Shown here: positions 1-64,000 of the stretch, in pieces | How positions within the stretch are numbered: position 1 is the stretch's first letter | Layout of the letters: every line of letters starts with the position of its first letter | Source of the DNA: Azoarcus sp. | GTDB lineage: Bacteria; Pseudomonadota; Gammaproteobacteria; Burkholderiales; Rhodocyclaceae | Assembly (NCBI GenBank): GCA_030604735.1 | Contig: JAUVVG010000014.1 | Span: forward strand, 1 to 64,000 | Direction of reading: 5' to 3' | Length of the DNA: 64,000 bases | Program-made: the position numbers and the translations under genes | The notes under the pieces: generated by a model | Seen by the model: the letters and a program-made list of their open reading frames with translations, nothing else | What the model was told of the DNA's origin: nothing | The model's database searches: none

Positions 1-87
1 ATATATGCCGCCTGGTAGCGCGCACTTCGACGCTTTTGACACCTGACACCACTTGTTTTCCGGCTTATCGACTGCACCGGCCATCTC

Positions 88-114
88 GGGGTGGGCGTCG
101 AAGACGCCCACCCC
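88..114. other. Perfect 12-bp inverted repeat just downstream of infC
   Basis: ggggtgggcgtc-gaa-gacgcccacccc; no adjacent T-tract on the minus strand. Confidence 0.5.
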
Positions 115-130
115 TCGAATTCTGTCGTGA

Positions 131-652
131 TCAGCGCGCCTTGCGCGGCCCGATCACCATCACCATCTGTCGCCCTTCCATCTTGGGCATCTGCTCGACC
201 ATCGCGATATCGTCGACGTCGGCCTTGATCCGTTCCAGCTGACGCATCCCGATCTCCTGGTGCGCCATTTCGCGCCCCCTGAAACGCAAGGTCACCTTGG
301 CCTTGTCACCATCGCCGAGAAAGCGTCTCAGATTGCGAAGCTTGATCTGGTAATCGTTCTCGTCCGTACCGGGACGCAGCTTCACTTCCTTGACCTGAAC
401 CTGCTTCTGCTTGGCCTTGGCTTCATGAGCTTTCTTCTGCTCCTGATACTTGAACTTGCCATAGTCCATGACCTTGCAGACGGGCGGCTGGGCCATCGGG
501 GCGATCTCGACCAGATCGAGCCCTGCTTCATCGGCGATGCTGAACGCCGCATTCAGGGACACGATGCCGAGCTGTTCGCCATCATCACCAACCAACCGGA
601 CTTCAGGCGCGTTTATCTCTCCGTTAACGCGCTGCTTCTTATCTTGAGCGAT
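131..652 (-). CDS. infC: Translation initiation factor IF-3, probable ATC start codon
   Basis: Track ORF (131..595) lacks the N-terminus. In-frame upstream codons encode [29 protein letters not shown], typical of IF-3, bounded by an in-frame TAA; ATC at 650-652 preceded by GGAG. Confidence 0.9.
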
Positions 653-681
653 GGTTTAAATCTCCATGACTGCCAAAAAAA

Positions 682-2601
682 TCAGACCGAGCCGCCCTTG
701 GCATCGATTTCCCGACGCCAGCGCTCGATCAACGAATCCAGGTTCATTTGGCCGAGGTCCTGGTTACCTCGCGCACGCACGGCCACCAAGCCTGCTTCCT
801 TTTCCTTCTCGCCGATGACGATCTGGTAGGGAAGCTTGTGCACGCTGTGCTCGCGGATTTTATAGTTTATCTTCTCGTTTCGCAAATCCGCTTCGACCCT
901 GAAGCCGGCCTTCTTCAATGTGGCGACCACACCCAGCGCATAGTCGGATTGCCCTTCCGAAATATTGAGCACCACCGCATGGACCGGCGCGAGCCACAGC
1001 GGCAACGCGCCGGCATAATGCTCGATCAGGATTCCGGTAAAGCGCTCGAGCGAACCGAACAAGGCTCGATGCAACATCACCGGGCGCTTGCGGGTGTTGT
1101 CCTCGGCCACATAGTGAATGTCGAAGCGCTCCGGCAGGTTCATATCCACCTGCAGCGTCCCGCACTGCCAGTCCCGCCCGATCGCATCGCGCAGCACGAA
1201 CTCGAGCTTGGGTCCGTAAAAGGCCCCTTCTCCAGGGAACAGCTCATACGCCATCCCCATGTGATCCAGCGCCGCCGCCAACGCACCTTCGAGCTTGTCC
1301 CAGGTCTCGTCGCTACCGATACGATTGTCCGGCCGGGTGGACAGCTTGATCCGGACATTCTCGAAGCCGAAGTCCTTGTAGATGTCCAGGATGAGTGCGA
1401 CGACGTCCTTGCACTCCTGCTCCATCTGCTCTTCGGTACAGAAGATATGCGCATCATCCTGGGTGAAGTGCCGTACGCGCATCAGACCATGGAGGGCCCC
1501 GGACGGCTCGTAGCGGTGCACCTTGCCGAACTCGGCCATGCGCAGCGGCAGGTCACGATAACTCTTCAAGCCCTGCGCGAACATCGACACCGCGCCCGGG
1601 CAGTTCATCGGCTTCAACGCGAAAACACGGTCATCTTCGGTCTGGGTCGTGAACATGTTCTGGCGATAGTTCTGCCAGTGCCCGGACGTCTCCCACAGAC
1701 CACGATCCATGACGTCCGGCGTATTGACCTCGACGTAACCCGCCTCTTCCTGCCGCAGACGCATGTAATTGATCAATGACTGGAACAAGGTCCAGCCCTT
1801 GGGGTGCCAGAACACCGCACCCGGCGCATTCTCCTGGAGATGAAAGAAACCGAGCAATTGACCCAACTTGCGATGGTCGCGCTTCTCGGCCTCTTCGATC
1901 ATGTGCAGGTAGGCCGCGAGCTCTTCCTTCTTCGCCCATGCCGTGCCATAGATCCGCTGCAACATCTCGTTCTTGGAGTCACCGCGCCAGTAGGCCCCGG
2001 CGACCTTGGTCAGCTTGAACACCTTGAGCTTGCCGGTCGAAGGCGCATGCGGACCGCGGCACAGGTCGATGAAATCGCCCTGGCGATAGAGCGAGACATC
2101 TTCGGCGGCCGGGATGGACGCGATGATTTCTGCCTTGTAGTGCTCGCCCTGCGCCTTGAAGAACTCGACCGCCTCATCGCGCGCCCAGACCTCCCGGGAA
2201 ACCGGGATATCGTCTTTGGCCAGCTCGGCCATGCGCACCTCGATCCTTTCCAGATCTTCCGGGGTGAACGGGCGCTTGTAGGCGAAATCGTAGTAGAAGC
2301 CGTTCTCGATGACCGGGCCGATCGTCACCTGCGCTTCCGGGAACAGTTCCTTGACCGCATGCGCCAGCAAGTGAGCGGTCGAATGGCGGATGATCTCCAA
2401 GCCCTCGGCCGTCTTGTCGGTGATGATCGCGAGCTCGACATCGGATTCGATGCGATGCGACAGATCGACCAACCGACCGCCGACCTTGCCGGCCAGAGCG
2501 GCCTTGGCCAGCCCAGCCCCGATCGAACCCGCGACTTCGGCGACCGTGACAGGATGATCGAAACTGCGAATGGAACCGTCGGGGAGGGTGATAGCTGGCA
2601 T
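682..2601 (-). CDS. thrS: Threonyl-tRNA synthetase
   Basis: 639 aa; TGS domain start [40 protein letters not shown], class II motifs. Confidence 0.98.
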
Positions 2602-2676
2602 TTTCCGGCCTCGAAGCGAAATGGATACGGCTGTCAGAGAACGTCTTACAGAAAAGATTTCATGAAACTGCAGACG

Positions 2677-2707
2677 AAAAAAAAGTGCGGCCGAGCCGCA
2701 CTTTTTT
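2677..2707 (-). terminator. Rho-independent terminator (possibly bidirectional) after tRNA-Val
   Basis: aaaaaagtgcgg-ccgag-ccgcactttttt. Confidence 0.8.
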
Positions 2708-2788
2708 ATGGAGCACTACTGCGGAGCCCGACTGTTCAGTTTCCGGCTGCGGTAGTAGTTCGAAACATTGCTTCTTGCTCCAGAGTGT

Positions 2789-2865
2789 TGGTAGGCGCGA
2801 TTGGACTCGAACCAACGACCCCCACCATGTCAAGGTGGTGCTCTAACCAGCTGAGCTACGCGCCT
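2789..2865 (-). tRNA. tRNA-Val(GAC)
   Basis: Reverse complement AGGCGCGTAGCTCAGCTGGTTAGAGCACCACCTTGACATGGTGGGGGTCGTTGGTTCGAGTCCAATCGCGCCTACCA; cloverleaf with GAC anticodon and encoded CCA. Confidence 0.95.
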
Positions 2866-2936
2866 GCTAAGAGCCGCGAATTATAATGATTCGGCGACCA
2901 GTGTCAAAACTTTTTCAAAGATATTTTCGCAGTGCA

Positions 2937-3716
2937 TCACCAGGCATCCAGGTAGACCTTCCAGTGCGGTGCTTCGATCCGTTGTAGCGACTCGCGAACC
3001 AATACCACCTCGGCATCGTGCGCCGCCTTGTCGAGGTGGCCCCGCATCAGCTGGAACCCGAGATAGACGAGGTAGGTATTGACCACGTCGGTCTCGCAGT
3101 AATCCCGGATCTCGGCGACGCGGCCATCCTGCCAGGCCTGCCACACCGCACCGCCATCCATCCCGAGCTTGCCCGGATAACCCATCAGCTTGGCCATCTC
3201 GTCCAGCCGGGCACTGGCCCGCGGCTGATACATCGCGAGCAAATCCATCAGATCGAGATGACGGTTGTGATAGCGGCTGATGTAGTTGTTCCACTTGAAA
3301 TCGCGGGAATCGTTGTAATCCCCATCGCCCTGATCCCAGTAGCGGGGGGCGCTGACGCCATGAATCAGCCCGCGGTAGTGCAACACCGGTAGATCGAACC
3401 CGCCGCCGTTCCAGGAAACGATCTGCGGCGAGTAGCGCTCCACGCCGTCGAAAAAGCGCTGGATGATTTCGCCCTCCCCGCAATCGGGCTCGGAAAGCGA
3501 AAACACCTTGAACTGGTTCGCGTTGCGCAACACGCAGGATATCGTGACCACGCGCTGCAGGTTGTGTTGCAGGAAGTCCGAACCATTGCCGGCACGACGC
3601 TGCTGAAACGCGAACTCGGCCACCTCGAAATCGGAGAGTTCGGCCGGAAGCCCGTTCAGTGCGCGTATCCCCGCGACATCGGGAATCGTCTCGATGTCGA
3701 ATACAAGTACGGTCAT
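2937..3716 (-). CDS. Predicted 3'-5' exonuclease (PolB-exonuclease-like, RNase H fold)
   Basis: MTVLVFDIETIPD, ...VSWNGGGFDLPVL..., ...YCETDVVNTYLVY... exonuclease motifs. Confidence 0.88.
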   Translation of the reverse strand: MTVLVFDIETIPDVAGIRALNGLPAELSDFEVAEFAFQQRRAGNGSDFLQHNLQRVVTISCVLRNANQFKVFSLSEPDCGEGEIIQRFFDGVERYSPQIVSWNGGGFDLPVLHYRGLIHGVSAPRYWDQGDGDYNDSRDFKWNNYISRYHNRHLDLMDLLAMYQPRASARLDEMAKLMGYPGKLGMDGGAVWQAWQDGRVAEIRDYCETDVVNTYLVYLGFQLMRGHLDKAAHDAEVVLVRESLQRIEAPHWKVYLDAW

Positions 3717-4138
3717 TACTTCTGAACCCAGCCGCCCGCTCCCTGAACCCACCAGCCCGGCTGGGCCCGGTCGATCCAGCGCTGTGCGAAGGTACGGCGC
3801 ACATCGCCCTCCCATTCCGGATGCCCGTTGGCGCGCGCGATCTCGCGGTACAGCGCGGCTCGGTCCGCATTCTCCGCCGCGACCAGCGAGTTGACCTGCG
3901 CACGTTGCGCCAGAGGAACGCTATTGGCGTCGCGCAGAGAGATCGTGCCGTCATTGGCGATCCCGACCGCGCCGGAGGCATAGAGCGGTCCCAGTTGCGC
4001 ATGGCGTTGCTGCATCGACCCTTGAAGCGCCGCAATCGCGGGCGTATTGATCTCGAGATTGCCCTGAGCCTGGACCAAACCGGCCATCGACACCCACAGC
4101 ATCAGGCACACGGCACGCAACACGATTGCGACTCTCAT
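3716..4138 (-). CDS. YdbL family (DUF1318) periplasmic protein
   Basis: Signal peptide plus repeated region GAVGIANDGTISLRDA; sits in ydbH-lipoprotein-ydbL order. Confidence 0.75.
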   Translation of the reverse strand: MRVAIVLRAVCLMLWVSMAGLVQAQGNLEINTPAIAALQGSMQQRHAQLGPLYASGAVGIANDGTISLRDANSVPLAQRAQVNSLVAAENADRAALYREIARANGHPEWEGDVRRTFAQRWIDRAQPGWWVQGAGGWVQK

Positions 4139-4320
4139 TTGCTCTCTCCTGTAGCGTCGTCCGCGGCCGGTCGCGATTCACGCAATTGCCACACTTCGTC
4201 GATGATCCGGTCAGCCGCTTTTTCGGCAGCTGCAGCCGGGAAATAGATGTTGATGGTCACGCACCCTGCGCTCGCCACCAGGATCCCCGCGATCAATGCC
4301 ACCGTTCTCGTTGTCATCAT
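4135..4320 (-). CDS. Small lipoprotein in the YnbE position
   Basis: Lipobox ILVASAGC followed by VTINIYFPAAAAEKAADRIIDEVW; between ydbH-like and ydbL-like genes. Confidence 0.75.
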   Translation of the reverse strand: MMTTRTVALIAGILVASAGCVTINIYFPAAAAEKAADRIIDEVWQLRESRPAADDATGESK

Positions 4321-4437
4321 GCTCTCGCCTTGTTCATGTCTGTCCGCCCTAAAGACGCCGCAGCGCGGGGAGGGCTCACCGCCCATCCACTTTCTCCGCA
4401 CCTGCCAGGCCTTTGCACAATCAACGTGCGAGATGGC

Positions 4438-6522
4438 TCATTCGATGACCGGCGACGCGTTGGACTCGATGACCCGCTGCAGCCGATCCAGCAACTCGTC
4501 CCAATCGACAAGCCGATTGTAGCCGATGACATTCAGCGCCGGGATGCCACCCCCACGAATGATTCTGAAGCCGCTTGCCGGGTCGGACTTGTCGCCCGTA
4601 TCCAGGCCGCTCATCCGACACACGCCGACCTCCAGCCTGCATGACAAGCCAATTTCACTGTAACCGAAGCTGTCGAAGAATCCGAGAAAACCACGCTGCA
4701 ACACAGCCACGGCACCAGCCCCGCCCAACGCACCGATGTTCTGCACCGCGCGCTGACTGATCCGTTTCGGATATCGCCCCGGACTGCTGCGCACACTGGC
4801 GTCGAATCGAACCGGCTTCCACCGGACCAGTTCCAACCCGTGAATATCCGCATCAATAAACCCGGTGACACTGCCGAAGGCGAAGGTCTTGGTCAGCATG
4901 CCGAGATCGAGATTCCTCGCCTCCACTTCGGCGAACACGTGTGCAGCGACGCCGAACGCCTCCAGCAACTGCAGTCTCGTCACCCACAGATACCCGTCAA
5001 AAACCGAGATTGCGAGCGCACCATCAAGGCTCACCTCGCCGGGCGAGATGCGAAGGCCGGGCAAGGCGGCCGAGAGCCGCCCCGACATCTGCGGCAAACC
5101 GACCGCGGTCGTCAGCAACTCCATCGAAATCGGCTCGACGACCACCCCTCCGCCACCTGCCCATCCCGTTTCATTGCGCTGCATTGCCAGATCCGTGACG
5201 ACCAGCCTGCCATCGAGCACCGGAATGGACAGGGACTCGATCGAAACGCTACGGTCCTCCACGTTCGCTTCGAGCATAAAGCCGTTCAGAATCAGTTTCT
5301 TCCAATGCCCTCCGCCAACATCGAGCGAGACCCGGGTTTCGGTGTCGCTTCGCCAGGGGAGGACGCCGGTGACCGGGCCAAGGCCTACATCGGGATCATC
5401 GAGCGCCAGCGAAGCGTGGTCCAGCGCAGCGTCAATCGCGACGATGCTGCCGTCCACAATCTGCAGCCCGGCACTCATCCGGCCGCCGAATCGAACCGCC
5501 GACACCCGCTCCGGTGCTATCAGCGGGGTGAGAAAACGCGGCCCCACCACCGCCAAGTCGGCATCTGCGAGGGAAAGCGCCAGACGTTCGATATGAAGCG
5601 GATCGAGATCGAACACCCCGTTCGCTTCCAGCGAGCGAAAGCCATCGAGGCTCAACGAGGCGCGTTCGAGAATCAGATGTTTCGGGCTGAACACACCGAC
5701 CGCCGACAAGCTCGCCCCCGACTCGAGATACAGCGGGTGAAGATAGGCGGCTCCCGCCACCCAAGAGAGTGTCCCGTCGAAACGCCAGGCCCCGCCCGTG
5801 AGGCGGGCCCCGATATCAAGTTCGAGACCGAGCTCCTCTGCCGCTTTCAGCCCGGTCGGATCGGAAAAACGGCCATCCCGGATCTGCCCGGTGACCCGCA
5901 GCGCGCCTGCCCCGGGCGCCAGATCCATGCGCCCATCGAAGCGGCCGCCAGGACCGAGTTCAGCCAGCCAGGGCAACCACGCGGCGCTGCGCGCCAATGA
6001 GATCTGTCCGAGCGTGAGGACCACCCCGCCGTCTGCACGCAGGCTCACATCCACCGACTCGTCCTGATCCGATCGAAGACGTAGCCATCCACTTTTCTTG
6101 TCTGGATCGAAGGACAGCGCAATCGTGACCGGCTCGATCACACCGGGCAGCCGCAGCCGACCACTATCGCACCGTATCCGGCCTTCGGCGAGCACGAACT
6201 GGCTGCACTCCAGCTCGAGATCGCTCCAGACCCGTTCGCCGAACCGGACACGCCCGAGCGCGATGCGGGCGGTCGAGCCCTCCGCACCGATGGCAATGGA
6301 TACGCGATGCAGCGAAAAGGAAGGATGATCGACGCTTGCGAGATCAAGCCGGACCGACGTTGCGGCGGTCAGCGACCCGGAAGGCGTGATCGCCACGAGA
6401 ATAAGCAGCAGTACCAGCGGCAGCGCGCGCGCCCATACACGGGCGCTGGTCGCTGCTAGATCAGCCAGGGAATACGCCGGTGGATAGATAGCGGTCACCA
6501 CGATCGCAGACGATGGAAACAA
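4438..6522 (-). CDS. YdbH-like AsmA-type intermembrane phospholipid transport protein
   Basis: C-terminal ISQRAVQNIGALGG...FFDSFGYSEIGLSCRLEVGVCRMSG...GGGIPALNVIGYNRLVDWDELLDRL is typical of the YdbH C-terminal domain; exact start uncertain. Confidence 0.85.
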   Translation of the reverse strand: MFPSSAIVVTAIYPPAYSLADLAATSARVWARALPLVLLLILVAITPSGSLTAATSVRLDLASVDHPSFSLHRVSIAIGAEGSTARIALGRVRFGERVWSDLELECSQFVLAEGRIRCDSGRLRLPGVIEPVTIALSFDPDKKSGWLRLRSDQDESVDVSLRADGGVVLTLGQISLARSAAWLPWLAELGPGGRFDGRMDLAPGAGALRVTGQIRDGRFSDPTGLKAAEELGLELDIGARLTGGAWRFDGTLSWVAGAAYLHPLYLESGASLSAVGVFSPKHLILERASLSLDGFRSLEANGVFDLDPLHIERLALSLADADLAVVGPRFLTPLIAPERVSAVRFGGRMSAGLQIVDGSIVAIDAALDHASLALDDPDVGLGPVTGVLPWRSDTETRVSLDVGGGHWKKLILNGFMLEANVEDRSVSIESLSIPVLDGRLVVTDLAMQRNETGWAGGGGVVVEPISMELLTTAVGLPQMSGRLSAALPGLRISPGEVSLDGALAISVFDGYLWVTRLQLLEAFGVAAHVFAEVEARNLDLGMLTKTFAFGSVTGFIDADIHGLELVRWKPVRFDASVRSSPGRYPKRISQRAVQNIGALGGAGAVAVLQRGFLGFFDSFGYSEIGLSCRLEVGVCRMSGLDTGDKSDPASGFRIIRGGGIPALNVIGYNRLVDWDELLDRLQRVIESNASPVIE

Positions 6523-7351
6523 TCACCGCATTCTCCACTGTCTCCGCGATCCGCAATGCGACATGCATCGCTCCGCCGGCAGAAATCCCGGCGAAGATGC
6601 CTTCTTCCCGGGCGAGACGCCGGGTCATTTCCTCGGCTGCGGCCTGGCTCACATACTCGATGCGGTCAACCCAGGTCTTGTCGTAGATGATCGGCAGATA
6701 GGCCTCGGGCCATTTGCGGATGCCGGGTATCTGCGAACCCTCCTCGGGCTGGCAACCGATGATCTCGATGGCTGGATTCTTCTCCTTGAAAAAACGCGAG
6801 CAACCCATGATGGTACCGGTCGTCCCCATGCTGCTGACGAAGTGGGTGATCCGGCCCCCGGTCTGCTCCCAGATCTCTGGTCCGGTGCCTTCGTAATGCG
6901 ACAGTGGGTTATCGGGATTGGCGAACTGATCGAGAATGACCCCCTGACCCTCGTCCTGCATCCGGGTCGCGACATCGCGGGCCAGTTCCATCCCGCCATC
7001 CTTTGCGGTCAGCACCAGCTCCGCACCGAAGGCCCGCATGGTCTGGCGGCGTTCGACGCTCTGGTTCTCCGGCATCACCAGCACCATGCGATAACCGCGC
7101 ATCGCTGCCGCCATCGCCAGCGCGATACCGGTGTTGCCACTGGTCGCCTCGATCAGCGTATCGCCAGGCTTGATGTCGCCCCGTGCCTCGGCACGCACGA
7201 TCATCGACAACGCCGGCCTGTCCTTGACCGAGCCGGCCGGGTTATTGCCCTCCATCTTGCCGAGAATGACGTTGTTCCGTCCGGCGTCGATACGCTTCAT
7301 CCGGACCAGCGGCGTCTTGCCGACGGTGTCTTCCAGGGTCATGTAATCCAT
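6461..7351 (-). CDS. cysM: Cysteine synthase B
   Basis: TLEDTVGKTPLVRM, EGNNPAGSVKDRPA (PLP Lys), EATSGNTGIALA. Confidence 0.95.
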   Translation of the reverse strand: MDYMTLEDTVGKTPLVRMKRIDAGRNNVILGKMEGNNPAGSVKDRPALSMIVRAEARGDIKPGDTLIEATSGNTGIALAMAAAMRGYRMVLVMPENQSVERRQTMRAFGAELVLTAKDGGMELARDVATRMQDEGQGVILDQFANPDNPLSHYEGTGPEIWEQTGGRITHFVSSMGTTGTIMGCSRFFKEKNPAIEIIGCQPEEGSQIPGIRKWPEAYLPIIYDKTWVDRIEYVSQAAAEEMTRRLAREEGIFAGISAGGAMHVALRIAETVENAVIVSIVCDRGDRYLSTGVFPG

Positions 7352-7417
7352 AATCGTTCTCTCGTTGATGCGTCCCGGACCGGCTCCAGGGCACGCGCCT
7401 GCCACCGCTGGCAGCCT

Positions 7418-8593
7418 TCACGGAACCAGATCGAACTCCTCGCCCCGTCTCGGCGGATAGGTCTCCCAGCCGCCGCAGGCCGGGCAACGCCACTGGAACT
7501 GTCTTGCCTTGAAACCGCAGGCATCGCAGTGATAGCGTGCCACGCGACGGGTATGGCCGTGAATCAGTTGCCGTACCAGATCGACATCGCCGCGTTGCTC
7601 AGCCGTGGCGGTCAGCGAAGCCGCCTCCAGCAGCTTCTCGAGTCCTAACAGGGTCGGGTTGCGGCGCAACTCTTCCCGTACCAGATCATAGGCTGCTTTC
7701 GCTCCGTTTCGTTCGAGTTCCCAGCGAAACACCTCGTCGAGCAGATCCAGCGACGCATGCCGATTGAGCCAGGAGCGCAACAGGATCTGGCCCTGCCCTA
7801 TCCTGCCCAGTCGTCCAAAAGCCTTCATCAAGTCTTCCGCGACCAGCGACAGATAAACCGGGTCCTGATTCTCGACCCGCTTCCAGGCTTCGATGGCCGC
7901 CTCGTCCTGGCCTTCTGCAGCGAGCAGCTGGCCAAACAGCAGACTCGCGCGCACGCAACGAGGATTGATGGACAAGGCCTGCTCGATGGCATGCCTGGCA
8001 TCCTGATTGCGTGATTCGGCCAGCGCCACGGTCGCCAGTTCGCAATGGAAGTTCGACACTTCCTTGCGCCAATGCACGCTCTCGTGGTCCGGCAGGGATT
8101 GGGCGATCTCGATCGCCTTGGCCCATTCCTTTTCCTGTTGGTAGATCTCGAGCAGATAACGGGTGGCATCGTCGTTGTGGGATGTCCCGCGCAGTTTCAC
8201 GAAGACATCCTCGGCACGATCGAGCAAGCCGGCCCGAAGATAATCCTGCCCGAGGGCGGCCAGCGCGGCGAGTCGCTGCGCGTCCGACAAGTCCTCCCGG
8301 CTGACCAGATTCTGATGCATGCGGATCGCCCGGTCGGTCTCGCCTCTGCGCCGGAACAGACTTCCGAGCACGAAGTGCAGTTCGACCGTCTGCGGATCGA
8401 TCTTGACCGCTTCCATGAACGAATCGACCGCCTTGTCCTGCTGCTCGTTGAGCAGGAAATTCAGGCCGTTGAGATAGGACCGCGGCAAGGCGCGCGATTC
8501 GCGCACGACCTGCCGGATGTCGATACGCGCCGCGACCCAGCCCAGGGCAAAAAACAGCGGCAGGGCCAACAGCCACCAGAACTCGATTTCCAT
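7418..8593 (-). CDS. lapB: Lipopolysaccharide assembly protein LapB
   Basis: N-terminal TM, TPR repeats, C-terminal rubredoxin-like CDACGFKARQFQWRCPACGGW. Confidence 0.95.
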   Translation of the reverse strand: MEIEFWWLLALPLFFALGWVAARIDIRQVVRESRALPRSYLNGLNFLLNEQQDKAVDSFMEAVKIDPQTVELHFVLGSLFRRRGETDRAIRMHQNLVSREDLSDAQRLAALAALGQDYLRAGLLDRAEDVFVKLRGTSHNDDATRYLLEIYQQEKEWAKAIEIAQSLPDHESVHWRKEVSNFHCELATVALAESRNQDARHAIEQALSINPRCVRASLLFGQLLAAEGQDEAAIEAWKRVENQDPVYLSLVAEDLMKAFGRLGRIGQGQILLRSWLNRHASLDLLDEVFRWELERNGAKAAYDLVREELRRNPTLLGLEKLLEAASLTATAEQRGDVDLVRQLIHGHTRRVARYHCDACGFKARQFQWRCPACGGWETYPPRRGEEFDLVP

Positions 8594-8597
8594 CCTG

Positions 8598-8909
8598 TCA
8601 GGCGACCCCGCCGCTCTCGCCCGCGACGGTCAAGGGCTGGCCTTCGGCTTCCCGTCGGGTTCGATCCGACTTGGCCAGCGCCTTCTTCAGGCGTCCGATC
8701 TCGCGCCGGTAACGTAGCAGCGATGCGAAAGTGGCGGTCACCCCGAGCACCGCACCCGCTGCAAACGCGGCCAGTATCACGAAGACCAGCGGCATCTGCC
8801 ATTCACTGCCAAAGAAGAAGTTCAGCGTCACCAGTTGATCGTTCTTCACTGCGAAACCAAACAGCAGGAAGAACAGCAGCAGTCTCAGAATCCACATCAG
8901 AATGCGCAT
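8598..8909 (-). CDS. lapA: Lipopolysaccharide assembly protein LapA
   Basis: Two TM segments, KNDQLVTLNFFFGSEWQMPL, adjacent to lapB. Confidence 0.88.
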   Translation of the reverse strand: MRILMWILRLLLFFLLFGFAVKNDQLVTLNFFFGSEWQMPLVFVILAAFAAGAVLGVTATFASLLRYRREIGRLKKALAKSDRTRREAEGQPLTVAGESGGVA

Positions 8910-8933
8910 AAGCCAGTAGTCTCCCTTAAGACC

Positions 8934-8960
8934 AAAAAAAAGGCGGCCTATGCCGCCTTC
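8934..8960 (-). terminator. Rho-independent terminator downstream of ihfB
   Basis: Minus strand gaaggcggc-atag-gccgccttttttttt. Confidence 0.85.
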
Positions 8961-8992
8961 AGGAATCCAGCAACCATCCAATGATCGCGCGG

Positions 8993-9277
8993 TCACTCAA
9001 TGATATCAACTCGCTCGCGCAATTCCTTTCCTGCCTTGAAATGGGGCACGTGCTTCTCCGGCACGTGCACCTTGTCTCCGGACTTCGGGTTGCGCCCGAT
9101 TCGGGGTGGCCGGTAATTCAACGAAAAGCTGCCAAAACCGCGGATTTCGATGCGATCTCCACGCGCTAGCGCGTCGGACATCGCATCGAGAACCATCTTG
9201 ACCGCGAAATCGGCATCCTTGGCGACCAACTGGGGGAATCTCGCCGCCAGTCTCGCGATCAGCTCCGATTTGGTCAT
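8993..9277 (-). CDS. ihfB: Integration host factor subunit beta
   Basis: [11 protein letters not shown]...[32 protein letters not shown]. Confidence 0.97.
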
Positions 9278-9292
9278 GACAAATCAGGCTGG

Positions 9293-11002
9293 TTACTGCT
9301 TTTGCTCGTTCAGCTTGGCCTTGAGCAAGGCACCAAGATTGGTGGTACCACTCGCTGCCGCGCTGTCGGAAGCCAGCTTGTTGATCGCATCGCTGGTTTC
9401 AGCCTGATCCTTGGCACGGATCGAAAGATTGATCGAACGGGTCTTGCGATCGACGTTGATGATCATCGCCTCGACCTGATCACCTTCCTTGAGTAAGGTG
9501 GTGAGGTCATCGACACGATGGGCAGCCGCCTCGGAAGCGCGCAGATAGCCTTCGACTTCGTCGTTCAACTCGATCACCGCACCGCGGGCATCAACCGACT
9601 TGACGGTGCCGTTGACCAGAGAGTTCTTCTCGTGAGTCGCGATGAAGTTGGTGTACGGGTCGCCCTCGAGCTGCTTGATGCCCAGCGAGATACGCTCGCG
9701 CTCGACGTCGATCGCCAGCACCACGGCTTCAACTTCGTCGCCCTTCTTGAAACGACGAACCGCTTCTTCGCCGGTCTCGCTCCAGGACAGGTCGGACAGA
9801 TGGACCAGGCCATCGATGCCGCCGTCAAGGCCGATGAACACGCCGAAGTCGGTGATCGACTTGATCTGGCCGCGAACCTTGTCACCCTTCTTGTGGTTGA
9901 TCGCGAAATCGTCCCACGGGTTGGACATGCACTGCTTCATGCCCAGCGAAATACGACGACGCTCTTCGTCGATCTCGAGAATCATCACCTCGACTTCGTC
10001 GCCCAGCTGGACGACCTTGCTCGGGTGGATGTTCTTGTTGGTCCAGTCCATTTCGGACACGTGCACCAAGCCCTCGATGCCCTGCTCGACTTCGACGAAT
10101 GAACCGTAGTCGGTGATGTTGGTGACCTTGCCGAACAGACGGGTGCCCTGCGGGTAGCGGCGGGAAATACCGACCCACGGATCTTCGCCCAACTGCTTCA
10201 GGCCGAGCGACACGCGCTGACGATCCTGGTCGAACTTGAGCACCTTGGCTTCGATCTCGTCGCCGACATTGAGCACTTCCGACGGATGACGGACACGACG
10301 CCAGGCCAGGTCGGTGATGTGCAGCAGGCCATCGATGCCGCCGAGATCGACGAACGCACCGTAATCGGTGATGTTCTTGACCACGCCCTTGACGACGATG
10401 CCTTCCTTGAGGTTCTCGAGCAGCTTCTCGCGCTCTTCACCCATGGTCTCTTCGAGCACGGCGCGGCGCGAAACAACAACGTTGTTGCGCTTGCGGTCGA
10501 GCTTGATGACCTTGAATTCGAATTCCTTGTTCTCGTACGGCGTAGTGTCCTTGACCGGACGCATGTCGACCAGCGAACCCGGCAGGAAGGCGCGGATGCT
10601 GTTGGTCATGACGGTCAAACCACCCTTGACCCGGCCGGACACGACGCCCTTGACCAGGGTACCCTCGTTCAGCGCCTTCTCGAGATCGTTCCAGGCGGAG
10701 ATCCGCTTGGCTTTCTCGCGCGACAGACGGGTTTCACCGTATCCATCTTCCAGGGCATCGATCGCCACGTGGACGAAATCACCGATCTGGACTTCGAGTT
10801 CGCCGCGATCGTCGCGGAACTCTTCGATGGGCACATAGCTCTCGGACTTGAGGCCGGCATTGACGACCACGAAATTGTGATCGATGCTGACCACTTCGGC
10901 GGTGATGACCTCACCGGCACGCATCTCCTGGCGAGCAAGGCTTTCTTCGAAAAGATCGGCGAAACTTTCCATGGAGGCGGAAACAGGGGTGGCAGTTGTC
11001 AT
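9293..11002 (-). CDS. rpsA: 30S ribosomal protein S1
   Basis: Multiple S1 repeats; [22 protein letters not shown]. Start [14 protein letters not shown] chosen. Confidence 0.97.
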
Positions 11003-11122
11003 AAAAGTTGATTGATCCAGAATACCGCCGGATGACGGCAACCATTCAGTAAATTGAAATCGGGCCCGCACCGTTTACTCGGCCAGACCCACGCTCTTGC
11101 ACGACACGACGCCAAAAACCGG

Positions 11123-13063
11123 TCAGTCGCGCACTCTTTCCAGCACGAAGGCCACCGCCTCTTCGACCGTCATCCCGGTCGTATCGAGCAGCACCGCATC
11201 GGGCAGTTTCCTCAAAGGCGCCACAGACCGCGCCGCATCGCGTGCGTCACGTTCTTCAAGATCCTTTGAAAGACTTTCAATGTTAGCAGGCATTCCCTTA
11301 TCGATCAACTGCTTATATCGACGCTCCGCCCGGACCTCGACACTGGCGGTCAGATAGAACTTGTGCGCCGCATCGGGGAACACGACCGAGCCCATATCAC
11401 GTCCTTCGGCGACCAGGCCAGGGGCCGTCCGGAAGTCGCGCTGCCTATCCAGCAACGCGGCCCTGACCGCCGGGAGCGCCGCCACCTTGGAAGCACCTAC
11501 CGAGCAGATTTCCTCCCGGATCAACTCGGTCACGTCGTCCTTCTCCAGCACGATACGCCCGGCCTCGAAGCACACCGCCAGCCGGGCGGCGATGCGTGCG
11601 ACCCGCACTTCGTCGTCGAGTGGGACGCCGGAGCGCATCGCGGCCAGCGCCACCAGCCGGTAAAGCGAACCGCTGTCCAGATAGGCAAAGCCCAGTGCCT
11701 CGGCCACACGCGCCGCGACCGTGCCCTTGCCCGAGGCAGAAGGTCCGTCGATGGCGATCACCGGAATCGCCCGCGCGATCGATGTGAAACAGTCGAAATA
11801 GGTCGGGAAAGTCTTGTTCACACAGCGCGGATCGTTGATCCGGACCCGGCAAGCACCCAAGGTCACCAGCGAGAAACACATCGCCATGCGGTGGTCGTCA
11901 TAGGTGTCGATCGCGGCTGGCTGCAGCCGCACGGGCGGTACGATACGCAGGTAGTCCGGGCCTTCCTCGACGCTCGCGCCGACCTTGCGTAACTCGGTCG
12001 CCATCGCGGCCAAGCGGTCGGTTTCCTTGACCCGCCAGCTGGCGATGTTGCGCAGCCGGCAGGGGCCATCGGCGAACAAGGCGGCCACCGCCAGCGTCAT
12101 CGCCGCATCCGGAATATGGTTGAGGTCGAGGTCGAAGGCTTTCAAGCGCCCTTGGGCAGGAGCACGGGCTTCTATCCAGTTGTCTCCCATTTCGACCCGC
12201 GCACCGAGCTGCTGCAGCGCCGCCGCGAAACGGACATCGCCCTGAATACTGGCCTGACCGACCCCCTCCACCCTGACCGGGCCGCCCCCGATCGCACCAG
12301 CCGCAAGAAAGTACGACGCCGAGGACGCGTCCCCCTCGACAAAGATCGTGCCCGGACTGGTATAGCCCGCCCCGGCCGGCACGATGAAACGCTCCCAGCC
12401 GACGCGGCTCACTTCGACCCCGAAGCGCGCCATCAATTCCAGCGTGATCGCGATGTAGGGTTTCGAAATCAGTTCGCCGACGACTTCTATCGTGGTCTCG
12501 GTACCGGTCAAGGGCAAGGCCATCAACAGCGCAGTCAGGAACTGACTGGATACGTCGCCGCGGACCTTGACCACCCCGCCGGCCCGAATCTGTCCAGGCA
12601 GCACCTGCAGCGGAGGAAAGCCGTCGTTACCCTCGTAATGTATCTCGGCGCCGAGTTGCCGCAACCCATCGACCAGATCCCCGATCGGACGCTCATGCAT
12701 GCGCGCGACGCCGGAAAGCCGGTACTGTCCGCCGGACAGCGCCAGCGCCGCGGTAAGTGGTCGAATCGCGGTGCCGGCGTTGCCGAGGAACAGATCGGCC
12801 GACTTGACCGGAACAACGCCGCCCACGCCGCGCACCAGATATTCACCGTCGTCGCCATCCCGCGACCACTCGACCCCGAGCTTGGCGAGTGCGTCAAGCA
12901 TGCGGTCGACATCATCCGAGGCCAACAGATCGCGGATGCAGGTTTCGCCACGCGCCAACGCGGCCAGCAGCAAGGTGCGGTTGGAGATGCTCTTGGAGCC
13001 GGGCAGACGCAGCGTCCCGCCGGCGCCGAGCATGGGAGGGAGATCGAGGAATTCCATGGTCAC
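11123..13063 (-). CDS. aroA-cmk: Fused 3-phosphoshikimate 1-carboxyvinyltransferase / cytidylate kinase
   Basis: One 646-aa ORF: EPSP synthase part ([30 protein letters not shown]) followed in frame by cytidylate kinase ([46 protein letters not shown]). Confidence 0.95.
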
Positions 13064-13950
13064 TCAATAATCGTCGGGTTCTGGAACTGCGCCGCCCAGG
13101 CATCACGGGCGGTGCGCGCTTCCGAAAAATGCTGCTCCAGCCTTTCACCATCGGCCGACAGCAACAAGGCCCGCAGATAAGCCAGCTCTGCCAGGTACTC
13201 ATCCAGTTCGGCCAGCACCGCCTGCCGATTGGCGATGCAGATGTCGCGCCACATCTCGGGGTGGCTGCTGGCGATGCGGGTGAAATCACGAAAACCACCG
13301 GCGGCGAAGCCGAAAAGCTGCTCCGCATTGGCCCGACCGGCCAGGTCATGGACCAGGCCGAAGGCCAGCAGATGCGGCAAGTGACTGACCGCGGCAAAAA
13401 CCCGATCGTGATCGTGGGGCGGCATCTCGTGGATCTGCGCGCCACACGCCTCCCAGGCCTGGCGCACGGCCAGCACCGCCGACGGTTCGTTCTCCGGCAA
13501 GGGGGTGAGCACCACCTTGCGTCCCTCGTACAGCTCGGCGAAAGCGGCGTCGACCCCGCTTTTCTCGGCGCCTGCGATCGGATGGGCTGGCACGACATTC
13601 GGCAACCTATCGCCCAGGTGCCGATATATGGCCTCGATCACGTCACGTTTGGTGCTACCGGCATCGGTCACCACGGTATCCGGCCCCAGATGCGGCGCCA
13701 TCGCCGCCATGATCGCTTCCATCTGACCCACCGGCGGCGCGAGCAGCACGAAGTCGGCCCCATCCAGCGCGTCGGCCCATGAGCTCGCGGCCTGGTCGAT
13801 CACGCCGAGCGCGCTGGCTCGCTCCAGCGACGCCGTCGAGCGACCGACACCGACGACATGACGCACCACACCGGCCTTGCGCAAGGCAAGCGCGAACGAT
13901 CCCCCGATCAACCCGACCCCGCATATCACCAGCTTCTTGATCACAAGCAT
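13060..13950 (-). CDS. tyrA: Prephenate dehydrogenase
   Basis: [36 protein letters not shown]; between hisC and aroA. Confidence 0.92.
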
Positions 13951-13961
13951 CGACTCGTCTC

Positions 13962-15068
13962 TCAGCCCGCCGGGGCCAGCGCCTTTTTCAGGGCCTTGAT
14001 GAAACGGGCATTTTCCTCGGGCAGACCGATGGACACCCGCAACCATTGCGGCATGCCATAACCTGCGATCGGTCGGACGATGACGCCCTGCTTCAGCAAG
14101 GCGGCGTTGACCGTCGCGGCGTCACCCACTTTGAAAGTAATGAAGTTTCCAGCCGACGGAATCCACTCCAGCGACAAGGCCTGGAAGGCCTGCTCCAGCA
14201 ATGCCATGCCACGCCGATTGATCTCGGCGCTTCTGGCCAGGAACTCCTCATCCTCCAGCGCCGCGGTCGCCGCGGCCAGTGCGACGCTGCTGACATTGAA
14301 CGGCTGACGGACCCGGTTGAGAAGGTCCACGACCTCGGGTTGCCCGATGCCGTAACCGACACGCAGGCCGGCCAACCCATACGCCTTTGAAAAAGTACGC
14401 GACACCAGCAGATTCGGGAATCGCGCCAGCCATGCCAGGCTGTCGTAGCGTTGCTCCGGGCGCAGGTACTCGGTATAGGCCTCGTCGAGCACGACCAGCA
14501 CATCATCGGGCACTCCGCCCAAAAAGGTCTCTATCTCGTCGCCGGCGATGAAGGTCCCGGTCGGATTGTTCGGGTTGGCGATGAAGACGATCCGCGTATC
14601 GGGCGTGATCGCGGCCGCCATCGCGGCGAGATCGTGACCGTAATCCCTGGCGGGCACCGCGATACAGCGCCCGCCGGCGGCGTTGGTCGCCAGCGGATAA
14701 ACCGCGAAGGCATACTGCGAGAACACCGCCGCCGACCCTGGAGCGATAAACGCGCGCGCCGCCAGTTCCAGCACATCGTTCGACCCGTTGCCGAGCACGA
14801 TCTGCTCGGACGCCACGCCGAAACGCCGCGACAGCGCAGCCTTCAACTCGAAGCCGTTGCCGTCGGGATAGCGCTCGATACCGGCCAGCGCAGCGGTCGC
14901 CGCATCGCGCGCCCGGGCACTCATCCCGAGCGGATTCTCGTTGGACGCAAGCTTGACGATGCCCGCCTCGGACAAGCCCATCTCCCGGGCCAGCTCGCCA
15001 ATGGGCTTGCCCGGCTGATAAGGGGATATCGAACGGATGTGGGCCGGAGCCCGATCAACCAGACGCAT
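13962..15068 (-). CDS. hisC: Histidinol-phosphate aminotransferase
   Basis: KLASNENPLGMS, NPNNPTGTFI, SRTFSKAYGLAGLRVGYG. Confidence 0.93.
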   Translation of the reverse strand: MRLVDRAPAHIRSISPYQPGKPIGELAREMGLSEAGIVKLASNENPLGMSARARDAATAALAGIERYPDGNGFELKAALSRRFGVASEQIVLGNGSNDVLELAARAFIAPGSAAVFSQYAFAVYPLATNAAGGRCIAVPARDYGHDLAAMAAAITPDTRIVFIANPNNPTGTFIAGDEIETFLGGVPDDVLVVLDEAYTEYLRPEQRYDSLAWLARFPNLLVSRTFSKAYGLAGLRVGYGIGQPEVVDLLNRVRQPFNVSSVALAAATAALEDEEFLARSAEINRRGMALLEQAFQALSLEWIPSAGNFITFKVGDAATVNAALLKQGVIVRPIAGYGMPQWLRVSIGLPEENARFIKALKKALAPAG

Positions 15069-15146
15069 GTCTGTCTCCTCGGATGTCTGTCAATGTCAGT
15101 GCTTGCGCCGGACCTCGTCCATCAAGCAGGCCGCCGCGCCTTGGCG

Positions 15147-16211
15147 TCAAATGGCCGCGATCGGATAGGAACCCAGCACCTTCACGAAGGCCGCCTTGTC
15201 GTTGAGCTCCATGAGCGCCGCCGCGACCTCCGGATCATCCTGATGACCGAGGAAGTCGACATAGAAAACATACTCCCACAAGCCGCCCCGCGCGGGACGG
15301 GACTGAAGCTTGGTCATGTCCACGCCATGGCGCGCGAGCGGCTCTATCAGTGCATACATCGCGCCCGGGCGATTTGGCGCCGAGAACACCAGCGACGTCT
15401 TGTCCTTGCCGGAGGGGCCGGCATCGTGACGCGCGATGACCAGAAAACGGGTGGTATTGTTGGGATCGTCTTCGATGTTCGCGGCCAGGACCTTGAGATT
15501 GTAGAGCTCTGCCGCCGCCTCGCCGGCGATCGCGCACGACTCCGGATCCTCCCCGGCGAGCCTGGCCGCTTCGGCATTGCTCGCCACGGGTATACGCGGC
15601 AGGTTGGACAGGTTGCGATTGAGCCACTCGTGACACTGTGCCAGCGACTGGGCGTGGGAATAAAGCCGCTTTGCCGCACCGATACCATCGGCCTGCGACA
15701 ACAAATGCTGGTGGATGCGCAGCTTGACCTCGCCACAGATACGCACCGGGTTGGCAAGCAGCAGATCCAGCGTGCCACCGACCGCGCCTTCGGTCGAATT
15801 CTCGACCGGCACCACCCCATAGTCGGCATTGCCGGCTTCGACCGCACGGAAGACGTCGTCGATCGCACCCATCGGCAGGAAATTGGGCGCCGACCCGAAA
15901 TGCTTGCGTGATGCGCTTTCCGAGAAGGTCCCGGCCGGCCCGAGGTAGGCCACCTTGAGCGGCTGCTCCAGCGCCAGACATGCGGACATGATCTCGCGGA
16001 AGATCCGCTGCACGGCACTGTCGGGCAAGGGGCCCGGGTTGGCATCGGCCAGGCGCCGCAGCACCTGTGCCTCGCGTTCGGGACGATAGAGATTGCCCTG
16101 CTTGATCTCGCCGATGCGCTGCGCATGGCTGGCGCGCTCGGCAAGGCGCGCGAGAATCTCCTCGTCCAGCCTGTCGATGTTGTTCCTGAGGTTCAGCAGT
16201 TCGTCACTCAT
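15147..16211 (-). CDS. pheA: Bifunctional chorismate mutase / prephenate dehydratase
   Basis: N-terminal chorismate mutase; VAYLGPAGTFSESA; ACT domain SRPARGGLWEYVFYVDFLGH. Confidence 0.95.
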   Translation of the reverse strand: MSDELLNLRNNIDRLDEEILARLAERASHAQRIGEIKQGNLYRPEREAQVLRRLADANPGPLPDSAVQRIFREIMSACLALEQPLKVAYLGPAGTFSESASRKHFGSAPNFLPMGAIDDVFRAVEAGNADYGVVPVENSTEGAVGGTLDLLLANPVRICGEVKLRIHQHLLSQADGIGAAKRLYSHAQSLAQCHEWLNRNLSNLPRIPVASNAEAARLAGEDPESCAIAGEAAAELYNLKVLAANIEDDPNNTTRFLVIARHDAGPSGKDKTSLVFSAPNRPGAMYALIEPLARHGVDMTKLQSRPARGGLWEYVFYVDFLGHQDDPEVAAALMELNDKAAFVKVLGSYPIAAI

Positions 16212-16237
16212 GTCGTCCCCGAATCGAATCCATCCGA

Positions 16238-17338
16238 TCAAGCATGCTGGCGGGCGAAGGCGCCCATGTAATCCACCAGCGCCTCGACCCCGGCCAGCGG
16301 CATCGCGTTGTAGATCGAAGCCCGCATTCCGCCGACCGATTTGTGCCCTTTCAGCTGCGCCAGGCCGGCTTCGTCCGCCCCGGCGAGGAAGGCGGCGTTC
16401 AAGGACTCGTCCTTGAGGCGGAACGGAATGTTCATCAGCGAGCGCGCCGACACTTCGACTTCGTTGATGTAAAAACCGCTGGTGTCGATGAAGTGGTATA
16501 GGCGCTCGGCCTTGGCACGGTTGACCTGCTCGATCGCCTCCAGCCCGCCCTGATCACGCAGCCACCGGAACACCAGGCCCGACACGTAGATCGCAAAAGT
16601 CGGCGGGGTGTTCAGCATGGAGCCATTGTCGGCCATGCTGCGATAACTCATCACCGAGGGCGTTCCCGGCCAGGCGCGATCGAGCAGATCCTCACGCACG
16701 ATCACGATTACCAGACCGGACGGACCGATGTTCTTCTGCGCCCCGGCATAGATCATGCCGTAATCGGACACGTCGATCCGGCGCGACAGGATGTGGGACG
16801 ACATGTCGGCCACCAGCGGCACCCCGGCCGTGAGAAACGGTGCGACGTCGGAACACTCGACGCCATGAATGGTTTCGTTGGTGCACACATGGGCATACGC
16901 GGCGCGCGGGTCGATCCGGATCTCTTTCGGGCGCAGAAAGCGCCGGAATCCATCGGCCTCGGTGGAGGCGGCAAGCCGCACGTCCCCACCGATCGCAGCG
17001 GCGATCTGCTGCGCCTCGCGCACCGCCTTGCGCGACCAGGCCCCGGTGACGAAGTAGTCGGCCCGCCCGCCCGCGAGCAGGTTCATCGGGATCTGCGCGA
17101 ACTGCTGGGTTGCACCGCCTTGCAGAAACAGCACCTTGTAGTGATCGGGCACCGCCAGCAAGGCACGCAGGTCGGCCTCGGCCGCCTCGATGATGGAGGT
17201 GAAGGCCGCACCGCGGTGACTCATCTCCATCACGCTGCAACCCGCATCGCGCCATTCGAGCAGTTCGTCCGCCACCTGTGCGAGCACCGGTTCCGGCAGG
17301 GCCGCCGGCCCCGAGCTGAAGTTATACACTCTCGCCAT
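16238..17338 (-). CDS. serC: Phosphoserine aminotransferase
   Basis: YNFSSGPAALPEPVL; AGAQKNIGPSGLVIVIVRED; MNIPFRLKD. Confidence 0.96.
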   Translation of the reverse strand: MARVYNFSSGPAALPEPVLAQVADELLEWRDAGCSVMEMSHRGAAFTSIIEAAEADLRALLAVPDHYKVLFLQGGATQQFAQIPMNLLAGGRADYFVTGAWSRKAVREAQQIAAAIGGDVRLAASTEADGFRRFLRPKEIRIDPRAAYAHVCTNETIHGVECSDVAPFLTAGVPLVADMSSHILSRRIDVSDYGMIYAGAQKNIGPSGLVIVIVREDLLDRAWPGTPSVMSYRSMADNGSMLNTPPTFAIYVSGLVFRWLRDQGGLEAIEQVNRAKAERLYHFIDTSGFYINEVEVSARSLMNIPFRLKDESLNAAFLAGADEAGLAQLKGHKSVGGMRASIYNAMPLAGVEALVDYMGAFARQHA

Positions 17339-17354
17339 CGTTATCTCCGCGAAT

Positions 17355-20006
17355 CTAACCCGCTGACGAATCGCTATCCGGCTCACCGTCGGACTTTTGT
17401 TCCGGCTCGGCAGGCGACGCTTGGGCCGAATCTGCCTCCGGGGTGTCGGACTCATCCACGCCCAGCACATCCTCGTCCGACTCGGCCACTTTCTCTATGC
17501 CGGCCAGCCAGGTCCCTTCGTCCAGGTTGATCAGCGTCACACCCTGGGTGGCGCGGCCCAACTCACGGATGTCCTGGACTCGGGTCCGGATCAGCACCCC
17601 GGCCGTGGAGATCAGCATCACCTCGTCGAGCGGCTCGACCAGACAGGCGCCGATCAGTTTGCCGTTCCGGTCCGAGGTCTGGATCGCGATCATGCCCTTG
17701 GTACCGCGGCTATGGCGGGTGTATTCGGCCACCGGGGTCCGTTTGCCATAACCGTTCTCAGTCGCGGTCAGGACCGAATCCGAGTCGTCGCGGGTCACCA
17801 GCATCGCGATCACGCGCTGGTCGTCTTCCAGGTTCATGCCGCGCACGCCGCGCGCTTCCCGTCCCATCGGCCGCACATCCTGCTCGGGGAAACGCACCGC
17901 CTTGCCCGCATCCGAGAACAGCATCACGTCGCACTCACCGTCGGTAATCGCCACCCCGACCAGGTGGTCGCCGTCATCCAGATTGACCGCGATGATGCCT
18001 GCCTTGCGCGGATTGGAGAAGGCGGTGAGCGCGGTCTTCTTGACCGTGCCCTCGGAAGTCGCCATGAAGATGAAATGGTCGTCATCGAAGCCCTGGACAG
18101 GCAGCACCGCGGTGATCTTCTCGCCCTCGGTCAACGGGAACAGGTTGACGATAGGCTTGCCGCGGGCGTTGCGCGCGCCCTCCGGCACTTCATAGACCTT
18201 GAGCCAATACACCCGGCCACGATTCGAGAAGCACAGAATGTAATCATGTGTGTTCGCCACGAACAGGCGGTCGATGAAATCGTCGTCCTTCATGCCGGTG
18301 GCCTGCTTGCCCCGGCCACCGCGGCGCTGGGCCCGGTAATCGGTCAGCGGCTGGCGCTTGAAGTAACCACCATGGGACAGCGTGACCACCATGTCTTCCG
18401 GTGCGATCAGGTCCTCGATGTTGATCTCGGCGGTGTTCATCACCACTTCCGAGCGGCGCGGGTCGCCGAACTGGTTGCGGATCGCGGTGAGCTCTTCGAC
18501 GATGATCGCCGTGATCCGCTCCGGACGGGCGAGGATGTCGAGCAGGTCGGCGATGATCGCCATCACCTCGCGGTACTCGGTCAGGATCTTGTCCTGCTCC
18601 AGGCCGGTCAGGCGCTGCAGGCGCAGCTCCAGTATTGCCTGAGCCTGCACGTCGGACAGACGATAGCCTTGGGCCGACAATCCGAACTCGGGCAACAGGC
18701 CTTCCGGACGATAGCTGTCGGACTCGGCCCGCGACAACATCTCCTCGACCAGCGGCGAGCGCCAGGTGCGCGCCAGCAATTCGCGCTTGGCGTCCGCCGG
18801 GGTCGGGGCGGCCTTGATCAGCGCGATCACCTCATCCACGTTGGACAATGCGACTGCCAACCCCTCCAGGATATGGCCGCGATCGCGCGCCTTGCGCAGC
18901 TCGAACACGGTCCGGCGGGTGATCACTTCCCTCCGGTGGGAGAGGAAGCAATCGAGCATCTGCTTCAGGTTCAGGGTGCGCGGACGACCGTCCACCAGCG
19001 CCACCATGTTCATGCCGAAGGTGTCCTGCAGCTGGGTCTGCTTGAACAGATTGTTCAGCACCACTTCCGGCACTTCGTTGCGCTTGAGCTCGATGACGAC
19101 ACGCATGCCCGATTTGTCCGACTCGTCTCGAATCTCGCTGATGCCCTCTATCTTCTTCTCGTTGACCAGCTCGGCCATGCGCTCGAGCAGGGTCCGCTTG
19201 TTCACCTGGTAGGGCAGCTCATCGACGATGATGGACTGACGGTTGCCCTTTTCCATGTCCTCGAAGTGGGTGCGCGCGCGCATCACCACCCTGCCCCGCC
19301 CGGTGCGATAGCCGTCATGGACGCCCCCCAGGCCGTAGATCAGCGCTGCGGTCGGAAAGTCAGGCGCCTGGATAATCTCGATCAGCTGCTCGATGTCGGT
19401 CTCGGGCTCCTGCAGCAGGCGCAGGCAGGCATCGACGACTTCGCCGAGGTTGTGCGGAGGAATATTGGTCGCCATGCCCACCGCGATCCCGCTCGAACCA
19501 TTGATCAGCAGGTTGGGAATCTTCGCCGGCAGGATCAGCGGCTCCTTCTCGGAGCCATCGTAGTTGGGGCCGAAGTCGACCGTTTCCTTGACGATGTCGG
19601 CCAGCAGCTCGTGCCCGATACGCGCCATCCGGATCTCGGTGTAACGCATCGCAGCCGCATTGTCGCCGTCCACCGAGCCGAAGTTGCCCTGGCCATCGAC
19701 GAGCATGTAGCGCAGCGAAAAATCCTGTGCCATCCTGACGATGGTGTCGTACACCGCGGAGTCGCCGTGGGGATGGTACTTACCGATCACGTCGCCGACG
19801 ATACGCGCCGACTTCTTGTAGGGCTTAGTCCAGTCGTTCGAGAGCTCGTGCATCGCGAACAAGACACGGCGGTGCACCGGTTTCAAACCATCCCGCGCAT
19901 CGGGCAATGCGCGTCCGACGATTACGCTCATCGCGTAATCCAGATACGAGTGCCGCATCTCCTCTTCAAGACTGATCGGGAGTGTTTCCTTGGCGAACGA
20001 AGTCAT
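17355..20006 (-). CDS. gyrA: DNA gyrase subunit A
   Basis: Catalytic-Tyr region and [24 protein letters not shown]-terminal beta-pinwheel repeats. Confidence 0.98.
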
Positions 20007-20233
20007 CTCGCAGTTTCGGCCTTTGCCGCGTTGAACAGAACACGAAATGTTATCACGACGGGGCAGTGTCGCTGCAGGCGACGTCAGCCCTGGACGCCTT
20101 CACACCCCGCGCCCCGCAACCGACACAGGCGAAGCCGATCAAGCCGGCGGTGTGCAGGCTTCACCGGCTGTGCTTAAATCCGTGCGGCTACGCCCCGAAT
20201 CGACAACACCAAAATCATCGGAAACACACCCAC

Positions 20234-21553
20234 ATGACTGAACCGGTCGATCTGCTCATCAACCCGCGCTGGCTTGTTCCGGTCGAGCCGGACGGGATCG
20301 TGCTCGAAAGGCACTCGGTCGCCGTCAAGGACGGACGGATCCACGCACTTACACCGACCGACGAAGCACGCCGTCGCTTTCAGGCAACTGAAACGGCAGA
20401 CCTTCCCGAGCATGTGCTTATCCCCGGACTGATCAATCTGCATGTGCACGCCGCGATGAGCCTGCTTCGCGGCATCGCGGACGATCTGCCGCTGATGAAG
20501 TGGCTGCAAGAAGCGATCTGGCCGATCGAGGGCAAGCATGTCTCACACGCCTTCGTGCGTGACGGCACGCTGCTGGCCGCAGCCGAGATGCTGCGCGGCG
20601 GCATCACCACCTGCAACGAGATGTATTTCTATCCGGACGCCGCCGCCGAGGCCTTCACCGAGGCCGGCATGCGCGCCGTCATCGGGATCACCGTGCTGGA
20701 TTTCCCGACCCCTTATGGCAGCGGCCCCGATGAATATTTCCGCAAGGGTCTGGCCGCACGCGACCGCTGGGGCACACACCCGCTGCTGCATTTCTCGATT
20801 GCGCCCCACGCACCTTACACCGTATCGGATACCTCGCTGGAGCGTGTCGCAAGCCTGGCTGCCGAACTCGACTGCCCTGTCCATATACATATTCACGAAA
20901 CCGCGCAGGAAATCCGGGACTCGATCGAGCAATTCGGGGTCCGTCCGATCGCACGGCTGGCGTCACTGGGACTGCTGGGGAGCAACGTCATCGGAGTCCA
21001 TGCGGTCCACCTCGACGACAGCGACTGCGACACCTTGTCCCGCTTCAACTGCAGCGTCGCGCACTGCCCGAGTTCGAACATGAAGCTGGCCAGCGGCATC
21101 GCCCCGGTCGCGCGACTCATCGCGGAAGGCATCAATATCGGCCTCGGATCCGACGGTGCCGCGAGCAATAACCGCCTCGACCTGTTCCAGGAGATGCGCC
21201 AGGCGGCCCTGCTCGCCAAGGTGGCCGCCCTGGACGCAACCGCCGTCCCCGCCCATACCGCATTGCGCATGGCCACCTTGAACGCGGCGCAAGCACTCGG
21301 ACTCTCGTCGGAGATCGGTTCTATCGAAAAGGGGAAGCTGGCCGACCTCTGCGCCGTCGCGCTCGACCAGCCGGAAAGCCGGCCTTGTTTCGACCCGGTT
21401 TCTCATCTTGTCTACGTCGCCGGCCGCGAAAATGTCACCGAAGTTTGGGTTGGCGGCGAAAAACGCGTCGGCAATGGCAAAATAGTGTTGCGAAACACCA
21501 ACAATCAATTGATTGGAATAGCGGCGTTGTGGCAGACTAGGTTTCAGTCTTGA
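20234..21553 (+). CDS. TRZ/ATZ family hydrolase, 5-methylthioadenosine / S-adenosylhomocysteine deaminase-like
   Basis: GLINLHVHAAMSLLRGIADDLPLMKWL, HETAQEI, GLGSDGAASNNRLDLFQEM. Confidence 0.85.
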   Translation: MTEPVDLLINPRWLVPVEPDGIVLERHSVAVKDGRIHALTPTDEARRRFQATETADLPEHVLIPGLINLHVHAAMSLLRGIADDLPLMKWLQEAIWPIEGKHVSHAFVRDGTLLAAAEMLRGGITTCNEMYFYPDAAAEAFTEAGMRAVIGITVLDFPTPYGSGPDEYFRKGLAARDRWGTHPLLHFSIAPHAPYTVSDTSLERVASLAAELDCPVHIHIHETAQEIRDSIEQFGVRPIARLASLGLLGSNVIGVHAVHLDDSDCDTLSRFNCSVAHCPSSNMKLASGIAPVARLIAEGINIGLGSDGAASNNRLDLFQEMRQAALLAKVAALDATAVPAHTALRMATLNAAQALGLSSEIGSIEKGKLADLCAVALDQPESRPCFDPVSHLVYVAGRENVTEVWVGGEKRVGNGKIVLRNTNNQLIGIAALWQTRFQS

Positions 21554-21655
21554 CAGGGGAATGGCGAACTTCCTGCTGATAGAAGACCCGCCACGCAGGT
21601 GGTGAGAGGCAGTCGCTCATCAAGCTCCAAAACAAACTTCAACGAGGACCGGAAG

Positions 21656-22348
21656 ATGATCAAACAAACTAAAAAGCAACTCTTCGTGCTTGCTGCGGCC
21701 ATGCTTGGCTTTGCCGCACCTGCCGCCGCTCAGGATGTCGTCGTAGACGGCACTGGCGTCATCCCGTACGTCATCGACGCACGCAATGTCGTGGCCCGTA
21801 GCGGTACCGGCCTGTGCTGGCGTACCGGCTTCTGGAGCCCGGCTGCTGCTGAAGCTGCAATGGCAGGTCAGTTCCCGGTCGGTTGTGCCTGTGATGGAGA
21901 TCTGGTTCCGGCCGAGAAATGTACCGAAGTTGCTGCTGCTCCGGCACCGGCTCCCGCCCCGACCCCGACCGCTGACAAGGTGCGCCTGTCCGCTGACGCT
22001 CTGTTCGATTTCGACCGTGCAGTCCTCCGCCCGGCCGGCATGGAGCGCCTGGATCAACTGGCCGCTCAAGCTCAATCCCTGAACCTGGAAGTCATCCTCG
22101 CCGTTGGTCACACCGACCGCATCGGTTCGGACGCCTACAACCAGGCCCTGTCCGAGCGTCGTGCTGAAGCCGTGAAGGCCTATCTGGTCTCCAGAGGCAT
22201 CGAAGCCAACCGCATCTACACCGAAGGCAAGGGCAAGACCCAGCCCGTGACCGGCACCCAGTGTGACGGCGTCCGCGGCCGTACCGCGTTGATCAGCTGC
22301 CTGCAGCCGGATCGCCGCGTTGAAGTCGAAGTGATCGGCACCCGCTGA
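21656..22348 (+). CDS. OmpA-family outer membrane protein
   Basis: Signal peptide; C-terminal OmpA domain [37 protein letters not shown]. Confidence 0.92.
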
Positions 22349-22370
22349 TTCCCGGCTTCAACCGTAGTCG

Positions 22371-22397
22371 AAAGCCCTGCCCTGGCAGGGCTTTTTC
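22371..22397 (+). terminator. Rho-independent terminator downstream of the ompA-like gene
   Basis: aaagccctgcc-ct-ggcagggctttttcttt. Confidence 0.9.
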
Positions 22398-22458
22398 TTT
22401 GTCAGAGTCTGGAACGCTGGCCAAGCCCGGCCAGTCCAACCGGCTCGACGATTTCGGA

Positions 22459-23172
22459 ATGACAAGACGCATGAATACCAATGCCGATCCTGCCGAACTG
22501 AGAAAATTCAGTGACCGTGCCCACCGCTGGTGGGACCCGACCTCCGAATTCAAACCCTTGCACGAGATCAACCCGCTGCGTTTGCGTTGGATAGATACCA
22601 AGGCGTCGCTGGCCGGCAAACAGGTGCTCGACATCGGCTGCGGCGGCGGCATCCTGTCCGAAGGCATGGCCGCGCTGGGCGCCAAGGTCACCGGTATAGA
22701 CCTGTCCGAGAAGGCGCTCGGGGTAGCCCGGCTACACCTGTTCGAAAGTGGTCTGAAGGTCGATTACCAGCATGAGAGCGCGGAAGCCTTCGCAGACATG
22801 CATGCTGGCAAATTCGATGTCGTGACCTGCATGGAGTTGCTCGAGCATGTACCCGACCCGTCGAGCACGGTCAGAGCTTGTGCGAAACTGGTCAAACCCG
22901 GTGGCCATGTATTCTTCTCGACCCTGAACCGCAACTTCAAGTCCTATCTGTTCGCGGTGATCGGCGCCGAGTACGTCCTCAAACTCCTCCCCAAGGGCAC
23001 CCACGAGTACGACAAGTTCATCAAGCCGTCGGAACTGGCCAGATATTGCCGCGACGCTGGCCTCGAAACCGCCGAGTTGATCGGCATGAGCTACAACCCG
23101 ATCACCAAGGTCTATTCGCTCGGCAGCGATACCGACGTGAATTACCTGGTGCATACCACCCGTGAACGCTGA
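22459..23172 (+). CDS. ubiG: Ubiquinone biosynthesis O-methyltransferase UbiG
   Basis: [50 protein letters not shown] at 22471 also possible. Confidence 0.95.
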
Positions 23173-23818
23173 CGCCGTTCTGTTCGATCTCGATGGCACG
23201 CTTGCCGACACCGCGCCCGACCTTGGCGCGGCGGTGAACCGCCTGCTCGCGGAGCGGGGCCGCCCTGCCGTCGCACTCGACCAACTGAGGCCGCACACAT
23301 CGAGTGGCGTCAGGGGTATGCTCCTGGCAGCCTTCGACATCCGGCCCGGAGAACTGGACTACGATGCCTTGTCGGAACGCTTTCTCGAACTGTACGAACA
23401 GAATCTCTGTGTCGACACCCGCCTCTTCGACGACATCGACGACCTCCTTTCGTCACTGGAGCGCCGTTCCATCAAGTGGGGCATCGTCACCAACAAACGG
23501 GCACGCTTCACAGACCCCCTGATCGCAGCACTCGATCTACACCATCGCGCCTGCTGTGTCATCAGCGGAGACTCCGCACCCAGGCCGAAACCCGCGCCCG
23601 ATCCGCTTCTCCTGGCCTGCGAGGTCTCGGGTATCGAACCGGCACGCTGCATCTATGTCGGAGACGACTTGCGGGACATCCAGTCTGGCCGGGCCGCCGG
23701 CATGCTCACCGTGGCCGCTGCGTACGGATACCTGGGCCTGGACTCACCGGTTTCCGACTGGGCGGCCGACCACATCATCGATTCACCCGCAGACCTGATT
23801 CGATTGCTCGGACTTTGA
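23162..23818 (+). CDS. gph: Phosphoglycolate phosphatase (HAD family)
   Basis: [52 protein letters not shown] start overlapping ubiG. Confidence 0.9.
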
Positions 23819-23885
23819 CGCCGGTCGGTGTTACTATCCCCCTTGAAATGTGAGGCGCCGCCCTCATGTATCAAAAGACTCGAAA

Positions 23886-24263
23886 GGGGCCGACCTGGCT
23901 TCGACGTGGGTCGCGAAGCAGTGCAGTGCATACCGAGGACCAGTCACCTCGTAAATCCATCTGGAAAACTACAAACGCCAACGACGAGCGTTTCGCTCTA
24001 GCCGCTTAACACCGGTTAGCGTTGCACCGGCAGGTCCCTGGGCCGGGTGGTCTTAGCGCAAGCTGAGCCGCTGCAATGTCATTTACAGGGAATCGCGAGC
24101 AGGGTCGGGTTACTTGACCCCGCAGCTAAAGGTAAGGTGACTCGCTTCCGGCCGGCCCGCCTGACGGCTAAGCAGGAAGTTAAACCCAAATAGTCGGGCT
24201 AAGTATGTAGATCTGTCTGTAGAGGGCTTGCGGACGGGGGTTCGATTCCCCCCGGCTCCACCA
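23886..24263 (+). ncRNA. ssrA: tmRNA, tag peptide ANDERFALAA
   Basis: GGGGCCGACCTGGCTTCGACGTG 5' end; reading frame gcc aac gac gag cgt ttc gct cta gcc gct taa; 3' GGTTCGATTCCCCCCGGCTCCACCA. Confidence 0.98.
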
Positions 24264-24269
24264 ATACCC

Positions 24270-24302
24270 AAAACCCCAACCGTTCTCGGTTGGGGTTTTT
24301 TC
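24270..24302 (+). terminator. Rho-independent terminator of ssrA
   Basis: aaaccccaacc-gttctc-ggttggggtttttt. Confidence 0.92.
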
Positions 24303-24304
24303 TT

Positions 24305-24740
24305 GCCCGATCGCCCGCGCGACCTCGATGCGCTTGGGCTGCCCCGTGTCGCCCCCACGCGGCTGGTTCGGCAGGGCCTGCCAACCCGCGTGGGGCACGG
24401 TCTTTAAGCACGTCCGGATCGCAGCGTGTCCGAGCATGGCACGCTTGCCGAGGTGGCACGCAAACCCCCGCAAGCCATCGTCTGCGTGCTGTCGGCTTTG
24501 CGCGTGCACGACCTCACCACGCAGTCGCCATTCGAGGTTTTGCTCGCCATTCCCAACAAGGCGTGCGCGCCGCAGATGGAGTACCCGCTGCTGCACATCG
24601 TGCGCTTCTCGGGTGCCGCGCTGACCAAGGGCATCGAAGACCATCAGCTTGATGGCGTCACCGTGCACGTGACTAACGTCGCCAGGACCGTGGCCGACTG
24701 CTTCAAGTTCCGCAACAAGATCGGCCTCGATGTGGCGATA
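24305..24740 (+). pseudogene. Decayed AbiEi-family antitoxin (type IV TA) remnant
   Basis: One frame reads RPRDLDALGLPRVAPTRLVRQGLPTRVGHGL*ARPDRSVSEHGTLAEVARKPPQAIVCVLSALRVHDLTTQSPFEV...HIVRFSGAALTKGIEDHQLDGVTVHVTNVARTVADCFKFRNKIGLDVA: AbiEi-like with TAA at 24405-24407 and truncated N- and C-termini. Confidence 0.8.
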
Positions 24741-25060
24741 TCGGCTTCTGCTCAAGGGAGCCTTGCTGTTTGACCTGTGGTTTGACATTCCACATCGCCC
24801 AAGCACACCGACTTCGATGGCGACACCCTTCGCCAAGCGATTCGGGCGACTTTTGATCGACGCAAGACCGCTCTGACTGGGGATGCCCCAGTCGGCCTCA
24901 CCGATGCGTTTGCGCAAGATGCGCAGAAACGGGCGCAATGGCAGGCCTTCCTGAGAAAGAACCGTCTGAAAGCGCCGCCACTGAATGACGTCATTGCAGC
25001 ACTGGTCGCATTCATGCTTCCCGTCATCAAGGCGGCCCCAAGCCAACGCGGTGTTTTCTG
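24735..25060 (+). pseudogene. Decayed AbiEii-family nucleotidyltransferase toxin remnant
   Basis: RYRLLLKGALLFDLWFDIPHRP in one frame, then HTDFDGDTLRQAIRATFDRRKTALTGDAPVGLTDAFAQDAQKRAQWQAFLRKNRLKAPPLNDVI in another: conserved AbiEii segments with internal deletions. Confidence 0.78.
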
Positions 25061-25106
25061 GCGGGCGGAACAACCCTTGATCGCAAATCGAGCAGTGGTC
25101 TCGGAC

Positions 25107-26183
25107 TCACTGGATCACGGCCTTGGAACGCTGTCCGTGTGCCCTGGGCGCCGACGGTCGCGCAAACTCCGGGATCCGGAAGCGTTTGCGATACGCCCCC
25201 GGGGCAACGCCGGTGGTGCGCTTGAACAGGCGTCGGAAGAAGGCCGGATCCTCGTAGCCGACGCGCCAGCTGATCTCGTCGACCGACGCGTCGGTCCGTT
25301 CGAGCCGGCGCTTGGCGTCTTCGATGCGCAGGCGCTGGACATACGCGATCGGAGTGAGGCCGGTCGCGCTCGTGAAGCGCCGCTTGAACGTGCGTTCGGC
25401 CAGCTTCGATCGCTTGATCATCGCCTCCACCGGATTTGCCACGGAGAAGTGCTCAACAAGCCATTGTTGCGCACTCTGGATCTCGCCATCGCCATGGTCG
25501 CTGCGCCCCTCGAACACGATGAAGGGCGTCAGCCCGTCCTGATGCCACTGCAGCGCGAACAGGCGCGCCACCTCCTGCGCGTCGGTCGCACCTGAATAGC
25601 GCGCGATGAGGTAGAGCACCATGTCATGCCAGGTCGTCGATGCGCCCGAGCTGACCAGCTCTTCGCGCAGGCCGGAAATCACGAGTACGCGCTCCGGATG
25701 GACAGGCACTGCCGGATAGGTGATCGAGAACGCGCGCGCGTAGCCGTAGTGTACGGTCGCGTCCCGGCCGTCGAAGAGCCCCGTCTCCGCCAGCAGGAAG
25801 ATGCCCGAGCAGGCCGAGCACAGAATGGCGCCGCGTTCGTACATCCGCTGCAACCAGCCCACCAGGCGGGGATAGCGGCCTGGCCGCCAGCCTTCGGTCG
25901 GCAGCAGGATCGACGGCACGATCACGATGTCGCTGGTCTCGATGCCGTCGATCGAGCGTTGCACGTCGATCGGCACACCGCTGGCCAGCGCCAGCGGCCC
26001 GGTCGCCTCGCCCACGATTTCCACCTGAAACGGCGCGCGTGGGCCGGCGTTCGACATGCGCATCAGCGAGAACGCATTCATTACATCGTAAATGCCGAAC
26101 AGCGTGGATACCACCGCGTCAGGCAACGCCACGAGGCTGACATGGCGCGGGCTCGCTCCTGCGTGGGTCGGTGGTTTAGGCAT
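25107..26183 (-). CDS. GlxA-type transcriptional regulator (DJ-1/PfpI domain + AraC HTH)
   Basis: HVSLVALPDAVVSTLFGIYDVM; ILCSACSGIFLLAETGL; C-terminal AraC HTH SVDEISWRVGYEDPAFFRRLFKRTTGVAPGAYRKRF. Confidence 0.92.
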   Translation of the reverse strand: MPKPPTHAGASPRHVSLVALPDAVVSTLFGIYDVMNAFSLMRMSNAGPRAPFQVEIVGEATGPLALASGVPIDVQRSIDGIETSDIVIVPSILLPTEGWRPGRYPRLVGWLQRMYERGAILCSACSGIFLLAETGLFDGRDATVHYGYARAFSITYPAVPVHPERVLVISGLREELVSSGASTTWHDMVLYLIARYSGATDAQEVARLFALQWHQDGLTPFIVFEGRSDHGDGEIQSAQQWLVEHFSVANPVEAMIKRSKLAERTFKRRFTSATGLTPIAYVQRLRIEDAKRRLERTDASVDEISWRVGYEDPAFFRRLFKRTTGVAPGAYRKRFRIPEFARPSAPRAHGQRSKAVIQ

Positions 26184-26347
26184 GGTGAGCAACTCTCCCT
26201 GACTGGGCCGCCGGGTAGGAGACCTCATTTCCAAGCGAAGTGGCACGAACGGACCGTTTTCGGGCGATTCCGACTCTGCTCCGAACGCAGTCGCTTATCC
26301 ATCATAGGCACGTCCACTGGACATTCCACCATTTCAGGAGAACTGCC

Positions 26348-27661
26348 ATGACACGTTCATTTCGTCTGAACCACTCGCAACTGTTCGCGGCGCTCGCCCT
26401 CGCGGCCCTGGTCGCACCTTCACAGGCCGCCATGCCCCCGAAGACGTGGTGCGCCGACCGCTGCGACCAGATCGTCATCGACTGGAACCAGCACACACAC
26501 CAAGTCATCAAGGCCGCTGACGGCTATCAGAACCCGATGGCCGCATCGCGCACTCTGGCGATGGTACATCTGGCAATGCACGATGCGGTGAACGCCGCAC
26601 AGCCACGCTACCGCCCGTACGCCTACGCGCCCGAGGGGGATGCCCTGAAGACACCGGCCGATGCCGCCGTGGCCGCCGCAGTGGCGGCGCACGACGTGCT
26701 GGCCGGGCTGTATCCGGAGCACAAGGCGCTTTTGCGTGCCACCCTCGACGCGACATTGCACGATTCCGGCATCGGCTCTGCGGTCAAGCAGGGTGAGAAG
26801 CTCGGCGCAGCCGCCGCCGCCGCGATGTTGGCAAAACGCGCGGACGACGGTAGTCAATCCGCGGAAACCTACCAACCCGACACACGGCCCGGCGACTATC
26901 AGTTCGTCCCCGGCTTCGACTTCATCGCCTCGCCACACTGGCGCAACGTCACGCCATTCACGATGCGTGCGGCGGACCAGTTCCGGGTGACTGCACCGCC
27001 ACCTCTGTCGAGCGCAGCCTACGCCGCCGACTTCAACGAGGTGAAGGCCACCGGCAGCCAGGCGGGCGATGCACAGCGCAGCTTGGCACAGACGCAATAC
27101 GCGGCCTACTGGTACGAGTTCTCCGACAGCGGCTGGAACCGCGTCGCCCGCAGCGTGGCGCGCGACAAACCGCAGGACCTGTGGCAGCGCGCTCGCACCT
27201 TCGCGCTGCTCAACGCGGTGATGGCCGACGCCTATATCGCGGGCTGGGACTCGAAGATGCACTACAACCTGTGGCGCCCGGTGACGGCGATCCGGCAGGC
27301 TGCGAATGACGACAATCCGGCCACCCAGGCCGATGCGCAGTGGGCGCCGCTTCTGCCCACGCCGCCGATTCAGGATCACCCGTCCACCCATAGCGCGCTC
27401 GGCGCTGCGGCTGCAGTCGCACTGGCGCACGGTTTCGGCAGCGACGATGTGGCGTTCACGATGGCGTCGCCAAGTGCACTGCCCGAGGCGCCCGAGCGCA
27501 GTTTCGACAGTTTCAGCACCGCCGCGCACGAGAACGCCGATTCGCGCGTGCGCGCCGGTCTGCACTTCCGCTTCGCGACCACTGCAGGGCTGCAACTCGG
27601 CGAGCGGATCGCTCAGCATGCGATCCAGAGCCTGCTCGGCGCGGTTGCGAGCCCGTACTAA
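26348..27661 (+). CDS. Secreted vanadium-dependent haloperoxidase-like / PAP2 superfamily protein
   Basis: Signal peptide; KMHYNLWRP (K-x6-RP), HPSTHSALGAA (PSxH), SRVRAGLHFRF (SRxxxGxH). Confidence 0.85.
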   Translation: MTRSFRLNHSQLFAALALAALVAPSQAAMPPKTWCADRCDQIVIDWNQHTHQVIKAADGYQNPMAASRTLAMVHLAMHDAVNAAQPRYRPYAYAPEGDALKTPADAAVAAAVAAHDVLAGLYPEHKALLRATLDATLHDSGIGSAVKQGEKLGAAAAAAMLAKRADDGSQSAETYQPDTRPGDYQFVPGFDFIASPHWRNVTPFTMRAADQFRVTAPPPLSSAAYAADFNEVKATGSQAGDAQRSLAQTQYAAYWYEFSDSGWNRVARSVARDKPQDLWQRARTFALLNAVMADAYIAGWDSKMHYNLWRPVTAIRQAANDDNPATQADAQWAPLLPTPPIQDHPSTHSALGAAAAVALAHGFGSDDVAFTMASPSALPEAPERSFDSFSTAAHENADSRVRAGLHFRFATTAGLQLGERIAQHAIQSLLGAVASPY

Positions 27662-27692
27662 TAACGCAAATCAAGACATCACGGAGAAGTAA

Positions 27693-28760
27693 ATGGATAC
27701 CGCATTGATTGATCAAACAAAGCTCGAGTCCTTCGTCATGCGTGCCCTCGGTGACCTGTCCTCCGGCTACGCCGGCGTGATGGTCAGTCTGGGCAGCAAG
27801 CTCGGGCTGTACAAGGCGATGTCGGGTACCGGCCCGCTCAGCGCGAAGGAACTCGCCGCGCGCAGCGGCTGCGCCGAACGTTACGTGCGCGAGTGGCTGA
27901 ACGCGCAGGCCGCCGGCGGCTACGTCGATTACCACGCGGTCAGCGACACCTACGAGCTCACCCCCGAGCAGGCAATGGTGCTGGCCGATGAGGACAGCGC
28001 GGTCTACATCCCGCACGCGTGGAACGTGCCGGCCTCGATGTGGTTCGACGAGGAGAAAACCCTCGCGGCGTTTCGCACCGGCAACGGCGTGGCCTGGGGC
28101 GAGCACGACGGCCGTCTGCAATGCGGTGTGGCGGCGTTCTATCGCAACGGCTATCGGGCGAGCCTGGTGCCGCAGTGGCTGCCCGCCCTCGACGGCGTCA
28201 TAGACAGGCTGGAGGCCGGCATCAGCGTCGCCGACGTCGGCTGCGGCCACGGTCACTCGACCGTGCTGATGGCGAAGGCCTTCCCTCGGTCCCGCTTTTA
28301 CGGCTTCGACGCGCACCCGGCCTCGATCGACGCGGCACGGGGCAACGCGACCGAGGCCGGCGTCGCCGAGCGCGTCCGCTTCGACGTCGCCCGGGCGGTG
28401 GACTACCCGGATGAGCATTACGGTCTGATCTGCTTCTTCGACTGCCTGCATGACATGGGCGACCCGGTCGCCGCCGCCCGCTACGCCGCCCGGGTGCTGG
28501 CGCCGGACGGTACGGTGATGTTGGTCGAGCCGTTCGCCCACGATCGCGTCGAGCAAAACCTGTCGCCGGTAGCGCGGATGTACTACGCGGCATCGAGCAC
28601 GATCTGCTGCGCTCACGCGATCTCCGAGGGCGGCCATGTCGTGCTCGGCGCCCAGGCCGGAGAGGCGCGCCTGGCTGACGTGTTCCGCAAGGCGGGCTTC
28701 ACCCACTTCCGCCGCGCGGCCGAAACCCCCTTCAACCTGATTCTCGAAGCCCGTCGCTGA
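27693..28760 (+). CDS. Class I SAM-dependent methyltransferase with N-terminal winged-helix region
   Basis: VADVGCGHGHSTVLMAKAFP; N-terminal LGLYKAMSGTGPLSAKELAARSGCAERYVREWLNAQAAGGYV. Confidence 0.88.
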   Translation: MDTALIDQTKLESFVMRALGDLSSGYAGVMVSLGSKLGLYKAMSGTGPLSAKELAARSGCAERYVREWLNAQAAGGYVDYHAVSDTYELTPEQAMVLADEDSAVYIPHAWNVPASMWFDEEKTLAAFRTGNGVAWGEHDGRLQCGVAAFYRNGYRASLVPQWLPALDGVIDRLEAGISVADVGCGHGHSTVLMAKAFPRSRFYGFDAHPASIDAARGNATEAGVAERVRFDVARAVDYPDEHYGLICFFDCLHDMGDPVAAARYAARVLAPDGTVMLVEPFAHDRVEQNLSPVARMYYAASSTICCAHAISEGGHVVLGAQAGEARLADVFRKAGFTHFRRAAETPFNLILEARR

Positions 28761-28921
28761 AGGCCACCGAAGGAGCGGCCGTTCCGGACACCGATCAGAG
28801 CGAACAACCTGCTTGATCGTTCACGACCGGTTTTCCATATAAGGGCAATCCACGGCATAATCCAGGGCCGACCGACGGACGACACCGTTGGTCTTTTCAT
28901 TTCATACGACAGCCCCGGATC

Positions 28922-29701
28922 ATGGCCGACCTGCTCTGGCACCAATACGTACTGATCGGACTGATCTTCGTCTGGAGCGGCTTCGTGCGCACCGGGCTGG
29001 GTTTTGGCGGTGCGGTGCTGGCGCTGCCGTTTCTGCTGATCGTGCTGAACGAGCCGCTGGTGTTCCTGCCGATCATCGCGGTTCATCTGATGATCTTCTC
29101 GAGCTGGATCGCCTGGAAGGGCTACCGGCAACTGCGGCTGGAGCGCCAGGGGCAGGCGGTCGAGAGCAACATCGACTGGGGCTACCTCGGCTACGCGATG
29201 AAGATCATGATCATCCCGAAGCTGATCGGGGTGATCGGCCTGCTGACCCTGCCGCCGCAGGTGATGACCTCGATCATTTTCGTCATCGTGATCGGCTACG
29301 CGATCGGCTATCTGCTGAACAAGCCGATCAAGAGCAAGAACAAGACGCTGGACATCGTGCTGCTGATGCTGGGCGGCTATGTCAGCGGCACCTCTCTGAT
29401 CGGCGCACCACTACTGGTCGCGGTGTTCGCGTCGCATGTCGCCAAGCACCAGCTGCGCGATACGCTGTTCGTGCTGTGGTTCATCCTGGTGTTGATCAAG
29501 ATGGTGTCGTTCATCATCTTCGGTGTGGATCTCCAGCTGATCCACCATCTGTGGCTGTTGCCCTGCGCCTACATCGGCCACCTGATCGGCGAGCGCTTTC
29601 ATCGCTACCTGGTCAATGCCGACACGCCGATCTTCTTTCGGGTGCTGGGTCTGGTGCTGATCGTCGTGAGCGTGGCCGGGCTGTTGAAACCGCCGGGCTG
29701 A
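28922..29701 (+). CDS. TauE/SafE family sulfite exporter-like membrane protein
   Basis: Multi-TM; FVRTGLGFGGAVLALPFLL; YVSGTSLIGAPLLVAVF. Confidence 0.85.
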   Translation: MADLLWHQYVLIGLIFVWSGFVRTGLGFGGAVLALPFLLIVLNEPLVFLPIIAVHLMIFSSWIAWKGYRQLRLERQGQAVESNIDWGYLGYAMKIMIIPKLIGVIGLLTLPPQVMTSIIFVIVIGYAIGYLLNKPIKSKNKTLDIVLLMLGGYVSGTSLIGAPLLVAVFASHVAKHQLRDTLFVLWFILVLIKMVSFIIFGVDLQLIHHLWLLPCAYIGHLIGERFHRYLVNADTPIFFRVLGLVLIVVSVAGLLKPPG

Positions 29702-29779
29702 CGCCAACCCACTTCGGTCGGCCTCGCAAGAAATCGGGGGCGCCTCAACCGGCCAGGAAGACCCCGCTTGCATGGCAAG

Positions 29780-29817
29780 GCGCTTTCCCTCGACCTGCTT
29801 CATCGGCAGGAAAGCGC
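29780..29817. other. Inverted repeat between convergent genes (terminator-like, no clear T-tract)
   Basis: gcgctttcc-N20-ggaaagcgc. Confidence 0.4.
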
Positions 29818-29875
29818 ATGACGAGTCGCTAGAACGATCGAGTGCCTCGACACCGTGTCGTTCCGGCCATAAGCC

Positions 29876-30325
29876 TCAACCCCGTGCCGGCACCATGATC
29901 TCGGCCTGGCCTTCGAGCACCACCTTGCCGGCCACGGTGCACACGGTATCGAACGTCGCACGACGCTTTTCCGGGTTGAGCGCGGTCACGGTAACCTTGG
30001 CGACCACGGTATCGCCAATCTTCACCGGCGCCTTGAACTTGAGCGACTGCGCCAGGTAGATGCAACCCGGCCCCGGCAACTTGGTGCCGAACACGGTTGA
30101 GATGTAGCTCGCCGACAGCATGCCGTGGGCGATCCGCCCGCCGAACATGGTCGATGCGGCGAACTCGCCGTCCACATGCACCGGGTTGGTGTCACCCGAC
30201 ACGCCTGCGAAGGCGAAGATGTCGGCCTCCGACACCGTCCGGCCCACCGACGCACTCATGCCGACGGTCAGCTCTTCGAAGTCGTAGCCGTAGCAGTCTG
30301 AAAAATCCCGCGTTGAATCACTCAT
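29876..30325 (-). CDS. MaoC-like (R)-specific enoyl-CoA hydratase
   Basis: DIFAFAGVSGDTNPVHVDGEFAASTMFGGRIAHGMLSASYISTVFG hot-dog motif. Confidence 0.9.
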   Translation of the reverse strand: MSDSTRDFSDCYGYDFEELTVGMSASVGRTVSEADIFAFAGVSGDTNPVHVDGEFAASTMFGGRIAHGMLSASYISTVFGTKLPGPGCIYLAQSLKFKAPVKIGDTVVAKVTVTALNPEKRRATFDTVCTVAGKVVLEGQAEIMVPARG

Positions 30326-30372
30326 TGTTTCTCATACTCCTTGATTGAAATTGCCCTGGACCGACTCGCCGC

Positions 30373-31701
30373 TCAAAACCAGCGCCTCAACTCCATATAA
30401 ACACGATCGCGATCGTCAAACCGGCCGAACAGGCCTTGATCACGCCCGCCGAAGATATCGGCCCCGAACTGTCCGCGCCACTCCTGGGTGATGTTCCAGA
30501 TCAGTTTGGGGCGCAACATGTAGTCACTGCGATTGAAGCTGCTCGCATACAGGACTTCGGCCTCGAAACGATCCCCGAACTTGCGATTCACCAGCAGGGT
30601 GTAACCGGTCTCGTTGCGGTCGAATCCGAGACTACGGTCGTGATCGAAGGCGTGTCTTCCATATAACTGCATGTTTACCCGCCAGTCGCCGCGTGGGATA
30701 TCGACACCGACGACATAATCGAGCATGTCGGACGCCTTCAGCCCGAACCGCGCGCTCGGGTCGGTGGAATTGAACTTGCGGCCGGCGGTATGCACCGCCT
30801 CCCCCTTCAGCACGAAGGCGCCGTAATCTTTCGAGAACGTCCCACCCACCTGCTTGATCCGATCGTTCCGGAGTTCCAGCCCGCGCCCCGGTATCGAGTA
30901 CAACGTCGGCGCCACGTCGCGGCTCTGATAGTAGAACGCGGTGAGATCCCAACCTTCGATCAGGCGCGACACCCGCACACCCCAGTTGGTGTTCGACAAG
31001 TTCGACGACGGCCGTTCGTTACGAACCCGGACTTCCGGCGGCAGCGGGAAGGGGTAGAAATCCGCACCGGGCTTGCCAACCTCGTCATAGCTCGGAAACG
31101 GCACCCACAACAGCTCGAAGTGGGTCTCACCGGCGAAGTACTCGGCGCGTGCAGCCCACTGAGGAATCCGCATGGTTTCGAACTCGGGCAGGAAGAACTC
31201 GCGCATGTCTCGGGCGGACACGACGTCGGCCAGGAACAAACCGACCATTTCCCCCCACACCACATGCTGGCGCCCGAGCCGGAACTCCCACTCGCCGGCA
31301 TTGAAGTCGAGATAGGCCTCCCGCACAGAGAAATCCCGCCGCTGGTCGCGCCTGACCGGCCCCGGGTAGTAGCCACTTTCGACATCGTAGGCCGCATCCG
31401 CGTCAGCACGTCCGGACAGTTTGAAGCGGGCGCTGCTCCCAAGACGGCCAGTCGCGGCGAGCTCGAAACGGGCCCGCAACTTGGACCAATGGGTCGGACT
31501 GGCATGCGTGTAAGCCGCAGCGAACTCCCCATATCCGCTCAGGCGCAAGCCCGAACCACCCACCACCCCGACACCCCGGTCTGCCGTGTCGAGCGGCGCA
31601 TCCAGGTCGAACAAGTCATCGAGGTCATCCGAGGCAAGGATCGGCCCGCAAATGCACGCCGACACCACCCCCGTCAGCAACAGCCGTCTCATCGTGGTCA
31701 C
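30373..31701 (-). CDS. DUF1302-like outer membrane beta-barrel protein
   Basis: Signal peptide; REAYLDFNAGEWEFRLGRQHVVWGEMVGLFLADVVSARDMREFFLPEFE; terminal aromatic ELRRWF; start at MRRLLLTGVVS assumed. Confidence 0.8.
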   Translation of the reverse strand: MTTMRRLLLTGVVSACICGPILASDDLDDLFDLDAPLDTADRGVGVVGGSGLRLSGYGEFAAAYTHASPTHWSKLRARFELAATGRLGSSARFKLSGRADADAAYDVESGYYPGPVRRDQRRDFSVREAYLDFNAGEWEFRLGRQHVVWGEMVGLFLADVVSARDMREFFLPEFETMRIPQWAARAEYFAGETHFELLWVPFPSYDEVGKPGADFYPFPLPPEVRVRNERPSSNLSNTNWGVRVSRLIEGWDLTAFYYQSRDVAPTLYSIPGRGLELRNDRIKQVGGTFSKDYGAFVLKGEAVHTAGRKFNSTDPSARFGLKASDMLDYVVGVDIPRGDWRVNMQLYGRHAFDHDRSLGFDRNETGYTLLVNRKFGDRFEAEVLYASSFNRSDYMLRPKLIWNITQEWRGQFGADIFGGRDQGLFGRFDDRDRVYMELRRWF

Positions 31702-31780
31702 CGCATGCCTCCCATCCCAGTTTCGCATCCCCAAGTCGCGCCCATAGTTCATGCGCCAATTTCGCGTTCCGTCCCCATGC

Positions 31781-32530
31781 TCAGATCTCGGGATCCTCAT
31801 CATCCCGCTCTCGCTTGTCCTGAACGAATACCCAGCGCCCGTCCGCCTTCATTCCAAGCGCCACGACCTTGCCATCTTCGACGCGCACCAGCCGGTCTGC
31901 CATGTTCATCACCCGCTTGTCGTGTGTCGAAAAAATGAAGGTGGTGCCGGACTTGCGGTTGATGTCCTTCATCAAACGCAGAATGCTCTTGCCGGTTTCC
32001 TTGTCGAGGTTGGCGGTCGGCTCGTCCGCCAACACCACCTTGGAATGCGTCGCCAACGCACGCGCGATAGCGACCCGCTGCCGCTGACCACCAGAGAGTT
32101 GATTCGGGCGATGCTTGGCATAGCGGGTCAAACCGACCATGCCGAGATAGTGCGCAACCCGCTCGCGACGCTCGGCCTTGCCGAGCTCGCGCAGCTGAAG
32201 CAACGGATACTCGACGTTCTCTTCGGCAGACAACACCGGAAGCAGGTTGAAGGTCTGGAAGATGAATCCGATCGTGCGTGCACGCAGATCCGCAAGTTGA
32301 TCCGGGGTCTGCCCGGAAACGTCGCGCCCATCGATCAGAACCCGACCGGTGCTGGGCGTATCGATACAACCGATGATATTGAGCAAGGTCGACTTGCCGC
32401 TTCCCGACGGACCGGCAATCGCCAGAAACACCCCCGGTTCGATCGACAAGGTCACGTCCTGCAAAGCATTGACGGTCTGCTCGCCCAGTGCGTAATGTTT
32501 GCTGACGTTCTCAACCTGTACGATCGCCAT
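31781..32530 (-). CDS. ABC transporter ATP-binding protein (LolD/MacB class)
   Basis: GPSGSGKSTLLNIIGCID Walker A; LSGGQRQRVAIARAL signature; VVLADEPTANLD Walker B. Confidence 0.95.
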   Translation of the reverse strand: MAIVQVENVSKHYALGEQTVNALQDVTLSIEPGVFLAIAGPSGSGKSTLLNIIGCIDTPSTGRVLIDGRDVSGQTPDQLADLRARTIGFIFQTFNLLPVLSAEENVEYPLLQLRELGKAERRERVAHYLGMVGLTRYAKHRPNQLSGGQRQRVAIARALATHSKVVLADEPTANLDKETGKSILRLMKDINRKSGTTFIFSTHDKRVMNMADRLVRVEDGKVVALGMKADGRWVFVQDKRERDDEDPEI

Positions 32531-32846
32531 GCTGTCGGGTCACCGAAGATGATTCGCCATAAGCATAACATCCAAGACACCAAGCATTCGCAGCTTCCAA
32601 TCGTTTGGACGTAAGGACAACCGCTCACCAAGCCACGTTTGATAGCCTTCATCCCCCAAGAGCGTCTGATTCAGCACCTGCATTTTCGTGAAGGGGAGTT
32701 CTTGAGTCACCGCCCAAAACATGAATTCTTACATCGAATGCGCGAACCGAAAAACAGTTCAATAGATATACTTCCGGTCAAGTTTAATTTAGCGTCTGCT
32801 GTGACTTCCGTCACGTTATGTGCAACTGGAGTATCCGGTGCTCGAA

Positions 32847-33617
32847 ATGAACCCTGCCCAGTATCATCATGCCGCGAACAATCGGACAACGCCGCCCCCC
32901 GACGCATCATTCTTCGACGCAACCATCTTCAGCCACATCACAGCGTTGCCTCACCCACACGCCCCGTCTTTCTCGCGCTTGAAACTCGAGATCGCCAACG
33001 ACAAACCTTGGTTGCAGGAATCAGTGGCGGCACTCGTGCAGAGAATGTATTCGTCCCGCGGCCTGCACGGGACCAACGAACCGCAACACACCCCGGGTCA
33101 CAACGTCACGCTCGCGGCCAGCGCTGACGAAGGCGTGCTCGGAACGCTCAGCATACGTGTCGACGGGGAACATGGCCTGCTGGCCGACGAGTTGTATCGC
33201 AGCCAGATCGATGCGATCCGCAAGGCCGGCGGATTGATATGCGAGGCCACTCGCCTTGCGCTGGACGCGCGATCCAGCCCGAGATCCGGTTCCAGCGGGT
33301 TGCTGGCCATGCTGTTCAACGCGGCCTTTGTCATCGCGCGCAGCGTGCACCGCTGCACCGACCTACTGATCGAGTGCCATCCGCGACACGCGAACTACTA
33401 CCGACGCATGATCGGCTGCGAGCAAATCGGTGCGCTGGCGACCTGTCCGCGCGTGGGCGCTCCGGCGGTACTACTGCACCTTTCGCTGGCGCATGTCGAG
33501 ACCCAGATCATCCGCCGTCACAGCGGCGCTGCATGCACCGACAAAAACCTCTATCGTCATAGCCTCCACCCCCAGGCGCAACGGGCTCTGCAAAATGTCT
33601 TGCTGACGCAGCATTGA
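32847..33617 (+). CDS. N-acyl amino acid synthase FeeM-like (GNAT fold) protein
   Basis: GLICEATRLALDARSSP..LLAMLFNAAFVIARSVHRCTDLLIECHPRHANYYRRMIGCEQIG; GTG start at 32820 also possible. Confidence 0.75.
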   Translation: MNPAQYHHAANNRTTPPPDASFFDATIFSHITALPHPHAPSFSRLKLEIANDKPWLQESVAALVQRMYSSRGLHGTNEPQHTPGHNVTLAASADEGVLGTLSIRVDGEHGLLADELYRSQIDAIRKAGGLICEATRLALDARSSPRSGSSGLLAMLFNAAFVIARSVHRCTDLLIECHPRHANYYRRMIGCEQIGALATCPRVGAPAVLLHLSLAHVETQIIRRHSGAACTDKNLYRHSLHPQAQRALQNVLLTQH

Positions 33618-33694
33618 ACCGGGTCTGCTCTGCGCATACAGTTGACACCCTGCACCCGCTGTGCGGCACCTTGTCACAAGGAGGCGAACACATC

Positions 33695-34474
33695 ATGACC
33701 CGACATTCGCAAACACGCAGAACCGTACTCGCGACACTCGCGGCCGGCCTGGTCGCGCCGCAATTGCTGATCTCGCGATCGACGCTCGCCGCGTCAAGCG
33801 ACGACCTTGCCCGCCAGCTCGTCGAACGAGCCGACGCGGTGCGCTTTCCGCGCGAGAGCTTCCAGACCGACATCACCGTCACCAATTACAGCGGCGGCGT
33901 CGCCGGCGACGTACGCAAGTACCGGGTGCTGTCGCGTGGCAACGAGAACACCATCGTACTGACCATGGAGCCTGCCTCGGAGCGCGGCCAGGCCCTGCTG
34001 ATGCGCGGGCGGGATCTGTGGGTGTTCATGCCGACCGTCTCGCAACCGGTACGCCTGTCGCTCGCCCAACGACTCACCGGCCAAGTCGCCAATGGAGACC
34101 TTGCGCGCGCCAACTTCGCCGGCGACTACGTCCCCACGCTGATCGGGACCGAGGTGATAGCCGGTCGTAACGCGCATGTTCTCGACCTGACCGCGGACGG
34201 TCGCGGCGTGACCTACGCCAAGGTGAAGTACTGGGTCGCCGAAGAGGATCATCAACCGATCAAAGCCGAGTTCTATGCCTTGTCGGGGCGCTTGCTCAAA
34301 ACCACCCGCTACGAAGACTACCGCGAGCTGGCCGACCAGATCCGCCCGACCCGGCTGGTCATGGAGGATGCGCTGAAGGCGGGTGAAATGTCGGTGATGA
34401 TCTACGAAACCATGGCGTTGCGGGATCTGCCGGAGCGGATGTTCACCCGCGAGTACCTGCGACGCCTTCAATAG
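33695..34474 (+). CDS. LolA-like outer membrane lipoprotein-sorting protein
   Basis: Signal peptide; GRDLWVFMPTVSQPVRLSLAQRLTGQVANGDLARANFAGDY...; KYWVAEEDHQPIKAEFYALSGRLLKTTRYEDY. Confidence 0.85.
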   Translation: MTRHSQTRRTVLATLAAGLVAPQLLISRSTLAASSDDLARQLVERADAVRFPRESFQTDITVTNYSGGVAGDVRKYRVLSRGNENTIVLTMEPASERGQALLMRGRDLWVFMPTVSQPVRLSLAQRLTGQVANGDLARANFAGDYVPTLIGTEVIAGRNAHVLDLTADGRGVTYAKVKYWVAEEDHQPIKAEFYALSGRLLKTTRYEDYRELADQIRPTRLVMEDALKAGEMSVMIYETMALRDLPERMFTREYLRRLQ

Positions 34475-34580
34475 TTCAGCCGCCAACTTACAGGCGAAGA
34501 CCGGCATCGTCGCAGTCTAAGCCGCAATCGGATACATTACCGATTATGTATTGGACATTCGGGGAGGTCTTCGCTCAGCC

Positions 34581-35675
34581 ATGAAGAAATGCAAAGCCTG
34601 CCTGTTACCCGAATCGGTACCGGAAGCGGACATCGATGGAGACGGAATCTGTGCGTTCTGTCGCAATGCCCATACGGGTAATTCTTCGGTAGGACCACGT
34701 TCCGGAGATCGCGACGATCTCGAAAGTACGCTCACTTCGGCGAAGCGCACCCCCGGCACCGAATATGACTGCCTGGTGCCTTTCAGTGGCGGCAAGGATA
34801 GCCTCTATCTACTCTACCGTCTCAAGGTTGACTATGGTCTGCGGGTCCTGGCCTACACCTGCAACATCGATCTTCCGCAAGCGGCCTGGAGCAATATTCG
34901 AACCGCCCTGTCCGTGCTCGACATCGATCATCTCGTGTATGCGCCGGCCCCGGCTTTCCTCGCCAAGCTGTTTGCCTACCTGCTGCGCAATCAGGAAGCA
35001 CGAGGCGCGGTTTATACCGTCTCCTATGTTTACGCTCCTTTGTTCGAAGGGTCTGCGATTCAACTGGCGATCGAGAAGAAGATCCCATTGATTCTGGCGG
35101 GCTACTCCCCTGGACAACCCGAACCGGAACGGATGCGCTACGAGTTCGCGCCTGAGTTGATACGGTCGGAAGACTGGACGCCCCCCCACCTCAAGGAGTG
35201 CGGTCACTTTACCGAGGACGAACTGCGCCACTTCTTCAATCCGGCACGCCTCCCGGCCGAAACCGTTTTTCCGCGCTATCTCGCTCCGTTTCATGCCTGG
35301 GACTACGATCAGGCCAAGGTCATCGAAGCGGTCACCCGACTCGGGCTGGTCAAACGCAAGTCACACGCGAGCCCGATCGTCAGCAATTACCCCATCAATT
35401 GGCTGATGATGTACTCGGATCTGCGCCACTTCGGTTTCAATCCGTACACGCCCGAATTTTCCGCCCTGATCCGCGAAGGCAAGGCGAGTTTGACCTACTG
35501 GCGCATCATGGCCCCAGTGGTCGACTTCATGATCCGCAACAAGGTCTTTCTGGGGAGGGAAGTCACCCGCAGCATGCGGTGGCTTGGCCTGCGCGATGAC
35601 GAACTCGCGATCAGGCTGCCGAAAGGTGCCTACGACCCCCCGCTCCTGACTCGGCTTTCCTCAAGCACGACATGA
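34581..35675 (+). CDS. PP-loop ATPase, N-acetyl sugar amidotransferase-like
   Basis: PFSGGKDSLYLLYRLK PP-loop; N-terminal Cys pairs CKACLLP...CAFC; start MKKCKACLLP; ATGA overlap with next gene. Confidence 0.78.
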   Translation: MKKCKACLLPESVPEADIDGDGICAFCRNAHTGNSSVGPRSGDRDDLESTLTSAKRTPGTEYDCLVPFSGGKDSLYLLYRLKVDYGLRVLAYTCNIDLPQAAWSNIRTALSVLDIDHLVYAPAPAFLAKLFAYLLRNQEARGAVYTVSYVYAPLFEGSAIQLAIEKKIPLILAGYSPGQPEPERMRYEFAPELIRSEDWTPPHLKECGHFTEDELRHFFNPARLPAETVFPRYLAPFHAWDYDQAKVIEAVTRLGLVKRKSHASPIVSNYPINWLMMYSDLRHFGFNPYTPEFSALIREGKASLTYWRIMAPVVDFMIRNKVFLGREVTRSMRWLGLRDDELAIRLPKGAYDPPLLTRLSSSTT

Positions 35676-37465
35676 CGGTGCAGGACACACTCACGGCGAG
35701 CCTTGTTGCCCGCGCGAACCAGACACCCGACCAGCCTGCCCACTGGACTCGGAACGACGTAACGGGCGAATGGGAACCGATCAAATGGTCTGACGTACTG
35801 ACGCAGGTTCACGGCCTCGCTGCACAGGTCGTGGCGTTGGGCTTGCAACCGGGAGACCGGGTAGTGCTCGCGATGCCCACGTCGGTACCCTGGGAATACT
35901 GCCATCAGGCCATACTTGCCGCAGGCGGTATCGTGGTCGGCATCGACAGCCATGACACCGACCACAACATTCGCCACCTGCTCGAACTCACTCGTCCCAA
36001 TGCGGTGGTGCTGAGTTCAAACGCACTATGGATACGCCTGTCAGGGTTGCTGCCGAGCAAGCCCGGTGTCGTCATCATTGACGAATCATCGAACGACCGC
36101 GACGTTCTGTCCTTGACCGAGTTGCTGAGCTGCCCACCCAATGGCAAGCCATTGCCCGACGTTCGGCCGGACCATTGTGCCACGATCATCTTCACCTCGG
36201 GGAGCACCGGGCTGCCCAAGGGAATCGCCTATACACACGGGCAACTCTGCCAGGTCGCCAACGCAATTCTGGAGCGATTTCCGACCATTGACGACCACGC
36301 CCGCCTTGTCTGCTGGCTACCGCTTTCCAACCTGTTTCAACGCGTCATCAATCTGTGCGGCATGATCAGGGGCGCGCAGTCTTATTTCGTGGACGACCCT
36401 GCCCGCATTATCGAACGTTTGCCCGAAATCCAGCCCAGCCTCTTCATCGGCGTGCCGCGGTTTTACGAGAAGCTGCATGCTGGCATCTGCACCAGGCTTG
36501 CCACGGGCAACGGGTTATCCAGACACCTCGCGCAACTGGCCTGGCGGATCGGCTGCGAACACGCATCCCGACAGCGCGCAGGCAGGCCACGAGGCTGGTT
36601 GCTCGCGCGAGCCCATGCGCTCGCCGACCACGTGGTTCTGAGCCGGGTCAGAGCGCTGATGGGGCCAAACCTTCAGTTCATGGTGAGCGGATCTGCGCCC
36701 ATGCCCACCTGGCTTCTCGAGCGATTCCACGGACTCGGATGGCTTGTTCTCGAGGCCTACGGTGCAAGTGAGAATGCCCTGCCGATTGCGCTCAATACCC
36801 TGGAGGCCCATCGCTTTGGCAGTGTCGGGAAACCGTTCCGGCAGCAGGAGTTGAAGCTGGCGGAAGACGGAGAGGTGCTTGTTCGCGGACCCGCTGTATT
36901 CACCGGCTACTTTGGAAGCAACGACACCGAGTCCCCGCTGGACACCGATGGATTCCTGCACACTGGCGACCTCGGAAAGCTGGACGACGAAGGCTTTCTC
37001 TGGCTGACCGGGCGTAAATCCGAGATCTTCAAGACATCCACAGGAAGACGCATCGCACCGGCACCTGTCGAAGCCTTGCTGAAGCAAATTCCCCATGTAG
37101 AACATGCTGTCCTTTTCGGACAAGACCGCCCCTTCGTCACCGCCCTCCTCGCCCTCGACGGATCAGGGCTTCCCGAAACCGACCTCGATGACGACCGGCT
37201 CACAGCAGAAGCACTCGGACGCATCGGCGAAAAGGCTTCCAGTCTGAGCGCTCAGCTCAGCGAGCATCAGCGTCCAGCCGCGGTCCTCGTAACCCGACAG
37301 ATGTTCTCGATCGAAGGCGGCGAACTCACTGCCAACCTCAAGTTGAGGCGCAATGCGATCGCCGAACGCTATCATGAACATGTCGACGCGCTTTACACCA
37401 CCCTTGCCACAGCCAAGGCAGGTGAAGCTTCCTCAACCGCCTGCAAAGTGATCGAGGTCCCATGA
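35672..37465 (+). CDS. AMP-dependent long-chain acyl-CoA/acyl-ACP ligase
   Basis: IIFTSGSTGLPKGIAYTHGQ; LEAYGASENA; GFLHTGDLGKLDDEGFLWLTGRKSEIFKTSTGRRI. Confidence 0.92.
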   Translation: MTVQDTLTASLVARANQTPDQPAHWTRNDVTGEWEPIKWSDVLTQVHGLAAQVVALGLQPGDRVVLAMPTSVPWEYCHQAILAAGGIVVGIDSHDTDHNIRHLLELTRPNAVVLSSNALWIRLSGLLPSKPGVVIIDESSNDRDVLSLTELLSCPPNGKPLPDVRPDHCATIIFTSGSTGLPKGIAYTHGQLCQVANAILERFPTIDDHARLVCWLPLSNLFQRVINLCGMIRGAQSYFVDDPARIIERLPEIQPSLFIGVPRFYEKLHAGICTRLATGNGLSRHLAQLAWRIGCEHASRQRAGRPRGWLLARAHALADHVVLSRVRALMGPNLQFMVSGSAPMPTWLLERFHGLGWLVLEAYGASENALPIALNTLEAHRFGSVGKPFRQQELKLAEDGEVLVRGPAVFTGYFGSNDTESPLDTDGFLHTGDLGKLDDEGFLWLTGRKSEIFKTSTGRRIAPAPVEALLKQIPHVEHAVLFGQDRPFVTALLALDGSGLPETDLDDDRLTAEALGRIGEKASSLSAQLSEHQRPAAVLVTRQMFSIEGGELTANLKLRRNAIAERYHEHVDALYTTLATAKAGEASSTACKVIEVP

Positions 37466-38595
37466 GTCACTATTTCCTGACCGGCGCCACCGGTGCCGTC
37501 GGCAGCGCCATCGTGCCGCTGCTGCTCGAGGATCCAGAATGCCAGGTCAGCCTGCTGATTCGCGCCGAATCCGACGTCGCGCTGGCCAAGAGGCTGGAAG
37601 ATTTGTTCGCGTTCTGGGGCTGGGACCAGGCAGACCCAAAACGCTCGCATGTTCTTCCCCTTCGCGGCGATGCAGCAGAACCGCAGTTCGGACTTGCATC
37701 ACAGGACTACGAGGCACTCGTCTCCCGCACCACCCACATCATCCATTGTGCTGCCAGCGTCAGGATGAACTACCCACTGGAAGAAGCGAGACGCTCAGCG
37801 GTCGGGTCGGCGGAGCAGATTCTCGCCTTGGGTCGGCGCATCGCCGAACAAGGGAGTCTTCAGAAAATCGAGTTTGTGAGTACGGTCGGCATCGCCGGAA
37901 AACGCCAAGGCATCCTGCCCGAGACCTGGATCACCGAGCCACGCGAGTTCCACAACACCTACGAACAGTCGAAAGCCGAAGCCGAGATGTTGGTCAAGGC
38001 CGCCATCGAGGAGGAAGGCCTCCCGATCACGGTTCATCGCCCCAGCATGGTCATCGGCGATTCACGCACCGGAAAGATCATTCATTTCCAGATTTTCTAC
38101 TTCATCTGTGAATTTCTGTCGGGGCGTAAGACCTTTGGTCTTTATCCGGATTTTGGGGATGTGAGGCTAGATATCATCCCGGTTGACCATGTCGCACGTG
38201 CGATAGCAGAGTCTAGCTGCGACCCAAACACCGCAGGACGGATCTTCAACCTCTGCGCAGGCCCGGATCTAGCGCCCCGACTACGTGACCTAATGATCAA
38301 GGTACAGAACGTATTCAGGGCACACGGCATCGCACTACCACGAAGAATTCGGCTTCCCCACAGAGTGTTTGCTCTTCTACCCAGCCTCGCAAGCAGGTTC
38401 ACTTCCCGGAGCAGGCGAAAGGCGCTGGCCACCCTTCCGCTATATCTAGACTATCTGGCCGATCAGCAGGGTTTTGGGAACGATCTATTTGTGAAATGGC
38501 GTAATGAAACTGGCCACTTGCAGCCACAACCGGCACATTACCTCGATGCGATTCTATCCGCCTACTTAGGCGGTTCTCAACACATGAGAGACTGA
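37462..38595 (+). CDS. SDR / thioester-reductase-like (fatty acyl reductase-like) protein
   Basis: YFLTGATGAVGSAIVPLLL; IIHCAASVRMNYPLEEAR; YEQSKAEAEMLV; ATGA overlap with upstream ligase. Confidence 0.85.
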   Translation: MSHYFLTGATGAVGSAIVPLLLEDPECQVSLLIRAESDVALAKRLEDLFAFWGWDQADPKRSHVLPLRGDAAEPQFGLASQDYEALVSRTTHIIHCAASVRMNYPLEEARRSAVGSAEQILALGRRIAEQGSLQKIEFVSTVGIAGKRQGILPETWITEPREFHNTYEQSKAEAEMLVKAAIEEEGLPITVHRPSMVIGDSRTGKIIHFQIFYFICEFLSGRKTFGLYPDFGDVRLDIIPVDHVARAIAESSCDPNTAGRIFNLCAGPDLAPRLRDLMIKVQNVFRAHGIALPRRIRLPHRVFALLPSLASRFTSRSRRKALATLPLYLDYLADQQGFGNDLFVKWRNETGHLQPQPAHYLDAILSAYLGGSQHMRD

Positions 38596-38697
38596 TGCTC
38601 AATTGCCTCAACTGAAGCGTCGGATTTTTTTACACTCTGAGCTCAGAATCGACCACAAAAAACAATAAATAACTGTTATTAAAGTCTTTTTCAAGAC

Positions 38698-38712
38698 TGG
38701 CACGCTTAATGC
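38698..38712 (+). promoter_or_regulatory. Putative sigma54 (RpoN) -24/-12 promoter
   Basis: TGGCACG-CTTA-ATGC vs consensus TGGCACG-N4-TTGC with exact spacing, ~67 nt upstream of the PEP-CTERM start. Confidence 0.72.
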
Positions 38713-38778
38713 GTAGTCAAAGGCGAGGTAGCTTCGCAGGTTGCGAACTCCCAAACGCCCCCTGAAAGGAGAACAAAC

Positions 38779-39633
38779 GTGAAATCAAACATGAAAGTCT
38801 TAGTGGGTAGTATCGCTGCCGCTGGGATGCTTTTTACGGCAACCGCAGCGGTAGCCAACCCAGTCCTCACAGTCGAAACTGATTTTGGTACGCAGATTAT
38901 CGACCCGTTTTTGGGCATTGACTGGACCGACCAAGCCAGCGCTGTCGTTTCAAACCTGAATTTTGACAACAACCCGTTGAACCCTATCGTCACTGAGTAT
39001 CTTGCCTCCGCGACTGCAATCAATGCGGCGCCATTTCTCACGGGTCTTGCCTCCACCGGCGTTGGGGCACCTGCTGGTTGGTGGGAGATCACTATCAAAG
39101 CTACCATCTTTGAAACGGCGGTTTGCAACGCCTTTTCAGGCATGATCTGTACGGACGTCGATTTCTTTGCCACCGGCGGGAGCTTCGAAATCTATTTCGA
39201 CCGCGATGCGAATGCTGACAGGTCTGTTGGCTCAGGTTTCATTGATGGAATTCTCATCATGACCGGCCTCATTAACGCCGGTGCGGCGGGATCATTTGTT
39301 GGAGATGGAGTGAACGGTACTGGTGAGTTTAACTTCACGGGAATCGTTGACTGGATCGAGACTGACTCGACACTAGACGCTTACTTTACTGGCGACTTGA
39401 ACCAATCCAACGCAGTGGCAACCCTACAGCTCGGATCAGATACAACTGGTGGTTGGCAAGCGCCTACTGCATGGCTTGATTTTGGACGTGAAAACATTAA
39501 TGGGTTACTAGCCCTTCAGGCAGATGGGAATCAGGGCTTCGGATATCAACAAGTTCCGGAACCGGGCACACTTGCCTTGCTTGGACTTGGTCTATTGGGT
39601 CTTGCAGGTCGGAAACTCAGCACAAAGCGGTGA
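38779..39633 (+). CDS. PEP-CTERM sorting-domain protein
   Basis: Signal peptide; C-terminal VPEPGTLALLGLGLLGLAGRKLSTKR tripartite PEP-CTERM anchor; GTG start preceded by AAGGAG. Confidence 0.93.
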   Translation: MKSNMKVLVGSIAAAGMLFTATAAVANPVLTVETDFGTQIIDPFLGIDWTDQASAVVSNLNFDNNPLNPIVTEYLASATAINAAPFLTGLASTGVGAPAGWWEITIKATIFETAVCNAFSGMICTDVDFFATGGSFEIYFDRDANADRSVGSGFIDGILIMTGLINAGAAGSFVGDGVNGTGEFNFTGIVDWIETDSTLDAYFTGDLNQSNAVATLQLGSDTTGGWQAPTAWLDFGRENINGLLALQADGNQGFGYQQVPEPGTLALLGLGLLGLAGRKLSTKR

Positions 39634-39659
39634 AGTTGGAACGAATTGTCTTGCTTTTG

Positions 39660-39681
39660 AACCGGCTCGGAAGGGCCGGTT
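39660..39681 (+). terminator. Terminator-like hairpin after the PEP-CTERM gene
   Basis: aaccggc-tcggaagg-gccggttt. Confidence 0.6.
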
Positions 39682-39707
39682 TCATTTTGGGGATCCGAAC
39701 CGACAAG

Positions 39708-40919
39708 TCAGGGGATTTCCGCTACCAGTTGCGCAAACCTTTTCTGTGAACTCCAATGGACAAACGTCGCCGCCATTGATTCGGCGTTTGCGCGATACAC
39801 TGGGTCATTCAGCAAGCGACGCACCACCCCCCCCAACCGATCAATCATGACTTGATCCGCGCGCAACGCGAGCCCAACTCTGGCTGCCTCGACGCAACGC
39901 ATGTTCAGCATCTGATCCAGATTGGAGGGAATGCCCAGTACCGGCAAGCCCTGAGCTAACGCCTGATGAACGCTAGGACTGCCGCCGTTACAAATCATCA
40001 AAGCGGCAATCGTGCATATCGCATCACCCGGTAGGAAGTTGGCAACTACCAGATTGCCGTCCGTCTTCCACTTTGTAGTCGCCCCCCCGCTTGCAAGTAC
40101 AACACTGCAGTCGATGGACAACAACGCTCCGATAATCGCATCGAGAAGCGCCGGGTCGCCTGAACTTCCGAGCGCCACATAGACAATCGGCCGGTCGAGT
40201 GGTAGCGATTCGATCTCAGCGGGCAACGGAGAGGCAGGGGACCATATTACCGGACCGATATAGGTGTAACGCTCATTATCTTTACTCGCACTGGTTGGGA
40301 CTAGTTCGGGAACATCAGCAAAGAGCGTCCGGCCTGCCTCGGTGAATACATTACGAAGATCGAAACCCAGCGAGGACATACCGTACTTTTTGCGCAATCG
40401 GTGCATAGGAAAAGAGTGGACCGCAAAAACCAATGGACTCACCGCATTGAAGACGGTTTGCGCCAGCCTCGGCCCCAGCATGCGCGTAGTCCAGTGCACC
40501 GGAATGTCTAATCTTGCAGATGACAGGGGGCTCCAATAGGCATTTGAAATCGCCCAATAGCGCACCTTCTCAAGCCGAGCGCTGACCGCCAGCGACAATC
40601 GAAAATCTCCGATGACAAGATCAGGGCCATGCTCGCGGATCAGTCGCAGATCCTCCTCCACGTAGCGCTCCAACGTAGGAAACGAAAAAACCGGTCGCCC
40701 CTTGTCAACCGCCTCCAGATAAGCACGGGTACCGATCGCGTACATATCAACAACCTTCAGACCGGCGTCCCGTGGAATCCAGCTATAGTCGGAGCCAGTC
40801 GCAAAAACCACGTCATATAACTGGGAATCAAGCGCACTTGCCAGCACAGTAGGTCGAGCGACATGGGCGAGCGTCGCTGGTTCGGCTAAGAATAGAATCC
40901 GCTTGCGCTGCTGCTTCAT
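39708..40919 (-). CDS. Glycosyltransferase, GT1/MGT (UDP-glycosyltransferase-like) family
   Basis: ICNGGSPSVHQALAQGLPVLGIPSNLDQMLNM donor-binding motif; RPIVYVALGSSGD. Confidence 0.88.
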   Translation of the reverse strand: MKQQRKRILFLAEPATLAHVARPTVLASALDSQLYDVVFATGSDYSWIPRDAGLKVVDMYAIGTRAYLEAVDKGRPVFSFPTLERYVEEDLRLIREHGPDLVIGDFRLSLAVSARLEKVRYWAISNAYWSPLSSARLDIPVHWTTRMLGPRLAQTVFNAVSPLVFAVHSFPMHRLRKKYGMSSLGFDLRNVFTEAGRTLFADVPELVPTSASKDNERYTYIGPVIWSPASPLPAEIESLPLDRPIVYVALGSSGDPALLDAIIGALLSIDCSVVLASGGATTKWKTDGNLVVANFLPGDAICTIAALMICNGGSPSVHQALAQGLPVLGIPSNLDQMLNMRCVEAARVGLALRADQVMIDRLGGVVRRLLNDPVYRANAESMAATFVHWSSQKRFAQLVAEIP

Positions 40920-41010
40920 CGAACGTCACGCCGGACTGGAACTTGCCCTACAGCCAATTCGAACCAGGAAGACAAGGTTCGGTTGGAAATTTTGGTGGTA
41001 ACCAAGTGCG

Positions 41011-41682
41011 TCATGATTTCAAGCGTTCACCGATCTTCCTTGCTGGCACCCCTCCCCATATTTCGTGAGCGCCAATACAGGTGTCCTTGGTGACCACAGC
41101 GCCGGAGGACACAAGTGCGCCATCACCTATGGTCACACCCGGCATGACGATTGCACACGCTCCGATAGTGACGTCGTCGCCAATTCGAATGGGATATAAC
41201 CCAAGGCGCTGCCCTTCAATCACATGCGCGTAAATTACTGCATCATGTCCGATCAGCGTATTGCTCCCAATCGTTGTAAGCGGTGGATCCATGATCAGCC
41301 CACCACTGTACGTGTTACTTCCCAATCTTGCGCCGAGCGCAAGATAGACGAGTCGCATCAATGGTGTCGGGATAAAATGCGTGCGCGTCAAAGGATAGAA
41401 GAGCATCACGTAGAACAGCGTATTAACCTGGGCGATGAACTCACCACGCGACCCTATATCAAGCTCACCGAGTTCAAACGGCATCACTCGGAGAAACAAC
41501 CGGTAGATCAAAAAGGCAAAGAGATAGAAAAAAACCACCGCGCCAAAGAACAGCACGAGTCCTCGAAAATCACCCAGCCGCAAGTCACCCATCAAGAACC
41601 AAGTCAATCCCAAACCACAGACGAGGGCCAGAGCACTAAGGAGACCAAAAAGAGAAGACTGTATGAGACTTATCTTTCGCAT
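41011..41682 (-). CDS. Membrane-anchored left-handed beta-helix (hexapeptide) acyltransferase
   Basis: N-terminal TM segments; hexapeptide repeats IGSNTLIGHDAVIYAH...IGDDVTIGACAIVMPGVTIGDGALVSSGAVV..IWGGVPARKIG. Confidence 0.85.
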   Translation of the reverse strand: MRKISLIQSSLFGLLSALALVCGLGLTWFLMGDLRLGDFRGLVLFFGAVVFFYLFAFLIYRLFLRVMPFELGELDIGSRGEFIAQVNTLFYVMLFYPLTRTHFIPTPLMRLVYLALGARLGSNTYSGGLIMDPPLTTIGSNTLIGHDAVIYAHVIEGQRLGLYPIRIGDDVTIGACAIVMPGVTIGDGALVSSGAVVTKDTCIGAHEIWGGVPARKIGERLKS

Positions 41683-41927
41683 GTTCAAGCAACTCCGGCC
41701 GGATAGGTTAACGCCGGAACGCCCGGCTACAAAGCATTCAAAACACGAACGGTGAATGAGATGCCCATGCAAGAGACGTTACTCACTCGTTATCTTTCAA
41801 AGTTTAAACTACTTAAAAGCTGCTTCAGCTTTATTGCGTGTGCAGACCATCCGCAAACGCGAAATTTGTTTATGCTTGCAGTGTGCGTTCTAACGGACCA
41901 ACCACCGTGCTCAACCCCTTGTGCTCT

Positions 41928-43160
41928 ATGCTCGCGCAGATAGTCCAGGAATCCCGACTTGCTGGTCGTAATCTCAGTCGCCATATCAGACGATCGCTGC
42001 TTGCCCTACTGACCATAAGCTTCGGAGTCACCTGCTATCTGCTCGCTGGCGGTTTCATTCACTGGGTGCTCGAAAAAACCCGCGACGCCGCGATTTACTC
42101 TCAGCTAGGCCACCTGCAGATTACGAGACCGGCTTATTTTCAGGTTGGCATTGCAGATCCCTACAACCACCTTTTGCCAGACGATGCCTCATTCATCGAG
42201 GACATCGAACTTGCGGACGCAATCAGCACAATTTCGTCCAGACTGGTCTTCACTGGTCTGTTGAGCAAGGACGAGCGTACGATTTCGTTTGCGGGCGAAG
42301 GCATTGACCCCGAAAAGGAAGCGCCGCTTGCGCTCGCGATCAACATCATCGAGGGTGTCAATCTGACGGAAAGCGGCTCAAGTTCTGCCATTCTTGGCAA
42401 GGGCCTCGCCGCAAACGCTGAGATTAAACCGGGTGACACTATCGTTTTATTAGCTACAACGGCTGACGGAAGCTTCAATGCAGTCGAGTTGAGCGTCGCT
42501 GGTTTGTTTGCCTCTACTGTAAAAGCATATGACGATGTAACACTGCGTGTGCCGCTGGAGATCGCACAATCGTTGGTTCGCGTGGAAGGCGCAACGAGTG
42601 TCGCCGTGTTGTTGTCCGAAACCTGGCAGACCCAGAAAGTGGTCGATATCTTGCAGGGGGTGCTCGATCCAAGCGACTTCGAAGTGACAGCGTGGTGGCA
42701 ACTAGCAGAGCATTACCACAAGACGGTGGAACTTTTTTCCCGTCAGGTGGGTGTAGTTAAAAGCCTGATAGCAGCAATTGTGGTGCTGAGCATAATGAAT
42801 ACGCTGTCTATGACCGTAGCCGAACGCACCGGTGAGATCGGAACAGCCATGGCGCTCGGAGTCCGGTCCAGCGGAATTCTTCGCCTGTTCCTGCTTGAGG
42901 GTGTCATGATTGGAGTTCTCGGAGGACTCATTGGACTAAGCGTCGGCACCGCGCTTGCAATATTAATATCCTATTTCGGAATCCCCATGCCTCCAGCGCC
43001 TGGCATGACCGAAGGCTATGTTGGGGAGATCTGGGTTTCAGCGCGACTTGCCACTGACGCTCTATTTCTGGCACTAAGTGCGACACTACTCGCGAGCGTC
43101 ATTCCTGCATGGCGCGCGTCTCGGTTGAACATTGTCGATGCACTCCGTCATCAACGCTAG
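41928..43160 (+). CDS. ABC transporter permease, FtsX/MacB/LolCE type (1)
   Basis: ERTGEIGTAMALGVRSSGILRLFLLEGVMIGVLGGLIG; four TM segments around a periplasmic domain. Confidence 0.88.
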   Translation: MLAQIVQESRLAGRNLSRHIRRSLLALLTISFGVTCYLLAGGFIHWVLEKTRDAAIYSQLGHLQITRPAYFQVGIADPYNHLLPDDASFIEDIELADAISTISSRLVFTGLLSKDERTISFAGEGIDPEKEAPLALAINIIEGVNLTESGSSSAILGKGLAANAEIKPGDTIVLLATTADGSFNAVELSVAGLFASTVKAYDDVTLRVPLEIAQSLVRVEGATSVAVLLSETWQTQKVVDILQGVLDPSDFEVTAWWQLAEHYHKTVELFSRQVGVVKSLIAAIVVLSIMNTLSMTVAERTGEIGTAMALGVRSSGILRLFLLEGVMIGVLGGLIGLSVGTALAILISYFGIPMPPAPGMTEGYVGEIWVSARLATDALFLALSATLLASVIPAWRASRLNIVDALRHQR

Positions 43161-43166
43161 CGACAT

Positions 43167-44378
43167 ATGTTATTTAAACTCGGACTCCGAAACCTGCTTC
43201 GACAAAAGCTTCGCAGTGCCATGACGCTGCTTGCGATCATGCTCGGAGTTTCTACCTTGATCATTAGCGGCGGCTTCGTAAAGGACATCTACGTACAACT
43301 TGGCGAAGCGATCATCAGTTCTCAAACCGGCCACGCACAGGTCACCCGCAAGGGCTACCATGAGCAAGGCACCCGCCAGCCAGAACGGTTTCTCATCGAG
43401 TCCCCGGCCGACCTCGCAGACTCCATCAGTACCTTGCCCAATGTGTCCAGAGTATCCGCTCGATTGAGCTTCTCCGGCCTGCTAAACAATGGCAATCGCG
43501 ATTTTGCGATCATTGGAGAAGGCGTTGAACCGTCCCTGCATGCCACCGCTGGCACTTACATGGAAATTACGTCGGGTAGGCACCTGACCGAGTCAGACGC
43601 TCAGGGCATCCTTCTTGGTGAAGGTGTATCACGGTTGTTAGCGCTTCACCCAGGAGATTACGTAACCTTGGTAGCAAACACGATGGACGGCATGCTCAAC
43701 ACAGAGGATTTTGAAGTCGTCGGTGTCTTTAGAAGCTTCTCCAAGGATTTCGACGCGCGCGCGATCCGAATCCCCCTGCAAAGCGCGCAGAATCTGCTGA
43801 TGACGAATGGCGCAAACACCTTGGTCATTAGCCTTGACCGAACAACGTCAACCGATAACGCACTGCGAGAAATCCAGGGATTGATTGATCCTGAAAACTT
43901 GGAGATTCGGAACTGGCGCGAATTGTCCGACTTCTATGACAAAACGGTTGAGCTCTACGATACTCAGTTCGGCGTACTAAAATTAATCATCCTTTTCATG
44001 GTTCTGCTGTCGGTCGCCAACAGCGTAAACATGAGCACTTTCGAACGTATGGCAGAATTTGGGACGCTTGCTGCGCTTGGAAATCGGCGCAGCGCGATTT
44101 TCCGTCTGATCGTTGCGGAAAACATCGTACTAGGACTTATGGGGGCGACGCTAGGCGTGCTGGTGGGGATTGCACTCGCACTACTCATTTCAGCTATTGG
44201 TATACCGATGCCGCCACCGCCTAATGCCAATGTGGGCTACACTGCTTATATAAGAATCGTTCCGGAAATCTCCATCATGGCATTCACGATCGGTGTCTTA
44301 GCAACTTTGCTGGCATCGCTGCTACCAGCGCGACGTATATCCGTGATACCGATCGTTGAGGCATTGAGACAAGGCTAG
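43167..44378 (+). CDS. ABC transporter permease, FtsX/MacB/LolCE type (2), paralogous to the upstream gene
   Basis: ERMAEFGTLAALGNRRSAIFRLIVAENIVLGLMGATLGVLVG; co-directional, 6 nt gap. Confidence 0.88.
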   Translation: MLFKLGLRNLLRQKLRSAMTLLAIMLGVSTLIISGGFVKDIYVQLGEAIISSQTGHAQVTRKGYHEQGTRQPERFLIESPADLADSISTLPNVSRVSARLSFSGLLNNGNRDFAIIGEGVEPSLHATAGTYMEITSGRHLTESDAQGILLGEGVSRLLALHPGDYVTLVANTMDGMLNTEDFEVVGVFRSFSKDFDARAIRIPLQSAQNLLMTNGANTLVISLDRTTSTDNALREIQGLIDPENLEIRNWRELSDFYDKTVELYDTQFGVLKLIILFMVLLSVANSVNMSTFERMAEFGTLAALGNRRSAIFRLIVAENIVLGLMGATLGVLVGIALALLISAIGIPMPPPPNANVGYTAYIRIVPEISIMAFTIGVLATLLASLLPARRISVIPIVEALRQG

Positions 44379-44381
44379 CGA

Positions 44382-45182
44382 ATGTCCTTCTTCGACCGCT
44401 TCAACCTCGGCCACGGCTTCAGGAAGTACTTCGAGATCCACGCTGCCGTGGATGAAGCGTTACGGGACGAGGTTTTCCGCATTCGGCACGAGGTCTATTG
44501 CGAAGAGCTACGCTTCGAGCCAGAGCGGCCTGATCGGCGGGAGATGGACGACTATGATGGGCATAGCCTGCACTGTCTGCTGAAGACCAGCGCCGACCCG
44601 CAGCAACCGGTCGGTTGCACCCGGTTGGTGCTGACCAATCCCGAAGACCGTTCGCTACCACTGCCCTTCGAGCGGGCATGCGCCGCGACGCTGGACCGCA
44701 GCATCATCGACCCCGCCAAGCTGCCGCGGGAGCGGATCGCAGAAGTCTCACGGCTTGCGGTGCGCGCGACGTATCGCCGACGCCGCGGCGAGCAGGCTGC
44801 GCCGGTGGCGATTCATGACGAGGACTTCGGCACCGTCACCCAGCCGCGTTTTCCGTATGTGCCGATCGGGCTATATCTTGGCGCGGTCGCACTGGCCGCG
44901 CGTAGCGGGATAGATACGATGTTTGTGCTGACCGAGCCGCGGCTGGCCTCGCATTTTGCCAAGCTCGGGGTCGAGATCAAGCAGATCGGAGGACCGATCG
45001 AGCATCGCGGGCAACGGATTCCGTCGATGATGGATGTGCAATCCATCATCAAGAACATGCGTTTCCTGGTGAAGCCGATCTGGCGGGTGATTCAGGAAGA
45101 AATCGAGTTCGGATTCGAGAAGGCCGCCGGCGACGGTCCCTTGGGTCGCCAGGGCGGCCTCACGGATGGGCAACAGCGCTGA
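44382..45182 (+). CDS. PEP-CTERM/exosortase system-associated acyltransferase
   Basis: YFEIHAAVDEALRDEVFRIRHEVYCEELRFEPE...AEVSRLAVRATYRRR...IGLYLGAVALAARSGIDTMFVLTEPRLASHFAKLG, as in the exosortase-associated GNAT family (TIGR03694 type). Confidence 0.87.
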   Translation: MSFFDRFNLGHGFRKYFEIHAAVDEALRDEVFRIRHEVYCEELRFEPERPDRREMDDYDGHSLHCLLKTSADPQQPVGCTRLVLTNPEDRSLPLPFERACAATLDRSIIDPAKLPRERIAEVSRLAVRATYRRRRGEQAAPVAIHDEDFGTVTQPRFPYVPIGLYLGAVALAARSGIDTMFVLTEPRLASHFAKLGVEIKQIGGPIEHRGQRIPSMMDVQSIIKNMRFLVKPIWRVIQEEIEFGFEKAAGDGPLGRQGGLTDGQQR

Positions 45183-45238
45183 CACGGCATTCGAGCAGGG
45201 CCGACACTGTAAAGAATTCCGACAGCTGATCTTGCCCC

Positions 45239-45931
45239 TCACTCCCACGGCGGCGCCAAGGGAGCATTCCAGGCCGGGCCGGGTAATTCCGGAGCAGAAG
45301 CAGTATCTTCGCCTTTTCTCTTTGTAGAGTCCGCTCTCTCCAGAGCCTCCCGTTGCCTGGTGATCAGCGCCTCAGCCTCGGCTTCAGCCGCCGAACGACG
45401 GTCGATAACGGGAGGTATTTCAGGTGATTCAGCCTCTGGCTTTGGAGTTTCATCGTCTTCTACGACGATGGGTACCGGCATCGTCCGCTCGATAACGGCA
45501 GTGGCTCTCTCTGTATCTGGTGGCTCCATCAACGCGCCGGTCGGACGAAGCGCGATGCGATAGACGCCGCCCACCGCCCTCTTCTCGAACTGCACGTCGA
45601 CTGTCGCCGACCGGAAGAGACCAAAGACCAGCCGCAGGCTTAGATCGGGCTGAACACCATGACGAATACGACTGACCAACTGACCGCTGCCGTCGAAACC
45701 CTGAACCGCCTTGGCCAAGTTCAGTGGTCCGAAATCCGCTACAAGCCGGTGCGGATCGACAAGAAAAAAGACATTGAGCCCAACTTCTTCGGTCACATGA
45801 ACAAGCACCACGTCATGATCCCCGACCCGCTCGATTGCGACTCGACTCAGTTCGGCACTCGCCGCCGGTTTGGTCACGACCGCGGTGAGAAAACACACGC
45901 ATAAAGCAGCGCGCCAGACTTTCCAGAGCAT
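45239..45931 (-). CDS. AMIN-domain-like periplasmic protein
   Basis: Signal peptide; DHDVVLVHVTEEVGLNVFFLVDPHRLVADFGPLNL; low-complexity acidic tail; start at MLWKVWRAA assumed. Confidence 0.6.
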   Translation of the reverse strand: MLWKVWRAALCVCFLTAVVTKPAASAELSRVAIERVGDHDVVLVHVTEEVGLNVFFLVDPHRLVADFGPLNLAKAVQGFDGSGQLVSRIRHGVQPDLSLRLVFGLFRSATVDVQFEKRAVGGVYRIALRPTGALMEPPDTERATAVIERTMPVPIVVEDDETPKPEAESPEIPPVIDRRSAAEAEAEALITRQREALERADSTKRKGEDTASAPELPGPAWNAPLAPPWE

Positions 45932-46023
45932 TGAACCTCCGCGTAGCCTCCGTGTCCTGGCCCACATGTCTAATGCTATGCTGGGACCCTGTCTCAAGAG
46001 TACATCGTTATGGAAGCCGTTCG

Positions 46024-46713
46024 TCACTCCGATTGGGACGCGACGAGTTGCCGAGACACAATCACGACATCCGGCAGTTCGCGAACGGCCGTTACGGCCT
46101 CGACCAGCGTTGCCCGGTCATCCACCGTCAGGGTGGACAGGTCGCCGTCTCCAAAATACACCAACGCCTTCAAAGCCTCACTCGGCTGGAAATTCGAGCC
46201 GAATAGTTCTCGCGCAGCTCCCAGACCCGCAGCGAGATTCACACCGGCCCGCACCATTGCCGCAATATCACGATAGTCCTTCGCTTCTGCTCTCTGCAGC
46301 ACGACCTTGACCTTGGTCGCCATCAAGTCATCGAGCGACGCGACTTGAAGCACTCCGTCATCGGTGCGGTCAGGCTCCCCAACACGGCCGAACCCAATAT
46401 TGCCAAAGAAGGATAGTTTGACGTGAGTGTGTTCAAAATCCCCATAAGGAATCAACACGCTCAGCGTATCGCGACGATCCTGCAGCACGGTTGCTTGACC
46501 CAATACCGGAAAGGCCCACTCAATATGCTCTCGGTCGAGCGGTTTCTCGCAGAAGAAATCGAAATCGACCGATGGCCTGTGACCCAGTCGTAGCGCAATG
46601 GCAGTGCCCCCGTAAAGTACGAAACCCAGATCCAAGGCAGGAGCAAGCTCGGGCCACAAACGCCGTTGCGCAGGCGGCAGGATGTCAAGACACGGAGTAA
46701 AGGCGCCGCTCAC
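46024..46713 (-). CDS. AbiEii/AbiGii-family nucleotidyltransferase toxin-like protein
   Basis: GFVLYGGTAIALRLGHRPSVDFDFFCEKPLD nucleotidyltransferase motif; ASLDDLMATKVKVVLQRAEAKDYRDIAAMV. Confidence 0.88.
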   Translation of the reverse strand: MSGAFTPCLDILPPAQRRLWPELAPALDLGFVLYGGTAIALRLGHRPSVDFDFFCEKPLDREHIEWAFPVLGQATVLQDRRDTLSVLIPYGDFEHTHVKLSFFGNIGFGRVGEPDRTDDGVLQVASLDDLMATKVKVVLQRAEAKDYRDIAAMVRAGVNLAAGLGAARELFGSNFQPSEALKALVYFGDGDLSTLTVDDRATLVEAVTAVRELPDVVIVSRQLVASQSE

Positions 46714-47003
46714 GAGAATCGTCGAATGGGCAGCGCAGGAACGCAGTCCAGCGGCGAGAGGCCGAGACGGTAGTGCCAGTAGGTCCAGGAGCGCTGACTG
46801 AACTGTCCCGCTTCGGCCTGGACCAGCACCTGACGCAATACATCGTCACCGACCTCGGTCGCCAAACGTTGGACGTCGGCATAGTCACCGATGTCCATCA
46901 CCTGCGCGATGACACGCTCGGGCATCGCAACCGCCTCATCGGGGGTTTTCCACCAGACATACTTGCTGGCGAAAGGCTTCAAGACATTCTGGTCTATATC
47001 CAT
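46710..47003 (-). CDS. Small partner protein (candidate antitoxin) of the AbiEii-like gene
   Basis: Overlaps the nucleotidyltransferase ORF by 4 nt, co-directional, 97 aa; KYVWWKTPDEAVAMPERVIAQVMDIGDYADVQ. Confidence 0.7.
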   Translation of the reverse strand: MDIDQNVLKPFASKYVWWKTPDEAVAMPERVIAQVMDIGDYADVQRLATEVGDDVLRQVLVQAEAGQFSQRSWTYWHYRLGLSPLDCVPALPIRRFS

Positions 47004-47101
47004 CATCGTGAGTCCGACGTTTACCAACAGCGCAATCCCTCACATTGAAGGGGCTTCGGTTGCGCACACTGACCGCCGCGCAACCGAAGCGACTCAAGGA
47101 C

Positions 47102-48994
47102 TCAGCTCTTCAGCGCCGCCCGGATCTGCTCCAGCGTGCTCGGGTCCTCGATCGTGGTCAGGTCACCCGCGTCGCGGCCTTCGGCCAGGGCCTGGATGGA
47201 ACGACGCAGCATCTTGCCGGATCTCGTCTTGGGCAGGCCGGTGATGAAGTGCACCCGGCCTGGACGGGCGATGGCGCCCAGGCTCGCATCGACCCGCTTC
47301 ATGACCTCTTTCTCGAGCGCGGCAGCCTTTTCCGGGGTATCGGCGAGGCTGTTGTCCTTGAGCACGGCGAAGGCCATCGGCATCTGACCCTTCAACGGGT
47401 CGGCGACGCCGACCACGGCGACTTCGGCGACCGCCGGATGGGTCTGGACCGCCTCCTCGATCTCACGGGTGCCGAGGCGATGGCCGGCGACGTTGATCAC
47501 GTCATCCATGCGGCCGAGGATGGTGTAGTAGCCCTTGTCGTCCTTGATTCCCCAGTCAGACGAGGAATACACCACCGGATCCTGGAAGGTCGAGAAGTAG
47601 GTGGACACGAAGCGCTCGTCCTGACCCCACACCGTTGACAGGCAGCCCGGCGGCAGCGGCGGGACGATTGCGACGATGCCCTTCTCGTTGGGGCCGCACT
47701 CGGTGCCGTCCTCGCGGAAGATGTGCAGGTCGTAGCCATACACCGGGAAGGCCGGGGAGCCCAGCTTGATCGGGCTGTCCTCGACGCCACGGCAGATCGC
47801 CAGCATCGGCCAGCCGGTTTCGGTCTGCCAGTAGTTGTCGATGACCGGAATGCCCAGCTCGCTCATGATCCACTCGTGCGAGGTCTCGTCCAGCGGCTCG
47901 CCGGCCAGGAACAGGTGCTTGAGCGAGGACAGGTCGTACTTCTTGAGGAAGGCCGGATCCTGCTTCTTCAGCACCCGCACCGCGGTCGGCGCCGAGAACA
48001 TCACCGCGACCTTGTACTTCTCGACGATGCTCCACCAGATGCCTGCATCCGGACGCAGCGGCGTGCCTTCGTACATGATGGTGGCCATGCCGCCGATCAG
48101 CGGACCGTAGATGATGTAGCTGTGCCCGACCACCCAGCCGATGTCTGAGGTGGCGAACATGGTCTCGCCCGGCTCGCCGGTGAAGATGTGCGGCATGGTC
48201 GAGGCCAGTGCGACGAGATAGCCGCCAGTGTCACGCTGCACGCCCTTGGGCTTGCCGGTGGTGCCGGAGGTATAGAGGATGTAGCTCGGCTCGCTCGATT
48301 CGACCCAGGTGACCGGCACTTGCGCATCCATGTGCTTGGCGCGCAGCTCGGCGTAGTCGACGTCCCGACCCTCGACCCGCGGGAAGCCCTTGTCCAGGCC
48401 GCGATCGACGATCAGCACCTTGCTCGGCGGAAACTCGGCCAGCTTGCACGACTCGTCCACCAGATGCTTGTAGGGCACGGGTTTGCCGTTGCGCATGCCG
48501 GCGTCGGCCGACACCATCAGCACCGGTTTGGCGTCGTCGATACGGGTCGCGAGTGAACCCGCCGCGAAGCCGCCGAACACCACCGAGTGGATCGCACCGA
48601 TACGGGCGCAGGCCAGCATCGCGAAGGCCGCCTCGGCGATCATCGGCATGTAGATGAGGACCCGGTCGCCCCGTTTGACGCCGAGTTCCTGATAGATCGC
48701 CGCCATGCGCTCGACTTCGCGCTGCAGCTCGGCGAAAGAGTAAACCGTCTCTTCGTTGGTCTCGGTCGAGATGTAAACCAAGGCCCGATCATTCGGGCGT
48801 GCCGCGGCGTGGCGGTCGACCGCGTTGTAGCACAGGTTGGTCTCACCGCCCTTGAACCACTTGACGAACGGGGGCTTGGAAAAGTCGCAGATCTGCTCGG
48901 GTTGCTTGTTCCAATGCACCAACTCGGCCTGCTCGGCCCAGAATGCATCCCGGTCTTCGATCGAACGACGGTGGAATTCCTTGTAGTTGCTCAT
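47102..48994 (-). CDS. prpE: Propionate--CoA ligase (PrpE-like acyl-CoA synthetase)
   Basis: ACS family; YILYTSGTTGKPKGVQRDTGGYLVAL; WQTETGWPM; GRMDDVINVAGHRLGTREIEEAV; TRSGKMLRR. Confidence 0.9.
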   Translation of the reverse strand: MSNYKEFHRRSIEDRDAFWAEQAELVHWNKQPEQICDFSKPPFVKWFKGGETNLCYNAVDRHAAARPNDRALVYISTETNEETVYSFAELQREVERMAAIYQELGVKRGDRVLIYMPMIAEAAFAMLACARIGAIHSVVFGGFAAGSLATRIDDAKPVLMVSADAGMRNGKPVPYKHLVDESCKLAEFPPSKVLIVDRGLDKGFPRVEGRDVDYAELRAKHMDAQVPVTWVESSEPSYILYTSGTTGKPKGVQRDTGGYLVALASTMPHIFTGEPGETMFATSDIGWVVGHSYIIYGPLIGGMATIMYEGTPLRPDAGIWWSIVEKYKVAVMFSAPTAVRVLKKQDPAFLKKYDLSSLKHLFLAGEPLDETSHEWIMSELGIPVIDNYWQTETGWPMLAICRGVEDSPIKLGSPAFPVYGYDLHIFREDGTECGPNEKGIVAIVPPLPPGCLSTVWGQDERFVSTYFSTFQDPVVYSSSDWGIKDDKGYYTILGRMDDVINVAGHRLGTREIEEAVQTHPAVAEVAVVGVADPLKGQMPMAFAVLKDNSLADTPEKAAALEKEVMKRVDASLGAIARPGRVHFITGLPKTRSGKMLRRSIQALAEGRDAGDLTTIEDPSTLEQIRAALKS

Positions 48995-49177
48995 GAACGC
49001 TTCCTCTCCCTATATATCCCTAGGATTACTGCTACTGCACTGGGTGTCGGCGCCGTTTGATCCGGAACGGGTCCGGAGGCACGGTAGCAGGCAACGGGCT
49101 CTCGCTCGCGGCCGGCTTGCCGACTGGTTATGACCCCATCGAATTTCTCCGCTGCGGTCTTGTTCTGTGACGCCTGT

Positions 49178-49388
49178 TTCGCGGCTTGCGCCGCTCCTAC
49201 ACCTACCCCAAACGCATCCACTACCTGTGGGAGCGCCGCAAGGCGCGAAAGGGCGTCTGAAGCACGAATTTGGCCGATTTCGCGGCTTGCGCCGCTCCTA
49301 CGTGGGGCGTTGGCTTCGTGGCTTGCGCCGCTCCTACTTGGGACCGTGGCGATCGGGCCTGCATTGTGGGAGCGGCGCAAGCCGCGAA
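49178..49388. repeat. Cluster of five REP-like repeats (GTGGGAGCGGCGCAAGCCGCGAA family), both orientations
   Basis: 49178-49200 ttcgcggcttgcgccgctcctac; 49226-49250 tgtgggagcgccgcaaggcgcgaaa; 49279-49301; 49315-49337 (ttcgtgg variant); 49365-49388 tgtgggagcggcgcaagccgcgaa. Confidence 0.9.
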
Positions 49389-49396
49389 TTCGGCGC

Positions 49397-50545
49397 TCAG
49401 TCATGCGACTGCCCCGTGTCTACTGCGGTATGCTGCCTCAACGCGTCCAGCGGCATGCCGACCTTGAGCCTGGTTTCGATCAATTCGAGTACCGGCATCA
49501 AGGTCGCTACCACCGCCGGCAACTGGTGTGCGGCATCGACCTGCCCCCCGAGCCGGAGCGTGGACAACAGCTGATCGATGCTGACCACCTGCTTCAACAG
49601 GGTCGCGATGCGGGCCTCGTCAATCACGCCCTGGTCGCTGACCACCCGGTTACCGCCGGCCTGGGTCGCGGCGTCGCGGCGTCCAACGGCGATCTCGATC
49701 AACTGGCTGACCGACTCCATGCCATCGACCACGGAGCTGGCCACGCCTATCGTCACGCTGATCTGGATTCGCTCGTCGCGGTAGGTCATGACCAGCTTTT
49801 CGATCGCCTTCTGCAGGCGCAGCGCGAAAGCGCTGCAACCGAGCATGTCGGACAGCGGCGACAAGACCACGAACTGCCCCGGGGCGAGTTCGGCCACGGT
49901 GTCTTCCTGGCGGATGCGGGTGGTGAGGATGCTGGACAGCTTGCGCGCGATCAACTGCTGCACGTTCTGGCCATAGCGGCGGGCGAGTTCATCGAAGCGG
50001 TCGATCTCGATCGCCATCGCGCTGAGCCCGCCGTGATGACGCTTGGCCAGCGCGAGCTCCTGCGCGCCACGCCAGTTGAGGTAGGACTCGGTCGCCAGTC
50101 CGGTGCTCGGGTCGACCGGGCTTTGTCTGGCCAGTGCGGCGCGGCTCTCGTCGAGCTCGCGCCGGGTCCGCGCCAGCCGTGACAGGGAGTCAAGGCGGGC
50201 CAGCAACTCTGCGCTGCCGATGCCCTTGGTGATGAAGTCGTTGGCGCCGAGCCGGCGCGCCTTCTCGCGCGCCTCGTCGTCCTCGTCACCTGAGATCACC
50301 AGCACCGGCATGTTCTGCAGACGTGCGAGCTTGGACTCGCGGATGCGCTCGAGCAGGCCATAGCCGTCGAGCTGCGGCATGCCGATGTCGGTGAGGACCA
50401 GCTCGATGGTCGGGTCGATGACCAGCGTTTGCCAGGCGGCTTCGCCGTCGGCCTCTTCGCGGAATTCGAAGCGGCCGCGGATATGCTTGACGATCATCGC
50501 GCGCACCATGCGCGAATCGTCCACGATCAACACCTTGGGCATCGC
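49397..50545 (-). CDS. Response regulator with degenerate GGDEF domain
   Basis: KVLIVDDSRMVRAMIVKHI receiver, VLTDIGMPQLDG; C-terminal GGDEF-like fold with APGQF at the active-site position; start MPKVLIVDD. Confidence 0.85.
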   Translation of the reverse strand, partial: AMPKVLIVDDSRMVRAMIVKHIRGRFEFREEADGEAAWQTLVIDPTIELVLTDIGMPQLDGYGLLERIRESKLARLQNMPVLVISGDEDDEAREKARRLGANDFITKGIGSAELLARLDSLSRLARTRRELDESRAALARQSPVDPSTGLATESYLNWRGAQELALAKRHHGGLSAMAIEIDRFDELARRYGQNVQQLIARKLSSILTTRIRQEDTVAELAPGQFVVLSPLSDMLGCSAFALRLQKAIEKLVMTYRDERIQISVTIGVASSVVDGMESVSQLIEIAVGRRDAATQAGGNRVVSDQGVIDEARIATLLKQVVSIDQLLSTLRLGGQVDAAHQLPAVVATLMPVLELIETRLKVGMPLDALRQHTAVDTGQSHD

Positions 50546-50587
50546 CTCCCGGTCCTGATCGGTGACGAGGCTCATCGGGTGCTCCGC

Positions 50588-51589
50588 TTACGCGCCGATC
50601 CGCACGACCGTCCTGCCCTTGACCTCGCCCTTGATGAAGGCATCGAAGGCACCGGGCAGTTCATCGAAGCTGATCGTCCGGGTCACTTCGGCCAGATGCG
50701 CCGGCTTGAGATCGGTCGCAAGGCGGTCCCAGACGCGTTGCCGGGTCGGGAAACCCATGTAGCCCGAGTCGATGCCGAGCAGGCTCACCCCGCGCAGGAT
50801 GAACGGAAACACCGTGGTGCTGATGTTGAAGCTCGCCGCGTTGCCGATGCTCGCCACCGTGCCGGCCTGCTTCATCGTCGCAAGCACCCAGTGCAGGATC
50901 TGCCCGCCCACGTTATCGACCGCGCCCGCCCACTGCGAGGCTTCTAGCGGACGCACCTTGTCGAAGTCGATCTCCGAGCGCAGCTTGACCTCGGCCGCAC
51001 CCAGCATCTTGAGATAGTCGGTTTCAGCCGCCTTGCCGGTCAGCGCGACCACGTGATAACCCAGGCGCGACATCATGTCGATCGCCAGCCCGCCGACCCC
51101 GCCGGTGGCCCCGGTGACGACGACCGGGCCATTGGCCGGTGCGAGGCCGTTGTCTTCCATGCGCACCACGCCGAGCGCGGCGGTGAAGCCGGCGGTGCCG
51201 AGCGCCATCGCCTCGAACAGATCCAGCCCGTCGGGCAAGGGCACGACCCAGCCGGCCGGCACGCGGGCGTATTCGGCGTAACCGCCATGGTGCGCCACGC
51301 CGATGTCGAAACTGGTGGCGATCACCTTGTCGCCCGGCTTGAAACGGGCATCTGCGCTCTCGACCACCTCGCCCGACATGTCGATGCCACCGGCGCAGGG
51401 GAAACGGCGGATGATCTTGCCGGCGCCGGTCGCGGCCAGCGCATCCTTGTAGTTGATGCTGGAGTAATGCACCCGGATCGTGACCTCGCCGGCATCGAGC
51501 TGGTCCGGGGTCATGGACGCCAGGCCACTGCTGACCTTGCGATTCTCGTCCTGGTTGATAAGCAAGGCCTTGAATGGCGCGTTATTCAT
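50588..51589 (-). CDS. AcuI/YhdH-family quinone oxidoreductase (acrylyl-CoA reductase-like)
   Basis: VHYSSINYKDALAATGAGKIIRRFPCAGGIDMSGEVV; VVTGATGGVGGLAIDMMSRLGYHVVALTGK. Confidence 0.9.
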   Translation of the reverse strand: MNNAPFKALLINQDENRKVSSGLASMTPDQLDAGEVTIRVHYSSINYKDALAATGAGKIIRRFPCAGGIDMSGEVVESADARFKPGDKVIATSFDIGVAHHGGYAEYARVPAGWVVPLPDGLDLFEAMALGTAGFTAALGVVRMEDNGLAPANGPVVVTGATGGVGGLAIDMMSRLGYHVVALTGKAAETDYLKMLGAAEVKLRSEIDFDKVRPLEASQWAGAVDNVGGQILHWVLATMKQAGTVASIGNAASFNISTTVFPFILRGVSLLGIDSGYMGFPTRQRVWDRLATDLKPAHLAEVTRTISFDELPGAFDAFIKGEVKGRTVVRIGA

Positions 51590-51802
51590 GTCGTCTCCTC
51601 ATCTGGTTTGCGGCCGGGGCAATAGCAGTCGATTATAGCGAAAATAGCGGCGTCAAGATTTTGCAACTGGCATCGAGCCCAGCGACCGACCCCCTATGAT
51701 CCTCGCCCGGTCAACACCCGGCCCCCTACACCCACCCGCGCAGGATCGGATTCGGCATGAACCAAGCCGGCAAGCTGACACGCGCGGTCGGCCCAGACTC
51801 CC

Positions 51803-51827
51803 TGCCTCCCCTTTCAAGTGGGAGGCA
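51803..51827. repeat. Intergenic inverted repeat
   Basis: tgcctccc-ctttcaagt-gggaggca. Confidence 0.5.
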
Positions 51828-51938
51828 AGAAGGGGAAGGGAGTTCAGGACAGGCAAGGTCGCAGACCCTACGCGACACCTTTAGTTTTCCGGCGCAGCCG
51901 CGGATAATCGCGGCAACCACCTCAGGAGTAGCCGGCCG

Positions 51939-52814
51939 ATGACGATGCTCGACACCCCGCTGCCCAGCGCCGAGGCTTATGTCGCCTTTCTGACCAGCCA
52001 GGACATTCCGGTGCTGCGCCGGACCGAGCGCGAGCTTGACGCGCTGCGCAGCGAGACCGAATCGGTCAATGGCAAGCGGATCGCAGCGATCGTGCTCGCC
52101 GATCCGTTGATGACGCTGAAGGTACTGGCCTACCTGCAGGCCAACCGGCGGGAGTCGCAGAACCACGACATCACCACGGTCGACCGCGCGATCATGATGA
52201 TGGGCATCGCGCCCTTTCTCGACACCTTCGCCGGCATGCCGACGCTGGAAGACCGGTTGGCCGCCCACCCCAAGGCCTTGCTCGGCGTGCTGCAGGTCAT
52301 CACCCGTGCCCGCCGTGCCGCGCACTACGCCCGCGACTGGGCGATCGCGCGCCATGACCTCGATGTGGACGAGATCACGGTCGCGGCCCTGCTCTACGAG
52401 ACCAGCGAGATCCTGTGCTGGATCTTCGCCCCGCAACTCGCGCTGCGAATCCAGAACATGCAGCAGCGCGACCCGCGCCTGCGCAGCGAGATCGCGCAGC
52501 GCACGATTCTGGGAGTAACTGGACGGGCGATCCAGCTCGCGCTGGTACGGGCCTGGAAGCTGCCCGAGTTGCTGGTCATGCTGCAGGACGAAAACACCCA
52601 GGACAATCCACGGGTACGCAACGTATTGCTTGCCAACCGCTTCACCCGCCATGTCGCCCGCGGCTGGGACGACCCTGCCCTACCGGACGACATCGCCGAC
52701 ATAGAGAAGCTGATCCGCTTTGGGCGCGAGCAGGTGCTGAAGCGGCTGGCGGTGCCGGCCGCCTATGTCGAACGCTTCCTGCCGGACGACAGCAGCGACC
52801 CGCTGATTGAATAA
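51939..52814 (+). CDS. HDOD domain protein
   Basis: IAAIVLADPLMTLKVLAYLQANRRE..DITTVDRAIMMMGIAPF; HDOD fold pattern. Confidence 0.8.
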   Translation: MTMLDTPLPSAEAYVAFLTSQDIPVLRRTERELDALRSETESVNGKRIAAIVLADPLMTLKVLAYLQANRRESQNHDITTVDRAIMMMGIAPFLDTFAGMPTLEDRLAAHPKALLGVLQVITRARRAAHYARDWAIARHDLDVDEITVAALLYETSEILCWIFAPQLALRIQNMQQRDPRLRSEIAQRTILGVTGRAIQLALVRAWKLPELLVMLQDENTQDNPRVRNVLLANRFTRHVARGWDDPALPDDIADIEKLIRFGREQVLKRLAVPAAYVERFLPDDSSDPLIE

Positions 52815-52927
52815 ACGCCACGCGAGTAACCCATCCCCATCCTGTCCCTCCCAAAGAGGAAGGCACCTGCTAACCGACCCCGTTGCCACACAAGAGGACG
52901 TGTCATCCGCGACGTGGATCGCCTCGA

Positions 52928-53071
52928 TCAGCCGCAGAAAAGCAGGTTGGAAAAGTCGATCAGCATGTCGGGGTGCTGATAGGCGACGAATAGCGCAGCC
53001 AGCGCCGCGCCCGCAACGAGCACCGCGAGCGCGATCAGCAGCGGGCGCAAGCGGGTCGGCACGCGACTCAT
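52928..53071 (-). CDS. Small (47 aa) single-TM protein overlapping the MFS gene
   Basis: MSRVPTRLRPLLIALAVLVAGAALAALFVAYQHPDMLIDFSNLLFCG; ATGA-type overlap with upstream MFS stop. Confidence 0.6.
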   Translation of the reverse strand: MSRVPTRLRPLLIALAVLVAGAALAALFVAYQHPDMLIDFSNLLFCG

Positions 53072-54288
53072 GATGCCCCCACCAGCCGACCGAGCGGACG
53101 CTCGCGTACCGGCAGACACAGCAGCGCCGCCGCCACCGACAAGCCGATCGACAGCCACCAGGCGACATCGTAGGAACCGAACGCATCGAAGATCCGCCCG
53201 CCCAGCCAGGCACCGAGGAAACCACCGATCTGGTGGCCTAGAAACACCAGGCCGTAGAGCATGCCGACGAACTTCATGCCGAAAATATGGCCGACCAGGC
53301 CGTTGGTCAGTGGCACCGTCCCCAGCCACAACAAGCCCATCGCCGCGGAGAAGACATACAAGGTGGTCACACTCAGCGGAAGCATCAGGATTGCGAGGAA
53401 CGCAACCACCCGCAGGGCGTAGATGCCGGCCAGCAGCCACTTTTTGCTGAACATCCCGCCCAGCCAGCCGGACAGGAAGGAGCCGAAGATGTTGAACAGC
53501 CCGATCAGCGCGACCGCGGTCATGCCAACGTTGGCGCTGAGGCCGGCGTCGACCACGAAGGCCGGCAAATGCAGCATCACGAACGCGGTCTGGAAACCGC
53601 ACACGAAGAAGCTCCAGAACAGGAAGTGGAAGCTCGGGGTGCGCATCGCCTCGTGAAAGGACTCGCCAATCGACTGTCCGCCTAGCGCGCCCCCATTGGT
53701 GCCGCGCACCGCGAGCGCCAACGGCACGATGAACAGGATGCCGACCGCCAGCCACAGCAGCGCATCGTGCCAGCCGACCGACGAGATCAGCCCCTGCCCG
53801 ACCGGGAGCACCGCGAACTGGCCGAAACTGCCGCCCGCGCTGACAATGCCGAGCGCGAGACTGCGCCGCTCGGGCGACACCATGCGCCCGACCACGCCCA
53901 GCACGACGCTGAAGGTCGTGCCGGCCAGGCCCATGCCGATCAGCAAGCCAGCGCCCATGTTGAGGCCGAAGGCGGTCTCGGCATTGGCCATGATCACCAG
54001 ACCGAGCACGTACAACAATGCCCCGCCGACCAGGGTCCGGCCGGCGCCGTGGCGGTCGGCAAAGGCCCCGGCAAAGGGCTGGAACAGACCCCACATCAGG
54101 TTCTGCAGCGCGATCGACATCGAGAACATCTCGCGCGACCAGCCCTGATCCATGGTCATCGGCTGCAGGAACAGGCCACCGGTGTGACGCACCCCCATGG
54201 CCAGGGTCAGGATCAGCGCGCCGCAGGCGATGACCACGCCAGGACGCATCAAGAAGGGGGTTTCGGCGGGGGTGGTCGGGGTCTTCAA
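53068..54288 (-). CDS. MFS transporter
   Basis: ~12 TM; LFQPFAGAFADRHGAGRTLVGGALLYVLGL; FLGHQIGGFLGAWLGGRIFDAFGSYD. Confidence 0.9.
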   Translation of the reverse strand: MKTPTTPAETPFLMRPGVVIACGALILTLAMGVRHTGGLFLQPMTMDQGWSREMFSMSIALQNLMWGLFQPFAGAFADRHGAGRTLVGGALLYVLGLVIMANAETAFGLNMGAGLLIGMGLAGTTFSVVLGVVGRMVSPERRSLALGIVSAGGSFGQFAVLPVGQGLISSVGWHDALLWLAVGILFIVPLALAVRGTNGGALGGQSIGESFHEAMRTPSFHFLFWSFFVCGFQTAFVMLHLPAFVVDAGLSANVGMTAVALIGLFNIFGSFLSGWLGGMFSKKWLLAGIYALRVVAFLAILMLPLSVTTLYVFSAAMGLLWLGTVPLTNGLVGHIFGMKFVGMLYGLVFLGHQIGGFLGAWLGGRIFDAFGSYDVAWWLSIGLSVAAALLCLPVRERPLGRLVGAS

Positions 54289-54388
54289 GGGTCAGGGGCA
54301 GCCGGATCAAGGCCGCAGCAGTATGAATGTCGTGGGAAACTTATATCTGGAATGCGTTTATGATGCGCGTCATCGCGAGGGAGGCATC

Positions 54389-54964
54389 ATGAACATTTCG
54401 ACCGCAATCATACTCGGGCTCGTCGTCATCGTCTCGCTCTACGGGGTGGTGATCTACAACGGGCTGGTCAATCTGCGCCACAACGTCGCCAAGGCCTGGG
54501 CCAACATCGACGTACTGCTGAAACAGCGCCACGACGAGCTGCCCAAGCTGGTCGAGGTTTGCCGGCAGTACAAGCAGTTCGAACAATCCACGCTGCAGCA
54601 GGTGACCGAGGCGCGCGCCCGGGTCGCCCGCGCCCGCGAGGACCACGACGTGCCGGCGCTCGGTGCGGCCGAAGGAATGTTGCGCATGGGCCTGGGCCAG
54701 ATCTTCGCAGTGGCCGAAGCCTATCCGGAGCTCAAGGCGAACGAGCACTTCATGCAGCTGCAGTCGCGCATCACCGCGCTCGAGAACGGCATCGCCGACC
54801 GGCGCGAGTGGTACAACGAATCGGTCAACATGCTCAACATCCGGGTGGATGAAGTGCCCGACCTCATCGTCGCACGCCTGTTCAACTTCACCAAGGAACC
54901 GCTGCTCCGCTTCTCGAGTGCGGAGAAGGCCGACGTGGATATCACGGCGCTGTTCCGCGCCTGA
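54389..54964 (+). CDS. LemA family protein
   Basis: YNGLVNLRHNVAKAWANIDVLLKQRHDELPKLVEVCRQY; YNESVNMLNIRVDEVPDLIVARLFNF. Confidence 0.93.
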   Translation: MNISTAIILGLVVIVSLYGVVIYNGLVNLRHNVAKAWANIDVLLKQRHDELPKLVEVCRQYKQFEQSTLQQVTEARARVARAREDHDVPALGAAEGMLRMGLGQIFAVAEAYPELKANEHFMQLQSRITALENGIADRREWYNESVNMLNIRVDEVPDLIVARLFNFTKEPLLRFSSAEKADVDITALFRA

Positions 54965-55156
54965 GTGAGGCGGGTTGACTGATTCGCCCTCGATTCCCTT
55001 CTTCTTGGTGCGCTCATCTCCTCATTGCGCGAGTTGCTTCCTTCACTCGGGGAGAGACCCAGCCCCGTGCTCCGTTGTCCGCGGGTTCGTCCCAAGTTCT
55101 CGGCTGAACGCAGACGGGCCGGACAGGGTGAGTCACCAAGGTGCGCTTCGGGCTGA

Positions 55157-56062
55157 ATGATGCTCGTCCGGCTCAAACAGGATCTCGCCAACCTTGCCTT
55201 GCCGGCGGTTCAGATCGGCACGGTCGCGGCCGCGCTCGCCATCGACGAGGCCTGGGGCACCCTCGCCGGCCTGGGGATGCTGATGGGCACCGGCCTGTAC
55301 GGCTGGCTACGCTCGATCCGCCATGCCCGGTTGATCCTGGACACCCCGACCGCGCGCATCGCCTCGGCCGCCCAGGGCTATACCGAATTGCGTGGCCGCG
55401 GCTCTCCACTCGCCGGCACCCCCTTGTTGTCTCCGGTCAACGGACTGCCGCTGATCTGGTACCGGGTCGTGACCCAGCGCAAGCAGCGCGACGGCAAGTG
55501 GCGACATGTCGGAACGGTAGAGAGCGACGCCTCCTTCGTGCTGGACGATGGTTCCGGCCTGGTCGCGGTCGATCCGGAAGGTGCCGACATGCTGGTGCGG
55601 CGTCGCGATGTTTTCAACGAGGGCGACACCCGCCATACCCAGTGGTCGCTGATCGCGAACGACCCGATCTATGTGATCGGCGAATTCGCCACTTTGGGCA
55701 GCATTACCCCCGTATTCGACACCCGCGCCCAGATTCGCGATCTGCTCGCCGATTGGAAGGCCGACCGCAAGCAACTGCTCGAACGCTTCGACCTGGACGG
55801 CGACGGCGAAATCAGCCTGGAGGAATGGGAGCTTGCCCGAGCCCAGGCCAGGCGCGAGGTCTTGAAACAACGCGGCGAAACCCTGGCCACCGCAGAAGCC
55901 CACATCGTGCGCAAGCCATCCGGACGGCGGCTGTTCCTGATCTCGGACCTGGACCCGGCCCTGATCGCCCGCCGCTACCGCCTGTGGGGGCTTTTCCACG
56001 CCGTGGTGTTTCTGGGCTCGGGTGCGGCCGCGGCGTGGTTCAATCAGATCGGGACGTTCTGA
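55157..56062 (+). CDS. GIDE-domain-like membrane protein with EF-hand insertion
   Basis: SPVNGLPLIWYRVVTQRKQRDGKW..VESDASFVLDDGSGLVAVDPEGADM; EF-hand DLDGDGEISLEEWE; terminal TM segments; follows lemA. Confidence 0.75.
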   Translation: MMLVRLKQDLANLALPAVQIGTVAAALAIDEAWGTLAGLGMLMGTGLYGWLRSIRHARLILDTPTARIASAAQGYTELRGRGSPLAGTPLLSPVNGLPLIWYRVVTQRKQRDGKWRHVGTVESDASFVLDDGSGLVAVDPEGADMLVRRRDVFNEGDTRHTQWSLIANDPIYVIGEFATLGSITPVFDTRAQIRDLLADWKADRKQLLERFDLDGDGEISLEEWELARAQARREVLKQRGETLATAEAHIVRKPSGRRLFLISDLDPALIARRYRLWGLFHAVVFLGSGAAAAWFNQIGTF

Positions 56063-56094
56063 TACCCACGCCAGCTGCGCATCGCCCGCGCCCG

Positions 56095-56167
56095 TTCGCG
56101 GCTTGCGCCGCTCCCACACCGTCCCCGGACGTCAGAACAACCGGTAGGAGCCACGCAAGTGGCGAAC
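56095..56167. repeat. Two further REP-like units (one degenerate)
   Basis: 56095-56118 ttcgcggcttgcgccgctcccaca; 56144-56167 gtaggagccacgcaagtggcgaac. Confidence 0.75.
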
Positions 56168-56186
56168 CGCCACCTCAGGACAACAG

Positions 56187-58118
56187 TCAGCCGCCCGCCT
56201 TGTCCTCCAGCGCCTCCCAGCGAGCCATCGCCGCCTCGATCTCGTTCTCTAGCGCGTCTAGCCGCGCCTTGATGGTCACGACTTCGTCTGGATTCTGCTG
56301 ATACAGGCTCGGGTCGGCGAGCCGCTGGTGCAGTCCTGCCTGCTCGGCCTCAAGCGCGCTGATCCGCTCGGGCAGCGCTTCGAGCTCACGTTTCTCGTTG
56401 AACGACAGCTTGACCGGTTTAGCCTGAGCCGCAGGTTTGGCCTGTGTGGCACCCGCTGCGGATGCGGCAGACGCCGCCTTGGCGCGGTCAGCCTTGCCCT
56501 GCTCGCGCTCACGCGCCTCCCGTGCGTCACGGACGCGCAGCCAGTCCTCGTAACCACCGGCATACTCGCCCCAGTGCCCCTCCCCCTCGGAGGCGATCAC
56601 CTGGGTCACCACGTTGTCCAGAAAAGCCCGGTCATGGCTGACCAGGAACAAGGTGCCCTGGTAGGACGCCAGCAGGTCTTCGAGCAGGTCCAGGGTCTCG
56701 ATGTCGAGGTCATTGGTCGGTTCGTCCAGCACCATCACATTGGCCGGGCGGGCGAACAGGCGCGCCAGCAGCAAGCGGTTGCGCTCGCCGCCGGACAACG
56801 ACTTGACCGGCGAGCGTGCCCGCTGCGGCGCGAACAGGAAGTCCCCCAGATAACCGATCACATGCTTCTTCTCGCCCCCGATCTCGACGAAATCCGAGCC
56901 CGGGCTGATCACCTCGGTCAATGGCAGCTCCGGGTCCAGCTGGGCGCGCAACTGGTCGAAGTAGGCGACCGTCTGACGGGTGCCGCGCCGCACGCTGCCG
57001 CTGTCGGGTTCGATCTCACCCAGGATCAGCTTGAGCAAGGTGGTCTTGCCCGAGCCGTTCGGCCCGACCAGGCCGATCCGGTCGCCGCGCATGATGCGGG
57101 TCGAGAAATCGCGCACGATCGCCCGCTCGCCATAGTGCTTGGAGACATCGGTCAGCTCGGCCACCATCTGGCCGCTCTGCTCGCCCTTGTCCACCGCCAG
57201 CCTGACATTGCCCAGGCGGTCGCGCCGGGCTGCACGCTCACGCCGCAAGGCCTCCAGACGCCTGACCCGACCCTCGTTACGGGTGCGGCGTGCCTCCACG
57301 CCCTTGCGGATCCAGACCTCTTCCTGCGCCAGCAGCTTGTCGAAGCGCGACGCGGCCTTGTCCTCGGCGTCGAGTTCCTCCGCCTTGCGCCGCTGGTAGT
57401 CGCTGAAGCGTCCCGGATAGCTGCCCAGCCGTCCGCGGTCGAGTTCGATGATACGGGTCGCGATATTGTCCAGGAACACCCGGTCGTGGGTGATCACGAC
57501 CACCGCACCGCGAAAGTCGCGAATCAAGCCCTCCAGCCAGAGAATGCCGTCGATATCCAGATGGTTGGTCGGCTCGTCCAGCAACAGCAGGTCCGGTTCG
57601 CCCACCAGCGCCCGTGCCAGCGATACCCGCTTGATCCCGCCCCCGGACAGACTGCCGACCAGGACGTCGCCGGAAAGGCCGAGCTTGAGCAGGGTCTCGT
57701 CCACCCGCTGGTTGAGCCGCCAGGCGTCTGCCTGCTCGACCTGTTGCTGCAAGGCTTCCAGGCGTGCCATCGTTTCCGGCGACGGCGTATCGGCCACCGC
57801 ATGCATCGCGGCGTGGTAGTCGACCAGCAGCCCGGCAGCGTCGCCCAGCCCATCCGCGACCGTGGCGAACACGTCCCGGTCCAGCGGAAAATCCGGCTCC
57901 TGCGGCACATAGGCGACTTTCAGGCCGTCCTGGCGCCAGATCGCGCCGTCGTCCAGCGTGGTATGGCCGACCAGGGCCTTGAGAAAACTGGACTTGCCCG
58001 AACCGTTGCGGCCGATCAACGCCACCCGCTCGCCGGCGTCCAGCTGAAAGGCGGCGTGATCGAGCAGGTCCACATGCCCGAAGGCCAGACACGCGTTATC
58101 GACTGTGAGCAAGGGCAT
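56187..58118 (-). CDS. uup: ABC-F family ATPase (Uup-like)
   Basis: Two ABC cassettes (GRNGSGKSSFLKAL; GPNGSGKTTLLKLI), LSGGERNRLLLARL, C-terminal coiled-coil domain. Confidence 0.92.
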   Translation of the reverse strand: MPLLTVDNACLAFGHVDLLDHAAFQLDAGERVALIGRNGSGKSSFLKALVGHTTLDDGAIWRQDGLKVAYVPQEPDFPLDRDVFATVADGLGDAAGLLVDYHAAMHAVADTPSPETMARLEALQQQVEQADAWRLNQRVDETLLKLGLSGDVLVGSLSGGGIKRVSLARALVGEPDLLLLDEPTNHLDIDGILWLEGLIRDFRGAVVVITHDRVFLDNIATRIIELDRGRLGSYPGRFSDYQRRKAEELDAEDKAASRFDKLLAQEEVWIRKGVEARRTRNEGRVRRLEALRRERAARRDRLGNVRLAVDKGEQSGQMVAELTDVSKHYGERAIVRDFSTRIMRGDRIGLVGPNGSGKTTLLKLILGEIEPDSGSVRRGTRQTVAYFDQLRAQLDPELPLTEVISPGSDFVEIGGEKKHVIGYLGDFLFAPQRARSPVKSLSGGERNRLLLARLFARPANVMVLDEPTNDLDIETLDLLEDLLASYQGTLFLVSHDRAFLDNVVTQVIASEGEGHWGEYAGGYEDWLRVRDAREAREREQGKADRAKAASAASAAGATQAKPAAQAKPVKLSFNEKRELEALPERISALEAEQAGLHQRLADPSLYQQNPDEVVTIKARLDALENEIEAAMARWEALEDKAGG

Positions 58119-58251
58119 GACGAGTCAGATTCCAAAAACCAAGAAAGGTGATGATTCTACCGGCCTGATAACATACGGGTCGAATTGACCGTAATGCAGT
58201 GCACAATTCCAGCGCCCTACCCTGAGCGCGGGAAGTGCCTTCAGGATATCC

Positions 58252-60336
58252 ATGGAAGCAGTAATCAAACAGTTCGGCCAACCGGATCAGGACGAAGTCC
58301 AGGTCTGGAGCGCCTTCATCAACAGGATTCGGCCGGTCAGGCCGGACGATACCGAGCGCGCAGCCGAGAACCTGCGCGTGCTCAAGCGTTTGCTGCGTCG
58401 CCGCGAAGACCTGAAAGAACAGGTGCGCGACGCGGTCATCCGGCTGTTCAGGCAACGCAAGGTGGTCTCTCTGTATGTGTCATCGGGGCTGCTGCCCTCC
58501 TCGGGCTTCTTCTCCGAGTCGGCCCGCCGGCTGTCGGACAAGCTGCTGCCCGAGGTCATCGACACCCACTACATGCGCGGCGTGATCGGCGCCTGCTTTC
58601 ACAAGGTGTCCGACGAGGTCTGGGTCAATGCCGTTCCGGATGAAGTCTGGGTCGACTTCATCAACGTGCTTTTCGACCCGACTGTCTCCGAGATCGACCG
58701 CCGCGACCGCAATCGCTTGCCCGACCCGGTCAGCGAGATCATCGAAGCCCTGCGCATGCTGTCCTACCATGTCTCGTCGATCGGCCTAGACCCGGAGCTG
58801 GTTCGCATCGATCCGACCCTGGAGGAGCACGAGTCGCCTTTTTTGGCCCAGAACGCCGAGCTGGTCGGGTTTCTGGCCAACTACAAGGCCTGGTGGCTGG
58901 AGGAAGGCTCGGAGACCGACGACGAGAAGCACCTCGGGGTGATGCTGGACCAGTGCGAGGACGTCGTGTTGCGTATCCGTCGTCGCGCCGCCAAGATGGG
59001 GACCAGTCTGTCGCTGACCTTCAAGCTCGAGCGCCTTCACCAGCACCTGGATCGGATAGGGGTATTGCTCGAATTGCTGCTACAACTGCGCGCCGAACGC
59101 AACATCAACTCGATCGCGCCACAGATCACCCACTTGTTCAAGGAACTGATCCGCGCCGAATGCCGCAAGAACAAGCTCTCGGACTACTGGAGCAAGAACG
59201 TAGAGCTGTTGTCGCTGCGGATGACCGAGAGCGCGAGCAAGACCGGCGAACGCTACATCACCTCCAGCCGCAGCGAGTACTTCGGCATTTTACGATCGGC
59301 CGCGCTGGGGGGGGTCATCATCGCGCTGATGGCGACGCTGAAGGTCGTGCTGAGCTGGCAGGGCTTCGCACCACTGAACGCAGCACTGGCGTTTTGCCTG
59401 AACTACGGCATCGGCTTCGCGCTGATCCATATCCTGGGTGGCACGGTCGCGACCAAGCAGCCGGCAATGACCGCCAACGCAATCGCCGCCTCGATCGGCG
59501 AGGTGCGCGGAAAACATCGTGACCTGGACAACCTGGTCGAGTTGATCACCCGAACGGTACGCAGCCAGCTCGGCGCCATCCTGGGCAACGTCGGGGTGGC
59601 GGTGCCGATGGCGATCCTGATCGGCTGGCTGATCTACCTCGGCTCCGGCACGCATTTCGTCACGCCCGACGAAGCGCACAGGATGCTCGGCGAGGTCAGT
59701 CCGTTCAGCGGTGCGCTGCTGTTCGCCGCGATTGCCGGGGTGTGCCTGTTCCTGTCCGGGTTGATCGCCGGCTATTACGACAATCTCTCGGCCTACGGCC
59801 GGATTCCGCAGCGCCTGTTGCAACTGCGCTGGCCCCGCCGCACGTTCGGCGAGGCACGGATGAATCGGGTCGCGGCCTATGTGGAGAGCAATCTGGGGGC
59901 GCTGGCCGGCAACTTCTTCTTCGGCTTTCTGCTCGGCGGCGTGACTGCGCTGGGGGTGCTGTTCGGGCTGCCGCTGGACATCCGCCATATCGCTTTCTCG
60001 TCGGCCTATGTCGGCCATGCCCTGATCAGCCTGGAGTTCGGCCTGCCCTTGCAGCTTGCCGCGCTATCGCTGCTCGGCGTGCTGCTGATCGGCATGGTCA
60101 ATCTCACGGTCAGCTTCAGCCTGACACTGTCGGTGGCGATGCGTGCCCGTCGCATCACCTTCGCCCAGAGCCAGGAGCTGATCAGCCTGATCTTCCAGCG
60201 TCTGTTGCGCGCCCCCCGCGACTTCTTCCTGCCCCCACCCCGTGATTCGAAACCGACCGAGCAGCTTGACGAGTCCAAAGTGGACGAAAACGAGCCGACG
60301 CTTGGCGAGAAATCCGATCAAGCCCAACGTATCTGA
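58252..60336 (+). CDS. Gcr-type 'site-specific recombinase' family membrane protein
   Basis: 694 aa, cytoplasmic helical N-terminus plus multi-TM C-terminus; RLPDPVSEIIEALRMLSYHVSSIGLDPELVRIDP; SLEFGLPLQLAALSLLGVLLIGMVNLTVSFSLTLSVAMRAR. Confidence 0.82.
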   Translation: MEAVIKQFGQPDQDEVQVWSAFINRIRPVRPDDTERAAENLRVLKRLLRRREDLKEQVRDAVIRLFRQRKVVSLYVSSGLLPSSGFFSESARRLSDKLLPEVIDTHYMRGVIGACFHKVSDEVWVNAVPDEVWVDFINVLFDPTVSEIDRRDRNRLPDPVSEIIEALRMLSYHVSSIGLDPELVRIDPTLEEHESPFLAQNAELVGFLANYKAWWLEEGSETDDEKHLGVMLDQCEDVVLRIRRRAAKMGTSLSLTFKLERLHQHLDRIGVLLELLLQLRAERNINSIAPQITHLFKELIRAECRKNKLSDYWSKNVELLSLRMTESASKTGERYITSSRSEYFGILRSAALGGVIIALMATLKVVLSWQGFAPLNAALAFCLNYGIGFALIHILGGTVATKQPAMTANAIAASIGEVRGKHRDLDNLVELITRTVRSQLGAILGNVGVAVPMAILIGWLIYLGSGTHFVTPDEAHRMLGEVSPFSGALLFAAIAGVCLFLSGLIAGYYDNLSAYGRIPQRLLQLRWPRRTFGEARMNRVAAYVESNLGALAGNFFFGFLLGGVTALGVLFGLPLDIRHIAFSSAYVGHALISLEFGLPLQLAALSLLGVLLIGMVNLTVSFSLTLSVAMRARRITFAQSQELISLIFQRLLRAPRDFFLPPPRDSKPTEQLDESKVDENEPTLGEKSDQAQRI

Positions 60337-60482
60337 CCATTTTTTTGGACCTCATCCGCTCATCGAGGCCAGGTTCCGTCGGCCTCGGCCTCATCGGACG
60401 AAGTCAGTCTTCGCGCCGTCGCCTTGCCATCAACACCGTCGAGCTTGGTAAGCCCGCAGCTAACCAGCTAGAATTGCGCCCT

Positions 60483-60557
60483 CTCTCCGTAGTTCAATGG
60501 ATAGAACGGCCGCCTCCTAAGCGGCAGATACAGGTTCGATTCCTGTCGGGGGGACCA
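60483..60557 (+). tRNA. tRNA-Arg(CCT)
   Basis: CTCTCCGTAGTTCAATGGATAGAACGGCCGCCTCCTAAGCGGCAGATACAGGTTCGATTCCTGTCGGGGGGACCA. Confidence 0.93.
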
Positions 60558-60649
60558 ACCAAATAGCAGCAACGGCTGGAATGGTCTGGCTCATCGGTCG
60601 GCCCGAAACCGGACGTCGGTTAGAGTTTCTTTCTGAGGGGAGTCACTGC

Positions 60650-60991
60650 ATGGGATTCTGGATCAGGAGTTTCGTCGTTTTGCTGATCTCGGCCTGGTTC
60701 GGCGCGAGCGCACTGGCCGAGGATTACTACGTCGAAATCACGAACAAGACCGGTTTCACCATCTACTACATGTACGTCAGTCCAGCCGAATCGACCGACT
60801 GGGAAGAAGACTTACTTGGCGAGGATGTGCTGATGAACGGGACCAAGCGCCGGGTGAATCTCAACGGCTACAGTAGTCCGGTTTTCGACATCAAGCTGGT
60901 CGACGAAGACGGAGACAGCTACACCTTCTGGAAAGTGGATGTTTCCAAGAAGGATATCGTTGTCAGGTTTGAAGACATGGACAAGAAGTAA
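60650..60991 (+). CDS. Small secreted protein of unknown function
   Basis: Signal peptide FVVLLISAWFGASALA; mature EDYYVEITNKTGFTIYYMYVSPAESTDWEEDLLGEDVLMNGTKRRVNL. Confidence 0.75.
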   Translation: MGFWIRSFVVLLISAWFGASALAEDYYVEITNKTGFTIYYMYVSPAESTDWEEDLLGEDVLMNGTKRRVNLNGYSSPVFDIKLVDEDGDSYTFWKVDVSKKDIVVRFEDMDKK

Positions 60992-61041
60992 GAAAAAAAC
61001 ATGTCAGACCCAGGCGCGCTCGAGCTTTCTCGAGAACGGGC

Positions 61042-61824
61042 TCACAGGCGCGCCAGCATCGCCCGCAGGAACTCGACCGGGATCGCGTAGCTGATGCCCG
61101 ACGGGTCGTTCAGCACGTTTTCCTTGGTGGACTTGATGAACACCATGTTGATCACACCGATCACCCGGCCGGTATCGGGCTCATAGACCGGACTGCCGCT
61201 GTTGCCCGGATAGGCGGTGGCATCGAGCTGGAAGATGCGGAACGGGTCGCTGCCTAGACGGCGGATCAAGGCCGGGTCGAGTTCGCGGGCCCGGGCTTGC
61301 GGAATCCCGATCGGCGTGATCGCGGCGATGATGCCGCGGTGGGTGACCGGAGAGAAGCCAAGCGCATTGCCGATCGGAAAACCGGTGAAGGCGATGTCCT
61401 GGCCTTCACGAACGGTCGCGTCGGAGAGCGAGAGCGCCGGCAGCTGCGCGCCATCGAAACGCAACACGGCCAGATCCCGGCCATCCTCGCGTGCCACGAC
61501 GGTCGCCGGCCGGACCGAAACCGAATTCGGGTTGTCCCCCGGAATCGCGATCGCAATCGTCTCGAGCTGGTCTGCGGCCAGCACCTTGGGCAGCACATGG
61601 GCGTTGGTCGCGACCAGGCGGCCGTTGCCGACCACAAAACCGGTTCCCAGAAAATTGAAGGACGGGTTGCGGGTGCGCTGGAAGGTGCCTACCGCGACGA
61701 TCGACGGTCTGACTCTCGGCACGGTGTCGACGAGCGAGGCCACGACCGATGCCGGCATCGCACCCATCACGGCCAGACCGGTTGCGCGCAGGATGAAATC
61801 TCGTCGTGACGTTACTCGATTCAA
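61042..61824 (-). CDS. Trypsin-like serine protease with Tat-type signal
   Basis: TSRRDFILRATGLAV (Tat-like); VATNAHVL (His), DGRDLAVL (Asp), YPGNSGSPVY (Ser). Confidence 0.88.
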   Translation of the reverse strand: MNRVTSRRDFILRATGLAVMGAMPASVVASLVDTVPRVRPSIVAVGTFQRTRNPSFNFLGTGFVVGNGRLVATNAHVLPKVLAADQLETIAIAIPGDNPNSVSVRPATVVAREDGRDLAVLRFDGAQLPALSLSDATVREGQDIAFTGFPIGNALGFSPVTHRGIIAAITPIGIPQARARELDPALIRRLGSDPFRIFQLDATAYPGNSGSPVYEPDTGRVIGVINMVFIKSTKENVLNDPSGISYAIPVEFLRAMLARL

Positions 61825-61838
61825 GACACTTTCCTCGC

Positions 61839-62972
61839 TCAGGAGCCCGCTTCTGCCACTTTGGTGGTCCGCATGGCGGACATCACGGCGCTGGGGGCGA
61901 CGATCCGCTCATCGAAAGGATGGGCGGTGCGCTGCACCATACCCATGATCCGCTTGACATAGGCCCGGGTCTCGGCGAACGGCGGCACCCCGCGGTAACG
62001 CTCGACCGCGCCTTCACCGGCATTGTAGGCCGCGGCCGCGAGCGCGATGTCACCCTCGAAATAGGCCAGCAACCAGCGCAGGTAAGCGAGCCCGCCGCGG
62101 ATGTTCTGTTCGGGATCGAACGCATTCGCGACACGGAAACGGGCCGCCGTGTCCGGAATCAACTGCATCACCCCCATCGCGTTCTTGGGGGATACCGCGG
62201 CGGGGTTGAGCGCCGACTCGGTCAGCGCGATCGCCAGCGCCAGACTCGGACTGACCTGATACTCCGGGGCGAGATCGATCACCAGCCGCGCGATGCGCTG
62301 CCGCTCGGGCGAAAAGCGACTGATCCGCTCGGCCAGATTCCAAGGACTGTCGGCGAAGATGTCCGGCTGCCGGGCGAGGCAATCCGGCAGGACGCCGTCG
62401 TCGGAGGCGGTATAGCGCAGCATGCGTTCGGCTTGCTCATGCCCCTTTTCCGCTGCGAGCTTGAACAAGGCGCCAGCATGCCCGTCGTTCCGCTCCATGC
62501 CGCGCCCGTTGGCGTACATCCAGCCCAGCGAATACAAGGCTTCCGCGTCACCCATGCGCGAGGCCTCGCAATACAGCATCGCGGCCTGAGCCGGATCACG
62601 CGGCACACCCTCACCATGCTCGTAGGCGGTCGCCTGCCGGGTCAGGTAACTGGCGTGAAAGGCGAATACCTGTTCGATCGGCGTATCGGCGGGGAGTGTG
62701 ACATCGAAGCCATCCGACGCCTGGGCCGGGCTGGCGAACACGATCAGCGCAGCAAGGCACGATAAGCGACGGGGAAGCGCCCCTGTCGAAAGGGGGGCAC
62801 AACTCGCGGCAAGCCGGCTCGTCCCGGCCTGTCGCACCAAGCTGTGCGGTCGCCGGACGCTCGTGCCCCTGCCTGGCCGATGAAAGAAAGCCGAACGCAG
62901 CGCCCATCGCACAGAGACCCTCCCGGCCAGAAAGGCAAAGACACTGGAGGGAGCAAGGAGCGCGTTGACCAT
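61839..62972 (-). CDS. Lytic transglycosylase (SLT domain) with Sel1-like repeats
   Basis: LAIALTESALNPAAVSPKNAMGVMQLIPDTAARF; AAYNAGEGAVERYRGVPPFAETRAYVKRI; Sel1 repeat AEALYSLGWMYANGRGMERND. Confidence 0.9.
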   Translation of the reverse strand: MVNALLAPSSVFAFLAGRVSVRWALRSAFFHRPGRGTSVRRPHSLVRQAGTSRLAASCAPLSTGALPRRLSCLAALIVFASPAQASDGFDVTLPADTPIEQVFAFHASYLTRQATAYEHGEGVPRDPAQAAMLYCEASRMGDAEALYSLGWMYANGRGMERNDGHAGALFKLAAEKGHEQAERMLRYTASDDGVLPDCLARQPDIFADSPWNLAERISRFSPERQRIARLVIDLAPEYQVSPSLALAIALTESALNPAAVSPKNAMGVMQLIPDTAARFRVANAFDPEQNIRGGLAYLRWLLAYFEGDIALAAAAYNAGEGAVERYRGVPPFAETRAYVKRIMGMVQRTAHPFDERIVAPSAVMSAMRTTKVAEAGS

Positions 62973-62995
62973 GACTGTGTTCTAGCAGACCGGGC

Positions 62996-64000
<1,005 letters not shown>

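Follow-up and report, generated by a model that had tools for sequence, protein, structure and literature searches.

The segment at 38618-38713 of the window (the whole 64,000-nt stretch of DNA that was analysed) is predicted, with very high confidence, to be a PrsR-activated sigma54 promoter of pepA, the gene for a flocculation-associated PEP-CTERM protein. Because its spacing matches published values, at least two other PEP-CTERM genes of the same genome carry such modules, and an RpoN-dependent start is known in Aquincola, this promoter adds a member to a regulon already described, and a floc-related surface-protein gene of this organism is placed in the PrsK/PrsR/RpoN regulon with good confidence. 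What is new here concerns the modules at large: the spacing between box and promoter is quantised at helical turns, and matches to the IHF consensus are enriched at one set place within the spacer.

The predicted sigma54 promoter and PrsR box upstream of pepA

The preliminary description of this DNA had placed a near-consensus sigma54 site with exact -24/-12 spacing directly upstream of the PEP-CTERM gene, and the site is found at that position. The 16-nt -24/-12 element TGGCACGCTTAATGCG (38698..38713, plus strand) ends 65 nt before a GTG start codon, and TGGCACGCTTAATGC (38698-38712), for which the distance to the gene start is 66 nt, has one mismatch to TGGCAC-N5-TTGC, with GG and GC separated by the 10 nt of sigma54 promoters. 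The -12 half is imperfect (ATGCG as against TTGCT), and the base following GC is G where A or T is preferred, which counts against the reading. The further claim that no other plus-strand TGGCAC has correct -12 spacing held up, as this is the sole plus-strand TGGCAC-N7-GC in the window; the minus strand has two, at 1795 and 1934. In a weighted-consensus scan of both strands, with weights that we set from the general sigma54 consensus, the pepA promoter ranks first in the window. Nevertheless, the match by itself is not significant, since chance alone gives an expected 1.75 equally good sites per 64 kb in simulations that keep the dinucleotide composition, and judging the promoter on match quality alone was rejected for this reason; sites with up to two mismatches likewise number 80 in the window versus 73.7 expected from shuffling. 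Its significance comes from its location, 66 nt ahead of pepA and phased with a PrsR box. Provided that the promoter is used, the start previously predicted near 38724 is correct, with +1 at 38724 on the plus strand when counted from the C of the -12 GC.

The PrsR box is the part overlooked in the preliminary description, and it makes the promoter reading convincing. According to Haft et al. 2006 (PMC1569441), the control region of proteobacterial PEP-CTERM genes pairs two elements: motif 1, proposed as the site for PrsR, is 17 nt long with TTTACA at its end, and motif 2 is a sigma54 element, with a spacer of 62.8 +/- 10.6 nt between them and a distance of 71 +/- 38 nt from motif 2 to the start codon. 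The box CGTCGGATTTTTTTACA (38618..38634, plus strand) matches motif 1 (consensus TGTCGN6TTTACA) with a single mismatch, a C in place of the first T, and is followed by a spacer of 63 nt (38635..38697, plus strand), within the range of 32-92 nt for motif 1 before the sigma54 motif and in the modal helical-phase class; for pepA the two distances are thus 63 nt and 65 nt. The main spacing peak spans five positions, and the chance that any of them would hold a box with no more than one mismatch is about 2e-5 at the base composition of the window, and 6e-5 at 60% A+T. The same box motif occurs upstream of other genes of this genome and of the pepA homologues of relatives, where the box-promoter pair recurs, in most cases 62-64 or 72-73 nt apart and once each at 86 and 98. 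Judging from this motif, PrsR would occupy the box at 38618-38634.

Two further exact matches to the PrsR box in the window, at 37381 on the plus strand (inside a coding region) and 45208 on the minus strand (between converging genes), were rejected as modules, as neither has a sigma54 site in phase. The latter match, TGTCGGAATTCTTTACA (45208-45224), lies between the convergent ends of the gene for a PEP-CTERM/exosortase-system-associated acyltransferase (TIGR03694; 44382..45182, plus strand), a neighbour of pepA, and the next gene, and is perhaps a relic or a chance occurrence; when the idea of a relic of a second PEP-CTERM gene was compared with a same-genus relative, the region proved to be rearranged there.

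The gene itself (38779..39633, plus strand) is preceded by a Shine-Dalgarno sequence, AAAGGAG (38765..38771, plus strand), 7 nt before the GTG start codon, and encodes a protein of 284 aa with a signal-like N-terminus and the tail VPEPGTLALLGLGLLGLAGRK. The product scores 108.4 bits against NF033554 (cut-off 80) and 33.2 bits against PF07589, the PEP-CTERM tail family, again over the cut-off. Upstream, a thioester-reductase-like gene (37462..38595, plus strand) has its stop 22 nt before the PrsR box. The surrounding cluster, at 32.8-45.2 kb, includes genes for a WbuX-like amidotransferase, an acyl ligase, the thioester reductase, a glycosyltransferase, two LolCE-like permeases and the exosortase-associated acyltransferase. 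In the relative G001, several genes of this cluster are retained but rearranged, and a second acyltransferase-PEP-CTERM pair comes with a PrsR module of its own, the spacer of which is 74 nt. Beyond the cluster, at 46024-46713 on the minus strand, an AbiEii-type nucleotidyltransferase gene (type IV toxin-antitoxin family) adjoins a small gene.

Helical phasing and IHF-like sites in PrsR modules

To place the pepA spacer among others, the GTDB genome collection was scanned for exact TGTCGN6TTTACA followed by TGGCAYN6TGCT at spacers of 31-91 nt, and 80 modules were listed, from 80 genome records with one contig each and with no two spacers more than 80% identical. Among these listed modules, the spacers fall into groups at 43 (5 sites), 49-53 (14), 61-65 (38), 73-76 (13) and 81-87 nt (10), while spacings such as 54-60 and 66-72 are empty; the best period is 10.75, with a resultant length of 0.81 compared with a maximum of 0.41 in 5000 jittered sets. 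A second search, in 300 relatives, was positive in 86 and gave no match with a reversed control. The 150 sites listed from these relatives, which may share a few with the first set (for example that of G001), form groups with means of 52.2, 62.8, 73.9, 84.4 and 96.1, again with empty gaps. Overall, with spacings sampled up to 97, the classes lie at approximately 43, 52, 63, 74, 84 and 96 nt with almost nothing between, and the pepA spacer of 63 is the modal value of the main peak. Several spacing groups coexist in single genomes, so the pattern is not accounted for by descent from one promoter; G206, for instance, has nine sites with spacers of 53, 65, 73, 74, 84, 85, 86, 88 and 97 by their listed coordinates. 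The sharpness of the phasing may be exaggerated, since exact-match searches favour the strongest modules, and spacings of 98 and 107 in individual promoters of PepA-family homologues hint that the phase rule relaxes with distance.

The spacers also share an internal element. Of the 80 spacers, 16 hold the exact IHF consensus WATCAANNNNTTR and 47 hold it with at most one mismatch; dinucleotide shuffles predict 0.6 and 11, respectively. The main position of the element is -32 from TGG on the minus strand, with 19 sites of at most one mismatch, whereas no position exceeded 4 in 300 shuffled sets; a second position, -19 on the plus strand, has 11 matches. When the columns of the 61-65 group were analysed without assuming IHF, the pattern AAA...TTGATA emerged at -31 to -20, identical to the opposite-strand reading of the IHF site, with several columns above and others just under the shuffled 95% level (0.28 bits). 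Thirty modules from relatives have the same main IHF position. In the pepA spacer, a candidate IHF-like site, TAACAGTTATTTA (38666..38678, minus strand), sits at the enriched -32 position as a weak copy with two mismatches to the consensus; two-mismatch matches occur in about 50 of 80 shuffled spacers, so this match is no better than chance and a role of IHF in this copy is no more than conceivable; a candidate partner is encoded by the IHF beta subunit gene ihfB (8993..9277, minus strand). No conserved spacer element specific to pepA was found.

From these data, it is likely that PrsR-regulon promoters of Proteobacteria keep a strict helical phase, with box and promoter about 4, 5, 6, 7, 8 or 9 turns apart and almost never at half turns, and often carry an IHF site at a fixed position. 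We found no report of quantised spacing or a fixed-position IHF site for PrsR/PEP-CTERM promoters in the open literature, and one may have escaped us. If true, the phasing would let the PrsR regulon be recognised in any genome and would point to a rigid looped complex, not a flexible tether. Such a rule would turn the loose published spacing into a sharp criterion, by which PrsR targets, including genes other than those for PEP-CTERM proteins, could be called from sequence, and would open simple spacer-length experiments on the working of a natural enhancer loop.

Regulators encoded in this genome and rival explanations

The genes prsT-prsR-prsK-epsB2 follow one another on the same contig (C37:64363-72118, approximately), 0.4 kb past the end of the window. 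All score over their cut-offs, at 746 bits for PrsR, 696 for PrsK, 910 for PrsT and 527 for EpsB2, an XrtA-linked sugar transferase, so that prsR, prsK and prsT, the three companion genes of the Haft module, are all in the genome over curated cut-offs. PrsR has receiver, AAA+ and Fis-type domains, and GAFTGA is readable in its sequence. The genome has one exosortase, encoded away from the pepA region. The preliminary description had pointed to the proposal that PrsK/PrsR with RpoN controls many PEP-CTERM genes; for pepA, this is supported by the box at the published spacing, the identity of PepA, prsR and prsK on the same contig, the RpoN dependence in Aquincola, and the PrsK/PrsR dependence reported in Zoogloea.

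Neither TIGR02395 nor PF04552 found rpoN in this draft assembly, which is a weakness of the promoter reading, and the same-genus relative G001 has no canonical rpoN either. In G007 the gene order is recA-recX-lptB-rpoN-hpf; G001 has recA-recX-lptB, its contig stopping within lptB, so the absence there is a contig break. No protein of this genome reaches the cut-off for lptB, and the absence of rpoN here is most likely due to a gap in the assembly and not to loss of the gene. Assembly of recX-lptB-rpoN seems difficult in this genus, as this genome lacks both rpoN and lptB and the G001 contig breaks inside lptB. G001 (L211:1723-3030) and G002 (L214:1313-2554) encode proteins of 410-435 aa that combine a divergent sigma54 DNA-binding-like region with a GIY-YIG nuclease-like domain, both domains of the L211 protein reaching Pfam cut-offs and the G002 copy lying beside an IS30-like transposase. 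The small GIY-YIG protein of relatives that matches the sigma54 DNA-binding model was rejected as a substitute sigma factor, at 19.8 bits to TIGR02395 with a cut-off of 277.

Three other explanations were weighed. A real sigma54 promoter driven mainly by another NtrC-type activator is very unlikely: approximately ten other sigma54 activators are encoded in the genome, so the identity of the activator has to be inferred from the box, which has one mismatch, but that box is a motif with a phylogenetic profile matching PrsR (Haft et al. 2006, PMC1569441), prsR and prsK are present with high scores, and pepA of Zoogloea is reported as PrsK/PrsR-dependent (as cited in PMC9012009). Smaller still is the chance that TGGCAC is a look-alike by chance, with pepA transcripts coming from a sigma70 promoter or, through read-through, from the upstream operon (33-38.6 kb). 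Such a look-alike would accord with the 1.75 equal sites per 64 kb, and no terminator turned up in the interval separating the upstream gene from pepA, so some read-through into pepA may occur; against this stand the PrsR box in phase, the conservation of the module in the pepA promoters of relatives, the published RpoN-dependent start of the orthologue, and the lack of any plus-strand sigma70-like site at 38580-38779, from the upstream gene to the pepA start codon.

Least probable of all is that the lineage has lost rpoN and the promoter is a relic out of use. Missing rpoN in this assembly and in G001 would fit such a loss, yet the G001 case is the contig break inside lptB, lptB is below the cut-off here too and the same stretch is probably missing, some ten sigma54 activators are still encoded, and the GAFTGA loop of PrsR is intact.

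Under the preferred reading, a PrsR-activated sigma54 promoter, the membrane kinase PrsK would signal and phosphorylated PrsR, an NtrC-type activator, would bind 38618-38634, while RNA polymerase with RpoN, positioned about six helical turns downstream of the box, would form a waiting closed complex on TGGCACGCTTAATGC. The A+T-rich 63-bp spacer would set box and promoter on a fixed relative face of the helix, so that a short loop, probably aided by IHF or by intrinsic bending of the spacer, would let PrsR reach sigma54 and open the promoter. Transcription from about 38724 would then lead to the exported protein PepA, which would hold exopolysaccharide to cells in flocs. For this organism, we infer the binding of PrsR to its box, the presence of RpoN, the looping geometry and any role of IHF in the pepA copy.

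Comparison with known systems and other modules of this genome

The pepA region agrees with the module of Haft et al. (PMC1569441) in the two motifs and their order, the spacing, the start distance, the single-gene unit before a PEP-CTERM gene, and the presence of prsK-prsR-prsT; for the spacing, those authors give only the mean with its s.d., and their section on the module leaves the quantised phase and fixed IHF-type site described here unmentioned. In Aquincola tertiaricarbonis RN12 (PMC9850573), the mapped start of pepA has TGGCAC at -24 and is RpoN1-dependent, and the similarity extends to the PEP-CTERM gene itself, a predicted upstream enhancer, and prsK-prsR with epsB2. However, pepA lies upstream of prsT in RN12 and approximately 25 kb from it here, where it is instead clustered with the acyl ligase, thioester reductase, LolCE-like permeases and exosortase-associated acyltransferase. 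PrsK/PrsR control of pepA and the floc phenotype have been reported for Zoogloea (as cited in PMC9012009).

For the sigma54 enhancers of Vibrio qrr genes and synthetic NtrC enhancers, whole-turn changes in spacing are tolerated and half turns are not (PMC4740811). Those enhancers involve another activator and other genes, and unlike them, PrsR modules have spacings that fall into discrete classes, both within a genome and among the classes of Proteobacteria. Help from IHF is general for sigma54 promoters (PMC7057263), and the nif promoters with NifA and IHF likewise combine an upstream activator site, an IHF-assisted loop and a -24/-12 promoter, but differ in the activator, box sequence and target genes.

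Within this 4.06 Mb genome, the strict TTTACA...TGGCAC module has one match, pepA, and its reversed control has one as well. Relaxing the pattern (GTCG-N7-TTACA, spacer of 31-91, TGG-N10-GC) gave 7 matches and none for its reversed control; three of the 7 precede PEP-CTERM genes, namely pepA (spacer 63) and those on C67 (64) and C97 (84), so that at least two PEP-CTERM genes besides pepA carry the module. The matches at C74:109077, which reads as coding sequence, and C72:4520, with the promoter half TGGGGCAAGGGGGGC, look like chance. At C99:176015-176111, a PrsR-like module with a spacer of 66 nt and a weaker -12 element precedes an ORF of 180 aa that has an exported-looking N-terminus and no PEP-CTERM tail. 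A full module of PrsR box, IHF-like site with one mismatch and sigma54 promoter, with a spacer of 62 nt, is located at C74:98433-98525 (minus strand); downstream are short ORFs, one of 58 aa without family matches, and no recognisable PEP-CTERM gene, and expression of a small protein or small RNA could depend on this module.
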